Below, in pieces: positions 1-45,178 of a DNA stretch of 45,178 bases (positions are counted from its first letter, which is position 1; each line of letters begins with the position of its first letter). The notes below the pieces were generated by a model, which was given only the letters and a program-made list of their open reading frames with translations, was not told the DNA's origin and did no database searches. The stretch spans positions 1-45,178 of IMG/VR virus record IMGVR_UViG_3300031741_000005. One strand, 5' to 3'. This DNA is from a virus. Made by a program: the position numbers and the translations under genes.

Positions 1-1
1 C

Positions 2-79
2 GGACTTGTTCCGTCAAATGAAATTGAGCGACTTATTATTGAGTTTAATAATAATATAACAGAACTTCGTGAAGCATGA
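2..79 (+). CDS. RHH regulator, C-terminal end (redundant copy)
   Basis: These are the last 25 codons of the ribbon-helix-helix protein that begins at 44914; the window opens inside it because the circular genome was cut here. Compared with 45016-45093 there are 7 base differences, all in the first 40 bases. Six leave the protein unchanged and one changes Ile to Val. This pattern is what selection on a real coding sequence gives, and it suggests two strain variants meet at the assembly seam. The stop TGA overlaps the start of the next gene in an ATGA arrangement. Confidence 0.8.
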   Translation, partial: GLVPSNEIERLIIEFNNNITELREA

Positions 80-753
80 AAACAAATGCAATAATGAAAG
101 TAAGGTTTGGAGATAACCTTTTAACCATAGGTCATAAAGACAAAATGGGAAATCTTAACGAATTAGTGTCTATCGGGAACCAGTATAGGGCAAGAGAAGG
201 TTTTAATCCTGTAAGAATGGACAAGATATTGGAATTAAAAAGCATTAAAGAGTATATTATAATGCTCGAAAACAAGGAAAAATCTAAATACCCCAAATTA
301 GGGGATTTGGAAGTATCTGACATTAAGGAAGTTAGGAATGTACTTAAAACAAAAAGAGGAAAGCAGGGAGGAACATGGGCGCAACTAAATCTAATGATTA
401 GAGTGGCTATTGAAATCAATCCTGTATTTGCCGATGAGGTAATAACTACATTTATAAATGGGAAAATTCTTGAATACAGAGATGTTGTCGGGGATGATTT
501 TAAAATGTTGAATAAAGCGGTCAATATTTTTGAGCCAAACACTAAGCAAAGAATTATTCTTGCCAAAGGATTAAATTATATTGTATTCGGAAAACATAAT
601 TCAGGATTAAGAGATAACGCAAACTCTAAGCAGTTAAGTGAATTAAAAGGATTGCAAGAAAAGTTGTCATTTGTTGTGGATATGGGGTACATACGAACCT
701 TTGATGAATTAATCAATGAAATGAGACGTATATATCATAAAAATCAAAATTAA
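76..753 (+). CDS. KilA-N domain protein
   Basis: A 225-residue protein with a KilA-N DNA-binding domain, seen around residues 99-135, where GGTWAQ is followed by an amphipathic segment with INPVFADEV and then KILEYRD. KilA-N proteins are common in phages of bacteria and large viruses and are thought to bind DNA; roles range from antirepressor to anti-host functions. The start overlaps the stop of the RHH gene (ATGA), so the two are translationally coupled and probably form a small regulatory operon. A terminator follows at 857. The C-terminal third (residues 150-225) is helical and charged and has no domain I recognise. Function in this phage is inferred only from the fold. Confidence 0.8.
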   Translation: MKTNAIMKVRFGDNLLTIGHKDKMGNLNELVSIGNQYRAREGFNPVRMDKILELKSIKEYIIMLENKEKSKYPKLGDLEVSDIKEVRNVLKTKRGKQGGTWAQLNLMIRVAIEINPVFADEVITTFINGKILEYRDVVGDDFKMLNKAVNIFEPNTKQRIILAKGLNYIVFGKHNSGLRDNANSKQLSELKGLQEKLSFVVDMGYIRTFDELINEMRRIYHKNQN

Positions 754-856
754 GCGGTTAGAGATAATCGTTTTTTTTATGTCAGAAATTTAACTACCTT
801 TGGAATACTACAAAGCTCAATTCGAGAGCATTTTGTTTAGGTTTAAGTTTGATTGT

Positions 857-886
857 AAAAGTCCTGCTATTGAGTGGGACTTTTTT
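857..886 (+). terminator. Rho-independent terminator after the KilA-N gene
   Basis: An 8-bp stem AAAAGTCC / GGACTTTT (857-864 with 877-884) with a 12-base loop, running into a T tract. It separates the RHH/KilA-N operon from the packaging operon. Confidence 0.8.
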
Positions 887-903
887 ATATTAATGTAAAT
901 AAC

Positions 904-911
904 TATATTTG
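904..911 (+). promoter_or_regulatory. Promoter -7 box for the packaging genes
   Basis: TATATTTG matches the Bacteroidetes -7 consensus TAnnTTTG. It lies just after the terminator and 6 bases before a 31-codon ORF that overlaps terS. I see no clear -33 box. Confidence 0.6.
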
Positions 912-916
912 CATAG

Positions 917-1012
917 ATGAAACAGCAAAAACAACCTATAAATTTAATAATAATATTCGTGCTTATTTTGGCGGTGATTGAAATAGCATGGTACTTTTTA
1001 AAGTATATGTAA
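917..1012 (+). CDS. Small membrane peptide ahead of terS
   Basis: A 31-residue ORF with a single hydrophobic helix (about residues 8-28, rich in Ile, Leu and Val) after a basic, glutamine-rich N-terminus. Its stop TAA overlaps the ATG of terS (TAATG), which suggests translational coupling. It is too short for confident gene calling. Its position, start and coupling argue that it is translated, either as a leader peptide for terS or as a small membrane protein. The proposed -7 box lies only 6 bases before its ATG, so the transcript may begin very close to or inside this ORF. Confidence 0.45.
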   Translation: MKQQKQPINLIIIFVLILAVIEIAWYFLKYM

Positions 1013-1446
1013 TGGCATACAGCGAGAAACAAAAAATACAGTTGATTAATACCATTTGTGAAAAGATAAGCGAAGGAATGGCATTAAGAACTATATTGAA
1101 GTCTAAAGATATGCCAGATTCAGTTACATTCTATAAATGGATCGATGCAGATAAAAACAAACTCAAACAATACGTGCGCGCGACAAGTGAACGCCACAAC
1201 TCTATATTTGAAGATATTATGGAGATTGCAGACAATCAGTATAAGGACGTTATAATTACTGAGGAGGGAAAGGAAATAACAAACCACAATGTAATCAATA
1301 GAGCAAGGTTAAGGATTGATTCACGTAAATGGATGTTATCTAAATTAGAACCTAAAAAGTACGGTGAAAAATTAGATTTATCAAGTGATGACGGCACAAT
1401 GACACCGATTATCGGGATTACATTCGATAAGAATGATGAAAGATAA
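1012..1446 (+). CDS. terS: Terminase small subunit
   Basis: A 144-residue protein of the terminase small subunit type: an N-terminal helix-turn-helix (about residues 5-50, ending in a FYKWID motif typical of phage terS proteins), a helical middle, and a C-terminal segment after KYGEKLDL. It should recognise phage DNA at the packaging site and recruit the large subunit. I chose ATG 1012 rather than an upstream ATG at 988, because the protein then starts with MAYSEKQK directly at the helix-turn-helix and couples to the preceding ORF. Its end overlaps terL by 14 bases. Confidence 0.85.
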   Translation: MAYSEKQKIQLINTICEKISEGMALRTILKSKDMPDSVTFYKWIDADKNKLKQYVRATSERHNSIFEDIMEIADNQYKDVIITEEGKEITNHNVINRARLRIDSRKWMLSKLEPKKYGEKLDLSSDDGTMTPIIGITFDKNDER

Positions 1447-2695
1447 AATTATTTACATAGATAAAACCAACCAGTTAAATCTCAGTAATCTTAGAGAAAA
1501 ACAACAGCAATTTATAAAATCTAATTTGCTTCATTCTGGAATAGTAGGAGGCTATCAGTCTGGAAAAAGTTTGGCAGCGGCTATAAAGGTTATCACAAAA
1601 TTATTACAAGACCCATTTGTTCCCATTGCGTATTATCTACCAACTTACGGATTGATTGAAGATATGTTGATTCCAAAATTTACAGAGTTATTTGAAAATA
1701 TAGGGATTAAATTTACCCATAATAAAAAAGACAGTAAAATAATAACTCCATTTGGGGAGATATGGATGCGTTCAATGGACACTCCCGATAGGATTGTAAG
1801 TTATTCGGTTGGTTATTCAATGATAGATGAAGTTGATATTGTTCACCCAAATAAAAGGAGTGATGCTATCAAACGTATTAGCTCACGTAATTCATTTAAA
1901 AAGTCAACATATAACAGTATTGACTTTGTATCAACCCCTGAGGGTTACAGTTATATGTATAATTTTTTTGTTAAGACAAATAATATTAACAAACAATTAT
2001 TTGTCTTAAACACGTTGGACAATGAGGATAATTTAGGGAAAGGATATATTGATGGATTGCGCGAGTTATATGATTCACATCAATTAAAAGCATATTTGAA
2101 AGGTGAATTTATAAATCTAACAAATTCAAATGTATATTATAAATTTGACAGATTTGTGAATCATTCAGATGAAATTTATGGCAATAGAGATACGTTACAT
2201 ATTGGCATGGATTTTAATGTGGGAAATATGTCAGCTGTTATTCACATAATTAAAGAACACCCTATTGCAGTAGATGAATTGACAGGCATTTTTGACACGT
2301 CGGATATGTGCAATATTATTATAGAAAAATACCCACACAATAAAATTATCATTTATCCTGATGCTTCGGGAAAACAAAGAAGAACAAGTACAACCACTAC
2401 TGATATTGAAATATTAAAAAATGCAGGGTTTAAAGTAAATGCTCGTAATCAGAATCCATTTGTTGCAGACAGGGTTAAAAATATGAATAGAATGTTTTGC
2501 AATGGTAATAATGAAGTCAAATATTACGTAAATACTCGCACCTGTCAGGAATATACGGAGGCACTTGAAAGAATGCCAAACGATAAAAACGGTATTCCAG
2601 ATAAAAAAAGTGGGTTTGATCATATTACGGACGCAGGCGGATATTTTTTGTATTATGAATATCCATTAAAGAAAAAATTTGAGGCATTTTGGTAA
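1433..2695 (+). CDS. terL: Terminase large subunit
   Basis: A 420-residue packaging motor. The N-terminal ATPase has a Walker A motif GGYQSGKS (residues 39-46) and a Walker B motif MIDEVD (129-134). The C-terminal RNase H-like nuclease shows acidic residues in the expected order: D258 in GMDFNVG, D308 in IIYPDASG, and D394/D398 in GFDHITDAGG. It pumps DNA into the prohead through the portal and cuts concatemers. The length is normal for the family. It follows terS with a 14-base overlap and ends just before a regulated intergenic region. Confidence 0.95.
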   Translation: MMKDKIIYIDKTNQLNLSNLREKQQQFIKSNLLHSGIVGGYQSGKSLAAAIKVITKLLQDPFVPIAYYLPTYGLIEDMLIPKFTELFENIGIKFTHNKKDSKIITPFGEIWMRSMDTPDRIVSYSVGYSMIDEVDIVHPNKRSDAIKRISSRNSFKKSTYNSIDFVSTPEGYSYMYNFFVKTNNINKQLFVLNTLDNEDNLGKGYIDGLRELYDSHQLKAYLKGEFINLTNSNVYYKFDRFVNHSDEIYGNRDTLHIGMDFNVGNMSAVIHIIKEHPIAVDELTGIFDTSDMCNIIIEKYPHNKIIIYPDASGKQRRTSTTTTDIEILKNAGFKVNARNQNPFVADRVKNMNRMFCNGNNEVKYYVNTRTCQEYTEALERMPNDKNGIPDKKSGFDHITDAGGYFLYYEYPLKKKFEAFW

Positions 2696-2713
2696 TTACA
2701 ATAATCTCTCAAC

Positions 2714-2791
2714 TGTAAAAATATCATACATCTGTAAAATATTTATACACTTTAATTTAAAAAGACTATCTTTGTGTAAAATATTTATACA
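2714..2791 (+). repeat. Three operator-like repeats around the portal promoter
   Basis: The 17-base sequence TGTAAAATATTTATACA occurs exactly at 2733-2749 and 2775-2791, with a degenerate copy TGTAAAAATATCATACA at 2714-2730. Each is an imperfect inverted repeat (TGTA...TACA). Copies two and three flank the -7 box at 2767, one upstream and one at the expected transcription start, as expected for repressor or activator sites. No protein binding them is known. Confidence 0.6.
2767..2774 (+). promoter_or_regulatory. Promoter -7 box for the structural genes
   Basis: TATCTTTG fits the Bacteroidetes consensus TAnnTTTG and lies 25 bases before the portal ATG. It is enclosed by the TGTA/TACA repeats, so this promoter probably drives the head and tail genes under the control of a phage regulator. 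Confidence 0.65.
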
Positions 2792-2799
2792 ATTTTAAT

Positions 2800-4416
2800 A
2801 TGTCAAAATTACAGATTGAGGACATAAGCAATATAATTTTTGAAGGTACTCCCGATTGGATTACAGTCTCAAGAAAATATACTACAAAACTTGACGTGCA
2901 TATAAACGGTATAGGGACGGCTGAATATCTCGACAATATTACGGGCTATGAAAATGAGCGGCAATATATACTTCGCAAAAAATATGCAACATCAAATAAG
3001 TTTGTATTTGAAAATTTGCTACGTTCTGTTGATAAGGTATTTTCAGCTAATGGAGGCAGCACGATTGTAGAAACAAAAACAGATGCCTCAAATAAACTAT
3101 TAAAAATAAAATTATCTGATATTAGCGGAGGTAATTCAATTCGCCAATGGGTTGAAAATATTCAATCTAATAAATATTATTCAGATCCTTCAGGAATTAC
3201 ATTATTCGAGTGGGATAAAGAAAAACTATATCCGACTTTAAAAAGCATTTATTCTATTTTTAATTACTCATCTGATGGCAGGAAATTAGATTGGATAGTA
3301 TTTGAGCCGGAGAAAAGAAAAGACAGCAATGGAGCTGAAATTGCAGGAGATTTTTACAGAGTAATAGATGATAGTTTTGATTATATTGTTCATGTTATTG
3401 ATGAGAATATTACTATTATCGAAAATGAAACTTTTATAAACCCGTGGGGATACGTTCCTGCAATTACAAATAGTGACATTTTAGATTCAACATTAACTCG
3501 CCATATTTCACCTATTGACCCCGTTGTTGAATTAGCAGATCATTATTTAAGAACAACGTCTGTAAAGAACATATATGAGTTTTTACATGGTTATCCTGTG
3601 TTCTGGGCTTATGTTCAGCCTTGTAGAGCTTGCGATGGTACGGGTCTCTATGATGGTCAATCATGCAATGTATGTGGGGGTGATGGTCATTCGTTTTCCA
3701 AAGATGTTTCGGACATTTTTAAATTAAACCCACCAACATCAACAGAAGAACCTAAGATTGCACCGGATGTTGCAGGATATGTAGCCCCTGATTTAACTAC
3801 ATGGGAAGAGCAGAGGACTGAATTAGATTGGTTGTGGGGATTGATGCACTTTTCTATGTGGGGAACAGCACAGCAAGAAAAGGCGGATAATGAAACTGCA
3901 ACGGCTGCATTTATAGATGTTCAACCCGTTAACGATAGATTGAACAAGTTTGCAGATGCTTTTGAGCAGACCGAAAAGTTTATGACTGATGTAATTGCTG
4001 AATTTTATATCAGAGAGAATTACAAAGGCTCAAGTGTAAATTATGGACGGAGATTTTTAGTTGAACCTCCTGATGTAATATGGAAGAAGTACGAAACAGC
4101 AAAGTTAAACAATGCACCTAAAATCTCACTTGATTATTTATTGATTCAATTTTATCAAAGCGAATTTAAAAACGATGCAAAGCAAATGATTGTATCACAA
4201 AAAGGTTTAAAAATTGAGCCGTTTATTCATAAGTCAGATGAACAGATTAATTCATTGCCTGTTGCGGATGATGATAAATTGGCTAAGTTTTATTTTAATG
4301 AATTTTGGAGGACATTAACCGTTGATGAAATATTAATCAGCGATGTTGATGCGATTAAAAATAAGTTTAAATCATATTTAAAAACTAAAAAATTAAACAA
4401 TGGACAAGAGATTTAA
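2800..4416 (+). CDS. Portal protein with DnaJ-type zinc motif
   Basis: A 538-residue protein in the usual portal position, after terL and before scaffold and capsid. Portals form the dodecameric ring through which DNA enters and leaves. I see no short diagnostic motif, so the call rests on size, position and general character (tryptophan-rich N-terminal half, helical C-terminal wing). Unusual is a zinc-binding insert at residues 275-296 with two CxxCxGxG motifs, CRACDGTG and CNVCGGDG, as in the cysteine-rich domain of DnaJ. The end overlaps the next gene by 17 bases. Confidence 0.8.
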   Translation: MSKLQIEDISNIIFEGTPDWITVSRKYTTKLDVHINGIGTAEYLDNITGYENERQYILRKKYATSNKFVFENLLRSVDKVFSANGGSTIVETKTDASNKLLKIKLSDISGGNSIRQWVENIQSNKYYSDPSGITLFEWDKEKLYPTLKSIYSIFNYSSDGRKLDWIVFEPEKRKDSNGAEIAGDFYRVIDDSFDYIVHVIDENITIIENETFINPWGYVPAITNSDILDSTLTRHISPIDPVVELADHYLRTTSVKNIYEFLHGYPVFWAYVQPCRACDGTGLYDGQSCNVCGGDGHSFSKDVSDIFKLNPPTSTEEPKIAPDVAGYVAPDLTTWEEQRTELDWLWGLMHFSMWGTAQQEKADNETATAAFIDVQPVNDRLNKFADAFEQTEKFMTDVIAEFYIRENYKGSSVNYGRRFLVEPPDVIWKKYETAKLNNAPKISLDYLLIQFYQSEFKNDAKQMIVSQKGLKIEPFIHKSDEQINSLPVADDDKLAKFYFNEFWRTLTVDEILISDVDAIKNKFKSYLKTKKLNNGQEI

Positions 4417-4606
4417 TGAATTTAAAGTTACCGGGCGAATTGTCAAAGGTAAATTTAAAATTGACAGGAAAGAGCCAACAGAAAGAGGTTATGTAATGAT
4501 TTCTGAACGTGATGCCAAAACAAACAATTTGCAAACAAGATTTAACAATTTGCATTATGAATTGGCGGAGATTAAAAAAATGGGGCGACCCGTAAAAGAA
4601 AAATAA
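4400..4606 (+). CDS. Small head-region protein, unknown
   Basis: A 68-residue, lysine-rich protein (net basic) between portal and scaffold. The start lies inside the end of the portal gene and the stop touches the scaffold start (TAATG), so it is firmly part of the head operon. A helix at residues 36-60 may form a short coil. I recognise no family. A role in head assembly is only inferred from place. Confidence 0.65.
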   Translation: MDKRFNEFKVTGRIVKGKFKIDRKEPTERGYVMISERDAKTNNLQTRFNNLHYELAEIKKMGRPVKEK

Positions 4607-5397
4607 TGAGTATTAAAAATTTAAACGAGTTGGCAAAGTTTGTCAAAGGTGGCGCAGATGTTCTGCAAAAAGCAATAGATTCAGAGGAGGAAACTTCTAT
4701 TGAATTTACTGAAGGACGGTTGGTAACCGATAGCGATTTGGAAACGATGAAAGACAAAATCCGTGTTGAATCAAAAAAAGAGGGTCAAACAATTGGTTAC
4801 GACTTTGCGATGAAAGACATTAAAAAGGATTTTGGAATTGAGATTGAAGGTAAAGACAGAAAAACAATAGTCGATACCGTTAAAACAAGTATTTTAGCAG
4901 ATGCCAATAAAAAACCAGATGCTAAGATTATAGAACTTGAAACATCGTTAACTAATCTACGAACTGAATACGGTACTGATAAAAAGTTATGGGATACTAA
5001 CGAAAAGAAGTATCAGGGACAACTAAAAGACATATCTATTATGTCGGAATTACAAAAAAATACACCTGAAATAAAAGGATTGAATGTTACTCAATTTACT
5101 ACTTTGATAAAAACGGAATATGACTTTGATATTGAAGATGGTAATTTGGTGGCTAAAAAGAACGGTAACCCGGTCAAAGATAAAATGGAGCAGAATATAC
5201 CTGTAAAGGATTTACTGACAGATTATGCAACTCAGAATGGCTGGTTTAGTTCAGATGGGAGAGGTGGTGAACATCAACAAGGGAACACTGGAGAGTTTAA
5301 GACCATTAATGATGTTTACAAGCACATGGAGAAAAACAATATTCAACCGGATAGTGTTGAGGGTGAAACAATGATTGAAAATTTTAATAAAGATTAA
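4606..5397 (+). CDS. Capsid scaffold protein
   Basis: A 263-residue, highly charged protein, largely helical, placed directly before the major capsid gene. Residues 110-150 look like coiled coil (alternating Leu/Ile with Glu and Lys). The C-terminus is acidic with a small helix. These are the features of phage scaffold proteins, which guide prohead assembly and then leave. The acidic N-terminal segment GADVLQKAIDSEEET and the order portal-scaffold-capsid support the call; sequence similarity to a named family is not certain. Confidence 0.7.
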   Translation: MSIKNLNELAKFVKGGADVLQKAIDSEEETSIEFTEGRLVTDSDLETMKDKIRVESKKEGQTIGYDFAMKDIKKDFGIEIEGKDRKTIVDTVKTSILADANKKPDAKIIELETSLTNLRTEYGTDKKLWDTNEKKYQGQLKDISIMSELQKNTPEIKGLNVTQFTTLIKTEYDFDIEDGNLVAKKNGNPVKDKMEQNIPVKDLLTDYATQNGWFSSDGRGGEHQQGNTGEFKTINDVYKHMEKNNIQPDSVEGETMIENFNKD

Positions 5398-5399
5398 TT

Positions 5400-6440
5400 A
5401 TGGCAAATTATGCTGACAGTGTATGGAGTGCAGCTCAATATAAATTGAGCGAAATGATGAACAAGCCGGAATTTAAACATAAGCCTTCGGCAGCTTTATC
5501 GGTATTCCTTAAAAACACTAATTTTCTCGTCCCTGCGTCAGAGAGGGAACGAATGTGGAATCAAAAATCATCTGACCAACAAACGGTATCTACTTACAAT
5601 TTAGAAAAACAAACAGTTGCTTTAGGGTCTGCACGTGCAGCCGCTCACACTGGAGCTGTTGGAGATTCTGGAAAAGTAGATGCAAGTTACACAACTTATT
5701 CAAGAACGTTTAAATGGTCGATTAAAAGGTCAGGATTAAACGTATTCGACACCGCTGAAATGGTGGCGGCTCAAATAAGAAGTGCAGCTATTGACTTACA
5801 CGCTGGTATTGAAACTGCTTTAATGGCAAATTTGAATACTAACAAAACACAGGTAGTAACTTCTTTAACGCCTCAGTCAGGTGAGTGGGATGCAGCAAAT
5901 TTTCTATTCGGGATATTGAATGCTGATTCAGACCAGTATTTCCAATATTTAAAAACATTCATGCATGAGCAGTATTACGGCGGCACTTTTGATGTTATTA
6001 ACAATGTACGAGCGCAAGCAAATGCAGCATTTTTAGGTCAACAAGGTGCAGGTAACCAAACTAATTTAGGTTGGCAGATTGACGGTATGAATATGGTAGC
6101 TTCTACTGGCTTTGCAAATGCAACAGGATACGACCAAATGAGTTATATTTTGCCTGAGGGTTCTATTGGTATATTGCCGTGGATTCCTAAGGAAAACAGA
6201 ACAGGTTTTGGTCAAACATTCCAGAATGGTGGTTCTTATGGTTCTATTCCAGACCCATTAGGTTCAGGTTTAAACTTTGCGATTCACCAATATGCAACTG
6301 GAGCAGATAACGAAAGTGCAGGCTCAGAAACTCAGGACGTTGATATTCAAGTTGAAATGTCGATTGACTTAGCTCCTTTGAAAGCACCAATGAGTACAAG
6401 TAATTTAACTCCGATTATAAAAGCCGGATTACTTAGTTAA
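5400..6440 (+). CDS. Major capsid protein
   Basis: A 346-residue protein two bases after the scaffold gene. Size, position and composition (rich in Ala, Gly, Asn and Thr, few cysteines) fit a phage major capsid protein, probably of HK97 fold. A long amphipathic helix, around residues 115-140 (FDTAEMVAAQIRSAAIDLH), may be the spine helix. The gene uses somewhat more GC-ending codons than its neighbours, as highly expressed genes often do. The family assignment is by context, not by a diagnostic motif. Confidence 0.8.
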   Translation: MANYADSVWSAAQYKLSEMMNKPEFKHKPSAALSVFLKNTNFLVPASERERMWNQKSSDQQTVSTYNLEKQTVALGSARAAAHTGAVGDSGKVDASYTTYSRTFKWSIKRSGLNVFDTAEMVAAQIRSAAIDLHAGIETALMANLNTNKTQVVTSLTPQSGEWDAANFLFGILNADSDQYFQYLKTFMHEQYYGGTFDVINNVRAQANAAFLGQQGAGNQTNLGWQIDGMNMVASTGFANATGYDQMSYILPEGSIGILPWIPKENRTGFGQTFQNGGSYGSIPDPLGSGLNFAIHQYATGADNESAGSETQDVDIQVEMSIDLAPLKAPMSTSNLTPIIKAGLLS

Positions 6441-6441
6441 T

Positions 6442-6891
6442 ATGAAAAATCTATTATTAATATTGGTATTTGTCGTTGTAGCAATGACAGCCAATGCGCA
6501 AACGGGGAGGGTAGTAACACTTGATGTTGACACCTTACAAGGAGCTGAAACAGTTAGTTTTGAAACGTTTTTCACTACTGGGACTTATAATAGTATTTCA
6601 GTACAGGGATTGTGTACGCAGCTTGGAGGCACGTCAGACGGGACGTTAACTTTATATGGGTCTAATGATGGGACTAACTGGGTATTTGTAAACGGGGCGG
6701 CTGATAGCAATATATTAACAGCATCACCCAAAGCAAGTTTAACAGGAACGGACATGAATCAAATAACCGTTACTAATGCTTTGGTATGCAGCTGGGCTGT
6801 TACTGGCTCGCCATTTAGAGAATGGAAAGTTGTAGGGGTTGGAACTGCTTCCGATACAACTAAAGTTAATTTAACTGTTATATTAAAATAA
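6442..6891 (+). CDS. Secreted-type beta protein after capsid
   Basis: A 149-residue protein starting with a clear Sec signal peptide: MKN, a run of Leu, Val and Ile, then TANAQ as a likely cleavage site near residue 20. The mature part is rich in Thr, Gly and Val, with TLYGSNDGTNW, a motif common in beta-sandwich proteins of phage heads and tails. Position after the capsid gene suggests a decoration or head-fibre protein, yet the signal peptide would send it to the periplasm. It is one of four structural-region proteins here with such a signal. Confidence 0.65.
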   Translation: MKNLLLILVFVVVAMTANAQTGRVVTLDVDTLQGAETVSFETFFTTGTYNSISVQGLCTQLGGTSDGTLTLYGSNDGTNWVFVNGAADSNILTASPKASLTGTDMNQITVTNALVCSWAVTGSPFREWKVVGVGTASDTTKVNLTVILK

Positions 6892-7929
6892 GTGATTGAT
6901 TCAAGTCAAATAAAGGGTTTAGGTTTAGTTGGTTGGAGAGCGTCAACGATTAGCGGAGTGCCGACATTAGCGGCTGGTAATATTGCTACTTCATCAGGGA
7001 TGTACTATCAGGACTTTTCCAGTCTTGTAACCGTTCAAAATATATTTAAGATTCAGGGAGATAGTGTTATTACTGACGACAATTTTAACGCTTTCCTAAC
7101 CAATTTAACCAACGCTGCATTTGTAAAAGTTCTGAATGCAATATTTCAGAATGATGATTATATTGAAAATCGAGTTTTATATCCATTTGAAAATACATGG
7201 ACTGAAACTATTGATAATGATACTTCATTTGTCGGTTATGAAATCAATCCTAATAACAGGCGGGATTTGATAATAACTTTGAATAATGTATTTGCTTCTT
7301 TTTCTGCTGATGAAACAGTAAAATTATTATTGTTTCATTCGAGTAAAAAAGAGCCAATAGATTCAAAGGAATTATCTGTATTAGAATTAACAGACGTTGA
7401 CACTTCATTAAGTTGGAATTTATCTAATTTTAAATATTCAGGAGGTAAATTTTATGTCGGTTATTTACGTAGCGGATTAACAACCAAAGCAATAAACAGA
7501 GATTGGAATTCTGCTAATGTAAAGAGTTGCTTTAATATGTTTAAGATACAACCGATTTCAGTAAGTGGATGGGATTCAGAAACGTTATTTGATGTCGATG
7601 ATGTTGAGTATGAATCTGATACTTATGGGCTTAATTTCGACATAACAAGCTGGAAAGATTACACGAATATAATTCTTAGAAATAAGAACAAGTTTGTTAA
7701 TTGTTTGGGATTACAGGTTGCAGCAGATGTTCTTGATTTGATTATAAAGTCAACACGAAGTAATAGGATAGAGAGAGAGATTGGAGATAGTGCATTCATT
7801 GAGCTGGAGGGTTTTATTAATCCTGATTTGCCAAGAACACTTGGAATAAATAAAAGGCTAATTACAGAGATTGCACGTATTAAGAAAACATTTATTGAAT
7901 TGCCGAGCATTCAAATAGGTACATTATGA
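6892..7929 (+). CDS. Unknown structural protein, GTG start
   Basis: A 345-residue protein between the capsid and connector genes. It starts with GTG directly after the stop of the previous gene and ends overlapping the next gene (ATGA-type contact at 7926-7929). There is no signal peptide, membrane segment or motif I recognise. The middle looks beta-rich and the C-terminal 70 residues helical (IEREIGDSAFIELEGF, then ITEIARIKKTFIEL). Position suggests a head-tail connector or neck-region protein in phages of this host group. The alternative is a head fibre. Confidence 0.6.
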   Translation: MIDSSQIKGLGLVGWRASTISGVPTLAAGNIATSSGMYYQDFSSLVTVQNIFKIQGDSVITDDNFNAFLTNLTNAAFVKVLNAIFQNDDYIENRVLYPFENTWTETIDNDTSFVGYEINPNNRRDLIITLNNVFASFSADETVKLLLFHSSKKEPIDSKELSVLELTDVDTSLSWNLSNFKYSGGKFYVGYLRSGLTTKAINRDWNSANVKSCFNMFKIQPISVSGWDSETLFDVDDVEYESDTYGLNFDITSWKDYTNIILRNKNKFVNCLGLQVAADVLDLIIKSTRSNRIEREIGDSAFIELEGFINPDLPRTLGINKRLITEIARIKKTFIELPSIQIGTL

Positions 7930-8417
7930 GTTACGGAATCGACATACCGATAGATAATTTAGTTTTAAAATTCATAAGTGAATTATGGACAGATAAAAAC
8001 AATGTATTTAAAGGTAGGATTCAAAGAACAATTAAATCGGATGGAACTTATCCAGAATGGTTTAACCCTAATACAGGAGATTATGAAGATGTACTCCTGA
8101 ATGATGCCGTTGATTCAGTATGTTTTTTTGATGTTCAATCTAATGAAGATTATACAAGCAGATTTAATGCTGATGTATGGATTTGTTTTGCTATTAACTT
8201 GAAAACTTTATATCCTTTAATTTCGGAGAGAGCGACTGAATATGCGCATAAAGATGCGATAGATATTATTAAACGATTTAGCAGCTTTAAACCTACTGGA
8301 ATAGTTCGGGGGCTTGATGCTTTTAATGATTATAAATTAGTAAAAATAACGGATAACATGAATAAATTTTATCTATTCAGGGTAAATGCTAAAATTGTAT
8401 ATCCACAAAATTGTTAA
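7926..8417 (+). CDS. Head-tail connector or tail terminator protein
   Basis: A 163-residue protein, compact and mixed alpha/beta, located where siphoviruses keep head completion and tail terminator genes, just before the tail tube gene. I recognise no strict motif. The segment LNDAVDSVCFFDVQ followed by FNADVWICFAINLKTLYP is like the beta core of tail completion proteins. Its start overlaps the previous gene by 4 bases. Confidence 0.55.
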   Translation: MSYGIDIPIDNLVLKFISELWTDKNNVFKGRIQRTIKSDGTYPEWFNPNTGDYEDVLLNDAVDSVCFFDVQSNEDYTSRFNADVWICFAINLKTLYPLISERATEYAHKDAIDIIKRFSSFKPTGIVRGLDAFNDYKLVKITDNMNKFYLFRVNAKIVYPQNC

Positions 8418-8419
8418 GT

Positions 8420-9322
8420 ATGAGTGTATGTAATGCGATACTGAACGGAGGGGTAAACAAAGATTGTAAAACCGCTCTATCAGAAATAAAAAACCTCATC
8501 ATTACGGATAGCGATGTTAGCTTTTCGTACACAGATAAAGAGGTCTTGACAAACTGGACAGATAAAATAAAACAAGATTTATCTATTGCAGTTTTGCCGG
8601 GAGTGATAAACTATACCCCTACAACTGATGAACCGAATATCAAGGTTAATGCAGTCAGCAAAAGGAAAAAGAAAACTAACAATCCACTACCGAGTATTGA
8701 TTTTATGGTGGACATGAACGCTTGCGACTTCAAAGAGGTTCTGAATACTTTGGATGGTGGGACTTACGGAGTATTTTTTGAAATGCAAGACGGTACTATT
8801 GAGGGAAACATTGACCAGTCGGGTACTGAAATAGGTTATTTCAAACCATTTACTGCAACCGTAGATTCATTTACAAAGGGAGCGCAGGAAATTGATAGCG
8901 ATGAAGCTAATAAAGTGTATGTATTCTTTGAGAAATACACGCAGGTAAAGAATTACTTTCTATTTTCTCCGGCTTGGAGTGTAGATGAGCTTTTAGAGGC
9001 TATGCCAGTAGGTGTTTCTATGATTAAGACCGCTGTTTATGCAACAGGCGACCAAACCGTTAATGTGAACATTCGTTGTTCAACAGGATATACAGGGTTG
9101 GTTGTAGCAGACTTTGAGGCATCAGCTTCAATGAGTAACGTATCAACTCCGGCAATAACAGCGGTTGTTGATGACGGTGGAGGTAATTACACCTTAACTG
9201 TTCAAAAGGACGGGACACCCGTTAATTTAGTTGCAGGTGATATTGTAGTTCTTAGGGTTAATTTGCTTGTAACATCTGACACCACGCATTTATCTGGGTG
9301 GGTAACAATAGAGGGAGCTTAA
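8420..9322 (+). CDS. Major tail tube protein with Ig-like end
   Basis: A 300-residue protein. The N-terminal two thirds have the features of a siphovirus tail tube subunit (beta-rich, DFMVDMNACDFKEVLNTLDGG, then a loop and a second beta set). The last 95 residues look like an added Ig-like or carbohydrate-binding beta domain, rich in Val and Thr. I chose ATG 8420, three codons after a possible TTG at 8411. Tube subunits stack into the tail shaft around the tape measure protein. The assignment rests on position and beta-rich make-up. Confidence 0.7.
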   Translation: MSVCNAILNGGVNKDCKTALSEIKNLIITDSDVSFSYTDKEVLTNWTDKIKQDLSIAVLPGVINYTPTTDEPNIKVNAVSKRKKKTNNPLPSIDFMVDMNACDFKEVLNTLDGGTYGVFFEMQDGTIEGNIDQSGTEIGYFKPFTATVDSFTKGAQEIDSDEANKVYVFFEKYTQVKNYFLFSPAWSVDELLEAMPVGVSMIKTAVYATGDQTVNVNIRCSTGYTGLVVADFEASASMSNVSTPAITAVVDDGGGNYTLTVQKDGTPVNLVAGDIVVLRVNLLVTSDTTHLSGWVTIEGA

Positions 9323-9324
9323 TC

Positions 9325-9492
9325 ATGCTGACAATTAGCGAAAATATCAAGAAATTGCCAAAGAAAGAATTGAAAAAATAGATTGCGAACAGAGAAAAAG
9401 AGGAGCGTAATCAGGATTGGAAAGACGAGTTGGCAAAATTAAAGGAGAAAATAAATGCTAAGGGAACTGGCGGCAAAAGCAAAGACGATTAA
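9325..9492 (+). pseudogene. Small lysine-rich tail ORF cut by an amber codon
   Basis: An open frame of 55 codons with one TAG in frame at 9379-9381 (codon 19). The first 18 codons give a basic helix ending in KKELKK, and after the TAG the frame goes on as a highly charged coil (ANREKEERNQDWKDEL) to a TAA at 9490. A single C to T change of a Gln codon would explain it. TAG is a real stop elsewhere in the genome (hsdM, 31229), so general recoding is not likely. Its place, between tail tube and tape measure, is where tail assembly chaperones lie. It may be a pseudogene, a read-through gene or a sequence variant. Confidence 0.5.
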
Positions 9493-9880
9493 TATTAAAC
9501 AATTAGCTCAGTTAGTAGTGAAAACAAACGCTGAGTTAATTGTTGATAATGTTCGCGAGCAGCTCACTAAAGGTATTTCGGGGAGTGGGGCGGCGGTTGG
9601 GATTTATAGCAGTTTACGATATGCTACTATGAAGTCCAGAATATCTAAAGCACCTTACGGAATAGTTGATTTAAAATTGTCAGGTGCTTTGCAAGCGGAG
9701 TTATTCCCAGAGGTTACCAATACGACTGTAAAAGTTGATTCAACTGTTGATTATTCAAAATATCAGATAAGTAGATATGGAGATAAGATTTATGACAATA
9801 CTAAAAAAAATTCAGAAGAAGTTAGCAATATTAACTCAGCGCGAGCCGTCAAAGAATACGCAAAAGTACTGGGTTTATAA
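9455..9880 (+). CDS. Tail completion protein, gp10-like
   Basis: A 141-residue protein with the look of HK97 gp10-type tail completion proteins: an N-terminal helix with LIVDNVREQL, a middle with GIVDLKLSGALQAEL, and a beta part with KVDSTVDYSKYQISRYGDKIY. Such proteins join or finish the tail. It starts within the preceding small ORF in another frame. An A8 tract at 9803-9810 lies near its end, where the next gene starts in the +1 frame. Confidence 0.5.
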   Translation: MLRELAAKAKTINIKQLAQLVVKTNAELIVDNVREQLTKGISGSGAAVGIYSSLRYATMKSRISKAPYGIVDLKLSGALQAELFPEVTNTTVKVDSTVDYSKYQISRYGDKIYDNTKKNSEEVSNINSARAVKEYAKVLGL

Positions 9881-10373
9881 ATTAACCGTTAACGATGTAT
9901 CATTAATTTTTGATGCTCACAATTTATCATGTTTCGGGGTTAACAAAATTAGAAAGTTCAAAGAATTTATTTTAGAATACAACACTTTATTTAATTCAAC
10001 AGAAGATAATAAAAGACTTAATTCAGATAGATATTTATTAAATCTAAAAACTAAGCACATGAAAATAAGAGCCATGTACGACGCTCTTTCTGTAAACCCC
10101 GATTCGGAAAACTCCCAAAAAGAATTTATCAAAATATTTAAAAAGAAATTTGCTGATGTTAACGATTTAAAATTATTGATAGGCGAAGCAAATAGAATTG
10201 GTGATAAGATTAAAACATTATCGCAGCCTGTAAATAAAGGTGAAACTTTATCTTTCTCGCAGTTGGTTGTGATTACTGAATTATCGAGAGGTATATCAAT
10301 TCCGCAGAATACTAAGATGTTTCAGTTTTATGAAATGTACAAAATAGAATTAGAAAAATGGCACAAGACATAA
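9792..10373 (+). CDS. Possible tail assembly chaperone
   Basis: A protein of about 193 residues if started at ATG 9792, just before the tape measure gene and overlapping its start by 16 bases. Siphoviruses often keep the tail assembly chaperone here. The protein is helical and rich in Lys and Asn (FKKKFADVNDLKLLIGEAN); no motif is diagnostic. The first 29 codons overlap the gp10-like gene in the +1 frame. The first methionine beyond the overlap is only at 10054, so either the overlap is real or the protein is made by frameshifting from 9455. Confidence 0.5.
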   Translation: MTILKKIQKKLAILTQREPSKNTQKYWVYKLTVNDVSLIFDAHNLSCFGVNKIRKFKEFILEYNTLFNSTEDNKRLNSDRYLLNLKTKHMKIRAMYDALSVNPDSENSQKEFIKIFKKKFADVNDLKLLIGEANRIGDKIKTLSQPVNKGETLSFSQLVVITELSRGISIPQNTKMFQFYEMYKIELEKWHKT

Positions 10374-13234
10374 ATAACTTTATTGACCCAAAGCTGATTT
10401 CGTCATTAGAGCAAATTAATAATCAATTAATTGCAGCAGGGACGAATGTTGACAAACTTGTGCCGTCTATTAATGCGTTGGCGGAGGCTCAAAAGGCATT
10501 AGGTAAAAGCAACGAAGATAATAATAGCAAACGTAAAAAGTTAACTGAAGCAGAGAGGGACGCGGCTAAACTTGCTAAACAATTAGAAGCAGCTGAAAAG
10601 AAATTAATATCAGTTCAAAAAGGACAACAGGACATATTAATTAAAACCCGGACTGAAATAGTAAAAAATACAAAAGCAACAAGGGATTTACAAAAGGCAC
10701 AATCAGCACAAAAAGGAAGTACCGAACAACTTTCAGCGGTAAATACAATACTTGAAAAGCGATTAAAAAGCGTTAACCAGACAACGGACAAAGGGCGAAA
10801 GAGTGCAGATTTATTGCGTTCTGCTATTGACAAAAATAATAAAAAGATAAGTGAACAGTCGAGCGCGTTAACGAAGCAAAAAATAAACATAAGAAATTAT
10901 AGTTCTGCGATTGGTAATTTAGCCAGACAGTTTGCCGGAGCTTTGGGGTTGACTTCGTTGGCGTTTCTGTTTGTGAATGTTTTAAAAGGTTCGTTTAATA
11001 CGATTAGGGAATTTACAAAGGAAAATGCTGTACTTGCTGGGGTATTAGGAAAACAACGAAAAGAAATAAAGGAGTTAACAAATCAGGCTATTAATTTAGG
11101 TTCTGTTTATCCCGTTACAGCCTCAGAGGTAAACAAATTGCAAGTTTCTTTTGCAAGGTTAGGATTTTCGCAACAGGAGATAATAAACTTAACAGAAGCC
11201 ACCATACAGGGTTCAATCGCGTTAAATAGTTCACTTGACCAGACCGCAACATTAGTAGGTGCAGTTGTATTGGCTTATCAGAATTTGGGAACATCTAATG
11301 CTACTGAAATAATTGATAAAATTACTTTAGCCACGCAACGGAGTTCATTAAGTTTTTCAAGTTTGGAAACAGGAATACCGAAAGTAGCAGGAGCGGCAGA
11401 CGCTTTAAATATTTCATTAAGTACAACGCTTGTTCATTTAGGAATAGCGCACGATGCAACTTTGGACGCGAGTATAGCAGCTACTTCAATGCGTAATATT
11501 TATTTAGAGCTATCTGCACGAGGGTTAACGTTAAACGAAGCACTCGGATTGATAAATAATAGTTCTAATAAACTAAACACTTCATTTGATTTATTTGGCA
11601 AACGTGGGGCTATTGTAGGGCTTGCATTGGCTAATAATATAGATAGGGCAATAGAGTTTGAAGATGTTATAGATAAAGCAGGTGGAACGACTCAGAGGGT
11701 AGCGGAAGAGCAAATGGCTACTTTAGACGGTTCGATAAAAGGACTTTCAAGTTCTTGGGAAAAGTTTATACTTGGATTTAAAGGCAGCGAGGGAATATTT
11801 AGAAAAGTTATTGATAGTTTGGCTATTGCGATAGATACTTTTTCAAACGATAGTATTTCTTCATTAAGGAAACTGATTGAATTTATGACGGTAGGCATCA
11901 TTCCTGCCGCATCAAAAATACAAAGAAGATTAAACGGAGTTACAAAAGCCATTTCGGGTGCGTCTGTAAAAGACTTGGAATTTACTATAAAAACTAATGA
12001 AGAAAAATTAAAAAACGGTAGCAAGACGGATAAACTTGTTTTGGATATGTTGAAAAATAGACTTCAACAGCAAAGAATAATTGAGATTAAAGCAAAACAA
12101 GATGAAGCAGCTCAGGATAAAAAGGCATTAGGAGATAAAAGATTGTCTATAATTGCGGCTATATCGGAGCTTAACGATGAAGAAATAGCGATTGTATTAG
12201 AAAAAAATAAAGAGTTATTAAAAAATGATGAGTTTGCAGCAAACGTAAAAGCGGCATTAGCCAGTAGAGAATTAAAAAACGAACAGGAGAAACTTGATAA
12301 AATAAAGGATAAAAACAAAGAACACGCAGAAGATTTAAAGACTTTATATGAGAATTTAGATAACGAACTATTTAACCTGAATGTTTTATTTGCCAAAAAA
12401 GTTACTTCGGAAACTGACAAATATTTCGATAGAATACTGGAACGGACTTTAACAATTAAGCAGGAAATTGCAAATGCTATTTCAGATTTTCCATTGGAAG
12501 ATGAGCAGACTGAGGAGGTTGATGAAAAAGCATTATCAGCATTTAGAAGTACCGAACAAAAGAAACTGGATATATTAGATAAGAATGCAGAGATAAAAAG
12601 AAACAATGAAGAAGAATATAAACAAATGGCTATTGATGCGAGCCGTGATTTAACTAATTTTTTATTTAATCAAAAGGTAAGTGGATTACAAAGAGAGTTT
12701 CAAGCAGCGGAGGGAAACGCTAAAAAGCAAGCAGAGATAAGCCGTAAAATCGCGCAACAGGAAAAGAAACAAGCAATGTTTAACGTGGCAATAAATACAG
12801 CCGTTGCAGTTTCTAAAGTTTGGAGTCAAACAGGAATATTCGCAATAGCGGCACAAATACCAGTTTTAGTTATGGGAGCTTTGCAAGCTGGATTAATCGC
12901 AGCACAACCAATTCCTACATTTGCAACAGGTACAAATTACGCTCCCGGAGGAACTGCATTAGTCGGAGAGGCTGGACGTGAACTTATAATTAATCCATCG
13001 GGCAAAATATCGCTTGCTGAAAATCCTGCGTTGGTAAATTTAGAACGTGGCTCAAAGGTTATTCCAAATGCTAAAACTGAAAATATGTTAAATGATAAAA
13101 ACATTGTTTCAGAGTTAAAACTAACACGAAAGGCAATACAACGGATGCCACGCCAAAGAAATGAATCACAATTTGCAATAAGACAAAGAGCATATTTAGA
13201 CGGTTACAAATCAAATAAACACAGATTAAATTGA
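10358..13234 (+). CDS. Tail tape measure protein
   Basis: A 958-residue protein, the longest before the fibres, with the expected plan: an N-terminal coiled coil (residues 40-170, rich in Lys, Gln, Glu and Ala), a region like phage tail tape measure domains (about 210-470, starting FTKENAVLAGVLGKQ and including hydrophobic helices), a second coiled coil, then a hydrophobic stretch near 815-850 and a C-terminal part with ATGTNYAPGGTALVGEAGRELI, typical of tape measure ends. It sets tail length and is ejected with the DNA. Confidence 0.9.
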   Translation: MAQDINNFIDPKLISSLEQINNQLIAAGTNVDKLVPSINALAEAQKALGKSNEDNNSKRKKLTEAERDAAKLAKQLEAAEKKLISVQKGQQDILIKTRTEIVKNTKATRDLQKAQSAQKGSTEQLSAVNTILEKRLKSVNQTTDKGRKSADLLRSAIDKNNKKISEQSSALTKQKINIRNYSSAIGNLARQFAGALGLTSLAFLFVNVLKGSFNTIREFTKENAVLAGVLGKQRKEIKELTNQAINLGSVYPVTASEVNKLQVSFARLGFSQQEIINLTEATIQGSIALNSSLDQTATLVGAVVLAYQNLGTSNATEIIDKITLATQRSSLSFSSLETGIPKVAGAADALNISLSTTLVHLGIAHDATLDASIAATSMRNIYLELSARGLTLNEALGLINNSSNKLNTSFDLFGKRGAIVGLALANNIDRAIEFEDVIDKAGGTTQRVAEEQMATLDGSIKGLSSSWEKFILGFKGSEGIFRKVIDSLAIAIDTFSNDSISSLRKLIEFMTVGIIPAASKIQRRLNGVTKAISGASVKDLEFTIKTNEEKLKNGSKTDKLVLDMLKNRLQQQRIIEIKAKQDEAAQDKKALGDKRLSIIAAISELNDEEIAIVLEKNKELLKNDEFAANVKAALASRELKNEQEKLDKIKDKNKEHAEDLKTLYENLDNELFNLNVLFAKKVTSETDKYFDRILERTLTIKQEIANAISDFPLEDEQTEEVDEKALSAFRSTEQKKLDILDKNAEIKRNNEEEYKQMAIDASRDLTNFLFNQKVSGLQREFQAAEGNAKKQAEISRKIAQQEKKQAMFNVAINTAVAVSKVWSQTGIFAIAAQIPVLVMGALQAGLIAAQPIPTFATGTNYAPGGTALVGEAGRELIINPSGKISLAENPALVNLERGSKVIPNAKTENMLNDKNIVSELKLTRKAIQRMPRQRNESQFAIRQRAYLDGYKSNKHRLN

Positions 13235-15372
13235 GTACTCAGGAACAAATAGCCGGACTTTCACATTCAAACACTGAAAAGCGTTTCAGATATACTTTGC
13301 TCACGAAAGACGACCCGTCATTAACAATGTACCACGCCCCAGAGGGATGGGAAACAGGGGAATTGACTTTCATACGGGACCCATTGTATAAAGGTGTAAT
13401 CGAGAGTTATTCAACTGACAGTCTAAAGTTTGTAAAGGAGGCTAAAAACTTTATTCAAACCGCTTATGAACGTGGAGGAATAGACTACGAAATAACAATT
13501 TACATCGACATACTTAATAATTCATTCAGTTATCAAAGATATTTTACTGGGAAATTAGATTTATCAACTTACGAAATTAATTCAATAAACGTTTCATGTG
13601 AGGTTATCCCATCGGGTTTTCAGAATGTAGTATTAAACCGCGATGATATAAAAGTGGATTTATTTAATACTAAGTTCATCGGAGGTGGCGACAGAGCAAT
13701 GCCGCAAATCTCAGGTGTGCCAATAACAACTATAATTCCAACTTACGATGCTATTGCAAACGCTGATTGGCGATTTGTAGATAATATTACGTTAACACCG
13801 GGAACAGTTAGCCATTGGTCGGGCATGGATATAAACGCAACGGAGTTTGAATCCACGGAGGCAATAAGTCAGGACATTAATTTATTTGTCGGAAATGCGC
13901 CTGAGAATTTCTTTTTATCATTAATTGACAGGACAGTTTTACTTGTTGGAAATGTTACAATGATATTTCAGTCATTTAGTGTAGCAACTGATTTTAATAT
14001 GACATTGAAATTATATAAAAATGATTCTATTATTCAAAGTTGGAGTGATTCGGCTTTAGCTGTTCACGGTGTTACATTTAGTTTTGATGTAGATGAGAGC
14101 ATTATTTTATTAGCAAACGATGTTTTAAGGCTCGCAGTTGAATCTACGGCAATAGTGAGTTATAATATTAGTTATTCTACTTCTGCATTAAGCATGAGTG
14201 AAAGCGTTGGGGATACATTGCCAGCATCTTCGGTAAGGTCTTTCCCTGTTTTTGAATTTGTTACAAGAATTTTACAATTATACTCAGGTGAAGTATATCC
14301 ACTTGAAAGCACATTATTAGGACGCACCGATTCAGAACCTACAAGTTACGGTGCAGATGGCGAATTTTCATTGATTACTTTTACAAATGGGTTACTTATT
14401 AGATTATTCGATGTATCGCAGGTTACATTTAATGCGAGTTTGAAAGATGCTTTTAAAACGCTTAATGGTATTTTAAATATCGGGCTTGGATTTGAGGACG
14501 GGAAAGTGGTTATTGAAAATGAAAAATACTTTTACGATATAGAAGACAATCCAGATTATCCGGTTACCGACACAGAAAAATACACTACAAATCAGATTTT
14601 AGATTTATCAACATGGTTAAATGATGAAGTAATTTCAAAAGCAGTATTGCCAGAATGGTATGCAAACGAAATAAAAGTAGGTTACAACTCATTTGAATAT
14701 GAAAATATACAAGGGTTAAAAGAGTTCAACACGAAATCAAATTATGTAACTCCATTAAAATCTATAAAACGATTACTTGATTTAGTTTCACCTTTTAGAT
14801 TTGATACTCAGGGCGTGAATAAATTACGTGCCAAACCTCAAAATGCTTTTGGAACTGAAGATGTAAGCGGAGATAATGATGTATTTGGATTTGATGTAAA
14901 AAGAGCAACCGTTTTTGAAGTAAAAACAGATGATGATTTTATTTTAGTATCGGGAGGGATTGACCCAGCACAATCTTATAATTTGAATTTTACACCACGC
15001 AGGAATTTAGAGCGACATGGAAACCGTATTAGTTCAATGAGATTTGCAGCCGGAGATGAAATACAATGGATGAAGTCAGATAAAAATACTAAACTGGTAA
15101 CTCAAAAGACAGGCGAAGTTGAGAAGCCAGAAAATGAGGATTTACTTGTTAATGATTTAGACGCTGGTTATTGGATGCCGGAAGCATATCAAGTTGAAGC
15201 TCCAATAGACGAAGATACGGTAACGGCTTTACAATTAAATTCGCGGGGGGTTGTTAAAATTGGAACTGATAAATACGGTTGGCTTTTGGAATGCCAGACA
15301 AATAATGAAAATAAAAAAGGTAGTTTTAAATTACTTAGAGTAAATTTACAGAATGTTAAAGTAATAGTATGA
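13231..15372 (+). CDS. Distal tail protein
   Basis: A 713-residue protein that follows the tape measure gene, the usual place for distal tail proteins. It starts with TTG in a TTGA overlap with the tape measure stop; the next in-frame ATG is 33 codons later and would cut off the conserved-looking start. The composition is beta-rich with few cysteines. Region 380-650 (DAFKTLNGILNIGLGFEDGK and onward) resembles the tail hub part of such proteins. The exact family is not recognised. Confidence 0.6.
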   Translation: MSTQEQIAGLSHSNTEKRFRYTLLTKDDPSLTMYHAPEGWETGELTFIRDPLYKGVIESYSTDSLKFVKEAKNFIQTAYERGGIDYEITIYIDILNNSFSYQRYFTGKLDLSTYEINSINVSCEVIPSGFQNVVLNRDDIKVDLFNTKFIGGGDRAMPQISGVPITTIIPTYDAIANADWRFVDNITLTPGTVSHWSGMDINATEFESTEAISQDINLFVGNAPENFFLSLIDRTVLLVGNVTMIFQSFSVATDFNMTLKLYKNDSIIQSWSDSALAVHGVTFSFDVDESIILLANDVLRLAVESTAIVSYNISYSTSALSMSESVGDTLPASSVRSFPVFEFVTRILQLYSGEVYPLESTLLGRTDSEPTSYGADGEFSLITFTNGLLIRLFDVSQVTFNASLKDAFKTLNGILNIGLGFEDGKVVIENEKYFYDIEDNPDYPVTDTEKYTTNQILDLSTWLNDEVISKAVLPEWYANEIKVGYNSFEYENIQGLKEFNTKSNYVTPLKSIKRLLDLVSPFRFDTQGVNKLRAKPQNAFGTEDVSGDNDVFGFDVKRATVFEVKTDDDFILVSGGIDPAQSYNLNFTPRRNLERHGNRISSMRFAAGDEIQWMKSDKNTKLVTQKTGEVEKPENEDLLVNDLDAGYWMPEAYQVEAPIDEDTVTALQLNSRGVVKIGTDKYGWLLECQTNNENKKGSFKLLRVNLQNVKVIV

Positions 15373-16487
15373 TAATATCACAAGCAAATAGCATCCGATT
15401 TAAAAAGGTAAACAGTGATTTGCCCGGATTCGATAATACTTTACTGGCAGATGAGAAGTTTTATAACGACTTAATCGAAACATATTGCCAAAGATGGAAG
15501 TCAACCGACACTGAAACGGTAATAATCAAATCGGATTCTGCGGTTATCCCTACCGTCATTGCAACATTAGAAGATAAAACAACGGTAATAATAACCGCTG
15601 CACCCATTTCGAGCTATGACACTGAAGGTTTAGGAACAGATTTATACTTTTATTCTTTCGATGTTGTTTTTAGCTTATACGCGCTTAAAACGAGCATCAC
15701 GGTAACGCAGGGAGGAGACGAATATATTTCAGAGCCTATTATCGGAAATTTAACAGCGGATGAGTTAAACGGAGAATATTTAAAGATTGAATATTCTAAT
15801 GTTGATAATGCTTTTCAATTAGATTTTTCAACCGAGATTACATTCAGTTTATATTTACCATCCATTTTAAAAGATTATCAATTTGGTGGAGATAGTTCAA
15901 CTTACGATAATCAGGATGAGTTAACTAAGTTAAAAGAAACTGTACAGCGATTATTAGTGTTAAAATCTATTGATATACCGAGATATTTGGCTGAAACAAT
16001 GAAACTGGCGAGTTCAATGGATAACTTTACGGTTAACGATATTGCTTTTGTGAGAGCAGAACAGCCGGAGATAATAGTAAATGACGGCATGAATCTGGTT
16101 GAAATATCAATGACATTAACAGATAGTGTGTATTTAGGTGTAAATACTCATGATATTGGTTACGATTGCGATGAAGCAACAACAACAAATGAAATTATGA
16201 ATTTAACAGAAAACAATGCAAGTGGAAGCGTTACATTTGTAGTAACAGCAGGATATTTATTACACACTTTGAGAGCTGAATGGGTATCGGGAACAGCAAT
16301 AATAAAATTAGGAACTACTTTAGCAGGCGATGATTTGGCTAAAGAATTTACAGTTTCCAGCGTGGTAACTAATTCAACCGTTGCAATACACAGCGATTTA
16401 GATAGGGATTCGGACGCAAATGTTTATTTAACCGTAACGGGTGGGGTTGTAAATATCGACATCCAATTAATACGCAATATTGAGTAA
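15369..16487 (+). CDS. Tail tip protein, unknown
   Basis: A 372-residue protein coupled to the previous gene by an ATGA overlap. It is acidic and beta-rich; the C-terminal 95 residues (SGSVTFVVTAG and onward) look like a separate beta-sandwich domain that could bind sugars. A helix at residues 185-215 may be a link or trimer coil. It probably belongs to the tail tip or baseplate. No motif I know identifies it. Confidence 0.55.
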   Translation: MIISQANSIRFKKVNSDLPGFDNTLLADEKFYNDLIETYCQRWKSTDTETVIIKSDSAVIPTVIATLEDKTTVIITAAPISSYDTEGLGTDLYFYSFDVVFSLYALKTSITVTQGGDEYISEPIIGNLTADELNGEYLKIEYSNVDNAFQLDFSTEITFSLYLPSILKDYQFGGDSSTYDNQDELTKLKETVQRLLVLKSIDIPRYLAETMKLASSMDNFTVNDIAFVRAEQPEIIVNDGMNLVEISMTLTDSVYLGVNTHDIGYDCDEATTTNEIMNLTENNASGSVTFVVTAGYLLHTLRAEWVSGTAIIKLGTTLAGDDLAKEFTVSSVVTNSTVAIHSDLDRDSDANVYLTVTGGVVNIDIQLIRNIE

Positions 16488-16488
16488 A

Positions 16489-16602
16489 ATGAGATTAAAA
16501 ATGATTATATTAGCATTGTGGTTAGGGCTTAGCGGCTCTGTAATAGGTTTCACTATTCCTTCCACAATTCTTATTAATAATAGTGAGTTAAAAAATAGTA
16601 TT
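16489..16602 (+). pseudogene. N-terminus of a membrane protein fused to the HNH gene
   Basis: The 38 codons ahead of the endonuclease start form a short basic start and a hydrophobic helix (MIILALWLGLSGSVIGFTI) followed by a polar stretch. This does not belong to an HNH endonuclease. It is in frame with the endonuclease and follows the stop of the tail tip gene by one base. I read it as the start of a small phage membrane or signal-bearing protein whose 3' part was replaced when the endonuclease inserted. Confidence 0.45.
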
Positions 16603-17274
16603 ATGTCTAAAAAAATTAATTATGAGATTGGTATTCCTATAAATGGAATTATCTATTTAGGAGATGTTTTAGTTAAAAAATGTAATCATAGAATTGCTAA
16701 GTTTTTGTGTGTATGTGGGAATGAATTTACAACTTCGATAGACAATGTAAAAAGAGGGCATTCTAAAAGTTGTGGATGTTTTAAAATACATGAAATTAAA
16801 AAGCGTATTACAACTCATAGAAAAACAGGGAGTAAAAGTTATATCGCATGGTCAGGAATAAAATCACGATGCAATAATCCTAAAAATAAAGAATATTGTC
16901 GTTATGGAGGTAGAGGTATCACAATGTCTTTAGAATTTAATGAACCTGCCGTTTTTTGTAAATATATTGAATCTTTAAAAGATTTTGGGAAGCAAGGTTA
17001 CACATTAGATAGAATAGATAATAACGGCAATTATGAAAAGGGTAATTTAAGATATGCTTCATCGTTTTTGCAGGCAACAAATAGGCGTATGCCTTCATCT
17101 AATAAATCTGGTTATACAGGTATAATGAAAAGAGGGAAAAAATGGAGTGCCAATATAAGATATACAGGAATACAAAAATATTTTGGTGTTTTTAAAACTA
17201 AGACAGAAGCGTTAAATGCAAGAAATAATTTTATCATAGAAAATAATTTATCACATAAAATACAAAAAGCATGA
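16603..17274 (+). CDS. HNH homing endonuclease with AP2 domain
   Basis: A protein of about 223 residues if started at ATG 16603. It has a zinc-binding N-terminal part (CVCG at 36-39, CGC at 57-59), an HNH-type core with YTLDRIDNNGNYEKGNLRY (133-151), and a C-terminal AP2-like DNA-binding domain (169-213, SGYTG ... WSANI ... FGVFKTKTEAL). This order is typical of phage-borne HNH homing endonucleases. Such genes cut allelic DNA and spread by repair. It sits between two tail genes and overlaps the next start by ATGA. An in-frame extension to 16489 adds a membrane helix. Confidence 0.85.
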   Translation: MSKKINYEIGIPINGIIYLGDVLVKKCNHRIAKFLCVCGNEFTTSIDNVKRGHSKSCGCFKIHEIKKRITTHRKTGSKSYIAWSGIKSRCNNPKNKEYCRYGGRGITMSLEFNEPAVFCKYIESLKDFGKQGYTLDRIDNNGNYEKGNLRYASSFLQATNRRMPSSNKSGYTGIMKRGKKWSANIRYTGIQKYFGVFKTKTEALNARNNFIIENNLSHKIQKA

Positions 17275-17864
17275 GCATTAATATTTTAAATACAGGTAAA
17301 TTAGTTGTTACCGACGGGGCTGATTTTAAAAATTCGATTATAAAAGATATAGCAAATCCCGTAGATTTACGGGATGCCGTAAATTTGCAAACATTAAATG
17401 GAGCTGTAATATCGGGAGGGTGGGATAGTTCTACATTTGATGATGCCAGCGGAGATTTGCAATTTCTTGTCGCTTCTGTATTAGATTTTACTGTTAATTT
17501 AGACGGTAGGTATCAAACAGAGGCGGAGGTTGCGGCATTAATTGCAGCGGTTGCAAAAGATGTATTTACTTTAGAATTACCAACAGGTGCAACAGTTTCA
17601 GCAAGGATAGCAGGCGCGACACCACCAACAGGATGGAGTTTAGCGGTTGGGAGTTCAGCGGTTGACATTGTAGTAACTCACGCAACAGGGCGGAGGGTTG
17701 CAAATGTTTCAGTACATATTGATGTTGACGGAACAGAACATCAGCAAATGTTTGACGCAGCGGCTTTCAATGCAATAGCAACACCAGACGAAAACAATTT
17801 AAGAATAGGCGGTTTGTGTACCGTACAAAAACCTCTTTTAATTTACATAACTTTTGCAGAATGA
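17271..17864 (+). CDS. Short tail fibre-like protein
   Basis: A 197-residue protein with no signal peptide, starting in an ATGA overlap with the HNH gene. Residues 1-45 (NTGKLVVTDGADFKNS and DLRDAVNLQTLNG) are like the repeat-and-coil starts of phage tail fibres. The last 95 residues look like a compact beta domain. It is followed by a much longer fibre, and may be the adaptor or a short fibre of the same complex. The family is not certain. Confidence 0.55.
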   Translation: MSINILNTGKLVVTDGADFKNSIIKDIANPVDLRDAVNLQTLNGAVISGGWDSSTFDDASGDLQFLVASVLDFTVNLDGRYQTEAEVAALIAAVAKDVFTLELPTGATVSARIAGATPPTGWSLAVGSSAVDIVVTHATGRRVANVSVHIDVDGTEHQQMFDAAAFNAIATPDENNLRIGGLCTVQKPLLIYITFAE

Positions 17865-20800
17865 AAAGGATATTAACGATATTACTTTTATTAATTTCTT
17901 TTATTGGTTACTCTCAGGATAACTTTTATCGTACAATAGACTGGTCAACTATTCCAGAAAATGTAGCATACATAAACGATTCTACTTTTACATTTGACGC
18001 AGCGGTTATAAATTATAATGAACCGGGAGCAGCCGCCAGAGAAATAGGTAATTATTTTGTTGATTTTGTCGGGCATAGATTTGAGATAATTAGCTCAACT
18101 TCGACTACAATAATGGTCGTTAATCACTTTGAGAAAAATGTAGCTCCGCAGGGTTGGCAGGTTGGCAGGGTTTATTTATCGGTTGCAGAGGGAAAAGCTG
18201 AATATGTTGGTTCGGTTGATTATTCGCCATTAGATGAATCTTCACGTTGGAGGCTAAACGGTGCTGATAATGAATTATTATACAGGAAATCCGATTCGGT
18301 TGCTCAGGCATTAATAGACACCGCAGCGGCATTAAGGATTTATACTAATATTTCAGTTGATTCGGTAAGGAATGAACTTGCAGATTCTGCGGCGCAAGTC
18401 CGTTCAGAAATTCCACCAAAAGCCACAACGCCAGAAACCACAGCCGGAGTTATTGATAATAAATATGTAACCCCAAAGGGAAACGCAGAGGCTATTGAAC
18501 TAACTTATAGAGCTGAGTATTTAGATTCAATTACAGACTTACGAACTGATATAGATTTAAAGGTAAATACCGCTGATTTAGATTACTTCACCAACGCAGA
18601 TGAAACAGACCAAGTATTCGTGGCAAGTCCGGCATTCAACACAACAGGATTAAACACAGGCGACCAAGATTTAATAGGGTATGTTGAATGGACTGATACT
18701 ACTACTATTATAGGAACTAAACACGATAATGATATTCAGGATATTGCGATAGGATTAAATACTGCAAAGGTATCAGCAAATGACCCTACCATAACAATAG
18801 AAGGTACGGCAGTAGTCAGCACACCACAAACATTTACGTTAAATCAATCAGGTGCAAAAACAATAACAATAAACGACACTCAGGCAGCAGCCCAAACATT
18901 ATCTACAACAGGCGCAGCCGGAAATATTTCTATAAGTGGGGGTAATACTATTAATTTGAATGTCGATGATGCAGATGCAAGTCCTACAAATGAGTTAGAT
19001 AACGCCACTCACACAGGAGATGCGACAGGGGCAACAGCTTTAACATTGGCAACAGTTAATTCAAATATTGGCACTTATAATAATATTACAATAAATGCAA
19101 AAGGATTAGCAACATCAGGTAGCAATGTGGCTTACTTAACTTCTTTCACAGAGCTTGACCCTATTTATTCAGCTTCGAGTTGGTTTTCTACAACTAATAA
19201 TAGTACAAACTGGAATACAGCTTATACACATAGTCAATTAATAACAGGAAATCCACACGTTGTAACCGCAACGGATGTAGGATTAGGGAACGTAGAAAAT
19301 GCCGCGGCAAGCGGATTGTATGAACCAATATTCTCAAAGAACACAGGATTTAACTTAAATTTAGGTACAACAACAGGAACAGTATTAGAGGGGAGGACTT
19401 TTGGAACGGCTGCGAATAACAACACAGGAGATTTTGAAGTCCCTTTAACTTTCTCAACTGGATTGAATAGAACAGGGAATACGATAACCGCAACTGGGGT
19501 ATTAACGGAGGTTGACCCTGTATGGGATGCTGCAAAAATTAATTACTTTCATAAAACAAATGACGATACGGATGATATTATAGAGGGAGTTGCCAAATTA
19601 TTTGATAAAACAGTAACTTTCACAGGTGGCACAAATGTAACGATAGGCGGGACTTATCCTGCTTTTGTTATTACTGATAATTCGGGAACTTCTAATTATT
19701 CAACTTCTGATTTTGATACTGACTTTTCGGGAAAGTCAACAACCGATTTAAGCGAAGGAACTAACTTGTATTATACAGAGGCGAGAGTTACGGCCAATAC
19801 AAGTGTTGCAGCTAATACAGGGAAAGACACCACAGGCATTTATCATGCTAATAGAACGGCTTTAGATTTAGTTTCAGGCGCAAATACAGGAGATAATACA
19901 GTAACAACTTCTACTTGGCAAGACGTAATAGACAATGGGACAGCTACGGTTACTGACGCTATCACAGTGGGAGGACTAACCAGCAGTGGCTCAATTAATG
20001 GCAGTAATGTATCCACGTTTAACGTCGATGCTGGGAATACAAATTCATGGATGGATTTCGATTTTACATCACTAACTACTGCAGGAGGCACGTTCAGGTT
20101 TGGTAGAAATCAAACTACAACAGGGCAAATAAATACGATATTTTATAATGGGGCTACAGAAGCAGCAAGAATTGACCACAAAACTGGCACAGCTAGTTTC
20201 ACAGGCACAGTCGCCCACCCAGACGCCACCATAGATACTGAATCAGCCACACTAGGACAAGTTAAAGACAGTCTTGGTTTCTATATCCCTTTAACGCAGA
20301 AAGCCCAACCATTCGGAGTTGCAACCCTAGATATTGATGGTCTCCTGCCCGCAGATCAAGTCCCACCTCTAGCAATAGTCAACACTGAGGTATTGGACAC
20401 TTATTTCGAGCTACTTACCTGGTCTGATGCAGAGATTGGTGATGTTGGTATTGTACTAGACTCAAGCAAGACTTACATCCTACAAACTTGGGATTACACC
20501 CTAGAAACCAGTTGGAAAGAGATTATCAGTCCTACCGACTTAGTTAGCTCAGTTAACGGTGAAGTAGGAATAGTAACCCTAACCACAGGAGATATCAGAG
20601 AAGATTCTGATAGTAGGTATGTAACAGATGCTCAGCTAGTAATAATAGATGCAGCAGTTACCACCCTAACAACCATAGGCACATCAGGAGCTGCCGAATT
20701 AGTAGGACACTCTTTGAATATCCCTGAGTATTCCTTGGAGGGTTTAGGTGGGGTAAGTGGTACAGGTACAGACGGGTATTTGCCCAACTGGAACGGTACA

Positions 20801-21724
20801 GGCAGTGCATTGGAGGATAGCCCAGTATTTACAGATGGTATTAATGTTGGGATTGGAACTACGAGTCCAGCGTCAAAACTTTCTATTCAAACGACAGGAA
20901 CAACGGATATTCTTAATTTAATTGAAACGGGTGGAACAGAGGTTATGACGGTTTTAGAGAACGGCAACGTCGGCATCGGCACGACGAGTCCAATACAAAA
21001 ATTTAATGTTTGGGATACTCCGAATGATGTTGGTGTCGGTGTATATACTGCCGGGACATCTGTCGGAATTATTGGGGCTCAATCTTCTGCGTGGAAAGAT
21101 ATTGACCTTGCTTTTTGGACACAGAAAACCACAGGAGGAAATCTTTATTCAGAGAAAATGAGAATCACAAACGGCGGCAACGTCGGCATCGGGACGACGG
21201 CGCCAATACAAAAATTAGAAATTAACGGTGGATTATCGATTAAGCCTACATCGTTCCCTGCTAATTTATATATTGGTGGAAATGGTGCAGGATGGGAAGG
21301 TTTGCAAACAACATCTGGAACGTTATTATCATTAAATCCTGGTGATAACTTTGCGAATACATTTATCGGCGGCAACGTCGGCATCGGCACTACTAGTCCT
21401 GGCACATATAAATTAAATGTTGCCGGTACAGGTTATTTTTCGGGCACAGTAACCCACGCCGCACCCACCCTTCAAACCGAATCAGCTCTACTTTCTGATG
21501 TCACCTACCACATCCCAGTATTTGAGGACTTCTCAGAAAGTATCACTGCGACAGGTGGTGATGTACACATCCTAGCTAATACCCCCATTCCAACCACTGT
21601 GGAGATAGAATATAATGGCAGTCCTCTAGCTACCTCCCAGTATATCGTTTCAACCAACACTGTCCAAGTTACTGGATATGTTTATAAGTATGATCAATTA
21701 AGGATTAAATATGTGAAACAATGA
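17861..21724 (+). CDS. Large tail fibre with signal peptide
   Basis: A 1287-residue protein from ATG 17861 (ATGA overlap). It starts with MKRILTILLLLISFIGYSQ, a standard Bacteroidetes Sec signal. The rest is rich in Thr, Asn and Gly with many fibre-type repeats: N-TGDQDLIGY, T-HTGDATGATALTLATVN, NVENAAASGLYEPI, and near the end four copies of NVGIGTTxP. Two paralogous segments, SFTGTVAHPDATIDTESATL and YFSGTVTHAAPTLQTESALL, flank that part. It should bind host surface sugars or proteins. A signal peptide is odd for a protein that joins a virion in the cytoplasm. Codon use shifts to more C after 20200. Confidence 0.75.
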   Translation: MKRILTILLLLISFIGYSQDNFYRTIDWSTIPENVAYINDSTFTFDAAVINYNEPGAAAREIGNYFVDFVGHRFEIISSTSTTIMVVNHFEKNVAPQGWQVGRVYLSVAEGKAEYVGSVDYSPLDESSRWRLNGADNELLYRKSDSVAQALIDTAAALRIYTNISVDSVRNELADSAAQVRSEIPPKATTPETTAGVIDNKYVTPKGNAEAIELTYRAEYLDSITDLRTDIDLKVNTADLDYFTNADETDQVFVASPAFNTTGLNTGDQDLIGYVEWTDTTTIIGTKHDNDIQDIAIGLNTAKVSANDPTITIEGTAVVSTPQTFTLNQSGAKTITINDTQAAAQTLSTTGAAGNISISGGNTINLNVDDADASPTNELDNATHTGDATGATALTLATVNSNIGTYNNITINAKGLATSGSNVAYLTSFTELDPIYSASSWFSTTNNSTNWNTAYTHSQLITGNPHVVTATDVGLGNVENAAASGLYEPIFSKNTGFNLNLGTTTGTVLEGRTFGTAANNNTGDFEVPLTFSTGLNRTGNTITATGVLTEVDPVWDAAKINYFHKTNDDTDDIIEGVAKLFDKTVTFTGGTNVTIGGTYPAFVITDNSGTSNYSTSDFDTDFSGKSTTDLSEGTNLYYTEARVTANTSVAANTGKDTTGIYHANRTALDLVSGANTGDNTVTTSTWQDVIDNGTATVTDAITVGGLTSSGSINGSNVSTFNVDAGNTNSWMDFDFTSLTTAGGTFRFGRNQTTTGQINTIFYNGATEAARIDHKTGTASFTGTVAHPDATIDTESATLGQVKDSLGFYIPLTQKAQPFGVATLDIDGLLPADQVPPLAIVNTEVLDTYFELLTWSDAEIGDVGIVLDSSKTYILQTWDYTLETSWKEIISPTDLVSSVNGEVGIVTLTTGDIREDSDSRYVTDAQLVIIDAAVTTLTTIGTSGAAELVGHSLNIPEYSLEGLGGVSGTGTDGYLPNWNGTGSALEDSPVFTDGINVGIGTTSPASKLSIQTTGTTDILNLIETGGTEVMTVLENGNVGIGTTSPIQKFNVWDTPNDVGVGVYTAGTSVGIIGAQSSAWKDIDLAFWTQKTTGGNLYSEKMRITNGGNVGIGTTAPIQKLEINGGLSIKPTSFPANLYIGGNGAGWEGLQTTSGTLLSLNPGDNFANTFIGGNVGIGTTSPGTYKLNVAGTGYFSGTVTHAAPTLQTESALLSDVTYHIPVFEDFSESITATGGDVHILANTPIPTTVEIEYNGSPLATSQYIVSTNTVQVTGYVYKYDQLRIKYVKQ
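20851..21399 (+). repeat. NVGIGTTxP repeats in the fibre gene
   Basis: Four copies of the fibre motif NVGIGTTxP lie near 20850, 20965, 21178 and 21373. The last three share an identical 17-base core GGCAACGTCGGCATCGG at 20963, 21176 and 21371. The core is strikingly GC-rich compared with the gene around it and with the first copy, which encodes the same residues with A and T. It is a likely site for recombination between fibre modules. Confidence 0.7.
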
Positions 21725-24054
21725 GAAATATATTAGTAACCATATTACTCTTAATACTCTCTACCCAAGTATTCTCTCAGGCATACACTGTGAATGAGTA
21801 CAGGGTAGCTAGTAACTCAGTCCCCTTTGGAATCAATATACCCGTAGGGTCCAAGATTGTTAACGTGGCTACCAACGAGTATTGGTTAGTTGAAACAGTT
21901 AACGGGTTACTATCTTCAGCTACCATCACAACATCAATAGCTGACCTAAGCATAATCAATGGAGATACTGATTTAAGTAATTATGTAACTATTGATGGGG
22001 CGGAAACGATTACAGGGGCTAAGACATTTACAGCTAATCCAACAATATCTAATGCCCTAGCTACCCTAACAATTAACGAAACAGGTAGTGCAGCATCAAT
22101 TCTTAATTTCAAAATAGCTTCTACTTCAGTAGGTTTAGTTACAGGAACTAACACAGGAGTAGGATTAACATCTACAGCAACCCAAAAAGCATATATACAA
22201 GGATCAGGATCAGTCAACAGATTTAGTGTGGATGTTGACGGTATTTACGGGGACTTCGATACAAAAGTAGGGGAAACTAAGATGTTGTACTTTAATGAAA
22301 CTACAGACGAGATAGTATTTGGGGACGCACCTGGAGATACGTTTGTTCCAACAGGTTCAATATCACTAAGATACAGGTATGACCAAACTTCACAATCCCC
22401 CATAGGCATAGCAGCAGGTTATTTCAGAGCTAATAATTCTGATTTAGGGGAAGCTAATGAATTCTTCTTTGCTGAAGATGATTTAGATTCGAAAGATAGA
22501 TCTGCATTTTTTAACTCTATGGTGACAGGCAATATCTTTTCACTAATAGACTTAAACGGTGAAGATTACTATACGTTCCAATTAAGTTATGATGAAATAG
22601 ACCAAACGTCTTACTTCACTGTTCCTGCTTCCGACTACCGAAATTCAGGAAGCTTTGCAGATGAAGAAATAGTTTACTTTGATTTTAGAACAGTATCAGG
22701 TTCAGGCACTTCTATAACACTAACCACAACAGGAACAAATGGAGCTTCTACCTTAACAGGTAGCGTACTGAATGTACCTATTTATGCCGGAGGAGGTGGC
22801 GGTGATGTTTCTCAGGATGGAACGGTAACAGCAAATCAGATTCCTGTATGGTCAGGAACAGGAACTATTGAAGGCGATGCAAATTTAACATGGGACGGTA
22901 ATAACCTCGAAGCCACAACAATAAAGACAGGAAATTTACACGCTACTTATATTCTACACAATGCTGCAACACCAACAACTTTAATGAATTTAACAGCTGA
23001 TAGGGTTAGTATGAATGCTAAACGTTTTAGGTTCGGGAATATAAGTTCAGCACCATCAACTCCATTTACCGGAGATACTTACTATAATACTACTGATGGG
23101 AAATTGTATTCTTATATTGGTAGTAGCTGGGTTGACTTAGGACAAAGCGGTGGAGGCACAGGAACAGATTTAAGTATCGGAACAAAAACAAGTACTACAC
23201 TATATATTAATTCAAGCTCAGGAAGTAACGTATTAGTACCCGAAGCAACAGGAACTTATGCAGGTTTATTGAGTGCGTCAAAGTGGGGGCAAATAACAAC
23301 AAACACAGCTAAAATAAGCAACGTAACACATACTGGAGAAGTTACAGGTAGTGCAGCATTGACAATTACAAACAATGTAGTTGACGAAGCTAATATGAAG
23401 ATTAGTAACACCCCTACGAATGATTTTGTATTAACTGCTGATAATGGAGTTACTGGGGGTTGGAAGTGGGCAGCGGGAGGAAGTGGTAGTAGCAATTGGA
23501 CTGTATCAGGTTCTGACATTTATAGAGATAGTGAAGTATGGATAGGAGGCACTACTGATTTAGGGGCGTATGAATTACAAGTTACAGGCAACTCTTTTGC
23601 TTCAGGGGATGTAGAAGTAGGTGATGATCTAGTTCTTTATGGGTCTATCTACGATCTATCCGGTGATGTAGGCGATGCAGGGCAAGTTCTTAGCTCTACT
23701 GTCACGGGAACTAATTGGATAGATGCATTAGGAGAAAGGCTACTTGCTTCAACAACACTAGAGGAGGATTGGGTTGATGGTAATGTTATTACCAAGACAT
23801 GGGCTAACTCGTTATCAACTTTAAAGATAGTTAATATTCCAGAAGGGCAGACTGGTCAACTTAGATTAACTCAAGGAACCACTGCTTATGCACATACTCT
23901 GCTATTTTATCTAGCAGATAGCGGAGGTACAGCTTTAACTGCTGAAATTTTTGGAGGAAACTCTACTTTAGATAATACTAATAATAAAATAACGAAAGTA
24001 ATTTTTCAAAGATTTGGAACAACAATAGACATAAGTTATGTGTATGAAAATTAA
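21721..24054 (+). CDS. Second large fibre or receptor protein with signal peptide
   Basis: A 777-residue protein starting at the ATGA overlap with the large fibre. It begins with a Sec signal, MRNILVTILLLILSTQVFSQ, followed by a beta-rich, Thr/Gly-rich body with fibre motifs (DGAETITGAKTFTANPTIS near residue 92, VSQDGTVTANQIPVWSGTG near 360, NTTDGKLYSYIGSSWVDLG near 455). The order of modules resembles phage fibres that contact the receptor. The C-terminal 60 residues form a small beta domain. Confidence 0.7.
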   Translation: MRNILVTILLLILSTQVFSQAYTVNEYRVASNSVPFGINIPVGSKIVNVATNEYWLVETVNGLLSSATITTSIADLSIINGDTDLSNYVTIDGAETITGAKTFTANPTISNALATLTINETGSAASILNFKIASTSVGLVTGTNTGVGLTSTATQKAYIQGSGSVNRFSVDVDGIYGDFDTKVGETKMLYFNETTDEIVFGDAPGDTFVPTGSISLRYRYDQTSQSPIGIAAGYFRANNSDLGEANEFFFAEDDLDSKDRSAFFNSMVTGNIFSLIDLNGEDYYTFQLSYDEIDQTSYFTVPASDYRNSGSFADEEIVYFDFRTVSGSGTSITLTTTGTNGASTLTGSVLNVPIYAGGGGGDVSQDGTVTANQIPVWSGTGTIEGDANLTWDGNNLEATTIKTGNLHATYILHNAATPTTLMNLTADRVSMNAKRFRFGNISSAPSTPFTGDTYYNTTDGKLYSYIGSSWVDLGQSGGGTGTDLSIGTKTSTTLYINSSSGSNVLVPEATGTYAGLLSASKWGQITTNTAKISNVTHTGEVTGSAALTITNNVVDEANMKISNTPTNDFVLTADNGVTGGWKWAAGGSGSSNWTVSGSDIYRDSEVWIGGTTDLGAYELQVTGNSFASGDVEVGDDLVLYGSIYDLSGDVGDAGQVLSSTVTGTNWIDALGERLLASTTLEEDWVDGNVITKTWANSLSTLKIVNIPEGQTGQLRLTQGTTAYAHTLLFYLADSGGTALTAEIFGGNSTLDNTNNKITKVIFQRFGTTIDISYVYEN

Positions 24055-24781
24055 ATTAACCATAATACTATTATTCTTTTCCTCAATAGGTTTTAGTCAA
24101 GCTCAAGCCTGGTGGAGAGTACAGTCAGTAGATTTACTGTCAGGTAATGTTATTTGCTGGGAGTTAGAAGATCCAGTAGGAACATCTACTATTGCCGATG
24201 CGGCAGGAAACTATACAGGTAGTGTAGATAACGATAATAATAACCTGATCTTTAGGAGTTCTGCTGTGATGTTATACGGTATTGCAGTAGTAGGACAAGG
24301 TGACGGATTCTTTAACTACTCCATTCCAGGGGATGTCTCTACAACAGTAAGTGTATGGCTTAATGGTAAGTCCCGTAATGAAACTGATTACGATTTTGTA
24401 TGGCTTAGGAGTACTGATGGTTTAGCTGTTAGATGGGCAGGAGTTCCCTGGGCAGTTACAGTGTCTAAAGTATATATACGCAATTTCACATCTTATTACG
24501 ATACAGGAATTTTTATTAAGCAAACGTGGACACACCTTGTATTGACTAGGTCGAGTACAGGATACAAACTATATGTTGATGGAGTTCTCGAATTTACTTA
24601 TGCAGTAACTCTATCTACGTTGACAAATGGCTTCTACTCAGGAGGTTATAAGTGGTTCTACGAAATCGAAGACGCGACGTATGACCAGTTTAGTATATGG
24701 AACGGTAGAGAATTAAAAGAGATAGATATAGAATACTTATATAACTTAGGGAACGGCAGAGTTTACACTTCTTGGTTTTGA
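24044..24781 (+). CDS. LamG-like lectin protein with signal peptide
   Basis: A 245-residue protein from ATG 24044 (an alternative ATG lies at 24038). It has a Sec signal ending near FSQAQA. The rest fits a concanavalin A-like or laminin G-type fold: TTVSVWLNG, TWTHLVLTRSSTGYKLYVDGVL and a last strand with DQFSIWNGREL, the hallmark phrases of LamG_3 domains. Such domains bind glycans, so this is a likely receptor-binding or cell-surface binding protein. Its start overlaps the end of the previous gene. Confidence 0.75.
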   Translation: MKIKLTIILLFFSSIGFSQAQAWWRVQSVDLLSGNVICWELEDPVGTSTIADAAGNYTGSVDNDNNNLIFRSSAVMLYGIAVVGQGDGFFNYSIPGDVSTTVSVWLNGKSRNETDYDFVWLRSTDGLAVRWAGVPWAVTVSKVYIRNFTSYYDTGIFIKQTWTHLVLTRSSTGYKLYVDGVLEFTYAVTLSTLTNGFYSGGYKWFYEIEDATYDQFSIWNGRELKEIDIEYLYNLGNGRVYTSWF

Positions 24782-24798
24782 ATTAAAAAAATATAATT

Positions 24799-24903
24799 AT
24801 GAAACGTAAAGACAAACCAGAAAAAACAGGCTACAAAAACACTAAGGATAAAATCAGTTGGTGGGCAATCAGAAAGAAAATAATTAAGTTTTTTAATAAA
24901 TAA
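24799..24903 (+). CDS. Small basic protein, 34 residues
   Basis: A 34-codon ORF between the lectin gene and the coiled-coil membrane gene. It is strongly basic (lysine-rich start, then WWAIRKKIIKFF). It sits 17 bases after the previous stop and 15 before the next start, with an A/T-rich leader like its neighbours. It may be a small membrane-active peptide of the lysis region. Too short for firm evidence. Confidence 0.45.
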   Translation: MKRKDKPEKTGYKNTKDKISWWAIRKKIIKFFNK

Positions 24904-24918
24904 TAAACAAACCCAGTT

Positions 24919-25269
24919 ATGAGTGAAAAGGACATTAAAAAGACGATTTTTAAATTTTTAGTAATCGCTATTATTACAATGGTAGTTTCAAATGCGACAA
25001 CTATTGGTATCAATTCGTATGTAAATCAGGCTAAGATTAACAGGAACACCTCTGATATATGGAAGCACAGTAAGGAAATGAAGTCCTTTTCTATTGAGTC
25101 CAATAATATATCTCAGCATCAAGTAATTTTAAATCAGGTGTTACAAAGTGAGGAGAGAAGTAAAGAAGATTTTAATTTACTTAACGACCAACTTATCAGA
25201 AATGAAAAGTCTTTGGCTTTAAAGCTGGATGGGTTAAATGAGAACATTATTAAATTATATCAGAAATGA
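24919..25269 (+). CDS. Membrane-anchored coiled-coil protein, lysis region
   Basis: A 116-residue protein with one membrane helix (residues 11-31, FKFLVIAIITMVVSNATTIG) and then a long polar coiled coil rich in Asn, Gln, Ser and Leu (54-116). This plan is shared by phage spanin-like and holin-associated proteins. The gene lies four genes before the endolysin. Its last 234 bases are repeated after the Rep gene. Its stop overlaps the next ATG (ATGA). Confidence 0.6.
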   Translation: MSEKDIKKTIFKFLVIAIITMVVSNATTIGINSYVNQAKINRNTSDIWKHSKEMKSFSIESNNISQHQVILNQVLQSEERSKEDFNLLNDQLIRNEKSLALKLDGLNENIIKLYQK

Positions 25270-25291
25270 AAAACTTTAAAGTTCAAATAAT
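25036..25291 (+). repeat. Direct repeat, left copy, flanking rep
   Basis: These 256 bases recur at 26234-26489 with about 17 differences, no gaps, and most changes at third codon positions. The repeat spans the 3' two thirds of the coiled-coil gene and the first 9 codons of the following gene. The distance between copies is 1198 bases. Confidence 0.95.
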
Positions 25292-26279
25292 TAACGATGA
25301 AATTCCCTCAATTGCTTTAGTTACGGGCGAAGGAACAGATGTAATTAACAATCCTTCGTTAGTAAATAGAGCCAGAAGAAAACTAATAACTCGGAAAATG
25401 GTATTGTCTCTTATTGATGTTGTGAAAGAAAAAGGAGAACCGGAAAGAGAACAGGCATATTGGAACGCTTACCATTGTTTGGGCAATGTTATTGTTTCGA
25501 ATGGCAAAATGTATGGTAAGTATTGCAAAAACAGATTTTGTACTGTATGTAATGCCATTCGTAAAGCTGACACAATTAACCGATATTATCCGATTATATC
25601 CCAGTGGGAAGATGTTTATTTTGTAACACTAACCGTAAAAGCGTGTAAAGAAGAAAAGTTAAATCGTTGGATTTATGGAATGCTAAGAGCTTTTGAGCTA
25701 ATCCATAATCGATGCAAAAAAAGATACCAACGGGGCAAAGGAATTAAGCTAATTGGTGTTAAATCTCTGGAATGCAACTTCAATCCAATAAAAAAAACGT
25801 ACAACCCACATTTTCACCTCATCGTACCAAGTAAAGAAATTGCAGTATTGCTAAAAAAGGAATGGCTAAAACAATGGCGGCCAAAAAACAAAAATGTATA
25901 TCGTTATAAATTCACAAGACCCAAATCCCAAGATATTAAGTCGGTTTATAATTTAGAATCAGCCTTAATTGAAACTATTAAATACGGAAGTAAAATATTT
26001 TCTGAACCCGACATTAGACAGAAAAGCAAACAAAAAATACCTCCAAAAATTTACGCCCGTGCATTAGACAATATCTTTGTAGCAATGAAAGGCAAAAGGA
26101 TATTTGACCGTTTTGGCTTCAATTTGCCTAAACAACCAGAAAAAAAATCCATTACTAAATTAGTTGTCGATTTCGAAAATTGGACATTTCCCAAAGATAG
26201 TTCCGACTGGGTTAACGATGAAACAGGCGAAGCATTAACAGGAACACCTCTGATATATGGGAACATAGTAAGGAAATGA
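25266..26279 (+). CDS. rep: Rolling-circle Rep protein (HUH endonuclease)
   Basis: A 337-residue replication initiator. A zinc-type cluster CKNRFCTVC (C87, C92, C95) precedes motif I (FVTLTV, 119-124), motif II with the HUH signature HFH (182-184 in NPHFHLIVP) and motif III with catalytic tyrosine Y240 in YGSK. These are the marks of plasmid and transposon Rep proteins that nick one strand and start rolling-circle replication. The first 9 residues are those of the phage gene at 26464, and the last 10 or so run into the repeat, so both ends were supplied by the phage. Nothing else in the phage suggests rolling-circle replication. Confidence 0.85.
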   Translation: MKNFKVQIINDEIPSIALVTGEGTDVINNPSLVNRARRKLITRKMVLSLIDVVKEKGEPEREQAYWNAYHCLGNVIVSNGKMYGKYCKNRFCTVCNAIRKADTINRYYPIISQWEDVYFVTLTVKACKEEKLNRWIYGMLRAFELIHNRCKKRYQRGKGIKLIGVKSLECNFNPIKKTYNPHFHLIVPSKEIAVLLKKEWLKQWRPKNKNVYRYKFTRPKSQDIKSVYNLESALIETIKYGSKIFSEPDIRQKSKQKIPPKIYARALDNIFVAMKGKRIFDRFGFNLPKQPEKKSITKLVVDFENWTFPKDSSDWVNDETGEALTGTPLIYGNIVRK

Positions 26280-26489
26280 AGTCCTTTTCTATTGAATCCA
26301 ATAATATATCTCAGCATCAAGTAATTTTAAATCAAGTGCTGCAAAGTGAGGAAAGAAGTAAAGAAGATTTTAATTTACTGAATGACCAGTTAATTAGAAA
26401 TGAGAGGTCTCTGGCTTTAAAGCTGGATGGGTTAAATGAGAACATTATTAAATTATATCAGAAATGAAAAACTTTAAAGTTCAAATAAT
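26234..26489 (+). repeat. Direct repeat, right copy, flanking rep
   Basis: The second copy of the 256-base repeat. The copies agree fully at both ends and differ mainly at synonymous positions in the middle, so they look like alleles from two related phages rather than a fresh duplication. Confidence 0.95.
26276..26467 (+). CDS. Partial copy of the coiled-coil protein
   Basis: A 63-residue ORF equal to residues 54-116 of the protein at 24919, with one replacement (K to R in NERSLALK). It lacks the membrane helix. It starts at an internal Met that overlaps the Rep stop (ATGA). It may be made as a soluble coiled coil, or be a by-product of the repeat. The synonymous divergence argues that the frame has been under selection in its source. 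Confidence 0.5.
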   Translation: MKSFSIESNNISQHQVILNQVLQSEERSKEDFNLLNDQLIRNERSLALKLDGLNENIIKLYQK

Positions 26490-26634
26490 CAAGTTCAAAG
26501 ACTGGGAGCAGTACGAGGAAATTGTAAATGCTTTGTACTTTGACGACTGGGAAATAGTAGAAACTTTGGCACGAAGTGAATTTCCACAACTTAAACTAAA
26601 GGAGCATACCGTAAGGCTAAAAGCAGTATTATGA
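26464..26634 (+). CDS. Small protein ahead of endolysin, unknown
   Basis: A 56-residue protein beginning MKNFKVQIIKF, with a helix-rich middle (WEQYEEIVNALYFDDWEIVETL). It is coupled on both sides by ATGA overlaps, to the coiled-coil copy and to the endolysin. Its first 9 codons are duplicated as the start of the Rep gene. Before the Rep insertion, the order was coiled-coil gene, this gene, endolysin. Confidence 0.65.
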   Translation: MKNFKVQIIKFKDWEQYEEIVNALYFDDWEIVETLARSEFPQLKLKEHTVRLKAVL

Positions 26635-27056
26635 AAACAGTAATTGAAATAGCATTAGCTGAATATGGGACTAAGGAGATTGTAGGGAAACTCAATAATC
26701 AAACCATTGTCAATTATGCTAAAGAAACTGGGGCAACATGGGTTAATGATGACGAAACCCCATGGTGTGCTATCTTTATGAATTGGGTATTTATGAAAGC
26801 CAGATTCTCTCTTAGCCGGGAAGTTAACGCAAGAAGTTGGTTAAAAAAAGGGAAAGAAACGGAAGATCCCAAAACCGGAGATATAGTTATCTTTAAAAGA
26901 GGCAACTCCACCTGGCAGGGTCATGTTGGATTATTTATTAGCTTTGAAGGATTATACGTGAATGTATTGGGAGGGAACCAGTCTAATCAGGTAAAAATCT
27001 CCCGGTATAAAAAAAGCGATGTGTTAGGATATAGAAGATTTAATGTTATAATATGA
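26631..27056 (+). CDS. Endolysin, CHAP/NlpC-type peptidase
   Basis: A 141-residue peptidoglycan hydrolase. Catalytic Cys46 lies in TPWCAIFMNW and His98 in WQGHVGLF, with a polar residue in GGNQSNQV as the third partner. This is the pattern of the TIGR02594-type CHAP/NlpC hydrolases common in phages of gram-negative hosts. There is no signal peptide, so release needs a holin. The gene sits in the lysis cluster, and its stop overlaps a short broken membrane ORF. Confidence 0.85.
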   Translation: MKTVIEIALAEYGTKEIVGKLNNQTIVNYAKETGATWVNDDETPWCAIFMNWVFMKARFSLSREVNARSWLKKGKETEDPKTGDIVIFKRGNSTWQGHVGLFISFEGLYVNVLGGNQSNQVKISRYKKSDVLGYRRFNVII

Positions 27057-27168
27057 TACTATTATACTATTATATTATTCTTTAGCGTGGATAGTTATTA
27101 TCGGAGTTATGCTACTCTTATGCCGCAACGATAATTCCTGGATCAAGAAAATAAAAAGGAAGTCATGA
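27053..27168 (+). pseudogene. Small membrane protein, probably frameshifted
   Basis: After the endolysin, ATG 27053 (ATGA overlap) opens a frame that stops after 10 codons, while another frame encodes a membrane helix (SLAWIVIIGVMLLLC) and a basic tail ending in a TGA that overlaps the next ATG at 27165. One base change in the TAT/ATT-rich tract at 27060-27080 would join them into a protein of about 38 residues with perfect coupling on both sides. It may be a small spanin or holin. A sequencing error in the low-complexity tract is possible. Confidence 0.4.
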
Positions 27169-27407
27169 AAACAGTTAAAAAGATTTGGAAATGGTTTAAC
27201 CAAAGAAAAAGAAACTTTGGAATAGGTATCTCATTTGCAGGATTAGCTTTAAGCGCATTTGCACCAGACTTAATGACCCCAGAACAATACAGGGTAATAG
27301 AAGTAGTTGGAGGTGGTCTCGCTGGCTGGGGTTGGTTCCATAATGTATCCAAAAACTCAAAAATAGTCAAAGGAATAACAAATTTTAATAATCTCAAAAA
27401 TAAATAA
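27165..27407 (+). CDS. Holin-like membrane protein
   Basis: An 80-residue protein with a basic start (KTVKKIWKWFNQRKRN), one hydrophobic helix (FGIGISFAGLALSAFAP), a short turn with DLMTPEQYR, and a second weaker helix (VIEVVGGGLAGWGW). Two helices, small size and the position next to the endolysin fit a class II holin, which makes the inner membrane hole for lysis. The family is not certain. Confidence 0.6.
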   Translation: MKTVKKIWKWFNQRKRNFGIGISFAGLALSAFAPDLMTPEQYRVIEVVGGGLAGWGWFHNVSKNSKIVKGITNFNNLKNK

Positions 27408-27409
27408 TT

Positions 27410-27814
27410 ATGGAAGAATTAGTAGGAATTTTGTACAGAGACGAGCAAAAAGCGTTCAGTGTAAAGTGTGATGCCTTAATTGACTTCACAAAGTTTGGAA
27501 AAAAAGGTTGGGTAAAGTGGGCAATGAAAATTGTCGAAGCTAAAGATGATGATTTATTTAGTGCCGCCATCGGGTACATTGATGACCGCTTTGGAGAAAT
27601 GATCCCAGCAGACTATAAGCCCGTTGCGAGGAAAATTGCGCTGGCAGTAATAGCAGGAGATATAATTGCATTTAAAGAAAGCGCCCCGGTTCTTACTAAT
27701 ATGCTGATTGATATACCAAAGATGGCAGAGGAGACAGAGGGAATTATTATTGCAGCTTTATTACGCGGATTGATTGATTCGTTTGAGGTTAAATTAACCT
27801 CAATAACAGGATAA
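27410..27814 (+). CDS. Unknown protein, end of late operon
   Basis: A 134-residue mostly helical protein directly after the holin-like gene. The N-terminal part is charged. Helices near residues 80-100 and 110-127 are hydrophobic enough to pack together but hardly to cross a membrane. It is followed by a strong hairpin at 27833. It is the last gene of the plus-strand late block before the hsd genes. I recognise no family. Confidence 0.55.
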   Translation: MEELVGILYRDEQKAFSVKCDALIDFTKFGKKGWVKWAMKIVEAKDDDLFSAAIGYIDDRFGEMIPADYKPVARKIALAVIAGDIIAFKESAPVLTNMLIDIPKMAEETEGIIIAALLRGLIDSFEVKLTSITG

Positions 27815-27832
27815 TTTTGCTTTTTGTATAAT

Positions 27833-27861
27833 ACAGGGTGTTGTAAAATGCGACACCCTGT
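27833..27861 (+). terminator. Hairpin at the end of the late operon
   Basis: A perfect 9-bp stem ACAGGGTGT / ACACCCTGT with an 11-base loop. No T run follows, so it may act as a factor-assisted or bidirectional terminator. Confidence 0.5.
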
Positions 27862-27956
27862 AATAATTATATTAAAAAGGACAATAATCATTATTTACAG
27901 GCTCTTTTATTTGCTTAATGATTGTATTGATAAGAAACTTTGCTAATCTATTTTTC

Positions 27957-27964
27957 TATATTTG
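27957..27964 (+). promoter_or_regulatory. Promoter -7 box of hsdMS
   Basis: TATATTTG fits TAnnTTTG and lies 37 bases before the hsdM ATG. A TTTG at 27939 is a possible -33 element, with shorter spacing than usual. It gives hsdMS its own promoter, as expected for a moron. Confidence 0.6.
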
Positions 27965-28001
27965 ACCTACCAAAATTTACCGTAAAAATCAACCAACATA
28001 A

Positions 28002-29564
28002 ATGAGCGAAGAACAGAAGCGACTTCTCGAACAACAACTTTGGAACATTGCCAACGAGTTACGCGGCAAAATGGATGCCGATGAGTTTAGAGATTACATA
28101 TTAGGGTTTATTTTCTTTAAATACCTATCAGAAAAACAATACATTTTCGCCAACGAATTACTGGAAACCGAAACCGTAAAAGACTATTTACTAGTTACCA
28201 GTACCGATGATTTAGAAGCCATAAGAGACGATTCTTTACTTAAATTGGGTTACTACTTAAAACCCGAAGAACTCTTTAGCTCAATCGCTAAAAAAGGGAA
28301 TGGCAACACCGAAAACGAAAGCAATTTTATTCTTGAGGATTTAGGAAGTATATTAAACAGCATTGAGCAAAGTACAATGGGTACGGAAAGCGAAGATGAT
28401 TTTAACCAACTCTTTGAAGATTTAGACCTAAGCAGTACCAAATTAGGGCGTTCGCCCGATGCACGAAATACATTAATAGCAAAAGTATTACAACACCTCG
28501 ATAAAATTGATTTTGCCTTAAAAGATTCCGATAGCGATGTTTTGGGCGATGCCTACGAATATTTGATAGGGCAATTTGCAAGTGGTGCAGGTAAAAAAGC
28601 AGGTGAATTTTACACCCCTCAACCCGTATCTAAAATATTAGCTAAAATAGTTACTACAGGTAAAAAACGAATTAAAACCGTTTACGACCCTACTTGTGGT
28701 AGTGGTTCGTTATTGTTGCGTGTAAACCGCGAGGCTGAGGTAAGTGAGTTTTTCGGGCAGGAACTAAACCGTACTACCTACAATCTTGCACGTATGAACA
28801 TGATTTTGCACGATGTACATTACAGCAAGTTCGATATTAGGCAGGAAGATACTTTGGTAGAACCGCAACACTTCGACCAACGTTTTGAGGCGATTGTAGC
28901 CAACCCACCATTTTCGGCAAAGTGGAAAGGCAAAGACAACCCACTAAACGAAAGTGACGAACGTTTTAGCCAGTACGGAAAAATAGCACCCACCAGTAAA
29001 GCCGATTTTGCTTTTGTGCAACACATGATACACCAATTAGCCGACAACGGAACAATGGCGTGTGTATTACCTCACGGGGTTCTGTTTAGAGGTTCAGCCG
29101 AAGCAACCATAAGAGAATATATAATTGAGAAACAAAACTATTTAGATGCTGTAATCGGGCTTCCTGCAAACATCTTTTACGGCACAAGCATACCCACCTG
29201 TATTTTGGTATTAAGTAAATGCCGTGTTAATAGCGATAACATTCTGTTTATTGATGCCAGTAAACACTTTGTAAAAGCAGGTAACCAAAACAAACTTACC
29301 GATGCTAATATTGATAAAATAGTTGATACCTACCGAGAACGAAAAGCATTAGATAAATACAGTTACGTAGCCCGAATTGATGAGGTAAAAGGAAACGACT
29401 ACAACCTGAATATACCACGTTATGTAGATACTTTTGAAGAAGAAGAACCAATTGATTTAAGCGAGGTTGCAAACGAACTTAAAGCTTTAGATAAAGAAAT
29501 AACTGCCACCGACACCACCATTGCCGACTTTTGTAAACAACTAAATATTGAAACGCCTTTTTAG
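28002..29564 (+). CDS. hsdM: Type I R-M methyltransferase subunit HsdM
   Basis: A 520-residue N6-adenine DNA methyltransferase subunit. Features: N-terminal helical HsdM domain (residues 1-165), GEFYTP (201-206), SAM-binding motif I DPTCGSG (229-235), and catalytic motif IV NPPF (301-304). HsdM with HsdS methylates both strands of a bipartite site. Codon use (more GC-ending and CCC, AAC codons) differs from the phage genes before it, which suggests recent transfer from a host. The stop TAG is two bases before the hsdS start. Confidence 0.95.
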   Translation: MSEEQKRLLEQQLWNIANELRGKMDADEFRDYILGFIFFKYLSEKQYIFANELLETETVKDYLLVTSTDDLEAIRDDSLLKLGYYLKPEELFSSIAKKGNGNTENESNFILEDLGSILNSIEQSTMGTESEDDFNQLFEDLDLSSTKLGRSPDARNTLIAKVLQHLDKIDFALKDSDSDVLGDAYEYLIGQFASGAGKKAGEFYTPQPVSKILAKIVTTGKKRIKTVYDPTCGSGSLLLRVNREAEVSEFFGQELNRTTYNLARMNMILHDVHYSKFDIRQEDTLVEPQHFDQRFEAIVANPPFSAKWKGKDNPLNESDERFSQYGKIAPTSKADFAFVQHMIHQLADNGTMACVLPHGVLFRGSAEATIREYIIEKQNYLDAVIGLPANIFYGTSIPTCILVLSKCRVNSDNILFIDASKHFVKAGNQNKLTDANIDKIVDTYRERKALDKYSYVARIDEVKGNDYNLNIPRYVDTFEEEEPIDLSEVANELKALDKEITATDTTIADFCKQLNIETPF

Positions 29565-29565
29565 T

Positions 29566-30768
29566 ATGGAAGCAGTAAAAAACAAAATACCAACATTGCG
29601 GTTTCCTGAGTTTAGTGAAGGATGGGAAGAGTTTAAATTAGAAAAAAAATATATCCTAATTTCAGGGCAACATCTAAACCCAGATGAATATTCTATCAAA
29701 AAACAAATAGGATTGTCACCATATTTTACTGGTCCCTCTGATTTTACAAATGGCATGGAGGACATTACGAAATGGAGTCTAAAGAAAGGAAAAGTAGCAA
29801 ATAAAGGAGATATTCTTTTTACAGTAAAAGGAAGTGGAGTTGGCTCTGCAATGTTGTTAATGCTTGATGAGGTTACTATGGGAAGGCAGCTTATGGCTAT
29901 AAGTTCTTCTGATTCTTCTACTGAATTTTTACACCATAAACTAGCCTTGTATAAAAATTACTATATAGCTTTAGCAAGTGGTAATATGATTCCCGGACTT
30001 TCAAGAAATGATATACTAACGACTAAAATTGATTTCCCCACCCTACCCGAACAAAAAAAAATAGCCACCTTTTTAACGGCAATTGACAGCAAAATAGAGC
30101 AAGTCACCAAAAAGAAGCAGCTTTTAGAGCAATACAAAAAAGGCGTAATGCAGCAAATCTTTAGCCAGCAACTGCGCTTTAAAGATAAAAATGGGAATGA
30201 TTTTCCTGATTGGGAGGAGAAGAAGTTGGGGGATTTCTTAATACCCTGCATAAGAGAGGTTGAAAAGCCAAAAATCAAATACCTTGCAATTGGAATAAGA
30301 AGTCATTGTAAAGGAACTTTTCAAAAACCAAATGCAGACCCCACAAAAATTGCAATGGATAGACTTTTTATTGTGAAGGAAAATGATGTAATTGTAAATA
30401 TCACTTTTGCATGGGAAGGAGCTATTGCATTAGTTAAAAAAGAAGATGATGGTGGCTTAGTATCACATAGATTTCCAACATATACTTTTAATAGTGATTT
30501 AGTTCTATATCATTACTTTAAGTATATTTTTATTCAAAAGGAATTTAGGTTTATGTTAGGAATGATTTCTCCAGGTGGTGCTGGTCGAAATAGAGTTATG
30601 AGTAAAAAAGATTTTTTAAAACTTAAATGTGAAGTACCCTCAATCGAAGAACAAACCCAAATAGCGAATTTTCTAAGTGCTATTGACACTAAAATAGAAT
30701 TGGCAAATACAGAGTTAGAAAAAACACAGGAGTTTAAAAAAGGCTTGTTGCAGCAAATGTTTGTATAA
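29566..30768 (+). CDS. hsdS: Type I R-M specificity subunit HsdS
   Basis: A 400-residue specificity subunit with two target recognition domains, each followed by a conserved helix: LPEQKKIATFLTAIDSKIEQ (near 160-185) and IEEQTQIANFLSAIDTKIEL (near 360-385). The repeat of start-like phrases (PTLRFPEFSEGWEEFKL and NGNDFPDWEEKKLGDFL) marks the two halves. It decides which sequence HsdM methylates. The start at ATG 29566 avoids the longer frame that overlaps hsdM. Its last codons and stop lie inside the first attC-like site (GTATAAC). Confidence 0.95.
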   Translation: MEAVKNKIPTLRFPEFSEGWEEFKLEKKYILISGQHLNPDEYSIKKQIGLSPYFTGPSDFTNGMEDITKWSLKKGKVANKGDILFTVKGSGVGSAMLLMLDEVTMGRQLMAISSSDSSTEFLHHKLALYKNYYIALASGNMIPGLSRNDILTTKIDFPTLPEQKKIATFLTAIDSKIEQVTKKKQLLEQYKKGVMQQIFSQQLRFKDKNGNDFPDWEEKKLGDFLIPCIREVEKPKIKYLAIGIRSHCKGTFQKPNADPTKIAMDRLFIVKENDVIVNITFAWEGAIALVKKEDDGGLVSHRFPTYTFNSDLVLYHYFKYIFIQKEFRFMLGMISPGGAGRNRVMSKKDFLKLKCEVPSIEEQTQIANFLSAIDTKIELANTELEKTQEFKKGLLQQMFV

Positions 30769-30895
30769 CTATGAATATAAAACATTTGGCGGATAGTGCT
30801 AACTTTAAGGTAGTTACACCTAATATAGTTTGTAGCGGTTTGACAGATAAGTGCTCCGAAATGCCAAACGATTTCATATACTGAACGTTATAAAC
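30763..30895 (-). repeat. attC-like site 1, abutting hsdS
   Basis: Outer ends are GTATAAC (30763-30769) and GTTATAAAC (30887-30895), with TATAAC/GTTATA fully complementary. Inside, 30770-30790 (ATATAAAACATTTGGC) pairs with 30863-30881 (GCCAAACGATTTCATATAC) with a few mismatches. The total length of about 133 bases is within the range of known attC sites. It closes the cassette of the gene at 30905, and its outer end contains the hsdS stop codon. Confidence 0.75.
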
Positions 30896-30904
30896 AATAA
30901 AAAA

Positions 30905-31093
30905 TTATTCCAGCCCACGCAGGAGAATTTCAATTTCATCAATTCTATTCTGCCTTTCATTTATTTCTATCGTAGTCTTTGTCTTAAACTGTTTTAATCC
31001 TGCCTTCAACGCTTTTAGGGTTTCTTTTCTATCTTTAATATATTCTTCTTTGGTTACTTCAACCACTTTTCTTTCGATTATTGTGTATCTCAT
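30905..31093 (-). CDS. Cassette protein, charged helix, unknown
   Basis: A 62-residue protein, highly charged and almost wholly helical (Lys/Glu-rich, residues 16-60), likely a coiled coil. It fills cassette 1, whose ends GTTTATAAC (31105-31113) and GTTATAAAC (30887-30895) are exact complements over 9 bases. The ATG lies about 12 bases after the cassette edge, with an A/T leader. I recognise no family. Confidence 0.6.
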   Translation of the reverse strand: MRYTIIERKVVEVTKEEYIKDRKETLKALKAGLKQFKTKTTIEINERQNRIDEIEILLRGLE

Positions 31094-31104
31094 AATTTTT
31101 AAAA

Positions 31105-31203
31105 GTTTATAACAAAAACTATATTTAAAAGCCTTTGTTGGTTTATATTTTCAATCTTATTTTTTCGTTGTCGGCTTCAAAACATAGCCAAACCGTTATA
31201 GGC
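31105..31203 (-). repeat. attC-like site 2
   Basis: Ends GTTTATAAC and GTTATAGGC. Inner arms CTATATTTAAAAGCC (from 31119) and GGCTTCAAAACATAG (31173 onward) pair. The arm CATAGCCAAACC next to the GTT recurs at sites 5, 6 and 13b. Confidence 0.75.
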
Positions 31204-31228
31204 AATAAAATTTAATTGCCCACGCACG

Positions 31229-31567
31229 CTATTTAAGCTCTTCCATTATTTCATTTAGTCTTTTAATTACTTCACTAAAATCATCATGCCTATTCATGTT
31301 TTTTACATAAATAGCTACTTCCTCATTAACGTCCCATAGCATATCATCTCTAGGTATATCGTGTGTTCTTATTGTTACTTCAAAATCTTTTCTTTCCTTC
31401 CCGAAAATTAAATTATTACAACCTATAACATCAGGTATAATGCATTCTTTTACTAAGTTTTCTACCTGTTCAATTGCTGCATTCCATGCTTTATCTTCTC
31501 CGCAGTCTTCATTTTCTATTATGAAATTACGTAAATCCTTTAATAGGTTTGTTTTAAAATCTTCCAT
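31229..31567 (-). CDS. Cassette protein, unknown
   Basis: A 112-residue acidic protein with an N-terminal helix (FKTNLLKDLRNFIIEN), a middle beta part (DFEVTIRTHDI) and a C-terminal helix (FSEVIKRLNEIMEEL). It ends with TAG just before the motif GCGTGGGC seen after several cassette genes. Its 3' cassette edge is CTATAAC (site 2); the 5' edge is a short, degenerate site at 31600-31631. No family recognised. Confidence 0.55.
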   Translation of the reverse strand: MEDFKTNLLKDLRNFIIENEDCGEDKAWNAAIEQVENLVKECIIPDVIGCNNLIFGKERKDFEVTIRTHDIPRDDMLWDVNEEVAIYVKNMNRHDDFSEVIKRLNEIMEELK

Positions 31568-31599
31568 TATATTTATTTTAGTGGTTATTTATCCGTAAA

Positions 31600-31631
31600 A
31601 AAAACGACACCATACCTTAACCGTTGTATGC
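31600..31631 (-). repeat. Half-type att site 3
   Basis: GTTGTATGC (31623-31631) with the CATACC-TTAACC arm, but no matching AAC end or hairpin on the other side. GTTGTATG is the exact complement of CATACAAC at 32415, the other end of the methyltransferase cassette. Confidence 0.6.
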
Positions 31632-31708
31632 AAGTGCTTAGTTCGGTTCTTTTAATCAAGTTTGTACTAATTTGACCAAAAAGAAAAAGCCCTCGCACTT
31701 CTATTTTT

Positions 31709-32380
31709 TCAAAATAGTTTGAGTTGGCGTTTGTGGTTGTCAAATCGCTGTACTGCATCATTAAAGTATTTACTATCAATCTCGCAAACATCTAAATCAA
31801 ATCCTTCAACATCGCTTGCAATGGCAAAAGATGAACTTCCTCCATGTGTGTCTAATAATTTAAAACCTTTTTTTGCGTAATTTAAAAGGCAAAATCGGTA
31901 TAAATCAATTGGCTTTTGTGTTGGATGTATTTTTATATCAATCTTGTTAATATAAGCATCAGCCCTGCTGTAATAATAAATTTTAAAAGTATTAAAAGAA
32001 GTTTTTGCAAGTTCGCCCTCTTTAAATTTGCCGCTATTCCCCTTATTCCAAATAATAACACCTTCTAAATCTACATTATGAAAGTAATTACCTCCCCATA
32101 TAATTTGCTCTTTACTAATCCTAAGTAATTGCTCGAAATATTCAGGTGGTGGAACTTCATCATCCCAGTTTGTTTTGTGGTAAGTTTTAAAAGTTCCACT
32201 TTCTTTATTAAAACCTTTTTTACCTCCTAAATCGTTTTGTGTTTCGTCTTGGCTTATTCCGTAAGGTGGGTCAACTATTGCCAAATCATAATAATTATCA
32301 GGCTTAGTTTTCATAAACTCGATATTATCACAGTTATAAAAACAAATCCCTCCCCTTTTTTCTTTTTTAAATTCGTTCAT
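31709..32380 (-). CDS. DNA adenine methyltransferase in a cassette
   Basis: A 223-residue orphan methyltransferase with catalytic motif DPPY (37-40) near the N-terminus, HPTQKP (152-157), and a SAM-binding motif that reads DTHGGSSS (177-184) rather than the usual D-F-G-SG form. The order (catalytic motif first) is that of the beta class of N6-adenine or N4-cytosine enzymes. No restriction enzyme partner is near. It may protect phage DNA or regulate it. The cassette ends CATACAAC and GTTGTATG are exact complements. A related, deleted cassette lies at 35339-35495. Confidence 0.85.
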   Translation of the reverse strand: MNEFKKEKRGGICFYNCDNIEFMKTKPDNYYDLAIVDPPYGISQDETQNDLGGKKGFNKESGTFKTYHKTNWDDEVPPPEYFEQLLRISKEQIIWGGNYFHNVDLEGVIIWNKGNSGKFKEGELAKTSFNTFKIYYYSRADAYINKIDIKIHPTQKPIDLYRFCLLNYAKKGFKLLDTHGGSSSFAIASDVEGFDLDVCEIDSKYFNDAVQRFDNHKRQLKLF

Positions 32381-32414
32381 TTAATCAAATTTTGTGGTTA
32401 ATAATCGCACCAGA

Positions 32415-32470
32415 CATACAACACTAAATATAAACCATTGAAAAAACGGTTCATATTACCACCGTTATAC
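32415..32470 (-). repeat. attC-like site 4
   Basis: A compact site of 56 bases: CATACAAC, arm ATATAAACC, loop ATTGAAAAAAC, arm GGTTCATATT, then GTTATAC. Size and plan match the shortest known attC sites. Closely related to site 11 (35489-35545), with the same loop. Confidence 0.8.
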
Positions 32471-32623
32471 CCTATTTGCCCAACGCTCCCACAAATCGAG
32501 AATAAACAATAATCGTTTAACTTTACGTTCGTATTTTTTAGGTACTTTATTTGGTCGTATAGAGTTATCTGAACCGCTTAATTTACGGCTCAGCACACTC
32601 CATTTTATTAATTCTTTGCTCAT
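32465..32623 (-). CDS. Small basic cassette protein
   Basis: A 52-residue protein, strongly basic (SRKLSG, KVPKKYERKVKRLL) with a tryptophan-rich helical end (ILDLWERWANRV). Its start overlaps the stop of the gene at 32623-32853 (TAATG), so both are in one cassette. Its own stop is inside the GTATAAC edge of site 4, so the cassette is packed with no spare sequence. Too short for many gene finders. Family unknown. Confidence 0.55.
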   Translation of the reverse strand: MSKELIKWSVLSRKLSGSDNSIRPNKVPKKYERKVKRLLFILDLWERWANRV

Positions 32624-32853
32624 TATGCAGTCCAATTTAAACGTTCTAAATCACTTTCAATTAAATCTAAAATGTATATTTCTTCCATTTCATTAGTAGA
32701 GTAAATCATAATACCGTCAGATGTTTTAACAATCCAACCTTTTTCATTTGTTCTGCCTAAAATAATGTCATCACTATTTTGTATTTTGAAGGCAATTACA
32801 TTTATTTCATTTTCTCTTGTTATTACGTTTTGACCTTTTTTATTGAATTTCAT
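32623..32853 (-). CDS. Cassette protein, beta-rich, unknown
   Basis: A 76-residue protein with alternating short strands (NVIAFKIQNSDDIILG, GWIVKTSDGIMIYS) and an acidic C-terminal helix (YILDLIESDLERL). First gene of a two-gene cassette whose edges are GTATAAC (32969) and GTTATAC (32464), exact complements. A promoter-like box lies at 32887, inside the cassette, so it can be expressed wherever it lands. Confidence 0.6.
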   Translation of the reverse strand: MKFNKKGQNVITRENEINVIAFKIQNSDDIILGRTNEKGWIVKTSDGIMIYSTNEMEEIYILDLIESDLERLNWTA

Positions 32854-32886
32854 AATTTCTTTTGTTTTGTTTTAATTATTATACTA

Positions 32887-32894
32887 CAAATCTA
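32887..32894 (-). promoter_or_regulatory. Promoter -7 box inside a cassette
   Basis: Read on the minus strand this is TAGATTTG, a match to TAnnTTTG, about 35 bases before the ATG of the gene at 32853. Confidence 0.55.
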
Positions 32895-32968
32895 CAATAA
32901 TCTGTACTAACTACCAAATAAAAATACACTTTTCTGTAAATTATTTTCCAAACACTCAAAAAAACAGG

Positions 32969-33036
32969 GTATAACACTACCTATATTGCATATTTTGTGA
33001 AAAACAAAATCCGACAACATAGCCAAACCGTTGTAG
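32969..33036 (-). repeat. attC-like site 5
   Basis: GTATAAC, arm CTATATTGCATATTTTG, short loop, arm CAAAATCCGACAACATAG, then CCAAACC and GTTGTAG. The arms pair over most of their length. 68 bases. Confidence 0.75.
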
Positions 33037-33042
33037 GTAATG

Positions 33043-33321
33043 CTAAAACGGTATTTCATATTTTATTCCGTGCTTATCAAACACCTGCTTAATTTTTTCT
33101 TCGTGTGTTCCTGTAAATCTCAGTCCATTAATTGTAATAACTTCTTCACTACCATCAAGTAAGTCTTTCAATAACGCACTACCTACAACAACACCTATAC
33201 GTAATTGCTGTGTTAGTGCTTGTTTATCAAGTTCTAGTTTTTGATTTTCCTTTTTTAGAAGCTCATTCTCTTTTAATAAGTTAATGTTCACTTTACTATT
33301 ATCTGTTATTATTTTAGTCAT
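33043..33321 (-). CDS. Coiled-coil cassette protein
   Basis: A 92-residue protein with a coiled coil (residues 12-42, LLKENELLKKENQKLEL) and a small alpha/beta end with VITINGLRFTGTHEEKI. The plan resembles small phage or plasmid DNA-binding or accessory proteins, but no family is recognised. The cassette edges GTTGCGG and CTACAAC are only partly complementary, so one of them may have been changed by later insertion. Confidence 0.55.
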   Translation of the reverse strand: MTKIITDNSKVNINLLKENELLKKENQKLELDKQALTQQLRIGVVVGSALLKDLLDGSEEVITINGLRFTGTHEEKIKQVFDKHGIKYEIPF

Positions 33322-33346
33322 TATCTATAAAATTTAGTGTTAATTT

Positions 33347-33379
33347 CCGCAACTACGCATAGCCAAACCGTTACCTGCC
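33347..33379 (-). repeat. Half-type att site 6
   Basis: CCGCAAC, TACG, then the shared arm CATAGCCAAACC and GTTACCTGCC. Only about 17 bases lie between AAC and GTT; there is no long hairpin. Confidence 0.6.
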
Positions 33380-33577
33380 ATTATCCAACACAACAGGTTC
33401 AAGTGGCAATTCCCAAAAATTCCAGTCTGCAAATTGGTCAGCCATAACTTTATGGTATTCAAAATCAATCTGCGTTACATTTATCAAAGTACCTTTTTTT
33501 AAAGTCCCAATACTAATGCTTCCTCTATTTTGGAAATCACGAGTTAATCTATATAATCCTTTATCTAATATTAACAT
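33371..33577 (-). CDS. Cassette protein, unknown
   Basis: A 68-residue beta-rich protein (LILDKGLYRLTRDF, GSISIGTLKKGTLINVTQID) that may be a small SH3-like barrel. I chose ATG at 33577; a longer frame to 33604 would read through the cassette edge. The cassette has ends GTTACCTGCC (33370-33379) and GGCAGGTAAC (33593-33602), exact complements over 10 bases; the stop codon lies inside one of them. Confidence 0.6.
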   Translation of the reverse strand: MLILDKGLYRLTRDFQNRGSISIGTLKKGTLINVTQIDFEYHKVMADQFADWNFWELPLEPVVLDNGR

Positions 33578-33592
33578 ATTTTTAAAATTAAC

Positions 33593-33730
33593 GGCAGGTA
33601 ACAATGTATATAAAAAATACAGGGTTAAGTGCTGATTTATGCAGTTGTACCACTTTTTTAAGTTTTGTGAGTATCAGGTAGGTTTCTGCTTTTATCTCCT
33701 GTACTTTTCATATACTCAACGTTAGGCAAC
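33593..33730 (-). repeat. attC-like site 7
   Basis: The clearest full site: GGCAGGTAAC, arm TGTATATAAAAAATACAGG (to 33623), about 75 bases of loop, arm CCTGTACTTTTCATATACT (33698-33716), then GTTAGGC, a canonical GTTRRRY core. The arms pair in 16 of 18 positions. Confidence 0.8.
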
Positions 33731-33731
33731 A

Positions 33732-34160
33732 TTACCACCATAATCCTAAAAAGATTTTATGAAAGTTTTGTAATCCGTTATCTAATATTTCTTTTTCTTT
33801 ATCGGTTAAGATTAAAGAACCTCTATCTCTTGCTACTAACTTCATGGCACTCAAAAAAGATTTAATTTCATCCATTTGCTCAACCTCAATTTCGCTTGGT
33901 GTTATTTTTATATATAACTCTAATCTTGGTATTATAAAATTAGCAATCGTATCTCTTAATGACCATGTTTCGCTTTCGTCAAACCCTTTTTCTATTCTTT
34001 GTTTAATAAAATCTTTTTCTCTATCATCATTTTCGTCTGTGAGAGAAAAACAAATATTAGGTATTCCAGAATATTTAATATCAACGTTACCTAACAGTGT
34101 ATAAAAATCATTGCTTGCATCATGTTTTAATTTAGGTATTTTGCTATTTTTTGGTATCAT
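33732..34160 (-). CDS. Cassette protein, phage-type, unknown
   Basis: A 142-residue protein with the phrase ESETWSLRDTIANFIIPRLELY, which I recall in small hypothetical proteins of many phages and integrons (often as ETW-LD-TIA-FILPRL). The N-terminus (residues 1-45) is beta-like, and the C-terminal 60 residues are helical, ending FLGLWW. Function unknown. Its cassette ends in the canonical core GCCTAAC on the minus strand. Confidence 0.6.
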   Translation of the reverse strand: MIPKNSKIPKLKHDASNDFYTLLGNVDIKYSGIPNICFSLTDENDDREKDFIKQRIEKGFDESETWSLRDTIANFIIPRLELYIKITPSEIEVEQMDEIKSFLSAMKLVARDRGSLILTDKEKEILDNGLQNFHKIFLGLWW

Positions 34161-34190
34161 GTTTTAATTTAAAAGTTATTAATATTTATT

Positions 34191-34223
34191 TCGCAACGCT
34201 TCTTATACTAAACGTTAGCAATC
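34191..34223 (-). repeat. Half-type att site 8
   Basis: TCGCAAC, GCTTCTTATACTAAAC, then GTTAGCAATC. It contains the stop codon of the gene at 34215. No hairpin. Confidence 0.55.
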
Positions 34224-34427
34224 AGTTTGCTCCATTTTTAATGAGCATTCATCTATACTGTAACAGTACTCGCCTTTGCGAAATCTACACTTAAATCCAA
34301 GTTCTCCGCAAACCGCCACTGCGTTATTGCTAACATTAAATAAACCCAATAAAATTTTATCGGCTTCTTTTATACTAATCATTCCTTTTGCAAGTAATTT
34401 TGTCGTTTCTTTTATTTTATCTTTCAT
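34215..34427 (-). CDS. Cysteine-containing cassette protein
   Basis: A 70-residue protein with an N-terminal helix (KIKETTKLLAKGMISIKEAD) and five cysteines in the second half (CGELGFKCRF, EYCYSIDEC, TDC) that could bind zinc. The stop TAA is part of the GCTAAC cassette edge. No family recognised. Confidence 0.55.
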   Translation of the reverse strand: MKDKIKETTKLLAKGMISIKEADKILLGLFNVSNNAVAVCGELGFKCRFRKGEYCYSIDECSLKMEQTDC

Positions 34428-34457
34428 GTTTAAAATTTAAAAGTGTTTATTCTTGCC

Positions 34458-34544
34458 GTTGTATTCCATTTGCCTGTCAAAAAGGTGGTTTAAAATGAAA
34501 CGAACTGCCAGGCAAACGGTAGCCGGAAAACCCGGCAATACAAC
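34458..34544 (-). repeat. ORF-less mini-cassette A
   Basis: A unit of 87 bases with exactly complementary ends GTTGTATT (34458) and AATACAAC (34537). It holds two hairpins: TTTGCCTG with CAGGCAAA, and GCCGG with CCGGC around an A-rich loop. No ORF of useful size. It could encode a small structured RNA or a terminator, or be a bare recombination unit. Confidence 0.55.
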
Positions 34545-34607
34545 AAGGTGTAAATTGCATTGCCCGTTTCATTTATTATAATTCGCTGCTTAATCATACC
34601 GTTTTAA
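34537..34607 (-). repeat. attC-like site 9
   Basis: AATACAAC, arm AAGGTGTAAATTGC, loop, arm GCTTAATCATACC, GTTTTAA. The arms pair with mismatches; the GTT core is not canonical. Confidence 0.55.
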
Positions 34608-34642
34608 AAGTTTTGCCCTCGCGCATAAGTTTTTTCAAAACT

Positions 34643-34858
34643 TTAATGAATCTTAACAACCTCAGACATTCTTACTTCGTTTTCTTTGCACCAAGTCTTT
34701 TTGTCAGATTTAAATGATAACTGGATTTGGTATTCAATTCCACCAATAACAACTTCTCCTAATCCTGAATCAATATCAAGACCTTTATTTTCTTTCTCAT
34801 TAGCACAATCACATAATTGTTCAATAGTAATTTCTACTGTTTTTGCAAAATTATTCAT
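34643..34858 (-). CDS. Cassette protein, partner of RHH-like gene
   Basis: A 71-residue acidic protein (VEITIEQLCDCANEKENKG, then a beta part ending in EVRMSEVVKIH). Its start overlaps the end of the RHH-like gene by 8 bases, so both are translated as a pair. The pairing is like a toxin-antitoxin module, but I see no toxin motif. Near the stop are a hairpin and the GCGAGGGC motif. Confidence 0.55.
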   Translation of the reverse strand: MNNFAKTVEITIEQLCDCANEKENKGLDIDSGLGEVVIGGIEYQIQLSFKSDKKTWCKENEVRMSEVVKIH

Positions 34859-35195
34859 AATTTTCGTCCTCCATTTCAGTTTTTATAGATTCTATTGCTG
34901 TTTTGCATACGTGTTTAACGTATTCTAAAAAATCAATTAATGATTCAAATTTAAAATCACCATAATCAAACGTTTCATCTTGAATCCCCTGATAAGTTTG
35001 AATTAAATAGTTCCAAATAAACCTCATGCTTTGCCCATCTTCAACAGCGTATGAAGCCATTTCTGTTACATTACTAAATTCATAATGTTTTGCGACTAAA
35101 TTTTGAATGTAATTTTTCAGGTCAGTATCATTTTTAACCGCCATGATTTTTAATTCCTTTACAATTTCATCTGGAATCTCGATAATCTTTTTCAT
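34851..35195 (-). CDS. RHH-type DNA-binding cassette protein
   Basis: A 114-residue protein whose first 40 residues (KKIIEIPDEIVKELKIMAVKN and then DTDLKNYIQNLVAKHYE) fit a ribbon-helix-helix domain as in CopG/Arc-type antitoxins. The remaining part is helical and acidic and may bind the partner protein encoded next. A -7 box lies at 35221. Function as a plasmid-like or phage-maintenance regulator is inference. Confidence 0.6.
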   Translation of the reverse strand: MKKIIEIPDEIVKELKIMAVKNDTDLKNYIQNLVAKHYEFSNVTEMASYAVEDGQSMRFIWNYLIQTYQGIQDETFDYGDFKFESLIDFLEYVKHVCKTAIESIKTEMEDENYE

Positions 35196-35220
35196 ATAAA
35201 TATATTTTATAATTAATATT

Positions 35221-35228
35221 CAAATATA
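35221..35228 (-). promoter_or_regulatory. Promoter -7 box of the RHH-like cassette pair
   Basis: On the minus strand this reads TATATTTG, a full match to TAnnTTTG, about 26 bases before the ATG at 35195. Confidence 0.55.
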
Positions 35229-35338
35229 TATAATATATCCCGCATATACAAACAATATAAGAAAACCCTCCCTAAAAACTTTTAAAACTACATTCGTTCA
35301 TTTAATCAAAGTCAGTGTTCAACGCAACTTACACAAAC

Positions 35339-35495
35339 GTTAGCTGCAAGTGCTACATTCGTGCATCTAATCAGCCTTTGTAGGTTCATCCGTAAAAGAA
35401 AAAAGCCCACGCTCTTCAACTTTTTCAAAGTTGTTGGGTTTTGGTTCAGTTCTATTAATTAAGTTTTATCGTTTAAAGTCGCACCAGTAGGTAAC
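35339..35495 (-). pseudogene. Deleted methyltransferase-type cassette
   Basis: A unit with nearly complementary ends (GTTAGCTGC and GTAGGTAAC, 7 of 9). Its minus-strand start (CTGGTGCGACTTTAAAC) is like the leader of the methyltransferase cassette (CTGGTGCGATTATTAACC), and its other half (AACTTTGAAAAAGTTGAAG followed by GCGTGGGC) is like the sequence after that gene. The coding part is missing. I read it as an internally deleted relative. This, with the flanking A/T-rich DNA (35196-35338), explains the gene-free stretch 35196-35538. Confidence 0.55.
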
Positions 35496-35545
35496 ACGGT
35501 ATAAAAGCCATTGAAAAAAACGGCTCTTATACCCATCGTTAGCGG
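35489..35545 (-). repeat. attC-like site 11
   Basis: 57 bases: AGGTAAC, AC, arm GGTATAAAAGCC, loop ATTGAAAAAAAC, arm GGCTCTTATACC, CATC, GTTAGCGG. The arms pair in 11 of 12 positions. Sister of site 4, with the same loop. Confidence 0.8.
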
Positions 35546-35838
35546 TAATTGCCGCTGTTAACTTGCATTTTACGTACTTTGTTTATAAGGTACTCGATTA
35601 GTCCCCATTCTAATCTTACTTCTTTAGCAGCAAGTTTCAATTCCTTTTCAGTTATTTGTCTGCGGTGTTTACCATCGGTGCAACTACCGCTAACAACGGG
35701 TAATAAATCATTTTTATTTACTAAGTTATTATCTTCTATGAACGCTTCCATCCAATCAATATCAATTTGGTAATCCTCCTGCATTTTATCAAGTTCCATA
35801 AACTTTTTGTAATGCTCAATAATTTTAGTTCTATTCAT
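35539..35838 (-). CDS. Cassette protein, helical, unknown
   Basis: A 99-residue protein from ATG 35838 (another ATG at 35844). It is helical: an N-terminal amphipathic helix (IIEHYKKFMELDKMQEDY), a polar middle with GSCTDGKHRRQITEKEL, and a C-terminal helix (RLEWGLIEYLINKVRKM). The stop is part of the CGCTAAC edge. No family recognised. Confidence 0.55.
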   Translation of the reverse strand: MNRTKIIEHYKKFMELDKMQEDYQIDIDWMEAFIEDNNLVNKNDLLPVVSGSCTDGKHRRQITEKELKLAAKEVRLEWGLIEYLINKVRKMQVNSGNYR

Positions 35839-35888
35839 AATCATTTGTGTTTAATTGTCCGTAAATAAAAACGCTTCATACCCAAACC

Positions 35889-35995
35889 GTTCAATTGCAT
35901 TGCCTTCACTGCGTTACGGCTGTTTTTCCATTGCTGCTCAAAAATTGAAAATAATTTTATCGTTTCGCAATTCCCAAAACACCATGCAATTGAAC
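35889..35995 (-). repeat. ORF-less mini-cassette B
   Basis: A unit of 107 bases with exactly complementary ends GTTCAATTGCAT and ATGCAATTGAAC (12 bases). The longest ORF is 15 codons. The 5' edge is a half-type site with arm CATACCCAAACC. The last part is like the segment at 37433-37480 (CGCAGTGAAGG, and TTGAAC next to the core). Confidence 0.6.
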
Positions 35996-36320
35996 GTGCC
36001 GTCTAAACTCGAAAGGTATCAGTACTTGACCGTGAAGTCAACGCAATAGAACAAAGTCTAAACGCAATTTAACGGCAGCACTTATAAGTCCTTTCGACTT
36101 TACTTTTTGTTCCCAGCCTTCAAAACAATATTTACAGCTTCACAAAATGCACCGTATGTCATAGCTGGTATTACTTGTCCTTCTTTCATTTTACCATTCA
36201 TTTCTATCCATGTATCAGCATAACAATCTGATAAATTGTCGAATAACTTTTTTAATTCCATCGTAATAATATTTTTTTAAATTCTTTCACAAAAACTAAA
36301 CTGCGTTTAGACGGCACGTT
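35993..36320 (-). repeat. Perfect 16-bp inverted repeat enclosing a small gene
   Basis: AACGTGCCGTCTAAAC at 35993-36008 and its exact complement GTTTAGACGGCACGTT at 36305-36320 enclose 296 bases with one 53-codon gene. The outer edges continue as TTGAAC and GTTATA, so the whole looks like an attC site whose loop holds a gene. Confidence 0.75.
36100..36261 (-). CDS. Small protein in a hairpin loop
   Basis: A 53-residue protein (start MELKKLFDNLSDCYADTW, end VNIVLKAGNKK). It is mixed in charge and probably helical at both ends. The gene lies wholly between the arms of the perfect inverted repeat at 35993/36305. It has an A/T-rich leader of about 40 bases. Family unknown; the reading frame is open over its length and the start and stop are ordinary. 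Confidence 0.55.
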   Translation of the reverse strand: MELKKLFDNLSDCYADTWIEMNGKMKEGQVIPAMTYGAFCEAVNIVLKAGNKK

Positions 36321-36720
36321 ATAAAACATTTGCCGACGCACGCTCAAAATAGAACACTATCGGTTTTATTGTTTCATTAATTAATCCATATCTTTTTGCA
36401 ATCTTATATTGAGTGCTTACTTCATTCAGGTGCTTCATAAATCCCGCAATTAAATTCCTGAACTCTTCCAAACTCATTGAGTGTTTGTTAATATTGCAGC
36501 TTGGACAACTTGGTATCTGGTTATCAATATTTAATCGCTCAGGATGCTCGTAAGTGCCATCATGCACGAATTTTGATTTATCCTTATTATATTTCATATT
36601 TCTACGCACTGGTAGCAATTCATCTACGTGCCATCCCTTTTGTAATGTGTCGCCACAATAAGCACATTTACCTCCGTATTTACTAAATATTATTTCTCTA
36701 TCTTTTTTAGAAACTGCCAT
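36319..36720 (-). CDS. HNH nuclease in a cassette
   Basis: A 133-residue HNH-type nuclease: CAYCGDTL (residues 19-26), a middle with WHVDELLPVRRN, where the usual His-Ile/Val-Asp phrase lies, and PSCPSCNINKHSMSLEEF near residue 91, giving the second zinc pair and the last His. The cassette has exactly complementary ends GTTATAAAAC (36318-36327) and GTTTTATAAC (36732-36741). HNH proteins in integron cassettes are common; this one could be a nuclease of defence or of packaging, and there is no partner to tell. Confidence 0.8.
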   Translation of the reverse strand: MAVSKKDREIIFSKYGGKCAYCGDTLQKGWHVDELLPVRRNMKYNKDKSKFVHDGTYEHPERLNIDNQIPSCPSCNINKHSMSLEEFRNLIAGFMKHLNEVSTQYKIAKRYGLINETIKPIVFYFERASANVL

Positions 36721-36731
36721 CGCTCAAGAAC

Positions 36732-36803
36732 GTTTTATAACAACGGCTCATATTTAATTGCCGTTGAAAAATTGTGCTTAGTTTTTGAAGTTTATCGTTA
36801 GGC
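36732..36803 (-). repeat. attC-like site 13
   Basis: GTTTTATAAC, hairpin CAACGGC with GCCGTTG around 12 bases, a T/A-rich arm, then GTTAGGC, a canonical core. 72 bases. Confidence 0.65.
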
Positions 36804-36830
36804 AACTAAACATAGCCAAACCGTTACCAA
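36799..36830 (-). repeat. Half-type att site 13b
   Basis: AGGCAAC, TAAA, shared arm CATAGCCAAACC, GTTACCA. It overlaps the core of site 13. Confidence 0.55.
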
Positions 36831-37069
36831 TCATTTTGCCCACAATTAAATGTTTCGTTGCAATCAAGGCATACTCTATTCGCAGCTTCAATAGTATTTA
36901 TTGAATTACAGTGTGGACAAACCGAATTGCTAACACAAGCTAAATTGCAGTTTTTAAACTCAGATACTAAGCTGTTCCACTGTCTTTTAGTTTCCGCTAA
37001 ATCTTTCATTGGGTAGTATTTAACAACTTGTTTAAATAGCCCATCCATTTCATCAATTAATTTTTCCAT
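36824..37069 (-). CDS. Zinc-ribbon cassette protein
   Basis: An 81-residue protein with an N-terminal helix (residues 1-40, acidic then aromatic) and a C-terminal zinc ribbon: CPHC at 52-55 and CLDC at 68-71, with a further Cys at 76. Zinc ribbons of this type often bind nucleic acid or other proteins. Cassette edges are GTTACCA and CGACAAC. No closer family. Confidence 0.6.
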   Translation of the reverse strand: MEKLIDEMDGLFKQVVKYYPMKDLAETKRQWNSLVSEFKNCNLACVSNSVCPHCNSINTIEAANRVCLDCNETFNCGQNDW

Positions 37070-37097
37070 AATATTTTTTTAAATTCCGTTTAAAAAC

Positions 37098-37116
37098 CGA
37101 CAACTAAACGTTACCC
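37098..37116 (-). repeat. Half-type att site 14
   Basis: CGACAAC, TAAAC, GTTACCC. Only 6 bases lie between the AAC and GTT ends. Confidence 0.5.
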
Positions 37117-37117
37117 A

Positions 37118-37388
37118 CTACAAATTGCTTTTAAAAAATTCATCGACTTCTATTTCAAAATATCTCTCTGAAAATTCCGCGTATCCAGCAACTTCATGTT
37201 CTTCTAAAAAAGCCACACAATTGTTTGCGTTGCTGGGGAACACCATGTAAATTTAAAATTTCAACCTTTAGTAGTGCAGCTTTATACCCGTCTGCAAATC
37301 CAGCACATTCTTCTTGCGTATGTTTCTTGTAAATATAGTCAGTTAAATCATCCGCTAACATTAATTTTTCTTTGTCTTTCTTGTTCAT
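37118..37388 (-). pseudogene. Frameshifted cassette gene
   Basis: From ATG 37388 the frame encodes MNKKDKEKLMLADDL ... AALLKVEILNLHG and then turns to QQRKQLCGFFRRT and stops at 37194. Another frame picks up near 37240 with PSNANNCVAFLEEHEVAG and ends ... DEFFKSNL at a TAG beside the cassette edge (37118), as is usual for genes here. A one-base change in the GGGG run near 37237-37240 would join them into a protein of about 89 residues. Either a real mutation or a sequencing error. Confidence 0.5.
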
Positions 37389-37420
37389 TTTTATTTTATT
37401 CAATCGGTTTAAATTCAAAA

Positions 37421-37480
37421 CTTACATTTACCGTTCAATGTCATTAACTCCGCTAAGGCTCCGTTTATTTCTTATATAAC
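37421..37480 (-). repeat. Right edge of the array, mini-cassette C
   Basis: A half-type site with ACC and GTTCAATG (37433-37440) is followed by a stretch similar to the end of mini-cassette B and by ATATAAC at 37474-37480. Beyond this point the phage genes resume, with only an 11-codon frame before the gene at 37525. Confidence 0.45.
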
Positions 37481-37524
37481 TTTAATTTATTAATTCATTC
37501 TGCTCTTTCTCGCTCATTGCCGCA

Positions 37525-38088
37525 TTATTTATAAAGAATTTGTTCATCATAATTCATGTCAGATAATATCCTACCTCTGTTTTTGCGGAATTCTTTACAA
37601 GCTATTAAAATAGTTTGTCCGTTAAATTTACCGTAAAAAATACCAAATATGCCTTTTCTTATCTGTTTAAAGAAAAAAGTAAACTCTGCAATATTCAGCA
37701 TGTATAACTCTTCCAATATCATCATAGATGTTGATTTTGCTTGCTGTGTACTTATTTCAAAATTCATATATGATGAAATTGAAATTAACCAAGCCGCAAT
37801 CCAGTTAGATATATTTTCATCTCCGTAGCAATCTGATAATTCTCGGAGCTTTATTGTATTGGACTTCAACCCGTCCAAATTTGTTTTTATTCCGATATAC
37901 CTTTCATCACAACTGTCAAGATTAAACGCTGTTGCGAAACTTTCAGCCTTAGGAAATGATTTTAATACTAATTTAGATTTATTGCTAAGTTTCTGGTGTG
38001 TAATCGACAAATCCGTTTGCAACCGCCCTAACTGCTTCTTTTGTGGTATCACTTTCAAATCCCTTGTTATTTGTCCTATTCTTTTCAT
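37525..38088 (-). CDS. DUF6633-like phage protein
   Basis: A 187-residue protein of the type I recall as DUF6633 from phages of Bacteroides and relatives, next to a DUF6291-like gene. It has a helical middle (LRELSDCYGDENISNWIAAW) and a C-terminal part FFFKQIRKGIFGIFYGKF near residue 138. The link to the family is by memory of context. The start at 38088 overlaps the preceding gene by 104 bases; no good later start is seen until inside the conserved-looking part. Likely part of the replication region. Confidence 0.5.
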   Translation of the reverse strand: MKRIGQITRDLKVIPQKKQLGRLQTDLSITHQKLSNKSKLVLKSFPKAESFATAFNLDSCDERYIGIKTNLDGLKSNTIKLRELSDCYGDENISNWIAAWLISISSYMNFEISTQQAKSTSMMILEELYMLNIAEFTFFFKQIRKGIFGIFYGKFNGQTILIACKEFRKNRGRILSDMNYDEQILYK

Positions 38089-38656
38089 TATTAAATTTAT
38101 TTTCGTTTTTAATCCAAGTTCCTAATCTTCGAGCGATGCCAAAACTTTTTTCTTTCTCAAATCTCATTTTTAAATCTTTTTCTCCATGTTCTGTCCAATA
38201 AAAATAAAATTCATTAAGAAGATCCTTTCCATACTTTTCTAAATAGGGTGTGAGAGATTCTTTAAAATCTCTCTCTCTTTTTTTTATACTTTTACTTACA
38301 TTACCTTTAACATTAACATTAACATTAACAGTTGGATTTGTTGACGTTTGTTTAACACTTTCAACACTTGTTGGATTTGTTGACGTTTGTTCCTTTTTTA
38401 AAGCCCTTATTCTTGCACTTTCTTTTCCTGCTAAACTTCGTTTTTCTTTTGTTTCATCCCATTTTAGTAAATCTCTTTTAAGATTTTGTTTTATTGGTTC
38501 AAATATTATCTCCGTTAGATTGTCAGTTTTTGGATTTAGGTCATTGATATAGCGCAAATAATGTTTGAATAATATTCCTGATTGTTCATCGGTTAATTTT
38601 TCAACCGTATGGATTATATCGCAATAAAGTAACACTGATTTTTTGTTTTCAGCCAT
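37985..38656 (-). CDS. DUF6291-like replication protein
   Basis: A 223-residue protein from ATG 38656 (the longer frame upstream to 38710 runs into a structured leader). The N-terminus MAENKKSVLLYCDIIHTVEKL with LLKWDETKEKRSLAGKESA is typical of DUF6291-type phage proteins, often near DnaA- or helicase-loader-like genes. Residues 100-125 contain a repeat (QTSTNPT twice) and a VNVNVNV run; the C-terminal half has a helical domain (LTPYLEKYGKDLLNEFYFYW) like the replication initiator ends of DnaD-type proteins. Probably involved in replication start. Confidence 0.6.
   Translation of the reverse strand: MAENKKSVLLYCDIIHTVEKLTDEQSGILFKHYLRYINDLNPKTDNLTEIIFEPIKQNLKRDLLKWDETKEKRSLAGKESARIRALKKEQTSTNPTSVESVKQTSTNPTVNVNVNVKGNVSKSIKKRERDFKESLTPYLEKYGKDLLNEFYFYWTEHGEKDLKMRFEKEKSFGIARRLGTWIKNENKFNNEKNRTNNKGFESDTTKEAVRAVANGFVDYTPET
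38310..38391 (-). repeat. Coding repeats in the DUF6291-like gene
   Basis: An ACATTA-type 6-base tandem repeat (38310-38330) encodes VNVNVNV, and a 22-base direct repeat lies at 38331-38352 and 38370-38391 and encodes QTSTNPT twice. The first is a slippage-prone microsatellite. Confidence 0.7.
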
Positions 38657-38674
38657 ATCTATAAAATAAAAATA

Positions 38675-38783
38675 CCCAACAAGACATAAAAAAAACAGGA
38701 AAGTAACCACACGAACCTGTTAATTTTACCCTTGTCGGGCTTATGATAAAATATGTATTCTCTAATTTCATTGTGGTTACTTT
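38675..38783 (-). promoter_or_regulatory. Structured leader of the DUF6291-like gene
   Basis: Nested inverted repeats: CCCAACAAG (38675) with CTTGTCGGG (38731), AACAGG (38695) with CCTGTT (38716), and AAAGTAACCAC (38700-38710) with GTGGTTACTTT (38773-38783, 11 of 11). They allow two alternative folds, as in an RNA switch or an attenuator, or they may be protein sites. Confidence 0.45.
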
Positions 38784-38814
38784 TAATTTAAAAGCAAATA
38801 TAATAAATTATTTG

Positions 38815-38976
38815 TTAAAACATTGCATTTATTATATTACCTAAACTCTTTGCATCTTCAATGCTTATTTCAGACTGAGCGTTTGCCCGGATCGCAGCAA
38901 AAATAGATACAATTATAAAAATTATTGTAATCGCTATTAAATAGTCCGTCATTTTGTTTTTCTCTTCGTGATTCAT
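38815..38976 (-). CDS. Small membrane protein
   Basis: A 53-residue protein with one membrane helix (YLIAITIIFIIVSIFAAI, about residues 11-28) followed by ANAQS, which could also be a signal cleavage site, and a short acidic helix. It starts 4 bases after the KilA-N stop, so it is in the same operon. Function unknown. Confidence 0.55.
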   Translation of the reverse strand: MNHEEKNKMTDYLIAITIIFIIVSIFAAIRANAQSEISIEDAKSLGNIINAMF

Positions 38977-38980
38977 AACT

Positions 38981-39586
38981 TTAGTTTAAATGTTCATTAA
39001 CTCCAAGTCTTACAGCTTCATCTGTGCTTGTTAATACATTGGTCAAAGTCTTTATTGAATAATGTATTTTATCTCTTAGTCTTAATTGATCTTCGGTTGC
39101 GGTGTTCCAATCCTCGATTTTACAGGATTTCCTTATGTGTTTTGCAACTCTCGCAATATATTTAGGAAATTCTCTCTTGTTTTGGAATCGCTGCCAAATT
39201 GCCGCGCTCATTTCTTTGTACGAATCTCCGCTGTCATTCCTGAATTTAATAAGGTTATCAAATAGCCACTCATACACCTCTACTTTTAATTTAGGATTGA
39301 TAGCTAACGCAATATCTATAAAAAGGAGCGGATGTACCCATGTCTGAGAGTTTCTACCTCTCCCTTTGCTTATCACGATGGCATACTTGTCGTGCAGCTC
39401 TTTAATGAATTCAGCAGTTCCTTTTGATTTTAAAAATACAGACAGGTTGAAGTCTCCAATTCCACGGCTCCTTCTCCACATATTGCCTGCTTTCGTTAAA
39501 TCAGTGGCACTGAAAAATTCAGTTTTGGATTGTTGTTTAATTTGAACTCCAAATAATTCACGTTTCATCTCAATTTGTGTTTTCAT
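38981..39586 (-). CDS. KilA-N domain protein 2
   Basis: A 201-residue protein from ATG 39586 (a further ATG at 39592). The KilA-N domain covers about residues 15-118: FFSATDL near the start, then NSQTWVHPLLFIDIALAINP, KVEVYEWLFDNLIKFR. This is a more typical KilA-N sequence than the one at 76. The C-terminal part is helical. It heads a minus-strand operon after a clear promoter and may be an early regulator or anti-host factor. The two KilA-N proteins are not close copies. Confidence 0.8.
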   Translation of the reverse strand: MKTQIEMKRELFGVQIKQQSKTEFFSATDLTKAGNMWRRSRGIGDFNLSVFLKSKGTAEFIKELHDKYAIVISKGRGRNSQTWVHPLLFIDIALAINPKLKVEVYEWLFDNLIKFRNDSGDSYKEMSAAIWQRFQNKREFPKYIARVAKHIRKSCKIEDWNTATEDQLRLRDKIHYSIKTLTNVLTSTDEAVRLGVNEHLN

Positions 39587-39612
39587 AATCATTAAATTAT
39601 ATTTATTTGGTA

Positions 39613-39620
39613 CAAATGTA
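39613..39620 (-). promoter_or_regulatory. Promoter -7 box of the second KilA-N operon
   Basis: On the minus strand TACATTTG, a match to TAnnTTTG, 27 bases before the ATG at 39586. The upstream DNA is extremely A/T-rich with the repeat ATATATAATAATTA. Confidence 0.65.
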
Positions 39621-39667
39621 ATATATAATAATTAATATATAATAATTTAGTGTAAAAACTTTACTAA

Positions 39668-39946
39668 TTATAATAAATTTAATTGATTAAGGAAAAGTAA
39701 TTCTTCTGCGAGTGCGTCAGAGTAGTTAAGGCAATATCTCTGGTATTTATGATTTACCATAAAATGCCAATACTCTTCCTCTTGAATTGGAAGTCCAAAT
39801 CCTTTATCTTTTAGGATCGGCTCCATATCCCGGTCATATCCGGTAGTTTTAATCCCTACTGCTCTGAGTTTTTTTAATAGAATATCGGTGCAGCATCTCC
39901 TAGGTATGTATTCTTTTTCAACTTGTATATATTTTTCAAATACCAT
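39668..39946 (-). CDS. Early protein, unknown
   Basis: A 92-residue protein with a Cys pair (RRCCTDILL) and a tyrosine-rich middle (EEEYWHFMVNHKYQRYCLNY). It lies between the AP2 gene and the KilA-N operon and ends with a leucine-rich helix. No family recognised. An inverted repeat lies upstream (39964-40004). Confidence 0.5.
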   Translation of the reverse strand: MVFEKYIQVEKEYIPRRCCTDILLKKLRAVGIKTTGYDRDMEPILKDKGFGLPIQEEEYWHFMVNHKYQRYCLNYSDALAEELLFLNQLNLL

Positions 39947-39963
39947 GCTTAATTCTTTAAAAT

Positions 39964-40004
39964 AAGTCCCTGCCGACTATGGTATGCCGAAATTACAGGG
40001 ACTT
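39964..40004 (-). terminator. Hairpin between AP2 gene and next gene
   Basis: A perfect 9-bp stem, AAGTCCCTG / CAGGGACTT, with a 23-base loop. On the minus strand a short A/T tract with TTTT follows. Probably a terminator or attenuator after the AP2 gene. Confidence 0.5.
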
Positions 40005-40006
40005 TA

Positions 40007-40216
40007 CTATTCAATTTTTCTTTTAAATATATTTACAGGCTCTAATCCTCTATTAATCCTCATTTTATCGTAAGCTATCGCAGCCTCTCTCTCGGTATCA
40101 CATTTTTTATAACATTTGATTCCTTCATAGCTCCATGCAGCTCTCCATATCGTTCTTTTAGCTGTTCTTGGGTCTTTGGTATGAGAAACTCCTTTATATT
40201 TACTGTACTTTCCCAT
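40007..40216 (-). CDS. AP2 domain DNA-binding protein
   Basis: A 69-residue protein that is essentially one AP2 domain: SKYKGVSHTKD, then WRAAWSYEGIKCYKKCDTE and EREAAIAYDKMRINRG, the strands and helix of the fold in order. In phages such domains usually belong to HNH endonucleases; here it stands alone. Its start overlaps the NinG-like gene by 17 bases. It may regulate transcription, or work with the neighbouring nuclease. Confidence 0.75.
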   Translation of the reverse strand: MGKYSKYKGVSHTKDPRTAKRTIWRAAWSYEGIKCYKKCDTEREAAIAYDKMRINRGLEPVNIFKRKIE

Positions 40217-40775
40217 GATTGACTATTTCGTTATTTAACTCCTTTAACATAACCTCCAGCTCAAACAGATGGTAATGATAAGTGCTATTACCTTTCATTA
40301 TTAACTTATTCAAAAACTCTTTTCCCATCCTATCTTCCAACCAGTAGATAAATTTTATTGGAGTTTTATGAGCAGAAAAGGTTACTCCTATATGATGTCC
40401 TACGCATAAACATATACCATTATCTAAATTCCACCTTATAGAATGGTTAGCTCTGGATGTAATGTGATGTGAATTTAATGATTTAGTCTTTCCGCAGACA
40501 GCGCATTTATGATCTCCTTTAATTTTAACCAGCTTCGACCATGCAATATCAAGTTTTTTAACAATACTCTTTTTGGTATTTTTAGACGTTTTAACGGACT
40601 TTCTTTTTTTTACAGTGGTATTCGCTATCTTTTGCTTTAATCCTCTTTTAACCTTATTTGTGTCCCCAGAGGATAGGTTTAAAAGAGTGCAGCTAGGGCA
40701 TTGCTTGTTCTGGATAGTAGAACCATATCTTTGTGGTATTTTTCTCCCACAAGCACATTTGGCTGTATCTCTCAT
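40200..40775 (-). CDS. NinG/Rap-like recombination nuclease
   Basis: A 191-residue protein with an N-terminal zinc knuckle (CACGRKI at 7-13 and CPSC at 26-29), a lysine-rich linker, and a C-terminal HNH-like core: CAVCG (91-95), NSHHITSRANHSIRW (101-115) and CLCVGHH (122-128). This is the plan of lambda NinG (Rap), a nuclease that resolves recombination junctions. It fits with RecT and the MBL protein upstream in the same operon. Confidence 0.75.
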   Translation of the reverse strand: MRDTAKCACGRKIPQRYGSTIQNKQCPSCTLLNLSSGDTNKVKRGLKQKIANTTVKKRKSVKTSKNTKKSIVKKLDIAWSKLVKIKGDHKCAVCGKTKSLNSHHITSRANHSIRWNLDNGICLCVGHHIGVTFSAHKTPIKFIYWLEDRMGKEFLNKLIMKGNSTYHYHLFELEVMLKELNNEIVNHGKVQ

Positions 40776-41284
40776 TATATTGATGTTACTCTAAGATTAA
40801 AATTTTTCTTTGTGCCTCCAACCTCATTGATTGCAAATGTCCATAAAGGCTTAAACATTACCCTAAATTGCTTACTGGTGTCGTTTAATTCGGTCATGGT
40901 TTTAATCGAATGTAAGACTGTCGCATGATCCTTGTCATAAACTTCTCCTGCTTCGCGTAAAGATATATTTTTCCCTATTCTCCGATAAAATGACATAATC
41001 GCCTGCCGAGCCATGACAATTTCTCTTTTCCGGGTTCTGGATCTCATTTGCTCCTCTGTGGCTCCAGTAATTTCAAACACAATTTCTTGAATTTCGTGTA
41101 ATACAATTGTGTTCGTTCGTTGGTTCCCTGCGATGACTTCGCGTAGTTTTGCAAACGAATCATTTATTTCAATAGTTTTCAAGGGATTTATCCTGCCGTT
41201 TGTAGCATCCGTTATCGCATCCAGGACTGATTGTTGAAATGAGTCGGCTTGAATTAGTATGCTTATTGCTTTTTGTGTGTTCAT
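40775..41284 (-). CDS. DnaA domain IV-like protein
   Basis: A 169-residue protein whose C-terminal half is the DNA-binding domain of DnaA: RKREIVMARQAIMSFYRRIGK, LREAGEVY, and the signature DHATVLH at 119-125. The ATPase domain is absent. Phages use such small proteins to mark an origin and take over replication. It starts two bases after the gene at 41286 in the recombination operon. A phage origin with DnaA boxes was not located with certainty. Confidence 0.85.
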   Translation of the reverse strand: MNTQKAISILIQADSFQQSVLDAITDATNGRINPLKTIEINDSFAKLREVIAGNQRTNTIVLHEIQEIVFEITGATEEQMRSRTRKREIVMARQAIMSFYRRIGKNISLREAGEVYDKDHATVLHSIKTMTELNDTSKQFRVMFKPLWTFAINEVGGTKKNFNLRVTSI

Positions 41285-41285
41285 T

Positions 41286-41642
41286 TTATTGAATTACTTT
41301 GTTAATACTCTGGTATCCGTTCATAATAGCTTTTCGAGCGTCTATCTTGACAATCAGAGCTTTATATAGATTATCAAAAGCATCTTTATTAAATACCTCA
41401 TCGTAGCATATTGCCTCTGCAATTTTGGATCTCTCGTCTGCCGTGGGCTTGATAATAGCCTGCTCTTCAAAACTGATAGTGACTCCGTTCTTTAATTTTA
41501 ATATTTCTATTGCTATTGCTTTAGCGTAGTCTGCTCTGGACTGAGCTTTTGCCGTTGCAGCATCCTCTAAGTCGTCAACGAGCCTTTCTATCTCGTCAGC
41601 ATTGGCTATTATTTTATTTGCATTTGTTAAAATATCGTCCAT
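41286..41642 (-). CDS. Early protein in recombination operon, unknown
   Basis: A 118-residue protein, acidic, helical (NKIIANADEIERLVDDLED and onward), with a second helix near AERSKIAEAI-like residues 70-85. It sits between the DnaA-like and MBL-fold genes with tight spacing, so it should share their role in replication or recombination. A single-strand-binding or Siphovirus Gp157-like function is possible (helix-rich, same place in some phages) but not shown. Confidence 0.5.
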   Translation of the reverse strand: MDDILTNANKIIANADEIERLVDDLEDAATAKAQSRADYAKAIAIEILKLKNGVTISFEEQAIIKPTADERSKIAEAICYDEVFNKDAFDNLYKALIVKIDARKAIMNGYQSINKVIQ

Positions 41643-41652
41643 GTTTTATGTT

Positions 41653-42276
41653 TTAATAATTTGTTGAACTCTCGTGTAATCTTATAATTTTAGAGTGTTC
41701 TCCTTTGTTGTTAAAATAGAAATCTCTTGCCTGTTGTTCGCTTAAATGTGAATTTATGGCTCCTTCCAAGTGGCAAAATTCTCCAAGTTCTTTTTTGCGC
41801 TTTATTATTTCATCGACTATGTCTTCGTTGTAGTTATGTTCTAATGCGTATAAATCATAATCCTTCGCGGTAATACCTTCTAAATGGGCTGTATCTGTTA
41901 CGTGAATTATTTTTCTACCTTCTTTGAATATCCTATAACCGAAATTTGGTATGTCGTGATACAGTTTTATTGGAGATATTTGAAACTCTCCATAATCGTA
42001 CATCTCTCCCGGAAGCATGATGTCAATATTCTTAATGCCATCCATGCGATCAACCATGTGTTCGCCACAGGCAAATCTTAAAGTTGGTCTATCGTATGAA
42101 AGTTTAGTTAAGGCAGCCCAATTAAAGTGATCTCCGTGTAAATGCGTGAGTAGGACAAGCTGTAAGTCGTAAACATAAGGCTTGATTAAACTAAAAGAAA
42201 CGCCACAATCCACAAGGATAGATCCCTCGTAGATTATAGCGTTTCCTTTGCTCCCGGATGAGATAATGTTGTACAT
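41653..42276 (-). CDS. MBL-fold hydrolase
   Basis: A 207-residue metallo-beta-lactamase fold enzyme with the metal motif HLHGDH at 45-50, an earlier DCG at 23-25, and later metal ligands in VTDTAHL and LEHNYNE. Small enzymes of this type often lie next to RecT-family genes in phages, where a nuclease is expected, so it may act as the exonuclease partner. Its start touches the RecT stop. Confidence 0.75.
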   Translation of the reverse strand: MYNIISSGSKGNAIIYEGSILVDCGVSFSLIKPYVYDLQLVLLTHLHGDHFNWAALTKLSYDRPTLRFACGEHMVDRMDGIKNIDIMLPGEMYDYGEFQISPIKLYHDIPNFGYRIFKEGRKIIHVTDTAHLEGITAKDYDLYALEHNYNEDIVDEIIKRKKELGEFCHLEGAINSHLSEQQARDFYFNNKGEHSKIIRLHESSTNY

Positions 42277-43046
42277 TATATTTGAACGGTTTTAGGCTCT
42301 TTTTTAACTTCCGGCTCTGGTTGTGAAACTACTTCTGCTTCCTCGACTCTGTTTCCTGACGGAGCTGCCTCTGCGCTGTCGTTATCGGAATCAAACGCTT
42401 TAGCAAACTCAGTAGTCATTAATCCATAAGTTCCGAGTAATCCTTTAAGAACTGTTTTAAGAGCCATTTTTAAACGTGCGTCAGGATCACTCCATTTAGA
42501 TTTGCGCGTCTTGTATTTTTTATCAGCACCGTACATCTTTGAGAATCTCAATGCGTGCTTCTCCATTTCGTCAATAGACATATAAAGAGAAGCTGTGAAC
42601 CCAGTCATTAATTCAAGGAACGCAACATATCCGACTATTTTCCCTTCTTCGTTATCTCCATTAAAGGTTAATTCTCCGGTGATCTTGTTGCGGTCAATCT
42701 CCCCTTCTTTAATTTCAGTTGCATTGATAAACTTATATGCTCCTGTTCTGATAGCAAGCTGGATGATTCCTTTGTAACCGATTTGGAATGAAGGAATACC
42801 TTTATACGGAATGATATAGGCGTATCCTAAATTTTTGTTTAACGGAAGATTTAACGCTGTTGCATTTAAAGCGCACTTCATTAAGGCTCCAGGATCGCAG
42901 GCTGCAAGATTATTGTCTGCATCTGCCATTGCAATTAAATTACTAACGAACTCTGCTCTTTTCTCTTGCAAAGTAGCTTCGAGAAATTTGTTTGTTGACG
43001 GCATACTAAGAAAATTAGCTACCGATTTTACTGGTACTTGTCCCAT
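42276..43046 (-). CDS. recT: RecT single-strand annealing protein
   Basis: A 256-residue RecT-family protein: the region LAACDPGALMKCALNATALNL (about 47-67) followed by GYAYIIPYKG and FQIGYKGIIQLAIRTG is the conserved core of this family. The C-terminal 35 residues are Pro/Glu-rich and disordered. It anneals complementary single strands in phage recombination. It overlaps the MBL gene start and follows the DUF1351-like gene by one base. Confidence 0.9.
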   Translation of the reverse strand: MGQVPVKSVANFLSMPSTNKFLEATLQEKRAEFVSNLIAMADADNNLAACDPGALMKCALNATALNLPLNKNLGYAYIIPYKGIPSFQIGYKGIIQLAIRTGAYKFINATEIKEGEIDRNKITGELTFNGDNEEGKIVGYVAFLELMTGFTASLYMSIDEMEKHALRFSKMYGADKKYKTRKSKWSDPDARLKMALKTVLKGLLGTYGLMTTEFAKAFDSDNDSAEAAPSGNRVEEAEVVSQPEPEVKKEPKTVQI

Positions 43047-43047
43047 A

Positions 43048-44088
43048 TTATTCTATATTTTTATAAGTGATTGAATTATCTTTCATGTATTGTCCCAATG
43101 CTTTCAATTGAGTCATAGTCCCTTCACATACAAAATTGGCTTTGAATATTTCTGCTTTTTTTGCAATCGGAGCTTTTACGGTCGGAGCCTTCAAAGGAGC
43201 TTTTAGTATTGGCTTTTTAATTGGTTCTGGCTGTGTAGGAGTTGGCTCTTCAACCGGAGTAGGGGCTTTTTTTCCCATCTGCTCTTTAATGGCAGCTTCC
43301 ATTTCAACGAAATTATCTCTAAAATCTTCATCGGACAAACTCTCAACATGAGCTTCCGTAATGTAAAAGGCATCATCTTCTATCCAGTTATAAGTCTTGG
43401 TCATTGCATGGAAAAATACTCCGATAGAACTAAGTAAAGCCGTTCTCTTCTGAATCATATTTAATTTGATTCTTGCTTTCTCCATCTTCTCAGCATCTTT
43501 ACGCTCTTTGACTTCTGTTAAGGCTTTAGATGCACTCAAAGTCTTTTTGTACTCAGTCATTACCTCAGCTTCGTACTCGCTGGTTTGGATCAACATTAAG
43601 TCGTCTTTAACTCGCTCAACAAAGGCATTACATTGCTCTTTGTATTTCTTCTCGCTTACAGACAGAGTAATATTCAAATTAAGATCAGAGAATTTAAGGA
43701 ATCCTATTTCTTCGGCAGCACATAACTCAGTAAAATATCTTAAAACGTTATCTTTCTTCTCGACCTTGAGTTTAATTTCAAAGTCTCCGATTTTATCTTT
43801 CAGCTCATCGGTAGCTTTTTTAAACTTCTCTCCTATCTCAGCTTTAAAGATAGCTTCAAATTCCATATAAGGATTAGCCACTGCCTGCTTGAGAGCTTTG
43901 CGTTGCGCCTCGTAGCCTGTGAATTCCTTATTTAACTCAGCCCTTAGTGCTTTAAGCGACTGGATGGTATCTTCAGTAACCACAAGCCCGGAAACATTAA
44001 GTTTCTTTAGCCTTGCATCTACTGTTTTACCGATAGCTACCATGTCGTGCTTAATGACAGGAGCCGTAATCAATTCCATTTTGTTCAT
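43048..44088 (-). CDS. DUF1351-like protein
   Basis: A 346-residue helical, coiled-coil protein typical of DUF1351 (ELNKEFTGYEAQRKALKQAV near 50-72), found next to RecT in many phages. Residues 285-325 are rich in Pro, Lys and Ala (a flexible linker), and the last 35 residues form a small domain seen in this family (NFVCEGTMTQLKALGQYMKDNS). Its exact role in recombination is not known. The second ATG at 44079 is a possible start. Confidence 0.75.
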   Translation of the reverse strand: MNKMELITAPVIKHDMVAIGKTVDARLKKLNVSGLVVTEDTIQSLKALRAELNKEFTGYEAQRKALKQAVANPYMEFEAIFKAEIGEKFKKATDELKDKIGDFEIKLKVEKKDNVLRYFTELCAAEEIGFLKFSDLNLNITLSVSEKKYKEQCNAFVERVKDDLMLIQTSEYEAEVMTEYKKTLSASKALTEVKERKDAEKMEKARIKLNMIQKRTALLSSIGVFFHAMTKTYNWIEDDAFYITEAHVESLSDEDFRDNFVEMEAAIKEQMGKKAPTPVEEPTPTQPEPIKKPILKAPLKAPTVKAPIAKKAEIFKANFVCEGTMTQLKALGQYMKDNSITYKNIE

Positions 44089-44099
44089 AATTTTTGAGA

Positions 44100-44264
44100 T
44101 TAAATTGTAAAATATTTATCGCAGTCCAGACATCTGTAAGTGTCCTCGCCTGTTTCAGCATTATAGTATTCATATACTTTCCTATCGCTTTCGCAATGTG
44201 GGCAGTCCTCCGAAGGTGTTTCTAAATCATTGTCTTGATAGTAGTAAGGTTCGTGTTCTTCCAT
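44100..44264 (-). CDS. Small zinc-ribbon protein
   Basis: A 54-residue protein with an acidic start and two Cys pairs, CPHC (21-24) and CLDC (45-48), so one zinc ribbon. It lies between the membrane protein gene and the DUF1351-like gene. Below the length of usual gene calls, but the frame, start and motif are convincing. It may bind nucleic acid or a host enzyme. Confidence 0.65.
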   Translation of the reverse strand: MEEHEPYYYQDNDLETPSEDCPHCESDRKVYEYYNAETGEDTYRCLDCDKYFTI

Positions 44265-44266
44265 GA

Positions 44267-44476
44267 TTAGTTATTTTTAACTCTTACATCTTCTTCTTCT
44301 AACCAAAATTCATATTCGTATTCAATCTCATCCATGTGTTCGCTCACGCTTTCGTCCTTCTTCATCGTGTAAATCCAGAACAAGATAGTTATTCCAAGTC
44401 CAAATAAGACCGCGAACATCGTAGCTATCACCCCAAAGGCGATTATTTCTGTTGTTGTAAAAAGTAGTGTTGTCAT
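44267..44476 (-). CDS. Small membrane protein, early operon
   Basis: A 69-residue protein with a long membrane helix (residues 11-36, IIAFGVIATMFAVLFGLGITILFWIY in two parts) and a strongly acidic C-terminal tail (MDEIEYEYEFWLEEEDV). First gene after a terminator in the early operon. Possibly superinfection exclusion or a membrane anchor for replication; neither is shown. Confidence 0.6.
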   Translation of the reverse strand: MTTLLFTTTEIIAFGVIATMFAVLFGLGITILFWIYTMKKDESVSEHMDEIEYEYEFWLEEEDVRVKNN

Positions 44477-44494
44477 TGAATTGATTTTTTAAGG

Positions 44495-44532
44495 AAAAAA
44501 GCAGGAAGTGGCTACTATGCTTCACCACTTCC
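44495..44532 (-). terminator. Terminator after the first early gene
   Basis: On the minus strand an 8-bp stem GGAAGTGG / CCACTTCC with a 13-base loop, followed by TGCTTTTTT. It would end or weaken transcription from the gene at 44595 before the membrane protein gene. Confidence 0.7.
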
Positions 44533-44594
44533 AAACAGCCTTACGGCTGCTAATTTTAAATTTAACGTCCGGTTATAAGTCCGGCAACTATATT

Positions 44595-44801
44595 TTAATT
44601 GAGCTTACCACTCCAAAAAGAGTTAATCAATCTGCCTCTTTCTGTACACGCCTCGTCAAATGTTCCTCCTATTCCAAAGGATTGTTTTATTATTATCCGG
44701 TTACGTGTAGAAACGGCACACCATTCTCCGCTATCCTCGTCCTTCTCTACTGTGAAGTAGGTGCAATTATCTTCTCCTAAATTTTGTCTAATTGGTAGCA
44801 T
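44595..44801 (-). CDS. Leftmost early protein, unknown
   Basis: A 68-residue protein starting MLPIRQNLGEDN at 44801; a longer frame to 44834 runs into the divergent control region. It is mixed alpha/beta (CTYFTVEKDEDSGEWCAVS, then IGGTFDEACTERGRL). It is the first minus-strand gene, next to the divergent RHH gene, so it is a likely immediate-early gene. No family recognised. Confidence 0.5.
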   Translation of the reverse strand: MLPIRQNLGEDNCTYFTVEKDEDSGEWCAVSTRNRIIIKQSFGIGGTFDEACTERGRLINSFWSGKLN

Positions 44802-44839
44802 GGATATAATATTTAATTTGCCTCTCGAATACAAATTAA

Positions 44840-44869
44840 CAAATAGTTTTTAACAATTCCAAATAGTTT
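44840..44869. promoter_or_regulatory. Divergent control region with a 10-base repeat
   Basis: CAAATAGTTT occurs at 44840-44849 and 44860-44869, 20 bases apart, between the divergent genes at 44801 and 44914. Two turns of spacing and position suggest a regulator site, perhaps of the RHH protein encoded next to it. Confidence 0.5.
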
Positions 44870-44882
44870 ATTAATTATTTCA

Positions 44883-44890
44883 TATATTTA
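44883..44890 (+). promoter_or_regulatory. Promoter -7 box of the RHH/KilA-N operon
   Basis: TATATTTA differs from TAnnTTTG by one base and lies 23 bases before the RHH ATG. Confidence 0.5.
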
Positions 44891-44913
44891 CACAAATTAT
44901 AAATAAAAATATT

Positions 44914-45093
44914 ATGGCTAATACTAAAAAGATTAGAAGCGAGAGAAAAATAGTGGTGTCATTCTCAGTAAAAACGAGGCATCTGGAAGATTTTAAAAGT
45001 AACTGCGCAAATCTCGGACTTGTTCCTTCAAATGAGATTGAACGGTTGATTGTTGAGTTTAATAATAATATAACAGAACTTCGTGAAGCATGA
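44914..45093 (+). CDS. Ribbon-helix-helix regulator
   Basis: A 59-residue protein with a plan of ribbon-helix-helix repressors: a basic start (KKIRSERK), one strand (KIVVSFSVK), helix 1 (RHLEDFKSNCANLG), a turn with VPSN, and helix 2 (EIERLIVEFNNN). As a dimer it would insert the strand into the major groove. It faces the early operon across the divergent control region and is coupled by ATGA to the KilA-N gene. It is the best candidate for a phage transcription switch protein. Confidence 0.7.
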   Translation: MANTKKIRSERKIVVSFSVKTRHLEDFKSNCANLGLVPSNEIERLIVEFNNNITELREA

Positions 45094-45178
45094 AAACAAA
45101 TGCAATAATGAAAGTAAGGTTTGGAGATAACCTTTTAACCATAGGTCATAAAGACAAAATGGGAAATCTTAACGAATT
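45015..45178 (+). repeat. Terminal overlap with the window start
   Basis: These 164 bases repeat 1-164; bases 41-164 are identical and the first 40 have 7 differences. This closes the genome into a circle. It may reflect a circular or permuted genome, or an assembly overlap; the short length argues against a true long terminal repeat. Confidence 0.9.

Follow-up and report, generated by a model that had tools for sequence, protein, structure and literature searches.

An integron-type gene cassette array without an integrase in a Bacteroidota phage and its putative link to patch-less Xer-like recombinases

The I2/patch domain of integron integrases is thought to be essential for cassette recombination at folded sites, and a gene that runs in the direction of its attC site is a usual, although not strictly defining, feature of a cassette. 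Arrays of attC sites without an integrase (CALINs) have already been published for phages, P12002L included, and one of the P12002L sites was found to be a substrate of IntI1 in E. coli (Qi et al., 2023; PMC9892861). Folded single-stranded phage DNA can also be used by Xer enzymes which have no I2, as in the integration of CTXphi by the host XerCD (Escudero et al., 2016; PMC4792948). The evolution of integrons poses a chicken-and-egg problem, namely how selection could act on attC sites while the integrase domain that recognises them was still missing, and a viral origin of integrons has been offered as speculation (Escudero et al., 2016; PMC4792948).

The cassette array of the phage window

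The window is the whole stretch of DNA analysed, 45,178 nucleotides of the IMG/VR virus record IMGVR_UViG_3300031741_000005. Its phage encodes a portal protein with 32.5% identity to that of the Polaribacter phage P12002L. From 30763 to about 37440 the window holds an integron gene cassette array without an integrase, that is, a CALIN in a Bacteroidota phage. Open reading frames and site analysis resolved about 15 units, in which almost every gene lies on the − strand, in agreement with the initial annotation, and the attC-like sites are all on the + strand. The two ends of a unit (GTTxxxx...xxxxAAC) are inverted repeats, 8-14 bp long and specific to that unit, and an attC-like hairpin comes after each. 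An R' partner within the same unit, paired over 8-14 bp, was found for 12 of the 18 candidate R'' cores. The sites are listed below, with E-values from the covariance model R1.

S1, 30763..30893, +, attC-like; R1 E 0.13; R' GTATAAC overlaps the hsdS stop codon; R'' GTTATAAAC pairs over 9 bp with the R' ending at 31113
S2, 31107..31201, +, attC-like; R1 E 0.028; hairpin common to phage L180 as far as the GTT
S3, 31422..31629, +, attC-like, long form; R' ends at 31429, R'' at 31623; end pairing 31195/31429, 8 bp; left-arm consensus present after the AAC
S4, 32416..32470, +, attC-like, short form; R1 E 1.7e-8 (in training set); R' pairs over 8 bp with the R'' at 31623
S5, 32969..33036, +, attC-like; R1 E 2.5e-5 (outside training set); end pairing 10 bp; identical hairpin in phage L184
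S6, 33180..33376, +, attC-like, long form; end pairing 33030/33189, 10 bp; overlaps the 5' end of its own gene
S7, 33593..33727, +, attC-like; end pairing 33370/33602, 10 bp, GTTACCTGCC at 33370 with GGCAGGTAAC ending at 33602
S9, 34326..34464, +, attC-like; end pairing 34214/34334, 9 bp
S10, 34537..34607, +, attC-like; R1 match at 34538, E 0.35; end pairing 34458/34544, 8 bp
S11, 35275..35345, +, attC-like; end pairing 34601/35288, 14 bp
S12, 35489..35544, +, attC-like, short form; R1 E 1.7e-9 (in training set); fold z −2.25, the best hairpin of the array
S13, 35683..35895, +, attC-like, long form; end pairing 35538/35694, 10 bp
S14, 35984..36324, +, attC-like, unusually long imperfect hairpin; end pairing 35889/35995, 12 bp; perfect 16-nt arms at 35993-36008/36305-36320
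S15/S16, 36735..36829, +, attC-like; R'' cores at 36797 and 36823; R1 E 0.051; end pairing 36318/36741, 10 bp; homology to phage L168 stops at the 36823 core
Right end of the array, 37110..37440, +; R''-like cores at 37110 and 37433, no R' partner found

The cassettes between these sites include a DNA methyltransferase and an HNH endonuclease, while Pfam and PHROG gave no function for the remaining small genes.

31623..32463, −, methyltransferase cassette; N6/N4 DNA methyltransferase gene 31709-32380 (PF01555, E 2.3e-9); homologous cassettes with the same exact GTT..AAC limits in phage loci L002 and L003
32464..33030, −, cassette with gene 32623-32853; found again in the unrelated phage L184
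34601..35338, −, two-gene cassette, genes 34643-34858 and 34851-35195; 14-bp end pairing
36318..36796, −, HNH endonuclease cassette, gene 36319-36720 (phrog_2118, E 7.5e-36) with its stop codon inside the R'' TAAC; end pairing 10 bp
Within 30887..37432, −, other cassettes with small genes: 30905-31093, 31229-31567, 33043-33321, 33371-33604, 33732-34160, 34215-34427, 35539-35844, 36824-37069, 37194-37418

The hsdMS genes were considered as a first, sense-oriented cassette and rejected, as the R' at the hsdS stop has no upstream GTT partner of at least 7 bp.

The absence of an integrase, noted initially, was confirmed: TIGR02249 (integron integrase) had no match anywhere in the virus record, and an HMM search in six frames found no tyrosine recombinase in it. 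The element therefore lacks the integrase of a complete integron. What it has are the features of a CALIN, namely complementary cassette ends, an attC fold with covariation, and movement of units at G|TT. Rfam at its gathering threshold had no match in the window.

GTT-headed inverted pairs, 100-900 bp apart, numbered 10 at 9 or more perfect bp, compared with 1.3 in dinucleotide shuffles (maximum 5), and seven at 10 or more bp, compared with 0.43 (maximum 3); outside the array the window contained none at 10 bp. R1 was built here from sites mostly preselected for L-box complementarity, with 35489 and 32416 in the training set. Searched on both strands, it gave seven sites on + and zero on −. 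These recover seven of the eight hairpin positions first proposed, and the eighth (33593) is backed by end pairing. Four of the matches are weak on E-value alone: 31107 (0.028), 36735 (0.051), 30763 (0.13), and 34538 (0.35). R1 also found four P12002L sites outside its training set (E 5e-7 to 1.1e-4), the sites being on + throughout and the genes on −. In the Cellulophaga phage Nekkels_1, which has a related methyltransferase, no R1 site was present within the stretch examined. Because single-strand folding energy was ordinary for most sites (best z about −1.7 to −2.25, in 4/11), the argument for them relies on pairing, covariation, and comparison rather than on free energy. Covariation in the attC fold was 0.310 versus 0.103 when shuffled, for sites that were mostly preselected. 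The pairing test was also run without preselection: in 128 viral sites chosen by their flanking cassettes alone, L-box complementarity of at least 5 was found in 77%, versus 26% when mispaired. In the same 128 sites the left spacer was shorter than the right by 93:4, and IntI-adjacent sites agree (40:1).

Exchange of whole cassettes between phages

The search for portal relatives among viral contigs found a single distant fragment, and therefore other phage pairs were used in place of a same-species comparison. Viral loci were fetched with a 16-mer of the site, which makes the phage sample non-random. The right half-site proved common to more than 100 IMG/VR stretches, with arrays in dozens. 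Phage arrays of this kind are thus not rare, whereas the initial view had been that a dense array of this size in one phage is unusual.

Phages that are 99% identical were found to differ by swapped or reordered whole cassettes, with junctions exactly at G|TT. Between L153 and L161, whose flanks are 98.9 and 99.3% identical, one 307-bp cassette stands against about 2.04 kb, again with G|TT junctions. The cultured Polaribacter phages P12002L and P12002S are also among these 99%-identical phages; they share a methyltransferase cassette of 976 bp, 99.9% identical between them, in swapped order. Cassette 32464-33030 of the window occurs in L184 at 93% identity, with exact G|TT junctions and the right-hand hairpin included. 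With seed matches removed, 14 of 45 breakpoints fell at R'', versus 2.4 expected; a raw count of 55/154 versus 14.9 was discarded in favour of this one because the fetching 16-mer had biased it. Cassette matches with differing left flanks started at GTT in 13 of 13 cases. Related phages thus differ by gain, loss, and reordering of whole units exactly at GTT cores, which was the check proposed in the initial annotation, and its description of these units as integron-type cassettes is upheld.

The candidate recombinase and the polarity of the cassettes

Further analysis revealed that in Bacteroidota chromosomes arrays of the same attC type lie downstream of an Xer-like recombinase without the IntI-specific I2/patch insertion. 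Such a recombinase stood beside these sites in 15/30 loci of a phylum sample versus 0/10 controls, and in 13/20 of a Flavobacteriaceae sample versus 0/60 shuffled loci; under a strict test, half of the patch-less recombinases had no array. Absence of the insertion was judged by alignment, in which 43 IntI-specific columns were missing from 43 patch-less and 2 phage proteins. At 17 loci an attI-like palindrome was found 47-116 bp past the recombinase stop codon, before the first GTT. The adjacent array shares the polarity of the recombinase and has this attI-like boundary, which is the layout of an integron-like platform. Against TIGR02249 the array-associated recombinase P0005 scored 210.6 bits in a split match (cut-off 265), and it does not qualify as IntI. 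Against the XerA family NF040815 (cut-off 220), P0006 scored 236 bits and P0005 218, just under. The best structure matches were XerA/XerC-like. In the recombinase tree IntI forms one clade, and patch-less forms are not firmly resolved as ancestral. A PF00589 gene was absent from 47 of 50 array-bearing viral records, and in two of the other three a patch-less recombinase adjoins the array. The association of this recombinase with phage-type attC sites, as read from the sequences, appears to be new.

The initial annotation proposed that a host integron integrase acts in trans. Action in trans is retained, the phage having no integrase of its own, whereas classical IntI gives way to an Xer-like enzyme without I2/patch as the most likely candidate. 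It is unlikely that the array is an ordinary CALIN whose standard attC sites are recombined in trans by a classical host IntI with I2/patch, the Xer-like recombinases beside arrays being bystanders. Classical IntI is common in the phylum (105 of 395 Bacteroidota genomes in the sample have a match above the family cut-off), and IntI1 acted on P12002L_attC2 in E. coli (Qi et al., 2023; PMC9892861). However, sites beside IntI differ in form: their left arm carries one extra base and their spacers are 2/6, as against a 1x1 mismatch and 3/5-6 spacers in the sites of phages and of patch-less chromosomal arrays. The viral-site model R1 matched patch-less arrays on the recombinase strand and 0/6 IntI arrays, and the layout of patch-less recombinases with a palindromic attI-like site is constant.

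In phage arrays 207 genes were reversed relative to attC polarity and 15 ran the same way (9 and 2 in the window array). Conversely, 209 genes followed attC and 12 were reversed in patch-less chromosomal arrays, with 57 and 6 in IntI arrays. Phage cassettes therefore depart from the CALIN description in which the gene runs in the attC direction, and this antisense rule appears to be new. Since phage genes are inverted relative to attC and chromosomal genes are not, the phage cassettes resemble a pool of their own, exchanged from phage to phage, more than they resemble host cassettes on the move. The earlier proposal that the phage carries cassettes between hosts is not supported, and no close phage/chromosome cassette pair that would indicate such transfer was found.

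Polarity was assigned by the C that precedes GTT, the A that follows AAC, and the asymmetry of the spacers, marks for which IntI and patch-less chromosomal arrays served as calibration. A misreading would make the other strand the functional attC strand and give phage genes the usual orientation. This is very improbable, as two independent marks agree and chromosomal arrays with the same site type point 209:12 the opposite way. Moreover, in sequence comparison the exchanged unit confirms the polarity reading: in + polarity it is the right-hand hairpin that travels with the unit (window/L184, P12002L/S, 13/13 GTT starts), whose gene is thus antisense.

Promoter stem-loops occur in T4-like phages, and the sites are intergenic in a convergent, gene-dense region; phage accessory regions are in general mosaic. 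Nevertheless, regulatory stem-loops (terminators or promoter stem-loops) spread by homologous recombination are a far-fetched explanation, for unit-specific complementary ends would have no role in them and breakpoints fall at the G|TT base pair instead of being scattered through the hairpin. Transposon-like units (MITE or IS200/605-type) would likewise end in inverted repeats, but can practically be dismissed, as the repeats vary per unit apart from GTT/AAC and neighbours abut head to tail with one site in common.

A proposed mechanism and comparison with known systems

Taken together, these are probably integron-type phage cassettes worked mostly in trans by a patch-less Xer-like recombinase. 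Each unit would extend from the TT of one R'' core through the G of the next and hold a gene and an attC-like site. The proposed site plan is R' TAAC, 3-4 nt, L', an inner stem with a 1x1 A/C mismatch, L'', 5-6 nt, and R'' GTTA. The site would fold as single-stranded DNA and be cut between G and TT, and sequence comparison shows units to be excised, inserted, and reordered at that point. In a phage without integrase something must act in trans, and the candidate is the enzyme found just upstream of Bacteroidota chromosomal arrays and occasionally in phages, whose activity here is presumed from that association. The observed antisense orientation would let cassette genes be read with the early operon of the phage. 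As the cassettes hold mostly small unknown genes along with the DNA methyltransferase and the HNH endonuclease, the likely benefit would be fast turnover of anti-host or anti-defence accessory genes.

More broadly, it is reasonably likely that Bacteroidota have a second kind of integron, with a patch-less Xer-like integrase, its own attC form (1x1 mismatch in place of an extrahelical base on one side), and a palindromic attI. A parallel phage pool would carry genes inverted relative to attC, usually without and sometimes with the enzyme. Such a system could be an ancestral or an independent route to cassette recombination on folded single strands. If true, patch-less recombinases beside attC arrays and phages with the same sites, and in some cases with the enzyme, would provide a living test case for the chicken-and-egg problem. 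Virulent marine and environmental phages would have an exact means of exchanging accessory genes, methyltransferases for example, and the consistent antisense genes suggest that their pool is kept apart from the bacterial one.

Among known systems, published phage CALINs are likewise integrase-less attC arrays in virulent phages with methyltransferase cassettes, but the window array is larger; the antisense rule across many phages, precise swaps between sister phages, and the patch-less recombinase link do not appear to be described there (Qi et al., 2023; PMC9892861). Chromosomal integrons of the sedentary kind, whose integrase is IntI (TIGR02249), have the same unit-specific inverted ends, G|TT core, and attC polarity marks, and, like patch-less chromosomal arrays, adjoin a tyrosine recombinase. 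They differ in the I2/patch insertion of IntI and in attC sites with single-sided extrahelical bases. The array-associated recombinase resembles the simple Xer-like tyrosine recombinases, which include the XerA family NF040815 and an 'integron-like' subgroup (Smyshlyaev et al., 2021; PMC8138268). In the loci analysed here, however, it stands next to cassette arrays and an attI-like palindrome. Finally, CTXphi integrates its own genome, whereas the arrays described here store small cassettes and shuffle them.

The array and its sites

The 45,178-base IMG/VR virus record encodes a terminase, a portal, a tape measure and a RecT-like annealing protein, and its portal shares 32.5% identity with those of Polaribacter phages P12002L and P12002S. 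At the boundary between the late (+) and early (-) gene blocks, from 30763 to approximately 37440, lie about 15 small head-to-tail units with genes on the - strand. Units open with GTTxxxx and contain, ahead of the next hairpin, its exact reverse complement, xxxxAAC. Inverted end pairs of at least 9 bp were observed 10 times versus 1.3 in dinucleotide shuffles, and those of at least 10 bp 7 times versus 0.43; end pairs of 10 bp were absent from the window outside the array. A partner of 8-14 bp is present for 12 of the 18 cores. The end repeats are unit-specific, as expected if each unit has to close its own folded site, and in varying from unit to unit they are unlike transposon ends. A type I modification locus with hsdM and hsdS-like genes (28002-30768, +) borders the array, and its hsdS stop codon overlaps R' of the first site; no accompanying hsdR gene was noted in the window.

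The right half-site CATAGCCAAACCGTTR is present in at least 120 IMG/VR stretches, and the left half-sites, partners located by end pairing alone, have TAACANNRGSTATA in common. Among 128 viral sites selected solely for flanking cassettes, 77% contained complementary L boxes (at least 5), versus 26% with mispaired arms, and the left spacer was shorter than the right by 93:4. A covariance model (R1) was built from 21 short sites, mostly preselected for the L box; its covariation score (0.310 versus 0.103) is therefore supportive only. R1 matched seven sites in the window, all +. In P12002L, an isolated phage outside the training set, it matched four; these too are all +, with genes on -. Measured from core to core, viral sites fall into size classes of about 40-55, 80, 115-120 and 180-190 nt; those of the longest class overlap the 5' end of a reversed gene.

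Cassette exchange and gene orientation

The initial annotation had described an integron-like cassette array, for which related phages should vary at the GTT cores, and this was borne out. Viral contigs L153 and L161 match at 98.9% identity on one flank and 99.3% on the other. Between these flanks, a lone cassette of 307 bp in one contig is replaced by about 2.04 kb with several cassettes in the other; identity breaks off and restarts exactly at the CGTT core. A 93% identical copy of window cassette 32464-33030 was found in locus L184 between unrelated flanks, with both junctions at G|TT. Moreover, P12002L and P12002S are cultured sister phages, plaque-purified on one Polaribacter strain, in which a 976-bp methyltransferase cassette (99.9% identical) is swapped in order; several further junctions between blocks of 99.6-100% identity are at CGTT. 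Across viral loci, which were obtained through a site 16-mer, and with seed-bearing matches excluded, an R'' core falls within 4 bp of the block end in 14 of 45 cases versus 2.4 expected; among shared cassettes whose left flanks differ, every one (13 of 13) starts at GTT.

Changes within units were also seen. In L184 (reverse complement, 8774-9271) one internal gene of the 32464-33030 cassette is replaced by an unrelated one, the remainder and both cassette ends being kept. The methyltransferases at window 31709-32380 and L004:5001-5636 share 42 identical N-terminal residues and diverge beyond (DNA about 90% identical over 147 bp); the apparent recombination point is within the gene, not at attC.

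Polarity was read from marks calibrated on arrays beside classical IntI, where 45 of 48 sites have C immediately ahead of GTT and the shorter spacer is the left one by 40:1, reading away from attI. By these marks, chromosomal genes run with attC, both in IntI arrays (57 versus 6) and in arrays beside a "patch-less" recombinase, without the IntI-specific I2/patch insertion (209 versus 12). Phage cassette genes run 207 against attC and 15 with it. The exchanged unit takes the right-hand hairpin, not that adjoining the gene's stop codon, which agrees with antisense polarity. Several window genes (33371, 34215, 35539, 36319, 36824) have their TAA stop inside the TAAC of R''. We infer that the early operon reads in one direction with the sites facing the other, and that phage cassettes form a separate pool.

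A patch-less recombinase beside related arrays

No tyrosine recombinase was found in the window, and 47 of the 50 viral records with arrays likewise have none. In Bacteroidota genomes matched by R1, an Xer-like recombinase (P0005, P0006) adjoins the arrays. With relatives chosen irrespective of arrays, at least two chained cassettes were found at 15 of 30 patch-less recombinases in the phylum sample of a Myroides genome, versus 0 of 10 distant recombinases; in a Flavobacteriaceae sample the counts were 13 of 20, versus 0 of 60 shuffled loci. The chromosomal array lies downstream of the recombinase in the same direction. At 17 loci examined, the first GTT is 47-116 bp past the recombinase stop codon, typically with a palindrome of variable sequence between. 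Such attI-like palindromes (e.g. at L311, L430 and L433) differ in sequence between genomes and keep their structure, suggesting that they may be recognised by shape.

In two phage records a patch-less recombinase stands beside the phage's own array; here the array is upstream of the enzyme gene and carries reversed genes. The contigs encoding it directly beside the array are L329 (the 168-kb record of L173, a very large phage) and L328 (the record of L166). On a Flaviramulus contig (L059/L420), a methyltransferase related to the window's occurs together with a chromosomal array and a patch-less recombinase, in the usual orientation.

From this association, the patch-less recombinase would be the cognate enzyme of the phage sites. 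R1 matches patch-less arrays, on the same strand as the recombinase, but matched none of six IntI arrays, and site form differs accordingly: phage and patch-less sites have a 1x1 A/C mismatch and 3/5-6 spacers, whereas sites beside IntI have one extra base on the left and spacers of 2/6. A host IntI could do the work instead; IntI1 is active on one P12002L attC site (Qi et al. 2023, PMC9892861). Of 395 genomes sampled from the phylum of genome G003, 105 have classical IntI above the curated cut-off, a frequency far beyond the scarcity described for complete integrons in Bacteroidetes complete genomes (IntegronFinder 2.0).

Comparison with known integrons

The array, polarity and enzyme findings are all comparative. 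Phage CALINs (attC clusters lacking an integrase), P12002L included, were already published (Qi et al. 2023, PMC9892861). Neither patch-less integrons nor antisense phage cassettes were found described in the literature searched, which covered only a minority of subscription journals and preprints. In alignment, 43 IntI-marking columns, including the I2/patch segment, are missing from all of the Xer-like recombinases; among solved structures their best matches are XerA/XerC-like, with IntI4 aligning only as two separate pieces. No Xer system with an I2-like adaptation was known to Escudero et al. 2016 (PMC4792948), who discussed how attC and the I2 domain might arise without each other.
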